34,511 bases of DNA. Origin: Aquificaceae bacterium (GTDB lineage Bacteria; Aquificota; Aquificia; Aquificales; Aquificaceae). The notes below the pieces were generated by a model. That model worked only from the letters and a program-made list of their open reading frames with translations. It made no database searches and was not told the DNA's origin. The stretch lies in assembly GCA_025056375.1 (NCBI GenBank), contig JANWWH010000010.1, forward strand, positions 1 through 34,511. Direction: 5' to 3'. A program made the translations under genes and the position numbers. This document shows positions 1 to 34,511 of this stretch, piece after piece. Within the stretch, counting starts at the first letter, position 1, and every line of letters starts with the position of its first letter.

Positions 1-835
1 TAAAGTGTGCCAGCAGAACAAGAAGGATAATAAAGATAAGGGCATAATACCACTTGGGCACTATGCCTGCGAGCATTATGTGGCTTCTTTCAGGCAAAGT
101 GGCAACATACCAGCCAAAGAACATGCTTCCGAAGACCAAACCCGCTATGCCCCAGTAGGACATGGTTTTGACTATGTCCTTATAGACCTTCTCGGACACC
201 TCTTTCTTCATCAAGCTTGCTAAGACAATACCTATGGTGCCCCCTATGGCAAACATGTAGGCACTTCTCATAAGAAGGTGGGGGAAGTAGTTTTTGTTGT
301 AGAAGGCGTCAAGGATGTTTCCGGTGGTGAACCACTTTTCGTGACCCGGAGAGAGCATAAAGGAGAGTATGCCCACGATTATGTACATGGTTGCCCACGA
401 GCCTATGGCAAAGGTCCAGGCAAGCCTTAGCCAGCTCTTCTGGTCTATTCTACCAAGGGTGTAGTAGAGGATGTAAACCAGCGTCACTTCAGCCACGAAC
501 CATATCCACTCAGCAGCCCATACCCAGACGAAGTTGTGAATGAGGGCGGATATGCCTCTGGGGTTCGCAACAGTGGCGGAGAACCATATGCCGGGACCTG
601 TTATAGAGCCAGAAACGTAAGAAAAGACCAGGAGTGCCAGGAGGTATTTCTTGATGTAGTCGTATATCTGGGGTATGTTCTCCCTGTAGGCTTTGGTGGC
701 AAGGTATGCCAGCAGTATGGAAGCACCCACCGAGGTATGAGAGGCAAGCACATGGATGGAAGCTATGACCGCTATGACGGTGGCACTGCCTATGGTAGGC
801 ACATACCACATGGGATAAAAGCCCACCAGTTCCAT
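1..835 (-). CDS. Cytochrome bd-type oxidase subunit I-like (CydA-like) membrane protein, partial (C-terminus beyond left edge)
   Basis: Reverse-strand reading from ATG at 835 is open to the window edge: MELVGFYPMWYVPTIGSATVIAVIASIHVLASHTSVGASILLAYLATKAYRENIPQIYDYIKKYLLALLVFSYVSGSITGPGIWFSATVANPRGISALIHNFVWVWAAEWIWFVAEV...; multiple TM helices, CydA-like TGPGIWF...AAEW pattern; SD AAAGGAGGTG just upstream. Not in ORF track because no stop lies in the window. Confidence 0.65.
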   Translation of the reverse strand, partial: MELVGFYPMWYVPTIGSATVIAVIASIHVLASHTSVGASILLAYLATKAYRENIPQIYDYIKKYLLALLVFSYVSGSITGPGIWFSATVANPRGISALIHNFVWVWAAEWIWFVAEVTLVYILYYTLGRIDQKSWLRLAWTFAIGSWATMYIIVGILSFMLSPGHEKWFTTGNILDAFYNKNYFPHLLMRSAYMFAIGGTIGIVLASLMKKEVSEKVYKDIVKTMSYWGIAGLVFGSMFFGWYVATLPERSHIMLAGIVPKWYYALIFIILLVLLAHF

Positions 836-874
836 CTTTTCACCTCCTTTTAGTTTTAACTTTAACTTCACTTT

Positions 875-902
875 AATATAACATGATTTTAATCAATGTC
901 AA
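875..902 (-). promoter_or_regulatory. Sigma-70-type promoter with FNR/CRP-family-like palindrome in the spacer, upstream of the CydA-like gene
   Basis: Minus strand: TTGACA (897-902) - 16 nt - TATATT (875-880); the spacer contains TTGAT-TAAA-ATCAT (883-896), a 9/10 match to TTGAT-N4-ATCAA. Confidence 0.55.
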
Positions 903-954
903 GGTGTTTGGAATGATTTACCAGTCGGGGGCTGTTGACCTAATCGGAGCTTAA

Positions 955-1218
955 CTAAAGGAGATGTTCCTTGTAATAATCTACCACCACCCTCCTTATC
1001 CTTTCCATCAAGGTCTTATCCTCCACCTCCACTACCGCTCTTTTCCTCTCTGGATTGAACTCGGGCATAGCTATGAAGTAACCACCGTGTTTGCTCTCAA
1101 AGAGCCTTATACCTCTTATCACTATCAGGTCTTCTATCCTTACATCCGCATATCCAAGAAGGCGGGGTCTTCTTGTAGAAACCTCAAAGGGATAGAAGTT
1201 CAGGAGCTCTACCTTCAT
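955..1218 (-). CDS. SpoVG-like family protein
   Basis: 87 aa; LLGYADVRIEDLIVIRGIRLFESKHGGYFIAMPEFNPERKRAVVEVEDKTLMERIRRVVVDYY resembles the SpoVG pattern (I.V.IRGIRLIEG..G.FIAMP). Overlaps def by 4 nt. Confidence 0.7.
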   Translation of the reverse strand: MKVELLNFYPFEVSTRRPRLLGYADVRIEDLIVIRGIRLFESKHGGYFIAMPEFNPERKRAVVEVEDKTLMERIRRVVVDYYKEHLL

Positions 1219-1724
1219 ACTTTCTGTTTTTGCAGTTTTGAATACTTCTCTAAAGCAAGCCTCCTCCTCAGACCGTTCACCCTGTCTATAAAGGTTATAC
1301 CCATAAGGTGGTCCATCTCGTGCTGGAAGACTATGGCAGGAAAGCCCTCCAGGTTATATTCTCTCTCCTCACCCTCCAGATTAAGAGCCTTAACCTTTAA
1401 CTTACTGTGTCTTTCCACTTCCAAGGTTAGACCGGGAAAGGACAAACAACCTTCTTTGTAACTTATTACACCCTCCGCAGATACAACCTCTGGGTTTATA
1501 AGAACCAGCCTTGTGGGTGGGCTGTCCTTCTTTGGCGTTGTGTCTATGACCATCACTCTTAGGCTAATGCCTATCTGATTTGCGGCGAGCCCAACCCCCT
1601 CTGCATGGTGCATAGTTTCAAACATGTCCCTTACGAGCTTTCTTATCTCCTCGTCTATTACATCCACCTTCTGTGTTGGCGTCTTCAGCACTGGGTTTGG
1701 AAACCTGACTATCTCTCTAACCAT
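1215..1724 (-). CDS. def: Peptide deformylase
   Basis: GVGLAANQIG, EGCLSFPG and QHEMDHLMG motifs (the three PDF motifs). Confidence 0.95.
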   Translation of the reverse strand: MVREIVRFPNPVLKTPTQKVDVIDEEIRKLVRDMFETMHHAEGVGLAANQIGISLRVMVIDTTPKKDSPPTRLVLINPEVVSAEGVISYKEGCLSFPGLTLEVERHSKLKVKALNLEGEEREYNLEGFPAIVFQHEMDHLMGITFIDRVNGLRRRLALEKYSKLQKQKV

Positions 1725-1773
1725 AGTGTTAAAAGTTTATACCTTTGCCCCATTAACGCAAGCAAAAAACCGA

Positions 1774-1799
1774 GTTGCAACAAAGTTGCAACACGCAAC
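1774..1799. promoter_or_regulatory. Candidate activator-binding repeats (GTTGCAAC palindromes with 11-bp period)
   Basis: GTTGCAAC (1774-1781) and GTTGCAAC (1785-1792), each a perfect palindrome, plus half site GCAAC (1795-1799); centred about 70-80 bp upstream of the -24 element. Confidence 0.5.
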
Positions 1800-1826
1800 A
1801 CCCACCTTAAGGACAGATAGCTTAAA

Positions 1827-1849
1827 AACCTTGTAATGTTAACAAGGTT
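1827..1849. repeat. Perfect inverted repeat AACCTTGT-AATGTTA-ACAAGGTT upstream of sigma-54 promoter
   Basis: 8-bp arms, 7-nt spacer, read directly; ends 5 bp before the TTGGCAT element. Confidence 0.65.
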
Positions 1850-1853
1850 AAAG

Positions 1854-1870
1854 TTGGCATGTTTGTTGCA
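1854..1870 (+). promoter_or_regulatory. Sigma-54 (-24/-12) promoter
   Basis: TTGGCATGTTTGTTGCA: GG (1856-1857) and GC (1868-1869) separated by 10 nt as in TTGGCAC-N5-TTGCW; SD AAGGAGGTGA and ATG at 1909 follow. Confidence 0.8.
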
Positions 1871-1908
1871 TGTAATGACTATGAAAACCTTTTAAGGAGG
1901 TGATAGCT

Positions 1909-2250
1909 ATGGCAACAGTTAGCAAGCTCAAGGAGCTCATGTCTCTACCTGGAGCAGTTGCCGCAGGCGAGTTCACAGACGACGGCAGGCTTCTTGCCTA
2001 CTACGGCAACATTGACGAGAAGTCTGCGGAGATAGCGGCTATGATGTGCGCCGCTAACAAGCTAATGGGTAACATGCAGGCAAAAGGATGGAGCGCCTAC
2101 ACTGGTCAGGGTGGTTTCTATCCGGTCTACGGCTTTGCAGTAGCTGGCGGAAAGTATGCCGCCTGCATAATGGGTAATGTGGGTGTGTTTGTAGAGCTCG
2201 ATAAGGCGGACTTTGACAAAACCTTTGAAACTCTATCCAAGTACATCTAA
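1909..2250 (+). CDS. DUF2173 family protein, copy 1
   Basis: MATVSKLKELMSLPGAVAAGEFTDDGRLLAYYGNIDEKSAEIAAMMCAANKLMGNMQAKGWSAYTGQ...; strong SD (AAGGAGGTGA). ORF-track start at 1900 is upstream of the SD-preferred ATG. Confidence 0.8.
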   Translation: MATVSKLKELMSLPGAVAAGEFTDDGRLLAYYGNIDEKSAEIAAMMCAANKLMGNMQAKGWSAYTGQGGFYPVYGFAVAGGKYAACIMGNVGVFVELDKADFDKTFETLSKYI

Positions 2251-2265
2251 AAGGAGGTGTTAATC

Positions 2266-2601
2266 ATGGCAAACCTTGACAAACTTATGAATGTTAAGGG
2301 AGTATGGGCTGCGGGTGAGTTCACTGACGATGGGAAGCTGGTTGCCTACAAAGGTAACCTGTCCGAAGAGCATGCGGCCATGGCTGCAGAGATGTGCGCC
2401 GCTAACAATGCCATGGCAAAAATGCAGTGCGACGGATACACCGCTTTCTCCGGTCAGGAGTGGACACCCCTGCGCGGTTGGGCTCTTACGGGTCCTAAAT
2501 ACTCTGTTTGTGTCATGGGTAATGTGGGTGTCTTTGTGGACAACGATGAGGTCTCCTTTAACGAAGTCTTTAAGGCTCTCATGGAGGAGGCAGGGAAGTA
2601 A
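2266..2601 (+). CDS. DUF2173 family protein, copy 2 (tandem paralogue)
   Basis: MANLDKLMNVKGVWAAGEFTDDGKLVAYKGNLSEEHAAMAAEMCAANNAMAKMQCDGYTAFSGQ...; collinear with copy 1; SD AAGGAGGTG. Confidence 0.8.
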   Translation: MANLDKLMNVKGVWAAGEFTDDGKLVAYKGNLSEEHAAMAAEMCAANNAMAKMQCDGYTAFSGQEWTPLRGWALTGPKYSVCVMGNVGVFVDNDEVSFNEVFKALMEEAGK

Positions 2602-2608
2602 GGCAACC

Positions 2609-2636
2609 GGGGAAGGTCCTGAGCCTTCCCCTTTTT
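2609..2636 (+). terminator. Rho-independent terminator/attenuator after the DUF2173 pair
   Basis: GGGGAAGG-TCCTGAG-CCTTCCCC followed by TTTTT. Confidence 0.8.
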
Positions 2637-2652
2637 CCTTGGGAGGTTAAAC

Positions 2653-2946
2653 ATGTGGAAGGTTTTTGTATTGATAGGTCTTCTTCTCTACACCTCCTAT
2701 GCAAGCGAACAGCTGGCAAGGCAGAAGGGTTGTATAGCCTGCCACGAAGTAAACACTAAGAAGGTAGGACCTTCCTATAAAGACATAGCTAAGAAATACG
2801 CAGATAGAGCTGATGCGGTGGACTACCTTGCGGAGAAAACGCTTAAGGGTAGCATGGGCGTATGGGGAAATGTGCCTATGCCACCCCAGAAGATACCCGA
2901 GGCAGAGGCAAAGGAGATAGCAAAGTGGATAATGTCACTGAAGTAA
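2653..2946 (+). CDS. Class I c-type cytochrome (c551/c552-like), secreted
   Basis: Signal peptide MWKVFVLIGLLLYTSYA; CIACH heme site; KVGPSYKDIAKKY; distal Met in GNVPMPP. Confidence 0.9.
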   Translation: MWKVFVLIGLLLYTSYASEQLARQKGCIACHEVNTKKVGPSYKDIAKKYADRADAVDYLAEKTLKGSMGVWGNVPMPPQKIPEAEAKEIAKWIMSLK

Positions 2947-2959
2947 GGGGGTTTTGGAG

Positions 2960-3346
2960 ATGAATAAATTTTTATCTGAAGAATGGATAAAGGCTTACAT
3001 GGAAGAATGGAACAAAAACGAGAAATTGAGGTCAGACCTTAAGGACTTTTCCGCAACTATAAAGTATTACATAGAGGGTAAGGAAAAAGGGGCGGTGGAG
3101 CTGATAGTGGAAAAAGGTGTGGCAAAATCCGCAGGTAGTGCGGACTCAAAAAAGCACGATTTTGAGCTTTGGGCAAGCTTAGAAAACTGGAAAAAACTGG
3201 CAACGGGTGAGATGGGACCTCGTGCGGCCATGCTCACCAAAAGGCTCAAGTTCAAGGGTTCAATGATAACCGCCATGAAATACATGTCTGCCTTTGAGGA
3301 GAGCCTGAGGATGATGTCAAAGGTTCCCACAAGCTGGGACTTATAA
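2960..3346 (+). CDS. SCP2 sterol-carrier-like domain protein
   Basis: 129 aa from ATG at 2960; the pattern ...ATIKYYIEGKEKGAVELIVEKG...FELWASLENWKKLATGEMGPRAAMLTKRLKFKGSMITAMKYMSAFEESLRMM fits small SCP2-like proteins. Confidence 0.65.
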   Translation: MNKFLSEEWIKAYMEEWNKNEKLRSDLKDFSATIKYYIEGKEKGAVELIVEKGVAKSAGSADSKKHDFELWASLENWKKLATGEMGPRAAMLTKRLKFKGSMITAMKYMSAFEESLRMMSKVPTSWDL

Positions 3347-3354
3347 TTTCCTCT

Positions 3355-4920
3355 ATGGATTTCTCCTACCTTGACGCACTTTTTGAAGGGGTGCTTCTTA
3401 TAGACGAAAAACTTCGCGTGGTTTACGCCAACCCCTCCGCAAAAAGGCTACTTCAAAAATATGACCTTGAGGGTAAAGAGTGCAGGGGACTTTTCTCCAT
3501 ATGCAACAACTGCCCCTTTGGGTATGTAAGGGAGGAAGGTGAGGGAGTTCAGGTTTACGATGTAGAAACCCCAAACACAAAGCATGTCTGCTGGAGCATG
3601 TCACCCCTTTACGAAGGGGGTAAATTTCTGGGCGTGCTTGAGGTTTTCAAGGATGTTAGCAATGTGGTGCACTGCATCCTTGAGGCGGAACGTCAGAGAA
3701 CCTATAAGGAGACTATTCTCAACTCCATAGTGGAAGCCATACTGGTGCTTGACCCGGAGGGTAGGGTTCTGGAACACAACCACATAGCAAAAAAGATGCT
3801 CTGCAGAGAGGAAGAAGGCGAGCTAACGGGCAGAGGCATAAGAGAGTTGATAAACCTCTCTCTGGAAGAGCTCCCCCCAGAAGGAGAAAGGGCGGACATT
3901 TACGTAGAAACGCCTTGTGGAAAGCAGAAAGCGTCTCTTCTCGTATCACCTATGGCTTCCGGCTTTGGCTATGTGGTCTCTCTCTATGTAGTCAACCAGA
4001 TATCCCTCTGCGAGCTAGGTGAGGAAGAGACTATAGTTACGAAGAGCCCGGAGTTTAAAAAGTTGCTTGATACCGTAAAGGTGGTAGCGGAGTATGATGT
4101 AAACATACTCCTTGAGGGAGAAACTGGCACTGGCAAAAGCCTGCTTGCCAAATACATCCACTACCTCTCACCCAGAAGAAACGGACCTTTTGTGAAGGTG
4201 AACTGTGCCGCCATACCTGAAACACTATTAGAGGCAGAGCTCTTTGGGTATGTAAAGGGTGCTTTCACAGGGGCGGTTAAGGACAAGCCGGGAAAGGTGG
4301 AGCTTGCGGAGGGTGGCACCCTGTTTCTTGACGAGATAGGCGACATGCCCCTGCACCTTCAGGCAAAAATACTCCATTTAGTGCAGGAAAAGGAGTTCGA
4401 GAGGCTTGGAGACATCAGAACGAGAAGGGCAGACCTTCGCATAATAGCCTCTACCAACAGAAACCTTAAGGAGTTTATGAAACAGGGGCAGTTCAGGGAA
4501 GACCTGTATTACCGTATAGGTGTGGTGAGACTTCATCTACCACCTTTAAGAGAGAGGAGAGAAGACATACCCTCTCTTGTAAACCATTTTTTGGAAAAAT
4601 ACTCAAGAAAATACGCCAAAAAGATAAGGGGCGTCTCTTCTGAAGCTATGAAGCTTCTGCTATCCCATTCCTTTCCGGGTAATGTGCGCGAGCTGGAAAA
4701 CATCGTAGAGCGAGCGGTGATTACCTGTATGGGAAGCCTCATAAAGCCTGAGGACATTCAGATAGAGCCAGAAAAGGAAAGGTTATATCAAGAAGATGAA
4801 AAGAGGAGGATAATGAAGGTGCTCGAGGAGGCAGGGGGTAACAGAAGTCTTGCGGCAAAGATGTTGGGAATGCATAGGACCACCCTCTGGAGGAAACTCA
4901 GAGAGCTGGGTATAGGTTAA
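3355..4920 (+). CDS. Sigma-54-dependent transcriptional activator with N-terminal PAS domains
   Basis: Two PAS-like regions, Walker [15 protein letters not shown] ([38 protein letters not shown]), C-terminal Fis-type HTH ([26 protein letters not shown]). Confidence 0.95.
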
Positions 4921-4929
4921 AATATACCC

Positions 4930-5214
4930 ATGAGGTTAATCGCCAGAAGTGTGAGCATAGAGGTGGTTGGTGATATACACAGATGTCACGAGGGTGAGGA
5001 TGCAAAGTTTTACTGTCTTCCTGTAAAGATACACTTTGACAACGGCGAGGTTAAGGAATACATGCTGAAAGCTCACGGTGAACCAAAGACCCTAAAGGAC
5101 TTTCTTGACAACAAGAAGGGTCTAAGAGATAGAATGGAAAAGTCTTTTGGTCTTTCTGAAGAGGGTAAAGTTCTATACGCTGGATACATGAGGGAAGAGC
5201 TCCCTGACCGCTAA
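4930..5214 (+). CDS. Hypothetical protein (94 aa)
   Basis: Complete ORF; TAAAAT 6 nt before ATG; 3' end overlaps convergent ribF by 42 bp. Confidence 0.55.
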   Translation: MRLIARSVSIEVVGDIHRCHEGEDAKFYCLPVKIHFDNGEVKEYMLKAHGEPKTLKDFLDNKKGLRDRMEKSFGLSEEGKVLYAGYMREELPDR

Positions 5215-6132
5215 CACATCTTCCTTTATCTGCCTTGCCAGCTCCTCAGGGCTGGAGAACCTCCTCTCCTCCCTCATAAACTTGAGGAACTCCACCCTTA
5301 TGCGCTCGCCCCTGAGGTCTCCCTTGAAGTCAATTATATGCACTTCAAGAACTTTATCTCTTCCTCCAAAAGTGGGTCTCCTGCCGTAGTTGGCAACGCC
5401 TGGAAGCTTTCCTTCTACCCTTACCGCATACACGCCTTCCTTAAGACAAAGGTTTTCTGTGTTTTCAAGGTTCGCAGTGGGAAAACCAAGAGAGAGACCC
5501 CTTCGGGCACCACCCACTACCCTTCTCTCTATCCAGTAGTTTCTGCCAAGATAGAGGGCGGCCTCTTCAAGCCGCCCTAGATGAAGGAGCCTTCTTATAA
5601 AGGTGCTGCTGACCACATGCCCCCCTACCCTGAAGGGCTGGGTTTCCTCTACCTCAAAATCAAGCTCCTTACCCATCTCCCTTGCCAGCTCTATCTCCCC
5701 TTCTCTTCTGTAGCCAAACCTCCAGTCATGACCTACTACCAAATGCCTGCACTGAAGCCTTTCGTATAGGACTTCCCTTATAAACTCCTCCGCACCCATC
5801 CGGGCAAACCTTCTGCCAAACTTTATAAATACCACCCCTTGGATGCCCTCTTCCAGTATAAGGGTAGCCCTTTCCTGAAGGCTTGTAAGTTCGCAAGGTG
5901 ACTGGGCAGGGCTGAGGACCATGAGGGGATGGGGATAGAAGGAAAGCACCAGGCTTTTTAGCCCCCTTTTCTCTCCTATCTCTTTTACCTTTCTTAGGAG
6001 GTGTCTGTGACCCAGATGCACGCCGTCAAAGTTGCCCACCGTTATGACGGTAGGGCTTTCCTCTCTTTCCAGACAACTCAGACCTTTCGGACACCCGCTA
6101 TAGCTTGTCTTTAAAAAGGCTACTTTTTCCAT
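5173..6132 (-). CDS. ribF: Bifunctional riboflavin kinase / FAD synthetase
   Basis: VGNFDGVHLGHRHLL, VVGHDWRFGYRREGE, VSSTFIRRLL, GFPTANL, GVYAVRV, VANYGRRPTFGG motifs. Confidence 0.95.
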   Translation of the reverse strand: MEKVAFLKTSYSGCPKGLSCLEREESPTVITVGNFDGVHLGHRHLLRKVKEIGEKRGLKSLVLSFYPHPLMVLSPAQSPCELTSLQERATLILEEGIQGVVFIKFGRRFARMGAEEFIREVLYERLQCRHLVVGHDWRFGYRREGEIELAREMGKELDFEVEETQPFRVGGHVVSSTFIRRLLHLGRLEEAALYLGRNYWIERRVVGGARRGLSLGFPTANLENTENLCLKEGVYAVRVEGKLPGVANYGRRPTFGGRDKVLEVHIIDFKGDLRGERIRVEFLKFMREERRFSSPEELARQIKEDVLAVRELFPHVSSV

Positions 6133-6716
6133 ATTTTCTTTATCCTTTCCCAGAAACTCACCTCCTGGCTGACTTCCACCCTTTCCTCTATGGTAAACCT
6201 GTCCATGTAGTCGTCCAACAGGAGAAAGCGGTCACAAACCTTACGCAAATGGTAAGAGCTTGTCCTCTTAAAAGTAGCGTTTTCTACCCTCTTGCCTATC
6301 CTTTGAACTTCCTCCACCGTGTAGGAGAAGTCGCTGTCACCGCTCACGAGCACCGCAGTGTCAAAGACGTTCATGTAAGCCATGCTGAGCATATCCGTGG
6401 CGAGCATAATGTCCACTTCCTTCTCTATGTATTCGCCCGAAGGGAGCCTCCGAAGCCTTGCCAGTTTTACCTTTATACCCTGAAGGGCAAGCTCCTCCAG
6501 AAACCTTCGCTGTCTGAGGTAGCTCTCCCACTCGGGGCTGTTTTTCTTCAGGTCCTTCTCCTGAGGCACCGCACCGTAAAAGTAAGCCCTTATGAGTTTT
6601 CTGTCTTCTCTCAAAAAGTCAAGCAGCTTTTGGTAGTCTATCCTTAGGTTCATATACCTTATGGCATGAAAGAGGTTGGAACCGTCTATGAGTATAACTA
6701 CCCTCTCATAGTTCAT
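6120..6716 (-). CDS. NYN-domain (PIN-like) ribonuclease family protein
   Basis: VVILIDGSNLFHAIR, KEVDIMLATDMLSMAYMNVFDTAVLVSGDSDF: conserved acidic residues of the NYN/LabA-like fold. Overlaps upstream gene by 4 nt and ribF by 13 nt. Confidence 0.88.
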   Translation of the reverse strand: MNYERVVILIDGSNLFHAIRYMNLRIDYQKLLDFLREDRKLIRAYFYGAVPQEKDLKKNSPEWESYLRQRRFLEELALQGIKVKLARLRRLPSGEYIEKEVDIMLATDMLSMAYMNVFDTAVLVSGDSDFSYTVEEVQRIGKRVENATFKRTSSYHLRKVCDRFLLLDDYMDRFTIEERVEVSQEVSFWERIKKIWKK

Positions 6717-7933
6717 AGAGCAAACCGCATGAAGCAGGCAAGCCCATCTACCCTCTTCTGGAGCTCTTCGGAGACTATGGTTTTCACCCTCGCCTTTTCC
6801 TCGAGGGCAAACTCCAGCACTTCGTCCACCACATCGGGCACTTCATAAGCCTTTTCCTCCATTGGACACTCGGGCTTAAGAAGGGGTAGGTGCGACTTCT
6901 CACACACATAGCCTGGCTTGTGAAAGTCCAGTGGCACGAGCAAAAGTCGCACATTGCCCATGTGAAGCTGTTCGAGCACCCTTGAAGTCCCCCTTACCGC
7001 AAGACCCTTCCCTTCAAGCTCCTCAAGCTCTTTCAAAAGTTTCTCCTCCTCTTCCTTACCCTTTTCCAGAAGAAGGTTAAAGACCTTTTCCTTTAGTTCC
7101 TCCGCATCCACATAGGAGGGGCTTGCCTGTATGTATCCTACGAGCCTTTCCATTAGATAAGTGTGCAGGTGATTTTCTATCTCTTTTATATCCTCTCTGT
7201 CTGAGCCTATCACCAGCCTGTCGAACTTGTTTTCCTTCCAGGCTTCCATGAGGGCGTCGCAGGCAATCTTAAAGAGCCTGTGTTTCTCCTCCCTTATCCT
7301 CATGTGAAACCTGTATTCGCCAAAGGAATGCTGAACCATGTTAGGTCCCCCTACCCTTGAGGGCATGGAAAACCTCATAGTACCCTCCGCACCCTTGAGC
7401 ATGCTACCGCCAGAGTGAAACTTGTGAGCTCTGGTTGCCAAGGGCTCCACGAAGTCCGCCACCTCCCTCATACCCTCTAAGTCAAGGAGGAAAAACCTTA
7501 CATGCTTTCTATCCAAAAGGAGAAGACCAACCCTTCCTAACTCCTCGTCCAAGGAGGCTATCTCTCTTATGAGGGGGTCGGGGGATACAAGAAGCCTGTT
7601 TCTGTATGTGTAGGGCAGTTTTAAGAACTCAAAAAAACCCTTTGGAGAGCAGGAAAAAAGGGCTATGCCCCTACAGCCCTTAAGGTTCTCCGGCTCTGAC
7701 AGAAAACTTTCCATCCTTTCAAAATCCCTCTCCACACCTCTGAGGACGCCTTCTTCCAACCCCCTTTTCTCCAAGTATTCCCTCTGGATTTTAACCAAGT
7801 CTTTGAAGGTTCTCAGATACTTTCTGTCACTCCTTTCCTCCACCCCCAGCCTTAGATAGAGATTGGTAACCATGTAGCCCTCTGTTTTGAGAGCTAAAAG
7901 GTTTTCCATGGTCTCTTTCAGAGCTTTCATCAC
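6713..7933 (-). CDS. VLRF1/baeRF-type (Vms1/eRF1-like) release-factor homologue
   Basis: LLLLDRKHVRFFLLDLEGM...HKFHSGGSMLKGAEGTMRFSMPSRVGGPNMVQHSFGEYRFHMRIREEKHRLFKIACDALMEAWKENKFDRLVIGSD: GG...Q loop and central eRF1-like domain pattern. Confidence 0.72.
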   Translation of the reverse strand: MMKALKETMENLLALKTEGYMVTNLYLRLGVEERSDRKYLRTFKDLVKIQREYLEKRGLEEGVLRGVERDFERMESFLSEPENLKGCRGIALFSCSPKGFFEFLKLPYTYRNRLLVSPDPLIREIASLDEELGRVGLLLLDRKHVRFFLLDLEGMREVADFVEPLATRAHKFHSGGSMLKGAEGTMRFSMPSRVGGPNMVQHSFGEYRFHMRIREEKHRLFKIACDALMEAWKENKFDRLVIGSDREDIKEIENHLHTYLMERLVGYIQASPSYVDAEELKEKVFNLLLEKGKEEEEKLLKELEELEGKGLAVRGTSRVLEQLHMGNVRLLLVPLDFHKPGYVCEKSHLPLLKPECPMEEKAYEVPDVVDEVLEFALEEKARVKTIVSEELQKRVDGLACFMRFAL

Positions 7934-7951
7934 TACCTCCTTTGCATGTCT

Positions 7952-9157
7952 TTAATCCTTATATTTTACCAGAAGCTCTCTGGCGTAGCGTTCCTTGAGC
8001 TTGTCCTCTTCTCCCCAAAGGATACCTATCACCTTCCAGCGCCTGTTTTCTCCGAAGGTAAAGTATATCCTTCCACCCATGGGCTTGAGTTTGAACACGT
8101 TCCTATAACCCTTCATTGTCTCAAACCTCTCCTCGTATCCTTTCATGTTCAGAAGGAAAAGCTCTCTTAGGAATTCTTTCCTCGCTTCTCTGTTCAAATG
8201 CAAGAATTCTCGGACTACCCGCTCTTCCAGTTCTACGTTTTCCAAAAGGCTTTCAAACATCTCTCTGTAAACTTCCTTTTTGCCCTCCCACTGCACCCTC
8301 AGGTTTTCCACTTCCAGCTTTAGAGCTTCCTTTTCTCTCTTCTCCTTTTCAAGTGTCTGCCGTAGGTTTTCGTAGTCTTGCCCAAGCTCCTCCTTTTCCC
8401 TAATAAGCTCCTCTATTAACTCATGGAGTTGGACGAGTTCCTTGGAGAGCCTTTTCCTCTCCTGTCTTAGCCTTGAAAGTTCATCCTTTGCACTCCTCGG
8501 CTCTCTCTCCTGAAGCGCGTCGAGCATGTCAAAGAGTTCTCTGTTTACGCGCGTAAGCCTCTCCAACCTTTCTGAGTATTCCTTTAACCTCCTGTGGTTT
8601 TCTTCGAGCTTCCCCATGAGCTCCGCCCTTTCTCTTTCTAACCTCTCCTTCTCTGCCAGTTCTTCTTCTCTTAGCCTTCTGTATTCTCTCTCTATCATCT
8701 CCTTCTCTATGTTGAGCCTATGGGTTAGCTCTCTTAAAAGGTTCATCTGCTCAAAAAGCCCACTTATCTCGCTTTGATTTTTGGAGAGCTCTTCCTCAAG
8801 TCTTTTCCTTTCCTCCTCAAGCTTCTTTGTTCTTCTTTCTACAGGAGACTCAAAAAGCCATATGAGGAACAGAGTGATTAAAAGAGAGGGAAGGAACTTA
8901 GTTATGGTGTGGTATTCTTCTCTAAAGAGCGAAAGTCCTATGACCTGAAAGAGGTATACGTAGGCAAGCCACACCACAGTCTTCTCTCTGTATCCAAAAA
9001 GCCAGGCAAGGTAGAGGGCGGAGTTAAGAGAAATAACCATGAGAAGACCCTCCAAGTCGTTAGGAAAGAGGTAAAAAGAGAGAAAAAGAGATAGGTAGTG
9101 AAGTGTAAAGTTGTAGGAGACTATCAGAAATAATAGCTTGAGAGCCTCTCTTACCAT
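7952..9157 (-). CDS. Membrane-anchored coiled-coil protein with C-terminal RelE/ParE-like domain
   Basis: From ATG at 9157: N-terminal TM segments (LLFLIVSYNFTLHYLSLFLSFYLF..., LLMVISLNSALYLAWLFGY...), ~200-residue Glu/Arg/Leu-rich coiled coil, C-terminus FLHLNREARKEFLRELFLLNMKGYEERFETMKGYRNVFKLKPMGGRIYFTFGENRRWKVIGILWGEEDKLKERYARELLVKYKD. Track start at 9238 would overlap divergent mazG. Confidence 0.65.
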   Translation of the reverse strand: MVREALKLLFLIVSYNFTLHYLSLFLSFYLFPNDLEGLLMVISLNSALYLAWLFGYREKTVVWLAYVYLFQVIGLSLFREEYHTITKFLPSLLITLFLIWLFESPVERRTKKLEEERKRLEEELSKNQSEISGLFEQMNLLRELTHRLNIEKEMIEREYRRLREEELAEKERLERERAELMGKLEENHRRLKEYSERLERLTRVNRELFDMLDALQEREPRSAKDELSRLRQERKRLSKELVQLHELIEELIREKEELGQDYENLRQTLEKEKREKEALKLEVENLRVQWEGKKEVYREMFESLLENVELEERVVREFLHLNREARKEFLRELFLLNMKGYEERFETMKGYRNVFKLKPMGGRIYFTFGENRRWKVIGILWGEEDKLKERYARELLVKYKD

Positions 9158-9166
9158 AGTTATAAT
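9138..9166 (+). promoter_or_regulatory. Sigma-70-type promoter for mazG, predicted leaderless transcript
   Basis: TTGAGA (9138-9143) - 17 nt - TATAAT (9161-9166) - 7 nt - ATG (9174). Confidence 0.7.
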
Positions 9167-9173
9167 ATAGGCT

Positions 9174-9932
9174 ATGGAAATTTTCCTCCAGCTCCTGAAG
9201 ACCATGGAGGAGCTCCGCTCAAAGTGTCCTTGGGACAAAAGCCAAACCCACGAAAGTCTAAAAAAGTATCTCTTAGAGGAGGCTTACGAGCTTCTTGATG
9301 CCATAGAGGCAAAAGAAGACCAGAGGTTAAAGGAGGAGCTTGGAGACCTACTCCTGCAAGTGGTCTTCCACTCTCAGATAGCAAAGGAGAGGGGTTCTTT
9401 TGACATATGGGATGTGATAGGAGCGCTCAACAGAAAGTTGGTGGAAAGGCATCCTCATGTCTTTGGTTGTGAAACCCCTGAAGAAGTGCTCCAGAACTGG
9501 GACAGAAGGAAGCTGGAGGAAAGAGAAAGTCTTCTCGAGGGCATACCTAAGAGCTTGCCAGCTTTGATGAGGTCCCAGAAGTTGCAGGACAGGGCTAGCC
9601 TCGTGGGCTTTGACTTTGAAAGACCGGAGCAAGCTCTTGAAAAGCTCATGGAAGAATTAGAAGAGTTCAGAGAAGCCCTCAACTCTGGCAACAAAAAAGA
9701 GTTAGAGCACGAACTCGGTGACCTGCTCACCGCAGTGGTGGAACTGGGAAGACTTCTCGGTCTTGATGCGGAGTTTTGTCTCCAGAGGGCAAACGACCGC
9801 TTCGAAAGCAGGTTCAGATACATGGAAAGGAGAGCTAAGGAGCTCGGAAGAAAGCTCGAGGATATGAGCCTTCAGGAGATGGACCAGCTCTGGCTTGAGG
9901 CTAAAAGGTTTGACTACAGACAAGAGGGCTGA
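9174..9932 (+). CDS. mazG: Nucleoside triphosphate pyrophosphohydrolase MazG
   Basis: CPWDKSQTHESLKKYLLEEAYELLDAIE, EELGDLLLQVVFHSQIA, second ELGDLLTAVVELGR repeat. Confidence 0.95.
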   Translation: MEIFLQLLKTMEELRSKCPWDKSQTHESLKKYLLEEAYELLDAIEAKEDQRLKEELGDLLLQVVFHSQIAKERGSFDIWDVIGALNRKLVERHPHVFGCETPEEVLQNWDRRKLEERESLLEGIPKSLPALMRSQKLQDRASLVGFDFERPEQALEKLMEELEEFREALNSGNKKELEHELGDLLTAVVELGRLLGLDAEFCLQRANDRFESRFRYMERRAKELGRKLEDMSLQEMDQLWLEAKRFDYRQEG

Positions 9933-11145
9933 CCTTCCTGCCTGTCCTCTTCTCAAAGTATCTCACGCCCGGGTTTCCAAGACTGCTCGCACCTGCAAAG
10001 AGGTATGCTTTGGAACCCTTCAAAATGTCCTTCCGCTCCTTTAACAGTATATCCTTTACCTGAGAGAGGCTTATGCCCCTGCAGTCCTGAAGGGTGTCCG
10101 CAGGCAGAAACTCTATCTCCTCCGCAGACTGACTGCCTACGAGAAGTAGGATAGACTTATCAGGACCTATGCTCGTCTGAAGAGTTGCCACCGCCCTGTT
10201 TTTCAAGAGTAGCCCCTCATACTCCGCAGGGACGAGGAATGTAGGTTCACAGAGACCGTCAAAAAGTTCAAGGGGTTCATCCTTTAAACTCTCCATAAGC
10301 ACCACCCTGAGACCGCCCCTGCTGTAGTAGATGGTGTTGCCTACTTTTTCGAGAGGGTCTGCCTTGAGAACACCCCTTATGGAAGGTGAATAGGGTCTAA
10401 CGAAGGAAGGGAGAGCCTCACCACCCACTTCCAGCTTACCGCTAAGCAGTTTCCAGTTAAGAAAGCCAAACTCCCACTCCCTGCAAGGAAGCCTGAGCTC
10501 CTGCTCCGCAAAAAGCCTTACCTCCTTTAGGAAGAGGAGCTCTTCCTTGCTTCCCGGTCTTCTACCGCCAGAGGACAAAAGGTCCCACTGCACCTCACCC
10601 TTCTTCTGCTTGAAAAGTCCGTATATACAACCACAGTAATCCTGATGGTATATCTCCAGCTCCTTGGATAGTCTAAACATCTCCTGAGTGCCACCGCCTT
10701 TCCTGTAGTCTAAGGCTAAAAACTCGATTCCGGAACCCTTACAGACCTTTTCACCGCTCTCCTTTAGCATGAGGAATTCCTTCTTAGGGCTCATCAGTAG
10801 GGTGGTGGTCAGATGAGTGGCACCCACCTCCCCTGCGAACTCCACACTTCTCAAAAGCCTGTAGTCGAAGCAAAGCTCACACCTTTTGCCCCTTTCAGGC
10901 TCCTCCTCGTAGCCCTTTACCGCCCCCAACCAGCCTTCAAGGTCGTATTCACCCTCGTGGAGTTCTATGCGGAGCTCTTTGCATATCCTTTGGGTTTCCA
11001 AAAACCTTAACTTGTATTCCTCGTAGGGGTGTATGTTAGGGTCGTAAAAAAAGCCCACCAGCTGAGACTGAGGGTAGTCTTCCCTAAGTTTTTTGAGGAA
11101 GTATACTGCGTCTGGCGCACAGCAGATGTGGACCAGAATTTTCAT
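9901..11145 (-). CDS. queH: Epoxyqueuosine reductase QueH (DUF208) with ~210-aa C-terminal extension
   Basis: ILVHICCAPDAV, FYDPNIHPYEEYKLR, RGKRCELCFDYRL, YHQDYCGCIYGL; residues after ~200 show no QueH motifs. Confidence 0.88.
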   Translation of the reverse strand: MKILVHICCAPDAVYFLKKLREDYPQSQLVGFFYDPNIHPYEEYKLRFLETQRICKELRIELHEGEYDLEGWLGAVKGYEEEPERGKRCELCFDYRLLRSVEFAGEVGATHLTTTLLMSPKKEFLMLKESGEKVCKGSGIEFLALDYRKGGGTQEMFRLSKELEIYHQDYCGCIYGLFKQKKGEVQWDLLSSGGRRPGSKEELLFLKEVRLFAEQELRLPCREWEFGFLNWKLLSGKLEVGGEALPSFVRPYSPSIRGVLKADPLEKVGNTIYYSRGGLRVVLMESLKDEPLELFDGLCEPTFLVPAEYEGLLLKNRAVATLQTSIGPDKSILLLVGSQSAEEIEFLPADTLQDCRGISLSQVKDILLKERKDILKGSKAYLFAGASSLGNPGVRYFEKRTGRKVSPLVCSQTF

Positions 11146-12362
11146 TTCTTACCCTTTACATACTGCTCCCAGTTTTCTGGGTTAAAGGGAGAGAGCTCTC
11201 TGAGAAGCTTGACGGTCTTCGGAAACTCTTCCAGAACGTATTCCACATCCTCCTCGCTGTTGTCCCTTCCAAAGCTGAAAACTATGGAGCCGTTTGCCAC
11301 TTCTTTAGGAACACCTACCGCAAAGAGCACGTGAGATTGCTTTAGAGCTAAGGAGACGCAGGCAGAGCCAGATGCGGTTTCTATGCCCATAAGGTCAAGC
11401 CTCAGGAGCATAGCTTCACCCTCTATAAGATGGACTATGAGAGAAAGGTGGTGAGGGAGCCTTTGGGTGGGGTGTCCCGTGAACTCTATCATATCAAGCT
11501 TTTCCTCAAGCCCTGCCCTGAGCCTGTCTCTATATCGGGATAGCCTTTCCCTTCTGTCGGAGAGCTCCTTCATGGCAAGCTCGCAGGCAGCACCGAAGCC
11601 CACTATGCCCGGCACGTTCTCCGTTCCAGCCCTCACACCCCTTTCCTGCGTGCCACCCTCTATGAGGGGTCTTAACTTCACACCCTTTCTGGTCCAAAGG
11701 GCTCCCACACCCTTAGGTCCATACATAAGATGTGCGGTAAAGGAGGCGGCATCTACGCCCCATTCCCTAAGGTCCACGGGATAATGCCCGAGGGTAGGGC
11801 AGGCGTCCGTATGGAACAAAACCCTGGGGTTCTTCTCCTTTGCAGCGCTAACCAGCTCCTTTATGTTCTGTATGGTGCCTATCTCCCTGTTAGAATGACC
11901 TATGCTTACCAACACCGTGTCTGACCTTACCGCCTCTGAGAGTTGTGCAGGGTCTATGAGACCTTTATTGTCGGGCTTGAGGTATGTAACCTCCCATCCC
12001 TTTCTTTCGAGGCTTTTCAGAGGATGAAGTATGGAGTGGTGTTCTATATCTGTGGTAACTATGTGTTTACCCTTCTTTTCATAAGCCTCCGCTATGCCCT
12101 TTATCGCAAGGTTGTTGGCTTCTATACCACCTGAGGTGAAGATGATTTCTTCTGGGGAGTTTGCCCTTATGAGCTGTGATAGCTTTTCGCGAGCTTCGTT
12201 TATCGCTTTTTTTGCAGTTTGTCCAAAGCTGTGGAGAGATGTAGGGTTGCCAAAATGCTCCCTGAAGTAGGGGAGCATAGCTTCAATAACCTCCTGAGCG
12301 GTAGGCGTAGTGGCTATGTGGTCTAAATAAACTACCCTTTTTCCTGCCTTCTTTAAAAACAT
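11142..12362 (-). CDS. Cysteine desulfurase (IscS/NifS) homologue lacking the PLP-binding lysine
   Basis: YLDHIATTP, EHHSILHPL, HTDACPTLG, SFTAHLMYGPKGVGAL (HL in place of HK), GGTQERGVRAGTENVPGIVGFG, SGSACVS. Confidence 0.9.
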   Translation of the reverse strand: MFLKKAGKRVVYLDHIATTPTAQEVIEAMLPYFREHFGNPTSLHSFGQTAKKAINEAREKLSQLIRANSPEEIIFTSGGIEANNLAIKGIAEAYEKKGKHIVTTDIEHHSILHPLKSLERKGWEVTYLKPDNKGLIDPAQLSEAVRSDTVLVSIGHSNREIGTIQNIKELVSAAKEKNPRVLFHTDACPTLGHYPVDLREWGVDAASFTAHLMYGPKGVGALWTRKGVKLRPLIEGGTQERGVRAGTENVPGIVGFGAACELAMKELSDRRERLSRYRDRLRAGLEEKLDMIEFTGHPTQRLPHHLSLIVHLIEGEAMLLRLDLMGIETASGSACVSLALKQSHVLFAVGVPKEVANGSIVFSFGRDNSEEDVEYVLEEFPKTVKLLRELSPFNPENWEQYVKGKK

Positions 12363-12366
12363 CCTT

Positions 12367-13401
12367 TTACCTCCTCTCTGTTAGATCGCTTATGAGTTTT
12401 GCTATGCTTATAAAGGCTCTTGCGGTGTCCGAGTTGGGATGGCTCGCCACCACGGGATTTCCCAGGTCTGAGGTCTCAGAAACCTCTGGGTCAAGGGGTA
12501 TGGAGCCAAGTATTTTAAGACCGTAGGCGGTTGCAAACTCCGCCACCCTACCCTTTCCAAAGATATAGTATTTCTTACCGCTATCAGGGCAAAGGAAGTA
12601 AGCCATGTTCTCTATAACACCCAACACCGGTATCTGGACTTCTTTGAACATGGCAACCGCCTTCTTCACATCCGCCAGAGCCACATCTTGAGGCGTGGTG
12701 ACCACAACCGCACCGGACATATGAACGTTCTGGGCTAAGGTAAGCTGGACATCTCCCGTGCCTGGTGGTAGGTCAAGCACGAGATAGTCAAGCTCTCCCC
12801 AGTTCACATCAAAGAGGAACTGGGTAAGGGCTTTCATGAGCATAGGACCCCGCCATATGACGGGCGTGTCCTCCGAGGGTAGTAGAAAACCTATGGAGAG
12901 CAGGCTTATTCCATGCCTTTCCAGAGGTATTATCCTGTTGTTTTGGTCCACATGCACCCTTTCACCCTTAACCCCCATCAGGGTGGGTATACTGGGTCCG
13001 TATATGTCCGCATCCAGAAGTCCTACCCTGTAGCCAAGCTTTGAGAGAGCAAGGGCAAGGTTAGCGGAGACGGTAGACTTACCTACGCCCCCTTTACCGC
13101 TACCCACCGCTATAAGGTGCTTTATACCTGCAACCCTCCTTCTGGTAAAAGCAGGAGCACCCATTACCGGCTGGGCTGGCACTTCTTCTACAAACCTTAC
13201 TCTAACGTCCTCCACATCTGGCACCCTCTCCAGAGCTTCTCTTGTCCTGTCCACCAGGTATTCTTCCATGCCCTTTTTTGGAAGCTTGTAGAGTATCTCA
13301 AGAGTCCTACCTATGAGCTTTATATCCTTTACGAGCTCCGAAAGTCTTGAATTATCTACGATCACATCTCTAAGGGCTTCCATGACATCCTTTACCGCCA
13401 T
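12367..13401 (-). CDS. mrp: Mrp/ApbC/NBP35-type P-loop Fe-S carrier ATPase
   Basis: GSGKGGVGKSTVSANLALAL deviant Walker A, DADIYGPSIPTLMG, LPPGTGDVQLTL, N-terminal MIP18/DUF59-like region; SD AAGGAGGA. Confidence 0.93.
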   Translation of the reverse strand: MAVKDVMEALRDVIVDNSRLSELVKDIKLIGRTLEILYKLPKKGMEEYLVDRTREALERVPDVEDVRVRFVEEVPAQPVMGAPAFTRRRVAGIKHLIAVGSGKGGVGKSTVSANLALALSKLGYRVGLLDADIYGPSIPTLMGVKGERVHVDQNNRIIPLERHGISLLSIGFLLPSEDTPVIWRGPMLMKALTQFLFDVNWGELDYLVLDLPPGTGDVQLTLAQNVHMSGAVVVTTPQDVALADVKKAVAMFKEVQIPVLGVIENMAYFLCPDSGKKYYIFGKGRVAEFATAYGLKILGSIPLDPEVSETSDLGNPVVASHPNSDTARAFISIAKLISDLTERR

Positions 13402-13479
13402 TGTGTCCTCCTTTTGAAGATTAAAATATAGACAACGGGTAGTAGAAGGTTATGAGAATAATCAAAGAGGTGACGAAAG

Positions 13480-14325
13480 ATGAATTACATGCCCTACATA
13501 GTCAATTACCTGAGCTCGATTGAGGAGATTGCGGAGATATATCTGGCTCCAGGTGCCTTTATTACCGAAAAGAGGGGAAACAGACTTATAAAGGTCTCTG
13601 ACGCCATACTTACGCCAGAGGACATAAGGGATACCTTGGTTTCTCTTAGAAGTCATACACCCTTTGCCGCAGGCCCCATTGGTAAAGAGGGCAGGTTTTC
13701 CTTTGGTGTCAAAGATGTGGGTAGGTTTGGTGTGAACTACATAACTCAGAGGGGTAGTTATGTGGTGCACATACTTCGCACACCTTACAACATACCACTC
13801 CTCGGCAAGATATGTCCTGATAAGGATAGCATAAACCGGATGGAGGAAATCGTAAGACTGCACACCTCTGGTCTTGTAGCCTTTCAGGGTAGAAACCAAG
13901 CTATCGTAAACACTCTCGTGTATTCCTTTTTACAACATATCTGTAATAACTACAGCAAGGTTATATTTATACTGGAATCACCCCTTAGCTTTCTTCTTAA
14001 ACACGGACAGTCCCTGGTGCTTCAGAGAGAATTGGGTGTGGATGTGGAAACCCTTGAAGAAGCTCTAAAAGACGCCTTCCACATGAACTCGGACATACTC
14101 TACATCAGGCACAGGGACATCCTGCCTTCTAAGGAACAAGACCGGATGCTAAGAGCCATCGAATCTTACTCTCTGGTGCTCCTGAGCCTGCCAACTATGG
14201 AGGTGTCCTTTTTTGAAGAGCTTGAGGGACGACTGAAAGCCTTGGTGGAGGTGGAATTAGATGAAGGGGGCGCTTTCAGATGCACTTTTAAAGAGCCCGC
14301 ACCTCAGGCTTTGAAAAACCATTAA
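13480..14325 (+). CDS. PilT/PilU-like protein with degenerate nucleotide-binding motifs (putative pseudo-ATPase)
   Basis: N-terminus resembles PilT (FSFGVKDVGRFGVNYITQRGSYVVHILRTPYNIP); KVIFILESPLSFLLKHGQSLVLQRELGVD parallels PilT ..TIEDPIEF...SLV.QREVG; Walker A position reads FQGRNQAIVNTL. Confidence 0.75.
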   Translation: MNYMPYIVNYLSSIEEIAEIYLAPGAFITEKRGNRLIKVSDAILTPEDIRDTLVSLRSHTPFAAGPIGKEGRFSFGVKDVGRFGVNYITQRGSYVVHILRTPYNIPLLGKICPDKDSINRMEEIVRLHTSGLVAFQGRNQAIVNTLVYSFLQHICNNYSKVIFILESPLSFLLKHGQSLVLQRELGVDVETLEEALKDAFHMNSDILYIRHRDILPSKEQDRMLRAIESYSLVLLSLPTMEVSFFEELEGRLKALVEVELDEGGAFRCTFKEPAPQALKNH

Positions 14326-15460
14326 ATTCAGCGGCGTAAACGGTGGTGTAGGCACCGGAGGAGAGTATATAGAGATAGTCCCCCACCTCTGGCTCTGGAA
14401 GGGCTACCTTGCGCGCTACCACATCCATGCTGTCGCAAGAAACACCACCTACCGTCCACTCCCTTAACTCTCCCTCCCTTTCTACGTAGAAGGGATACCT
14501 TATGCCACCAAGTGCCTCCGCAAGCCCATTAAACACACCCGTATCTATGTAAAGCCAGTTTTCTTCCCCTCTTTTGGCTTTTCCTATGACCCTACAAACC
14601 ATAAGCCCCTGGTCTCCTACCACACCCCTGCCGGGTTCTATTTGAAGTTCATGGGGTAAGGAGGGCATGAACTTCTGCAAAAGACCCCTCACATAGTAGG
14701 CTATGTCCTCTATCCTAAGAGCTTCGTAGGTGTATTTTACCGGCAGCCCACCACCTATGTTGAGCATCTGAAGTCTCAGCCCCTTTAACTTTGCCTTTTG
14801 CCACAGTTCGCTGGCCTTCTTTATGCCTATGAGCCAGTTTCTGAAGTTGTTACACTGAGAGCCTACATGGAAGGTTAGCCCGTAGGGGACAAGCCCTTTG
14901 TCCTGGGCGTAGAGAAGGACCTCCAGAGCGGTATCCACATCTACGCCAAACTTTTTAGACAAAGGCCAATCACTTCCTTCGTTTGGAACCACAAGCCTCA
15001 CGTAGACCCTTGACCTTGGTGCTACCCTTGAGAGCTTGTCCACCTCCGTAAAGGAGTCTACCACGAAACGGTTTACGCCCTGCCCATAGGCGTAATCTAT
15101 AAACTCCAGAGGTTTTATTGGGTTGCTGGATATGACCCTTTCGGGCTTTACGCCAAGGCTCATAACCCTTCTGAGTTCTTCTGAGGAAGCCACCTCAAAA
15201 CCTGAACCCAGGTCCGCCAGAAGCTTGAGCACTTCTAAATGGTCGTTTGCCTTGACCGCGTAGTAAACCCTGAACTGGGGAAAGTGATACTTTATCTCTA
15301 AATACCTGCTCTTTATACCCTGAAGGTCCAAAAGGAGCACGGGCGTCCTCGAAGGTTTAAGATGTAAGGTAAGGTGTTCTCTGGAGGAGAGAAACTCTTG
15401 GAAGTATCTTCTGGCAAACTCATACTGGAGGGTTAATGGGTCTATGGTATCTTTTACCAT
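14288..15460 (-). CDS. Fold-III PLP decarboxylase, ornithine/diaminopimelate decarboxylase family
   Basis: YYAVKANDHLEVLKLL, GFEVASSEEL, TFHVGSQC, LNIGGGLPVKY, EPGRGVVG, GVSCDSMDVV. Confidence 0.88.
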   Translation of the reverse strand: MVKDTIDPLTLQYEFARRYFQEFLSSREHLTLHLKPSRTPVLLLDLQGIKSRYLEIKYHFPQFRVYYAVKANDHLEVLKLLADLGSGFEVASSEELRRVMSLGVKPERVISSNPIKPLEFIDYAYGQGVNRFVVDSFTEVDKLSRVAPRSRVYVRLVVPNEGSDWPLSKKFGVDVDTALEVLLYAQDKGLVPYGLTFHVGSQCNNFRNWLIGIKKASELWQKAKLKGLRLQMLNIGGGLPVKYTYEALRIEDIAYYVRGLLQKFMPSLPHELQIEPGRGVVGDQGLMVCRVIGKAKRGEENWLYIDTGVFNGLAEALGGIRYPFYVEREGELREWTVGGVSCDSMDVVARKVALPEPEVGDYLYILSSGAYTTVYAAEFNGFSKPEVRAL

Positions 15461-15483
15461 AATGGCATATAATATAACCGAAA

Positions 15484-15557
15484 CGGCCCGTAGCTCAACT
15501 GGACAGAGCGTGGGACTACGGATCCCAAGGTTGCGGGTTCGACTCCCGCCGGGCTGG
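15484..15557 (+). tRNA. tRNA-Arg (anticodon ACG)
   Basis: Cloverleaf read by eye: acceptor CGGCCCG/CGGGCTG, D stem GCTC/GAGC, anticodon stem TGGGA/TCCCA with loop CTACGGA, T arm GCGGG-TTCGACT-CCCGC; CCA not encoded. Confidence 0.95.
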
Positions 15558-15626
15558 TTTCATTGAATTTTCACAAAAAAATCCCTTAAAATTAAATTAA
15601 AACCTATAAACCTTAGGAGGTGCGTC

Positions 15627-16055
15627 ATGAAGAAGTTCCTATTAGCAGGATTGGTCTTCGGAGGTGTGGTCTTTGCCCAGCCCAAAATTGAAGTAAAGGA
15701 TGCCTGGGTCAGGGAAGTGCCCCCCACTTCCAAGATGTCCGCAGCCTACATGATAATTGAGAACAAGGGCAATCAGCCAGATAAGCTGGTTGACGCAAAG
15801 AACAACGCCTCTGAAATAACAGAGCTCCACGAAACGGTGGAAGGTAAGATGAGGAAGGTAAAAGCGATCGAAGTGCCCGCCAACGGAAAGACGGAGCTCA
15901 AGCCCGGTGGTCTTCATGTGATGCTCATAAACCTAAAAAAGCCACTAAAGGAAGGAGAGACGGTAGAGCTCGTGCTCAAGTTTGAAAAGTCTGGTGAGGT
16001 AAAGGTGAACGCCCCAGTTAAGAAGGGCATGGGTGGACACAAGCAGGGACACTGA
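15627..16055 (+). CDS. PCuAC-type periplasmic copper chaperone
   Basis: Signal peptide MKKFLLAGLVFGGVVFA; DAWVREVPPTSKMSAAYMIIENKG, ELHETV, LKPGGLHVMLINLKKPLKEGETVELVLKFEKSG. Confidence 0.92.
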   Translation: MKKFLLAGLVFGGVVFAQPKIEVKDAWVREVPPTSKMSAAYMIIENKGNQPDKLVDAKNNASEITELHETVEGKMRKVKAIEVPANGKTELKPGGLHVMLINLKKPLKEGETVELVLKFEKSGEVKVNAPVKKGMGGHKQGH

Positions 16056-16121
16056 GTTTTCTCATAATTTGGGGTCTGTGGGTGGGGTTATAATCTCATA
16101 AAAACTGTAAGGAGGTAAGCC

Positions 16122-16757
16122 ATGCCAACACATAAGCTTCAGCCAAAGGACCATCTGAAACCTTCTAACCTAAAGGGTATATCCAACGAGCAGATAGAGC
16201 CCCACTTTGAGGCTCACTACAAAGGCTACGTGACCAAGTACAACGAGATACAAGAAAAGCTCGCAGACCTTTGCTTTTCAGACAGGGGTAAGGCAAACCA
16301 GAACTACTCTGAGTTTAGGGAGTTAAAGGTAGAGGAGACCTTCAACTACATGGGCGTTGTCCTTCACGAGCTTTACTTCGGTCACCTGGGTGCAAAGGGA
16401 GAGCCCTCGGAAGCTTTTAGGAAAAAGGTAGAGGAGGACTTCGGCTCTTGGGATGCCTGTATTCAGGAGATAAAGGCAACGGGCATAGCCTTTAGGGGAT
16501 GGGCTCTTCTCGGTCTTGACATCTTTTCAGGAAGATTGGTCGTAAACGGTCTTGACGCCCACAATGTATACAACTACACGGGTCTCGTCCCTCTGATAAT
16601 TCTGGATACATACGAGCATGCCTACTATGTGGACCAGAAGAATAAGAGACCTCCCTACATAGATGCCTTCCTTCAGAACCTAAATTGGGAGGTGATAAAC
16701 GAAAGGTTTGAAAAGGCCATAAAAGCCTACGAAGCTCTGAAGGACTTTATCAAGTAG
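16122..16757 (+). CDS. Fe/Mn superoxide dismutase family protein
   Basis: HFEAHYKGYVTKYNE, VLHELYFGHLG, LDTYEHAYYVDQKNKRPPYIDAFLQNLNW; SD AAGGAGGT. Confidence 0.88.
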   Translation: MPTHKLQPKDHLKPSNLKGISNEQIEPHFEAHYKGYVTKYNEIQEKLADLCFSDRGKANQNYSEFRELKVEETFNYMGVVLHELYFGHLGAKGEPSEAFRKKVEEDFGSWDACIQEIKATGIAFRGWALLGLDIFSGRLVVNGLDAHNVYNYTGLVPLIILDTYEHAYYVDQKNKRPPYIDAFLQNLNWEVINERFEKAIKAYEALKDFIK

Positions 16758-17328
16758 TGCACTGGGGGCTCTGCCCCCACTTTACCCACCCCTCTTCTCT
16801 GTTTAGGCATACCTTTTTTACTCCATCGTAATTTATCTCTCTGGATATCTTGTAGTCTTGGGGGTTTTTTATAAAGGCTTCCATGTGTTCTCTCCTATCA
16901 AAGTAGAGCAGGCTTTTACTGTCCATAAGGACGCAGTAGCGGGTATTGGGGTTTATGTAGGCTCCGCAGACGGGACAGCGAGTAAAGGGTTTGGGCGGAG
17001 GTGGAAAACGCTCCCTGTATTTCTTTATCTTGTGAGCTCTTAAAAAAAGTAAGAGGCTCAAAGCTATCAGCAAGGCATCTGCCAGTATCACGCCCGGCAG
17101 AGAGAGAAAACCCGTCAAAACACCTGCAAGAACCGCAAAAAAACCCAGGAGGTTTACCGCAAAAACGGCAAAGGTGTAGGAAAGGGGGAACTCTTTTACC
17201 AGCATGAGAACCGCAAGGAAGAAGCCGAAGACTTGGAGGAAGCGGGCAAGTATTATGAGAAGGTTTACAAAGTCCCACTCTTCCTGCGTCATAAACTCTA
17301 CCTTAACAGAAGCCTCAGAGGGCTTCAA
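16750..17328 (-). CDS. Hypothetical membrane protein with CPVCG zinc-ribbon-like motif and YHS/TRASH-like tail
   Basis: Several TM segments, then RCPVCGAYINPNTRYCVLMDSKSLLYFDRREHMEAFIKNPQDYK. Confidence 0.6.
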   Translation of the reverse strand: MKPSEASVKVEFMTQEEWDFVNLLIILARFLQVFGFFLAVLMLVKEFPLSYTFAVFAVNLLGFFAVLAGVLTGFLSLPGVILADALLIALSLLLFLRAHKIKKYRERFPPPPKPFTRCPVCGAYINPNTRYCVLMDSKSLLYFDRREHMEAFIKNPQDYKISREINYDGVKKVCLNREEGWVKWGQSPQCTT

Positions 17329-17380
17329 TGATAAAACTCATCAAGCTCCACATGTATAGCCCTTAAAATATCTTGGGCAC

Positions 17381-17584
17381 ATGAAGGAAACGCGTATAGT
17401 AAAGTATATAAAGAGCGTCATAAGAAACCACCCATACACGACCACAGAAGACATCTTGCTCATGCTTGAGAGATACTACCAGCTACCTATCAAGGTTCCT
17501 TCCCTTTACTATAAATACCGCGCTATTATACGCCAGTGTAGGCAGGAAGTCTATAAGGAAAGGAGGAAGAAAAGGGATGTATGA
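17381..17584 (+). CDS. Hypothetical small basic protein (67 aa)
   Basis: ORF abutting and overlapping lpd start by 8 nt; TAAAAT 11 nt before ATG. Confidence 0.5.
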   Translation: MKETRIVKYIKSVIRNHPYTTTEDILLMLERYYQLPIKVPSLYYKYRAIIRQCRQEVYKERRKKRDV

Positions 17585-18968
17585 TTTGGTTATAGTTGGT
17601 GCGGGAAGCGGAGGCTACGAGGGAGCACTTTATGCCCACAGACGGGGCATGAAGGTTGCCCTTGTGGAGCTGAGCCCGGAGAGCGTAGGTGGTAACTGTC
17701 TTAATAAGGGCTGTATACCCTCCAAGTATATGAGGCAGGGTGCTTATCTGTTAGATAAGTTTCAGAATTTAGGAGAATACGGCATCCTTCTCAAGGGCTA
17801 CGAACTGAGTATGAGGAAACTAAAAGAGGGTAGAGAAAGGGTAGTAAGGACCATAAGAGAAAACTTTAAAAAATTTGCGGAGCATATCAAGGTGCCCATC
17901 TTCTATGGAAAGGGCTTTCTGAAGGGACCAAACAGCGTAGTGGTGGAGCCCTCCGGACAGGAGCTGAGGGCAAAACACATTCTGCTTGCAACCGGCTCCT
18001 CAACAGTGGCACTCGGGGACCTCCTTCCCGACGGAAGATATATCTACGACACAGACCAGATATGGAGCCTAGAGGAATTCCCCAGAAGGATAATTGTATT
18101 GGGTGGGGGTGCGGTTGGTGTGGAGTTTGCCTACATCTTCAGGATGTATGGCTCCGAGGTTGTTTTGGTAGAGTTAAAGGACAGGTTACTCCCTTCTCCA
18201 GATATCCCAGAGGAGTCCTCCAGATACTTAGCGAGGAAGCTAAAAAAGCTCGGTGTGGACATAAAGCTAAAAACAACCCTTCAAGAATGGAGCACCCAGT
18301 CTGAGGGTGTAAGGGCTATCCTTTCTGACGGTTCTGAAGTGACCGCAGACCTTATCCTCCTCGGCGTTGGAAGAAAGCCTAACACGGAGGGCATAGGTTT
18401 GGAAGAAGTGGGCGTGGAAAGGGATAGCAAGGGTTTTATAGAGGTAAACCAGTTTTGTCAGACCAGCGTTCCAAACATATACGCCTGTGGTGACATCACA
18501 TCTTCCACCATGCTCGCCCATAAGTCCATGTATGAGGCAAAGATAGCCATAAGCCACATGCTGGGCGAGAAAGACATGAAAAGAGAGGAGAGGCTCCTTC
18601 CAAAGGTCATATACTCCGCCTACGAAATTGCCAGCGTGGGGCTTACCGAGGAGCAGGCGGAGGATGAAGGTTATGAGGTAAAGGTGGGCGTGGTATCCTT
18701 CGTGTCCAACCCAAAGGCTATGGACGACGGCGAGAACGAGGGCTTTGTAAGGTTAGTGGCGGATGCAGAGGGTAACCTTCTCGGCTGTCACATACTCGGA
18801 CCCCACGCAGGCGAACTGCTACACCAGGTCATGCATCTTATGAAGGCAGGACTGGGCTTAGACTTCCTATCAAAAGCCCTCTATTCTCACCCTTCTCTCT
18901 CGGAGGCTATAGTTCAAGCGGGTATGGAGGTCCACTTTGGACCTATAACCTGGGCAAGAAGGCACTAA
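17577..18968 (+). CDS. lpdA: Dihydrolipoamide dehydrogenase family flavoprotein
   Basis: From ATG at 17577: MYDLVIVGAGSGGYEGALYAHRRG, GGNCLNKGCIPSK redox motif, GGGAVGVEFAYIF, ACGDIT, HPSLSEAI. Confidence 0.92.
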   Translation: MYDLVIVGAGSGGYEGALYAHRRGMKVALVELSPESVGGNCLNKGCIPSKYMRQGAYLLDKFQNLGEYGILLKGYELSMRKLKEGRERVVRTIRENFKKFAEHIKVPIFYGKGFLKGPNSVVVEPSGQELRAKHILLATGSSTVALGDLLPDGRYIYDTDQIWSLEEFPRRIIVLGGGAVGVEFAYIFRMYGSEVVLVELKDRLLPSPDIPEESSRYLARKLKKLGVDIKLKTTLQEWSTQSEGVRAILSDGSEVTADLILLGVGRKPNTEGIGLEEVGVERDSKGFIEVNQFCQTSVPNIYACGDITSSTMLAHKSMYEAKIAISHMLGEKDMKREERLLPKVIYSAYEIASVGLTEEQAEDEGYEVKVGVVSFVSNPKAMDDGENEGFVRLVADAEGNLLGCHILGPHAGELLHQVMHLMKAGLGLDFLSKALYSHPSLSEAIVQAGMEVHFGPITWARRH

Positions 18969-19492
18969 AGCTCGGAGAGCACCTCATCTACTATAAGTTT
19001 ACCCTCCTTTAGCCTCACCCTTTTCACCAGAGCCTTTACAAAGGGTATGTATAGCCTACCGCCGTCCACCTCCAGAAGGTCGTAGGGTTTCTGCTCCACA
19101 AGTCCCGTCACCTTGCCCACCCGCTTACCCCTCTCTGTGAAGACCACCAGACCTTCAAGCTCGTAGTAATAATACTCACCCCCTTTCTTTTTTGGGAGCT
19201 CAACCTCCGGCAGAAATATCTTTGCCCCTCTATAGCCCTCCGCCTGAGCCAGGCTTTCACAACCTTCAAAACGTAGGAGTAAAAGACCCTTGCCATGAAG
19301 CCTGAGCGTTGCGAGGTTAAAAGGCACATACTCACCGCCCCTCCGCTTCAGAAAGACCCTCTTTATTCGTTGCCAGTGCTTTGGCTGTAGATAGGGCTGA
19401 ACCTTTAGTTCTCCTTTGAGACCGTAAGTGTCCAGAACCTTCCCTATCACCACATAATGATTTTTCTCATTGACCCTTTCTCTTTCCCGCAT
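18965..19492 (-). CDS. rimM: Ribosome maturation factor RimM
   Basis: VIGKVLDTYGLKGELKV, GCESLAQAEGYRGAKIFLPE, YYYYELEGLVV, GKRVGKVTGL, YIPFVKALVKRV. Confidence 0.93.
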   Translation of the reverse strand: MRERERVNEKNHYVVIGKVLDTYGLKGELKVQPYLQPKHWQRIKRVFLKRRGGEYVPFNLATLRLHGKGLLLLRFEGCESLAQAEGYRGAKIFLPEVELPKKKGGEYYYYELEGLVVFTERGKRVGKVTGLVEQKPYDLLEVDGGRLYIPFVKALVKRVRLKEGKLIVDEVLSEL

Positions 19493-19530
19493 AGGATTTA
19501 GTTTAAATCCTTCAAAAGGAGGAAAAGCGT

Positions 19531-19794
19531 ATGACTATGCCTACATGGGAAGAAGTGGAAAAGGTGCTTGATGAAATAAGACCTGCCCTAAGGTTTGATG
19601 GTGGCGATGTGGAGCTGGTGGACATAAAGGAAGATGGCACTGTTCTGGTAAGGATGGTAGGTGCCTGTTCTGGGTGCGGTATGTCAGTGCTTACCCTTAA
19701 GGCGGGTATAGAAAGAGCTCTGAAAAACAAATTTCCAAGCATAAAAGAGGTCAAGGACGTAAACATGGACATACCCATGACCTTCGGCTTTTGA
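19531..19794 (+). CDS. NifU C-terminal-domain (Nfu-type) Fe-S scaffold
   Basis: VEKVLDEIRPALRFDGGDVELVDIKEDGTVLVRMVGACSGCGMSVLTLKAGIERALK; CSGC motif. Confidence 0.95.
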   Translation: MTMPTWEEVEKVLDEIRPALRFDGGDVELVDIKEDGTVLVRMVGACSGCGMSVLTLKAGIERALKNKFPSIKEVKDVNMDIPMTFGF

Positions 19795-19798
19795 AACC

Positions 19799-20308
19799 TT
19801 ATTGAACCTTTATGTAGGCAAACCTTTCCACCGCCTGCAGATGTCCTACGACGCCTACGCCGGATGGTATTATCTTCACAAATTCGTGGAGTTTGTTTGG
19901 GTCAAGTTTTAATCTCTGTAGTGTTATGTTGCATATGTAGTATTCCACACCGTAGGTGGATAAAGACTTCTCCTCTTCGTAAAGTTCCTGTATCTTTAGC
20001 GTCTCCTTATCCCAGGGACTTCCTGAGAGGTCTTTCATAAAGAACTTCACACCAGGTCCGTGGGCTACCACTACCACCTTTATCTTCATGGGGTTGAAGT
20101 CGTATACAGAAAGGTGGTTGTTTATGTTCCTGAGCATGGTTCTGAACCTGTCCTCTTGTGGAAAGTCGCAGTGATATAACACGCCTATGTCCGCACCCTT
20201 CTTTATCTCGGACATCTCTAATTTTTTAGGACTGGCGGAAGCTACTTTGTTGATAAGTGGAAAAGAAGCAAAAACCGAGAAAAGGCTTAGAAAACCTCTT
20301 CTATCCAT
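19799..20308 (-). CDS. Exported DsrE/DsrF-like family protein
   Basis: Tat-like N-terminus MDRRGFLSLFSVFASFPL; IGVLYHCDFPQEDRFRTMLRNINNHL, IKVVVVAHGPGVKFF, YICNITLQRLKLDPNKL. Confidence 0.75.
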   Translation of the reverse strand: MDRRGFLSLFSVFASFPLINKVASASPKKLEMSEIKKGADIGVLYHCDFPQEDRFRTMLRNINNHLSVYDFNPMKIKVVVVAHGPGVKFFMKDLSGSPWDKETLKIQELYEEEKSLSTYGVEYYICNITLQRLKLDPNKLHEFVKIIPSGVGVVGHLQAVERFAYIKVQ

Positions 20309-20421
20309 GGTTTACCTCCACTTTTTCTTCTAAAAGATAGGTAAAAACCCATCTTTCGCAATAAAGTATGTTCTGCATCATAAAACCACCTTTCTGGTCG
20401 TTGCCATTATAATCCCTAGGA

Positions 20422-21480
20422 ATGAAAGTTTTTGTCTCCGGTGGTGGCACCGGCGGTCACTTCTTTCCAGCTCTTGCTCTCATTGAGTGTCTTTTAGAAA
20501 AGAGCATACCTACCACCTTTATTGGCTCTCGGAGGGGTATAGAACAAAAGCTCAAGAGCCAGATACCTGTGGAGGCTCTTTTCCTCTCTTCACACCCCTT
20601 CATGGGGAGGGGCACAGGGGAAAAGCTCGTAGCGGTTCTTAAAAACCTCAGTAGCACCTTAGGACTCCTCCAAAAGCTCCGAGGTGAAAGTGCGGGTGTG
20701 GTCTTCGGAGGCTACGCAAGCCTCCCTCTGGGTTTAAGCTGTATACTTAGGAAAAAACCCCTTTACCTGCACGAGCAAAACTCGGTTCCTAGCGAGAGCA
20801 ACCGCCTTCTTTCAAAGTTTGCCAAGAGGGTATTTATAACCTTTGAAAGCTCACGGGTATACTTTCCAAGGGAAAAGGTGGTGAAGGTAGGACTTCCCGT
20901 GAGAAAAAGGCTACTGGAGGGTAGGTCGCTGAGTGTGAGTAGGGCAAGGGAAGAGCTGGGGCTTGAGGAGGGGTTTACGCTCTTGGTTATGGGCGGCAGT
21001 CAGGGGGCGAGCTTTCTGAACAGGCTTGCCCTCGAGGTATTCTCCCAAACGGGGTGGCAGGGTATACACCTGACCGGCGAAAGGGACTACACGAGCATAA
21101 GCTCCTACTACAAAGAAAGAGGTATAAAGGTGCTAACCCTTCCCTTCAGCCATAGCATGGAGGTCTTGTATAGGGCAAGCGACATAGCCATAAGCAGGGC
21201 GGGTGCGAGTTCAATAACGGAGCTCTCCCTTTTTGGAGTTCCTGCCCTCTTCATACCCTTTCCCCATGCAGTTTACGACCATCAGTTTTACAACGCAAAG
21301 GAGATAGAAGAGTTGGGCGGTGGGCTAATCCTTAGAGAGAGGGAGGCGGATACGGAGAAGGTTATCCTCTTCTTAGAAAAATTAGCTCGGGACAGAGAAG
21401 CCTTTTCTGAGAGGATAAAGACCTTTGCAAACCCAGTTGCCTGTGAACTCATGTTGGAATATATTTTGAAAGGGGGTTAA
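20422..21480 (+). CDS. murG: UDP-GlcNAc:undecaprenyl-PP-MurNAc-pentapeptide GlcNAc transferase
   Basis: MKVFVSGGGTGGHFFPALAL, GVVFGGYASLPLGL, HEQNSVPS, MGGSQGASFLN, SRAGASSITEL. Confidence 0.96.
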   Translation: MKVFVSGGGTGGHFFPALALIECLLEKSIPTTFIGSRRGIEQKLKSQIPVEALFLSSHPFMGRGTGEKLVAVLKNLSSTLGLLQKLRGESAGVVFGGYASLPLGLSCILRKKPLYLHEQNSVPSESNRLLSKFAKRVFITFESSRVYFPREKVVKVGLPVRKRLLEGRSLSVSRAREELGLEEGFTLLVMGGSQGASFLNRLALEVFSQTGWQGIHLTGERDYTSISSYYKERGIKVLTLPFSHSMEVLYRASDIAISRAGASSITELSLFGVPALFIPFPHAVYDHQFYNAKEIEELGGGLILREREADTEKVILFLEKLARDREAFSERIKTFANPVACELMLEYILKGG

Positions 21481-21559
21481 ATGTTAAGAAAGGGTTTTTT
21501 ATGCCTCCTCACTTAAGTAAATCTATGTAGAGGGATAACTTTACGCAGGAGGTATAGAT

Positions 21560-22438
21560 ATGGAGGTGAGAAAAGCGGTTTTGCCCGTAGCGGGCTGGGG
21601 GACCAGATTTCTTCCCGCAACTAAAGCCATGCCAAAGGAGATGTTTCCCGTAATCGACAAGCCCGTCATCCAGTTCATCGTAGAGGAGTGTCTGGAAGCG
21701 GGTATAGGCAACGTGGTCTTCGTCACAGGAAGACACAAAAGACCCATAGAACATCACTTTGACATAAACACGGACCTTGAAAAGCACCTTGAACAGTGCG
21801 GTAAGACGGAGCTTCTAAGGAACATAATGGAGATAAGCAGGCTCATAAACCCCATTTACATAAGACAGAAAGAACAGCTCGGGCTCGGTCACGCGGTTCT
21901 TGTGGCGGAGCCAACGGTGGGTTATGAACCCTTTATAGTCTGTCTTGGTGACGTGATACTAAGAGACGAGGAGAATGTGCTTAGCAAGATGATGGAGGTA
22001 TATAGAAGGTTTGGCAAAAGCGTTATAGCGGTCTTTGAAGTTGAGGAGAAGGAGGTTTCCAAATATGGCATAATAGACGGTAGACACATCGAGAGGGACA
22101 TATACATAATAGACCATCTGGTAGAAAAGCCAAAGCCCGAAGAGGCACCCTCCAGACTTGCCATAGTGGGGAGGTATCTTTTTACACCCAAGATATTCGA
22201 AAAACTCAAGATAACGCCACCCGGCAAGGGGGGTGAGATACAGCTCACTGATGCCATAAAGCTACTCCTCGAGGAAGAGGCGGTCTACGCCATAAAGATA
22301 AACTCAAAGGTCTACGATACGGGCACACCCATGGGCTACATTCAGACCATGTTAGAGTTTGCCCTTCAGAGAGAAGACCTCAGAGAGGGGCTTATAAAAT
22401 ACATAAAAGGTCTCCTTATACAGCCCACTGAGGTATAA
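21560..22438 (+). CDS. galU: UTP-glucose-1-phosphate uridylyltransferase
   Basis: KAVLPVAGWGTRFLPATKAMPKEMFPVIDKPVIQFIVEE, GLGHAVL, VEKPKPEEAPS, GGEIQLTDAI. Confidence 0.95.
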   Translation: MEVRKAVLPVAGWGTRFLPATKAMPKEMFPVIDKPVIQFIVEECLEAGIGNVVFVTGRHKRPIEHHFDINTDLEKHLEQCGKTELLRNIMEISRLINPIYIRQKEQLGLGHAVLVAEPTVGYEPFIVCLGDVILRDEENVLSKMMEVYRRFGKSVIAVFEVEEKEVSKYGIIDGRHIERDIYIIDHLVEKPKPEEAPSRLAIVGRYLFTPKIFEKLKITPPGKGGEIQLTDAIKLLLEEEAVYAIKINSKVYDTGTPMGYIQTMLEFALQREDLREGLIKYIKGLLIQPTEV

Positions 22439-22448
22439 TTTAAAGACT

Positions 22449-23315
22449 ATGTTGAGGCTCTCTCTCGGACTTGCCATACTTTTCACCTATATCGTTATGA
22501 TATGGGGGGGAGCGGTAAGGTCCACCGACTCGGGACTTGCCTGCCCAGATTGGCCACTGTGTTACGGTAACTTTCAACTGCCAAAGGACACCTCCGCAAA
22601 GCTAGAGATGGGTCATAGAACTGTGAGCGGTCTTGCGGGGCTTTTTGTGTTTGCCACCTTCTTCCTCCTCTGGTTCAAATATAAGACCTTTCCCAGGTCT
22701 GCCAAAATGGCCTCTCTTGTAGCTCTTCTATTCACCGCCTCCGCAGCCCTTACGGGTATGAAGATGATACAGTCGGAGGCGCCAAACCTTAAGTATGTCT
22801 CTCATATGCTTCTCGAATCTTTTCACATATATGAGTCCATGATAATACTGGGTGGGCTGGTGCTTACCTACCGGTTTATAGCAGGAAGAGACCGGGCAGG
22901 TGGTATCCCTTGGTGGGCTTATGCCTTTGCGGTGACCACCATGATAACCGGTGTTTTGGTTAGATACACAGGCTCAGGAGAAGCCTGCGGTCATCAGTGG
23001 CCCTTGTGCAATGGTCAGCTTATACCAGACCTAAACAACTGGCAGGTAGCCCTCCAGTTCGCCCACAGGAACATAGCCTACGTTACCTGGCTTGCTTTCT
23101 TGCTCGCCCTCCTTTCCAAATACAGTAGGACAACCCTTACCGCTTTTATCCTTATAAACCTACAGTTCCTCTTTGCGGTGTCCATGGTGGTCTCTGGCTT
23201 TTTCTTACCACTGGTCTTTCTTGATACCGCCATGGGCTTTTTTCTCTTTGCTTGGCTCACCTACAACCTTCAGCTAAAATCCACACCTGAACCAATGGTA
23301 AGACCTGCATGGTAA
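22449..23315 (+). CDS. ctaA: Heme A synthase (CtaA/Cox15)
   Basis: GGAVRSTDSGLACPDWPLCYG, EMGHRTVSGL, GVLVRYTGSGEACGHQWPLCNG, FAHRNIAYV. Confidence 0.93.
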   Translation: MLRLSLGLAILFTYIVMIWGGAVRSTDSGLACPDWPLCYGNFQLPKDTSAKLEMGHRTVSGLAGLFVFATFFLLWFKYKTFPRSAKMASLVALLFTASAALTGMKMIQSEAPNLKYVSHMLLESFHIYESMIILGGLVLTYRFIAGRDRAGGIPWWAYAFAVTTMITGVLVRYTGSGEACGHQWPLCNGQLIPDLNNWQVALQFAHRNIAYVTWLAFLLALLSKYSRTTLTAFILINLQFLFAVSMVVSGFFLPLVFLDTAMGFFLFAWLTYNLQLKSTPEPMVRPAW

Positions 23316-24187
23316 ATAAAGCCATAGTATACAGCGGCGTGCTAAAGGATTATCTCATTCTTACAAAACCTGGCATAGTCCTTCTGGTGCTTATCACAAC
23401 CCTAACGGGCATGTATTTTGCTCAGAGGGGTTTCCCAGACTCTTGGCTTATCTTTTGGACTCTTTTGGGCACTGGGCTTGCCTCCGCAGGTTCTGCAGGT
23501 CTTAACCAATTTTTTGACAGAGATCTGGATGCCCTCATGGAAAGAACAAAAGACAGACCTCTACCCAGCGGTAGCGTGAACCCAAAAAACGCCTTTCTTT
23601 TCAGCCTCCTCCTTATCCTCCTCTCCACCTTTATCATGGTCTTTAAGGTGAATCTTCTCGCAACATCTCTTGTTCTCTTTGCCTCTCTCTTTTATGTGGT
23701 GGTCTATACCCTTGCTCTTAAAAGGAAAAGTCCACTCGCTACGGAGGTAGGTGGGGTTTCCGGTGCCCTACCCCCAGTTATAGGCTATGCGGCGGTAAGG
23801 GGGGAGCTAGGGTTTGAAGCTCTCATCCTCTTCCTCATAATGTTCCTATGGCAACCACCCCACTTCTGGGTCCTTGCCATAAAGTATGCGGAGGACTACA
23901 GGCGCGCAGGTATACCCACGCTGCCAGTGGCAAAGGGTGTGGAGCACACAAAACTGAAGACCCTTATATACACCGCAGGCTTACTACCTATGAGCCTTCT
24001 CCCTTCTTTATATGGTATCGCGGGGCACCTATACTTCCTGTCCGCCCTCCTACTGAGCCTTGTTTACCTCCTCCTCACCCTCAAGTTTACGCTCTCAAAG
24101 AAGCCAAACGGTGCCTTCCTGTTTTTTTACTCGGTGCTTTACATAACTCTGCTTTTCTCGGTGATGGTCTTTGACATGAGGAGGTAG
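23309..24187 (+). CDS. ctaB: Protoheme IX farnesyltransferase (heme O synthase)
   Basis: LTKPGIVLLVLITTLTGMY, NQFFDRDLDALMERTKDRPLPSG, LWQPPHFWVLAIKYAEDYRRAGIPTLPV. Confidence 0.95.
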   Translation: MVNKAIVYSGVLKDYLILTKPGIVLLVLITTLTGMYFAQRGFPDSWLIFWTLLGTGLASAGSAGLNQFFDRDLDALMERTKDRPLPSGSVNPKNAFLFSLLLILLSTFIMVFKVNLLATSLVLFASLFYVVVYTLALKRKSPLATEVGGVSGALPPVIGYAAVRGELGFEALILFLIMFLWQPPHFWVLAIKYAEDYRRAGIPTLPVAKGVEHTKLKTLIYTAGLLPMSLLPSLYGIAGHLYFLSALLLSLVYLLLTLKFTLSKKPNGAFLFFYSVLYITLLFSVMVFDMRR

Positions 24188-24188
24188 G

Positions 24189-25529
24189 ATGTCTACAAGA
24201 TGGCTTCTGCTATCCATAGTATCTCTGGGTCTTGGTGGTTTTCTTGCCCTTTTGGCGGCTGTAGCCAGAACACCTGCGGTATATCAATTGGTGCCGCCGG
24301 GCTACTTCTACCATGCCCTAATAGGTCATGTGGACCTGGCAATAGTAGGCTTTTTCCTTACCTTTACCCTTCTCCTATGGCAGTTAACCCTTAAAAGAGA
24401 GTTGAGCTCTCCCTTCTACCTTTCTGTGGCTGGCATATTTCTTATAGCTCTGGTCACTCTGTCGGGCATGGGCAAGGGTGTTTCCAACAACTACCTTCCT
24501 ACCATAGACCACCCCCTTTTCTGGCTCGGTGCCCTGCTCTTCTTCTCCGGCTTCTGGCTCGGTGCCTTCCTTCTCCTTAAGGATGCGGAGAGGGGTCTTT
24601 TCTCCGAGGACCCAAGGGAACACCTTTCCTCCTTGGCTGTCCTTCTCTCCATCTTGATGTTCTTCGCTTTTCTGACCTCACTTCCGAGGGCGGGGAGCAG
24701 AGAGGAGCTCTACCTTTTCTACGAAAGGCTCTACTGGGCACCCGGTCATACCCATCAGTTTATAAATGGCACCATGCTACTATACGCCTGGTATTACCTG
24801 CTTGAAAGACAAGGGCTAAGACACCCAATTGGAAGGCTTAGGTATCTGAGCTTTTTCTTCCTCTCCTTTTGCTTTACCTACACGCTCCTACCCCTTATTT
24901 ACGGAAATCCAGTCTCGGAGGGTGCAAGACGGCTTACCGACCTCGGTTACGCCCTTGGTCTTGGACTTCCGATTTTTTTCCACCTTTTTCACATACTCAG
25001 AGTTTACAGGTTAAACTTCAAAGACCTTTACTCGGTAGCTCTTTTTATCTCACTAATGCTTTACCTTCTTGGTGTGTTCATAGCCTATGCAGGACTCTTA
25101 CCCTCTCTGCTTTCCTATGTGGTAAACCCAGAAGGTGGATACATAGGCATGAAGTCAAACCTGAGTATACCCGCCCATTACCACGGCGTCATAACCAGTC
25201 AGACCCTCGCCTTCATGGCAGTTGCCTACCACCTCTTTGTATCCCGAGGCTACATCAAGAAGCTCAGCGGTATGGCTTTACCACAGGTTTACCTCTACGG
25301 CTTGGGTATGCTCCTCTTCGTTCTGGGTCTTTTCTTTGCAGGGCTTAAGGGCGCGCCCCGCAAGACTTACGGGACTGCCTTTACCGATGACCCACTGGTG
25401 CTTGCCTCCCTTGGTCTTATGGGCTTGGGCACCCTTTTTGCGGTGCTGGGTGGTGTCTTATTTGTCCTTTATGCCCTGAACCTACTTCTGAGAGGGGTTC
25501 CTAAGGCTCAAGCTCATAGAAGCTCCTAA
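24189..25529 (+). CDS. Divergent heme-copper-oxidase subunit I-like polytopic membrane protein
   Basis: ~12 hydrophobic segments; FYHALIGHVDLAIVGFFLTF, YWAPGHTHQFINGTMLLYAW, SIPAHYHGVITSQTLAFMA (HxH). Confidence 0.6.
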   Translation: MSTRWLLLSIVSLGLGGFLALLAAVARTPAVYQLVPPGYFYHALIGHVDLAIVGFFLTFTLLLWQLTLKRELSSPFYLSVAGIFLIALVTLSGMGKGVSNNYLPTIDHPLFWLGALLFFSGFWLGAFLLLKDAERGLFSEDPREHLSSLAVLLSILMFFAFLTSLPRAGSREELYLFYERLYWAPGHTHQFINGTMLLYAWYYLLERQGLRHPIGRLRYLSFFFLSFCFTYTLLPLIYGNPVSEGARRLTDLGYALGLGLPIFFHLFHILRVYRLNFKDLYSVALFISLMLYLLGVFIAYAGLLPSLLSYVVNPEGGYIGMKSNLSIPAHYHGVITSQTLAFMAVAYHLFVSRGYIKKLSGMALPQVYLYGLGMLLFVLGLFFAGLKGAPRKTYGTAFTDDPLVLASLGLMGLGTLFAVLGGVLFVLYALNLLLRGVPKAQAHRSS

Positions 25530-26172
25530 TAGTTCTGTGCTCACCCCTTTGGGGTGTGCCTTCTCTTACCACGAGAGCGGTGTTCATGCCTGCGAGCTCC
25601 GCAGCTCTGAGTTCCTCTTCCCTATCAGACAGAAAAAGGAACTCCTCCGGCGCAAGCCCTACGAGATTGGCTATCTTTTCGTAAGAACTTCTCTCCCTCT
25701 TGCTTCCTACAGAGGTGTCAAAAAAACCATCAAAGAGCCAGTTGAGGTCTCCGTATTCTGTGTGCCCAAAAAAGAGCCTCTGAGCCTTTACAGAACCAGA
25801 AGAGTAAACATAAAGCCTGTAGCCCTTCTCCTTCCATTCCTTTAGCTTTAGGTAAGCATCCTCGTAGATGTGACCCTTCAGCTCTCCAGATATAAAACCT
25901 TCCTCCCATATGTGTCCTTGGAGCTCTTTGAGGGCTGGTTCCTTAAGGTCTCTCTCTATCCAGTCTTTAAAGGTTTCTATTGCAAGCTCAAGGCTAACCG
26001 GTTTGCCGAGCCTTTTTTCAAGTTCTCCTATTATACTCCTTACCCACTCCTTTTGCCAGTGACTCTGAAGGAAGGTCTCCAGCTTCTCCTTTGAGTAGGG
26101 AAACATGACCTCCTTCACGTAATCTATGGAGGAGGTTGTCCCCTCTATGTCGGTGAGTATGGCTTTTATCAT
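25501..26172 (-). CDS. mtnC: Enolase-phosphatase E1 (methionine salvage)
   Basis: From ATG at 26172: MIKAILTDIEGTTSSIDYVKEVMFPYSKEKL, YVYSSGSVKAQRLFFGHTEYGDLNWLFDGFFDTSVGSKRERSSYEKI. Track start at 26244 is too far upstream (runs into mtnD). Confidence 0.94.
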   Translation of the reverse strand: MIKAILTDIEGTTSSIDYVKEVMFPYSKEKLETFLQSHWQKEWVRSIIGELEKRLGKPVSLELAIETFKDWIERDLKEPALKELQGHIWEEGFISGELKGHIYEDAYLKLKEWKEKGYRLYVYSSGSVKAQRLFFGHTEYGDLNWLFDGFFDTSVGSKRERSSYEKIANLVGLAPEEFLFLSDREEELRAAELAGMNTALVVREGTPQRGEHRTIRSFYELEP

Positions 26173-26723
26173 CCCAGACCGCTTATCTGGTCGTGGGTGG
26201 GTATTTTTGTGGATATGTCTGAGCCCGTAAAGTTGGCCACCCAACCCTCAGGTATGGAGAAGAACCTTATAGCCTTAAAGAAGGGCTGAGTCCCCATGTC
26301 GAACCAGTGCCTCGTGTTAGCAGGGACGCTGATGAAGTCTCCCTTTTCACAGAGGACCGCATAGACCCTGTCACTGGCGTGGAGGTAAAAGGTTCCACAA
26401 CCTTCCACGAAGAAACGCACTTCAAAGTCTGAGTGGGTATGCTCGGAGAGAAACATATTCCTTAGCTCCTCTTTCTTAGGATGCTCTGGCGTAAGGCTCA
26501 CCACGTCAAGAGACTTAAATTCAAACTCCTCCACTATCCTTTTCACCTCTTCCTTGTATACCTCCAGGACCTCTTCTTGCGTGGCGGACCAGGGAAGGTC
26601 CTTCTCAACCCTCCACCTTTCAAGCCTTACGCCAAGGGGAGCAAGCCTCTTCTCTATCTCCTCATGTTCCTTTACGAGCTCCAGGAACTCACCTTCTTCT
26701 GTGTAAATTGCTAACAGGCTCAT
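26169..26723 (-). CDS. mtnD: Acireductone dioxygenase (methionine salvage)
   Basis: LSEHTHSDFEVRFFVEGCGTFYLHASDRVYAVLCEKGDFISVPANTRHWFDMG; overlaps mtnC by 4 nt. Confidence 0.94.
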   Translation of the reverse strand: MSLLAIYTEEGEFLELVKEHEEIEKRLAPLGVRLERWRVEKDLPWSATQEEVLEVYKEEVKRIVEEFEFKSLDVVSLTPEHPKKEELRNMFLSEHTHSDFEVRFFVEGCGTFYLHASDRVYAVLCEKGDFISVPANTRHWFDMGTQPFFKAIRFFSIPEGWVANFTGSDISTKIPTHDQISGLG

Positions 26724-26746
26724 AGTGTTTATAATTTATCACAACC

Positions 26747-27400
26747 ATGAAAAGACTGGCGGGTTACCTCTTTTATTCAGACCCTCAACCAGAGAGAGCT
26801 CTTAGAAGCTTCTTGAAAAAGCTCTTTATGTGCTTTCTAAGAGGGAGCAGGGTATGCCACGTGGCTCTTGCGGGTGGCAGGACGCCCCTTGAGCTTTACC
26901 GTATGCTGTCTTCAGAGAAACTGCCCTGGGATAGACTGAGGTTCTACCTGAGCGACGAGCGGTATGTTCCCCAGGGCTCAGAGTTTAGCAACTACAGCTC
27001 TGTTAAAAGAGCCCTTGGAGAAAGGTCAAGGCTTGCCTTTTTTAAAACGGAGATGTCCCCAGAAGAGTGTGCCTTAGATTACACCCTCCAGCTCCCCGAG
27101 AGGTTGCATGTAGCCCTTCTGGGGGTGGGTGGGGACGGACACACTGCCTCTTTGTTTCCCGGCGTGGATTGCCAGGACATAAGTCCAAAGGTCTGTCTGA
27201 GCAGGTCTCCCGATGGACTTTTGAGGCTCTCTCTTACAGAAGAGTATCTGAACCACTCCTGTGTAGTCCTTTTCTTCCTCAAAGGCGAGGAGAAGAGGAA
27301 GGTTCTTGAGAGCATGATAAAGGGTGAAGGACTACCTGCCTGTAGGGTCAAAGGAAGGCTTAGGACTTACATATTTACGGACTTACCATGGAAGGTCTAA
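26747..27400 (+). CDS. pgl: 6-phosphogluconolactonase
   Basis: HVALAGGRTPLELYRML, LRFYLSDERYVP, LLGVGGDGHTASLFPG. Confidence 0.9.
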   Translation: MKRLAGYLFYSDPQPERALRSFLKKLFMCFLRGSRVCHVALAGGRTPLELYRMLSSEKLPWDRLRFYLSDERYVPQGSEFSNYSSVKRALGERSRLAFFKTEMSPEECALDYTLQLPERLHVALLGVGGDGHTASLFPGVDCQDISPKVCLSRSPDGLLRLSLTEEYLNHSCVVLFFLKGEEKRKVLESMIKGEGLPACRVKGRLRTYIFTDLPWKV

Positions 27401-27446
27401 AGTCTCTATAAGGGGCATGTATTTTTAGAGCTTTATAATCTTATCT

Positions 27447-30252
<2,806 letters not shown>

Positions 30253-30300
30253 GAGCAACTTAGCATACACCTTCAGAAGCTTCAGGCTATAATTAGAAGC

Positions 30301-30633
30301 ATGAAGGTGGCGGAATATGTGGAAAAGGGTTTAAAAAATCTGGTGGAGGAAAAACCTGAGGGTTACACAGAGGTGGGGAAGTGCACCTCCGGTTGCCACT
30401 CGGTAAGCTTCTTTATCAAAGGAAGCCCGGAGGTGGTTGAAGACATAAGGTTGAAGGCGACAAAAAGATGTAAAAAGCTCCTTGCAGTAGCGGATTTAGT
30501 AGCTGACAAGATAAGGGAAAGGGGAAGGGTATACCTTGATGAGGAAGAAGTTTTGGGGCATTTCTCCGAGGAAAAGGAGCAGGACAAGTTGAGAGATAGG
30601 ATTTCTATGGTAAAAACCGCCCTCGGGCTTTGA
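30301..30633 (+). CDS. Small protein, possible degenerate IscU/NifU-N-like fold
   Basis: GKCTSGCHSVSFFIKGSPEVVEDIRLKATKRCKKLLAVADLVADKIRERG...EKEQDKLRDRISMVKTALGL; TATAAT 7 nt before ATG. Confidence 0.5.
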   Translation: MKVAEYVEKGLKNLVEEKPEGYTEVGKCTSGCHSVSFFIKGSPEVVEDIRLKATKRCKKLLAVADLVADKIRERGRVYLDEEEVLGHFSEEKEQDKLRDRISMVKTALGL

Positions 30634-30652
30634 GGAATATATAATTAACCCT

Positions 30653-32572
30653 ATGGAAGCGTTAAGGGTTAGGATAAGGGATAAAGAACTACAGGTGGAA
30701 AGGGGCACCACCTTAGGAGAAGTTTTTAAGGCTTTAGGCATAAAAGATGCAATAGGTGGAAAGGTGGGTTCGGAGCTCATAGACCTCCTTACGCCCATAA
30801 GGGAAGACCTTGAGGTTACCCCTGTCTTCAGAGAAGACCCAGAGAGCCTTGACATAATGAGACACACCCTATCTCACATAATGGCTCAGGCTCTTAAAGA
30901 GCTCTACGGCTACGACAAGGTTCACCTCGGGGTGGGTCCTACGACCGAGGAGGGCTTTTATTACGATGTGGAGGTGGAAGGTCATACGCTGAGCGCCGAA
31001 GACCTGGGGAAGGTAGAAGAAAAGATGAGAGAAATCGTGAAGAGGGATTACCCCCTTTTCAGGAAGGAGCTGGAAAGGGAGGAAGCGGTGAAGCTCTTTT
31101 CTCAACTCGGAGAGAAATACAAAGTGGAAATAATAAACAGGATAGAAGAGGGAGAAACCATATCCTTATACGGTCAGGATGGTTTTACGGACCTGTGCAA
31201 GGGTCCTCATGTGCCCTCTACGGGTATGGTGGGTGAGTTTAAACTTACCCACTTAGCGGGTGCCTACTGGTTAGGAGATGCCTCCAGACCCATGCTACAG
31301 AGAATATATGGCATCGCCTTCTGGAAAAAGGAAGAGCTCGAGGAGAGACTAAGGTTTTACGAGGAGGCAAAGAAAAGAGACCACAGAAAACTGGGGAAGG
31401 AGCTGGAGCTCTTCCTTATAGAAGAAGAGGTTGGTGCGGGGCTCGTCCTATGGCTACCAAAAGGTGCCATGCTGAGGAAGACGCTGGAAGACTACTGGAA
31501 AGAGGAGCACATAAAAAGGGGCTACCAGCTCGTATACACGCCCCACGTGGGCAACGCAAGGCTTTGGCAGACCAGCGGACACCTTGATTATTACAAGCCA
31601 AACATGTTCTCACCTATGGAGGTGGAAAAAGAGGAATACTTCGTAAAGCCTATGAACTGTCCCTTCCACATAGCGGTCTATAAAAGCAAGATAAGGAGCT
31701 ACAGAGAGCTCCCCTTCAAGTTGGCAGAACTCGGCACCGTATACCGCTACGAGATGTCTGGCGTCCTTCACGGACTTATGAGGGTAAGGGGTTTTACTCA
31801 GGATGATGCCCACATCGTATGCACGCCGGAGCAGGTGGAGGAAGTGATAGAGGAAACCCTTGAGTTTGCAGTGAATATGCTGAAAGACTTTGGCTTTGAA
31901 GACTTCAGGGTATACATATCCACAAAGCCCAAGGATGCCATAGGCTCTCCAGAGCAGTGGGAGCTGGCGGAGGGTGCTTTGCGAAAGGCGGTGGAAAAGG
32001 TGGGGCTTGACTACGAGGTGGATGAAGGTGGGGGTGCCTTCTACGGACCTAAGATAGATGTTAAGATTAGGGACGCCATAGGTAGGCTCTGGCAGTGTTC
32101 CACTATACAGTTTGACTTTAACCTACCAGAGCGTTTTGATATGGAGTATGTGGGTCCTGACAACAGAAGACACAGACCCTACATGGTTCACAGAGCAATC
32201 TTTGGCTCTGTGGAGCGCTTCGTTGGTGTTCTCCTTGAACATTACGCAGGTCTCCTACCCCTTTGGCTCGCACCAGTGCAAGTAAGGCTCATACCCATAT
32301 CCCCAGACAAGCACGGAGCCTATGCGAAGGAAGTGGAGGCTTATCTAAGAGACAGAGGTATAAGGGTGGAGATAGACCTTAGAGAAGAAAGGCTAAATGC
32401 CCGCATAAGAGACGCAGAGCTTCAGAAAGTTCCCTACATCTTGGTGGTGGGTGACAGAGAAGTGGAAAACAGAAGCCTGTCCGTGAGGCATAAGGGGGAA
32501 GGAAATCTGGGTTCTATGTATCTTGAAGACTTCGCTCGCATGCTTCTGGAAAAGGTAAGCAAAAGGGAGTAA
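30653..32572 (+). CDS. thrS: Threonyl-tRNA synthetase
   Basis: TGS domain, MRHTLSHIMAQALKELYG, KPMNCPFHIAVYKS, YRYEMSGVLHGLMRVRGFTQDDAHIVC, RHRPYMVHRAIFGSVERFVGVLLEHYAG. Confidence 0.97.
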   Translation: MEALRVRIRDKELQVERGTTLGEVFKALGIKDAIGGKVGSELIDLLTPIREDLEVTPVFREDPESLDIMRHTLSHIMAQALKELYGYDKVHLGVGPTTEEGFYYDVEVEGHTLSAEDLGKVEEKMREIVKRDYPLFRKELEREEAVKLFSQLGEKYKVEIINRIEEGETISLYGQDGFTDLCKGPHVPSTGMVGEFKLTHLAGAYWLGDASRPMLQRIYGIAFWKKEELEERLRFYEEAKKRDHRKLGKELELFLIEEEVGAGLVLWLPKGAMLRKTLEDYWKEEHIKRGYQLVYTPHVGNARLWQTSGHLDYYKPNMFSPMEVEKEEYFVKPMNCPFHIAVYKSKIRSYRELPFKLAELGTVYRYEMSGVLHGLMRVRGFTQDDAHIVCTPEQVEEVIEETLEFAVNMLKDFGFEDFRVYISTKPKDAIGSPEQWELAEGALRKAVEKVGLDYEVDEGGGAFYGPKIDVKIRDAIGRLWQCSTIQFDFNLPERFDMEYVGPDNRRHRPYMVHRAIFGSVERFVGVLLEHYAGLLPLWLAPVQVRLIPISPDKHGAYAKEVEAYLRDRGIRVEIDLREERLNARIRDAELQKVPYILVVGDREVENRSLSVRHKGEGNLGSMYLEDFARMLLEKVSKRE

Positions 32573-33360
32573 TGTTAGGAAGGGTTGCGGTCCATATCTC
32601 CGAAGAGGAACCCGAGTATCTGAGCTATGTTAGGGAGGTAACCAGCCGCCTCCAGGTGGCACCACACTTTGTCTACTTTGAGGAAGAAGACCCCTTTGGA
32701 GATATACTGGGCTTTTTCTCCAGACCCTCTGAGGAAAAGCAATTAGCCATAAACAGGAGCATAGGCGAGCTCTTTAGAGATGCTTACCTTCTGCCTCTAT
32801 CCGGCAACAGAGACCAGACCCTCACAAGGCTTCAGGAAGACTACGACCTTCTCTTCGTAAGATACAGAAGACAGCTTCTCAGAAAGTCCATACCCGAGTG
32901 GTTGCTATCAGAAACCGAAGGGCTAAGGCTTTGGGTCTACAAGGATGGCGCAAGGGCGGACATAAGGAAGGTGTGTCTTCCTGTGGATTTCTCCGACAGG
33001 TCTCTAAAACAAGTGGAGTTCGTGGACGCGCTGAAGGACTTTTTCGGTTTTGAATACCATCTTGTGTACTCCCTCAACATGGGCAGGCTCAAGAGTAAGC
33101 TGAGCGGAAAGGATTACAGAAAGAGCTTCTTAGACAAGGAGGAAGAGGTAAAGCACATGTATACGGACATGTTTGGAGAGAGAAGTCTGGACATTATACT
33201 CCTTGAGGGAGACCCATACAAGGACATGGTAAGGTATATAAACTCCGAAGGCTACGACCTGGTGGTGGTAGGAAGAAGGGGAAAGGGCATGAAAGAGCAA
33301 ATAGGTAGCGTGTCCCTGCACCTCATAAGGAGCCTGAAATGTCCTCTGATTGTCCTTTAA
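32572..33360 (+). CDS. Universal stress protein (UspA)-like protein
   Basis: C-terminus ILLEGDPYKDMVRYINSEGYDLVVVGRRGKGMKEQIGSVSLHLIRSLKCPLIVL; central VCLPVDFSDRSLKQVEFV. Confidence 0.75.
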   Translation: MLGRVAVHISEEEPEYLSYVREVTSRLQVAPHFVYFEEEDPFGDILGFFSRPSEEKQLAINRSIGELFRDAYLLPLSGNRDQTLTRLQEDYDLLFVRYRRQLLRKSIPEWLLSETEGLRLWVYKDGARADIRKVCLPVDFSDRSLKQVEFVDALKDFFGFEYHLVYSLNMGRLKSKLSGKDYRKSFLDKEEEVKHMYTDMFGERSLDIILLEGDPYKDMVRYINSEGYDLVVVGRRGKGMKEQIGSVSLHLIRSLKCPLIVL

Positions 33361-33980
33361 GCCCTTTGAGTAGATGGCTTTTCTCACCCGTCTGCCCCTT
33401 GGTAAAGTTTGCCTTTAGAAAGCTCTTTCGTGTTGAAGTCTATGGTGTTGAGAACATCCCTCCGGGTCCCTGCATCGTTGCCAGCAATCACAGGAGCCAC
33501 CTTGACCCGCCCCTTCTGAACAGCATATTTCCCAAACCTCTAAGATTTCTGGCAAAGGAAGAGCTCTTCAGGGTCCCCCTTTTGGGTAGGTTAATGCCCC
33601 ACATGGGTGCTCTGCCGGTAAGGAGGGGCTCGGGAGACCTCGAGGTCCTTGAGCTTGCTCTGGAGCTCCTACACTTTGGTTGTAAGGTGGGCATATTTCC
33701 CGAAGGAAGGAGGGCAGACCCCGGTGAGTTTCTAAAGCCCAAGCTGGGTGTAGGTCTTTTAGCCATAAAGAGCCAGAAACCTATCCTACCCGTTTACATC
33801 GAAGGCACGGATTTAGTCTTCCCCAGGCATGCGAGATTTCCAAAGCCTGGGCACCCCATAAGGGTCTTTTTGGGTAGGAGTAGGGTTTACTACGAGGAGG
33901 ACAGCCCTAAGGGCTACAGAAGGGTTGCTGAGGATATCATGGAGAGCATAAAGGAGCTTGCCCGTGGAGAAAATAGTTAG
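33339..33980 (+). CDS. plsC: 1-acyl-sn-glycerol-3-phosphate acyltransferase
   Basis: VASNHRSHLDPPLL (HX4D), VGIFPEGRRADPGEF motifs. Confidence 0.92.
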   Translation: MSSDCPLSPLSRWLFSPVCPLVKFAFRKLFRVEVYGVENIPPGPCIVASNHRSHLDPPLLNSIFPKPLRFLAKEELFRVPLLGRLMPHMGALPVRRGSGDLEVLELALELLHFGCKVGIFPEGRRADPGEFLKPKLGVGLLAIKSQKPILPVYIEGTDLVFPRHARFPKPGHPIRVFLGRSRVYYEEDSPKGYRRVAEDIMESIKELARGENS

Positions 33981-34056
33981 TGTGGTGGGTTATCACAAGG
34001 CAAGAAAGACCACCATAGAGCTCATACCCGAGCTCCAAAGAAGGGAGTATGTTTAA
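33964..34056 (+). pseudogene. 30-codon MobB-like remnant (P-loop N-terminus only)
   Basis: GTG at 33964 reads VEKIVSVVGYHKARKTTIELIPELQRREYV*, resembling the MobB N-terminus (..SVVGY..SGKTTLIE.LIPEL..RGY.V) with a damaged P-loop and an early stop; overlaps plsC 3' end and birA start. Confidence 0.55.
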
Positions 34057-34511
34057 CCTGCTTCTTTGGCTTTCGGAGATTACTTCCACGCAAGAGTTTC
34101 TTAAAGAGAAGAACCTTCCCCTTTGGAGTGTGGTTGTAGCCAATAGGCAGACCGCAGGTAGGGGAAGGCTGGGTAGGGTTTGGCACTCTTCAGAGGGCGG
34201 GCTTTACCTGAGCCTTTCTCTACCCACAGGGCTCAGAGACGAGACAACAATACCGCTCCTTATAGCTGGTGCGGTGGCAGAATATTTGAGGTCTCTTGGG
34301 TTCATGCCCGCTATAAAGTGGGTCAACGATGTATACTTGCAGGGGAAAAAGGTGTGCGGCGTGCTCACAGAAAGGCTCAGAGAAAGAGTTCTTGTGGGTA
34401 TAGGCATAAACCTGAACCAAGAAAGCTTCCCAGAGGGTCTGGAGGCGGTGTCTCTAAAAATGGTCTCTGGCAGGAACTTTGAAAAGGTGGACTTTTTGCT
34501 GGGTTTGTTAG
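34049..34511 (+). CDS. birA: Biotin--[acetyl-CoA-carboxylase] ligase, partial (runs off right edge)
   Basis: Reading from ATG at 34049: MFNLLLWLSEITSTQEFLKEKNLPLWSVVVANRQTAGRGRLGRVWHSSEGGLYLSLSLPTGLRDETTIPLLIAGAVAEYLRSLGFMPAIKWVNDVYLQGKKVCGVLTERLRERVLVGIGINLNQ...; GRGRLGR and KWVNDVYL motifs. Open to window end, so absent from the track. Confidence 0.93.
   Translation, partial: MFNLLLWLSEITSTQEFLKEKNLPLWSVVVANRQTAGRGRLGRVWHSSEGGLYLSLSLPTGLRDETTIPLLIAGAVAEYLRSLGFMPAIKWVNDVYLQGKKVCGVLTERLRERVLVGIGINLNQESFPEGLEAVSLKMVSGRNFEKVDFLLGLL

Follow-up and report, generated by a model that had tools for sequence, protein, structure and literature searches.

Balon proteins (P. urativorans Balon, Msmeg1130 and Rv2629; PMC10901736) are three-domain ribosome hibernation factors of the aeRF1 type, characterised by A-site binding with EF-Tu-GDP and an HP motif at the decoding centre, that lack a conserved GGQ-type loop. 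RelE cleaves mRNA in the ribosomal A site (PMC2807027), and Rae1, an NYN enzyme, also acts in the A site (PMC6613710). The VLRF1/Vms1-ANKZF1 proteins are distant kin within the eRF1 superfamily, forming a clade separate from the factor described below, which has no GGxSQ loop (PMC6514570). Among the papers searched, none relevant described a membrane-anchored RelE or a RelE combined with transmembrane (TM) segments and a coiled coil.

The window analyzed here, a 34,511-nucleotide stretch of DNA from an Aquificaceae bacterium, carries three consecutive minus-strand ORFs that encode a membrane-anchored protein with a RelE-superfamily domain, a Balon-like factor and a putative NYN RNase (Table 1), a cluster that suggests an undescribed route to silence protein synthesis at the membrane. 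The initial annotation had called these ORFs tightly packed, and all of their coordinates, the gap and the overlaps were confirmed: the RelE-fold and factor genes are separated by 18 bp (or 21 bp with the factor start moved to the ATG at 7930, which its orthologs suggest), the factor and NYN genes overlap by 4 nt (ATGA), and the NYN gene overlaps ribF by 13 nt. The proposed coupling to ribF held only in part, as this overlap is real but the coupling is local and confined to some genera; ribF is probably a co-transcribed housekeeping gene outside the module.

Table 1 Features of the three-gene locus and the adjoining ribF in the window.
Feature	Coordinates	Strand	Size or residues	Evidence
Membrane-anchored coiled-coil protein with C-terminal RelE-superfamily domain	7952..9157	minus	401 aa	ORF, AlphaFold2 model, Foldseek, orthologs
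Four predicted TM helices	8855..9154	minus	residues 2-101	AlphaFold2 model and hydropathy
Coiled coil	8246..8845	minus	residues 105-304 (~200 residues)	Model and generic coiled-coil matches
RelE-superfamily domain	7961..8242	minus	residues 306-399	Foldseek, profile searches, Pfam match of one ortholog
Balon-like factor (release-factor-like), baeRF_family12, three aeRF1-type domains	6713..7933	minus	406 aa	Pfam, NCBIfam (sub-threshold), PDB profile, Foldseek
Expanded central-domain loop HSGG-(~28 aa)-GExRF, replacing the GGxSQ loop	7307..7417	minus	residues 173-209	Alignments
NYN-domain (PIN-like) putative RNase	6120..6716	minus	198 aa	PF01936, E=1.6e-31
ribF (FAD synthetase/riboflavin kinase), overlapping the NYN gene	5173..6132	minus		Pfam

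The middle protein had been taken for an eRF1-like VLRF1 factor. Its eRF1-superfamily origin stands, but profile searches place it in baeRF_family12 (PF18856; full-length match, 73.6 bits against a gathering score of 27.7), outside VLRF1. No VLRF1 family was among its Pfam matches, the PF18859 (acVLRF1) profile matched nothing in the source genome, and the Pfam families together with the missing GGxSQ loop rule out a VLRF1/Vms1 identity. PF18856 scored above its cut-off in 51 of the 136 Aquificota genomes. The best Foldseek neighbours of the factor are ribosome-bound Balon proteins (8v9j, E=7.9e-15, and 8rdv, 2e-11), which a profile search against the PDB matched as well; because the mean pLDDT of the model, built with 17 close sequences, is only 60.8, the two lines of evidence are read jointly. 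Like Balon, the factor has three aeRF1-type domains and no conserved GGQ-type loop. It differs in scoring far under the cut-offs of the NCBIfam Balon equivalogs (55.3 against 330 bits and 48.5 against 480 bits), in an insertion of ~28 residues in the loop, and in an invariant Arg123-Glu124 that aligns with a His-Pro of Msmeg1130, presumably the published Balon HP motif. Its gene also stands beside the NYN and RelE-fold genes and not beside RaiA.

Aquificota, which are heat-loving bacteria, are the only group in which the 401-aa protein was found. Its description as a membrane coiled-coil protein proved sound, with four TM helices predicted by the AlphaFold2 model and hydropathy (residues 2-25, 35-54, 57-79 and 83-101 in the model) and a long coiled coil that the model breaks near residues 218-223. 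A strongly charged, Lys/Arg-rich stretch follows the fourth helix, and the number of helices and this charge would give the protein an N-in/C-in topology. Since a PDB search with the entire protein returned generic coiled coils, the C-terminal domain was searched alone. RelE/ParE toxins occupied the top Foldseek ranks (best probability 1.00), the profile of the domain matched E. coli RelE in the PDB at E=9e-4, and an hhalign comparison in support of this kinship gave P=7e-9. The ortholog from genome G109 passed the PF05016 cut-off (25.8 against 23 bits), while the window protein alone stayed below it. C-termini of f1 genomes, when searched one by one in Pfam, had no RelE/ParE match. The proposed RelE-like character is thus upheld, the domain joining the RelE superfamily by fold, by profiles and by the Pfam match of one ortholog.

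The domain shares with RelE the β-α-α-β-β-β-α fold, the Arg equivalent to R61 and Lys/Arg residues on the same strand. R363, aligned with the catalytic R61, is invariant in the 40 aligned sequences, and K356, K/R358, K386, K388 and Y/F391 are nearly so, Tyr391 being replaced by Phe in nine of them. K386, K388 and Y391 are possible equivalents of R81 and Y87 of RelE, in a region where the alignment is ambiguous. Unlike RelE, the domain is the C-terminal part of a membrane coiled-coil protein, encoded by a clade-wide chromosomal gene without an antitoxin: no conserved small same-strand ORF adjoins this gene at the nine loci compared.

The NYN domain predicted for the 198-aa protein was borne out by its PF01936 match and by intact acidic active-site residues, D11, D102, D127 and D129 being invariant. 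It shares this domain and these residues with the NYN/LabA-like nucleases of the PIN superfamily (PF01936), and 2qip is a solved relative. Rae1/YacP is a functional analogue. The protein does not belong to the Rae1/YacP family: PF05991 was absent from its Pfam matches and matched nothing in the source genome.

Gene order and its conservation, the protein families, the membrane and coiled-coil architecture and the conservation of RelE-type basic and NYN acidic residues were all computed; ribosome binding, RNA cleavage and a single pathway for the three proteins are what we infer. Our best reading, held tentatively and at somewhat less than an even chance, is an A-site-directed module for translation silencing and mRNA decay, partly held at the inner membrane. 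The Balon-like factor would enter the A site and block it without peptide release. From the end of its coiled-coil rod, which is tethered to the membrane, the RelE-fold domain would reach ribosomes working nearby, dock within the A site or close to it, and cut the mRNA there; the NYN protein would cut or clear exposed mRNA. A fuller version, in which an antitoxin-free chromosomal RelE-type A-site nuclease on a membrane rod, a Balon-type factor and an NYN RNase silence translation during stress and cut mRNA near the membrane as a spatially organised shut-off, is possible though doubtful. If true, an antitoxin-less RelE domain in a clade-wide membrane protein would be a toxin fold domesticated for localised translation control. 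The linkage of the three genes offers a testable tie between ribosome hibernation and mRNA cleavage, as well as candidate functions for three little-understood proteins that are conserved in a family of thermophiles.

The RelE-fold domain might instead serve for docking only. In this case it would have lost catalysis and, by binding ribosomes or RNA, would hold idle ribosomes silenced by the Balon-like factor at the membrane, with the NYN protein as an independent RNase. This would fit the absence of clear R81 and Y87 equivalents and the Phe at position 391 in some orthologs. It would also fit the missing antitoxin partner, as an active soluble toxin usually requires one, although tethering could itself restrict toxicity. 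However, the R61-equivalent Arg and the dense basic residues are strongly constrained, and the Y87F mutation alone left RelE active (PMC2807027). We consider docking alone unlikely, but worth taking seriously.

Neighbourhood comparison agreed with the tight operon association proposed earlier, the block being kept across related genera. In all f1-family genomes that show both genes, those for the factor and the NYN protein are adjacent. The RelE-fold gene lies next to this pair in genera g1, g2, g3, g4 and g9 and in G050, one genome of a sixth genus, and stands apart from it in g10, g11, f3 and most g8 genomes. Local synteny alone does not account for the arrangement: the block recurs in other genera, whereas mazG and queH are its neighbours only within the source genus and ribF lies 3′ of the NYN gene only in g1, g4, g6, g8 and g9. 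Across the 136 genomes, the factor and RelE-fold genes were both present in 47, both absent in 72 and discordant in 17, counts that are uncorrected for phylogeny and reflect few clade-level events, and they co-occur even when unlinked. At least six genomes lack the factor but have the RelE-fold and NYN genes side by side; the factor has repeatedly been deleted while both neighbours stayed, so the three do not form an obligate system, and the RelE-fold and NYN proteins probably function in its absence as well. The NYN gene is widespread without the other two, in most of the phylum.

These losses of the factor alone, the solitary NYN genes and the RelE-fold genes at other loci in g8, g10, g11 and f3 count against the module we favor, as do the uncertain R81 and Y87 equivalents and the fact that the Balon-like factor and the RelE-like domain would compete for one A site. 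The losses, the solitary NYN genes and the relocated RelE-fold genes would suit co-transcribed housekeeping genes with no common pathway, whose conserved order reflects shared expression only. Against this, the order was retained in five genera despite the loss of other neighbours, the factor and the RelE-fold gene share a presence pattern, unlinked cases included, and all three families include members acting on ribosomes or RNA. We regard shared expression alone as rather improbable.

The first proposal was ribosome rescue, with the middle protein hydrolysing peptidyl-tRNA on stalled ribosomes and two nucleases cutting the mRNA. It could draw on the GG pair at residues 175-176, which is nearly invariant, on Gln201, which is common in f1 copies, and on a match above the Pfam cut-off to baeRF family 10, some members of which may be catalytic (PMC6514570). 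However, the alignments contain no GGQ motif, the aligned position of the catalytic Gln holds an invariant Glu206, and Gln201 lies inside the insertion that parts Glu206 from the GG pair, being Arg in f3 and absent from L028 and L079. With Glu at the Gln position and ~28 inserted residues before it, peptidyl-tRNA release appears unlikely from the sequence. The conserved GG/Q loop of a peptidyl-tRNA-cleaving factor is missing and the protein is not a VLRF1, which leaves rescue very improbable.

An anti-phage defence or toxin-antitoxin system is hardly credible: the NYN protein matches the PADLOC models HEC-09 and LabA-like NYN, and RelE folds are frequent in toxin-antitoxin systems, but the factor has no PADLOC match, the membrane protein gives only coiled-coil matches, no antitoxin was found at the nine loci, and the distribution is broadly clade-wide with a stable gene order.

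HPF/RaiA was also considered as an operon partner and dropped, as the HPF gene lies on a different contig of the source genome; HPF is present in nearly all genomes examined.

Re-reading of the ORFs bore out the layout given in the initial annotation, with the genes for a membrane RelE-fold protein, a Balon-like factor and an NYN protein, followed by ribF, all on the minus strand. The RelE-fold and factor genes are 18 bp apart, the factor and NYN genes overlap by ATGA, and NYN overlaps ribF over 13 nt. For the factor, the most likely start is the ATG at 7930, one codon further in, which matches the starts of its orthologs. Upstream, mazG diverges from the RelE-fold gene, and the 16 bp between the start codons (9158-9173) leave no room for two promoters that overlap neither one another nor coding sequence. 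The QueH homolog (9901-11145) is 414 aa long, with PF02677 spanning residues 3-176 only; the ~235 residues beyond it had no match to any Pfam family.

The proposed association of the three genes was corroborated by gene neighbourhoods across Aquificota. The RelE-fold gene precedes factor and NYN in genera g1, g2, g3, g4 and g9 and in genome G050 of g8, and lies at other loci in the remaining g8 genomes, g10, g11 and family f3; in family f1, NYN directly follows the factor wherever both are visible. The other neighbours are not kept: mazG and queH adjoin the block in g1 alone, and ribF does so in just some of the genera, so conservation of the block goes further than local synteny. The factor was present in 52 of the 136 Aquificota genomes (51 by PF18856, plus a remnant in G054), the RelE-fold protein in ~60 and NYN in 128, a count that takes in distant paralogs. 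Factor and RelE-fold gene occurred together in 47 genomes, the factor alone in 4, the RelE-fold gene alone in 13 and neither in 72 (Fisher p=8e-20, descriptive only, as it ignores phylogeny). Both are absent from g5, f4, f5 and, except for one factor copy, f2. That copy, L030 (G103:C63), lies on a 3.8-kb contig with ~60% identity to the f1 copies, and either contamination or transfer is proposed. None of 15 factor homologs outside the phylum had NYN or RelE-fold genes within ~4 kb; for some, as read from translations, the neighbours are GroEL and an HPF-like gene, or DnaJ with a DegP-like protease.

At least six genomes (G012, G014, G019, G035, G043 and G047) lack the factor between the RelE-fold gene and NYN, and the differing scars make these losses look like separate deletions. 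With both neighbours retained, the RelE-fold protein and NYN probably do not need the factor, which limits the module model. Metagenome assemblies account for at least several of these genomes, so assembly error is possible in individual cases.

Genes of the block and sites of factor loss
Feature	Locus	Coordinates	Remark
RelE-fold gene	window	7952-9157 (-)	401 aa
Factor	window	6713-7933 (-)	406 aa
NYN	window	6120-6716 (-)	198 aa
ribF	window	5173-6132 (-)	
Deletion junction	L082	9206-9214	
Deletion junction	L083	1536-1613	scar of first and last factor codons
Deletion junction	L122	5832-5852	
Deletion junction	L123	6299-6337	scar of last factor codons
Deletion junction	L124	4311-4314	
Deletion junction	L125	3246-3271	
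Factor remnant (G054)	L194	4865-5113	short N- and C-terminal pieces, 86-aa frame, beside NYN

The initial annotation had labelled the factor a candidate VLRF1 protein and proposed peptidyl-tRNA cleavage for it, and neither claim was supported. The acVLRF1 profile had no match in the genome, and Pfam placed the protein in baeRF_family12 (3.1e-20, above the cut-off), with a weaker match to baeRF family 10 and a sub-threshold one to eRF1 domain 3. Sub-threshold NCBIfam matches fell on three ribosome hibernation factor families (AOC03_06830, MSMEG_1130 and Rv2629). A profile of 27 Aquificota relatives retrieved archaeal RF1 and Balon Msmeg1130 from the PDB, and the best PDB matches of the AlphaFold2 model, itself weak (mean pLDDT 61), were aRF1 and structures of ribosome-bound Balon, with Pelota ranking lower.

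Alignment with other baeRF proteins shows a catalytic region made up of HSGG, ~28 inserted residues and GExRF, and Glu206 occupies the Gln position of GGxSQ-type copies; Gln201, close by, is Arg in f3 and absent from loci L028 and L079. These two features make peptidyl hydrolysis unlikely and a role as A-site blocker more likely. Non-catalytic A-site action was predicted for most baeRF families by Burroughs and Aravind (PMC6514570), and Balon occupancy of the A site was shown by Helena-Bueno et al. (PMC10901736). The insertion in this loop (7307-7417) is itself conserved (LKGAEG...MPSR) and partly common to L179, the closest homolog outside the phylum; it may correspond to the lasso or the bL27-trap loop of Balon.

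The NYN protein matched PF01936 (1.6e-31, Pfam), its acidic positions are all invariant, and 2qip is a solved relative. It had no match to the Rae1/YacP family in Pfam, and no PF05991 match was found anywhere in the genome.

For the membrane protein, the suggested RelE likeness was confirmed. Its model (mean pLDDT 83) contains four membrane-length helices, two long helices over residues 105-304 and a b-a-a-b-b-b-a C-terminal domain. The top Foldseek matches were RelE, HigB2 and ParE toxins, with TM scores of ~0.63-0.73 (normalised to target) and a probability that reached 1.00 in the best RelE chains. E-values were modest (2.3e-3 at best), as coiled coil makes up most of the query. Sequence evidence agrees with the fold in pointing to RelE kinship: a domain-only profile against the PDB matched E. 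coli RelE at 9e-4, the sole family below 0.01, the domain matched RelE/ParE proteins of other Aquificota genomes at P=7e-9 (7e-6 without f3 sequences), and the G109 ortholog, found through a genome search for PF05016, lies above the cut-off of that family. All 40 orthologs carry R363, the residue that aligns with RelE R61, and K356 and K/R358 lie near RelE K52/K54-R56; K386, K388 and Y/F391 may stand in for RelE R81/Y87, where the alignment is ambiguous. In RelE, R61, R81 and the Tyr stack are most important (PMC2807027). No antitoxin gene was found beside the RelE-fold gene.

We favour a module that would target the A site of the ribosome and the mRNA there, one of its members being membrane-anchored, with a RelE-fold domain that helix number and charge predict to face the cytoplasm. 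The activities are all inferred from what is known of the families. That domain could either cut mRNA or serve in docking only, and the factor might compete with it or act at a different time.

A pattern scan for the RelE-fold protein over one genome per species (84,980 species) returned 32 loci, all but one under Aquificota titles. The exception, the public record L088 (RFFP01000016.1), is titled Acidobacteria bacterium; its contig has the Aquificota gene order, at 57-59% identity, and the title is probably an error.
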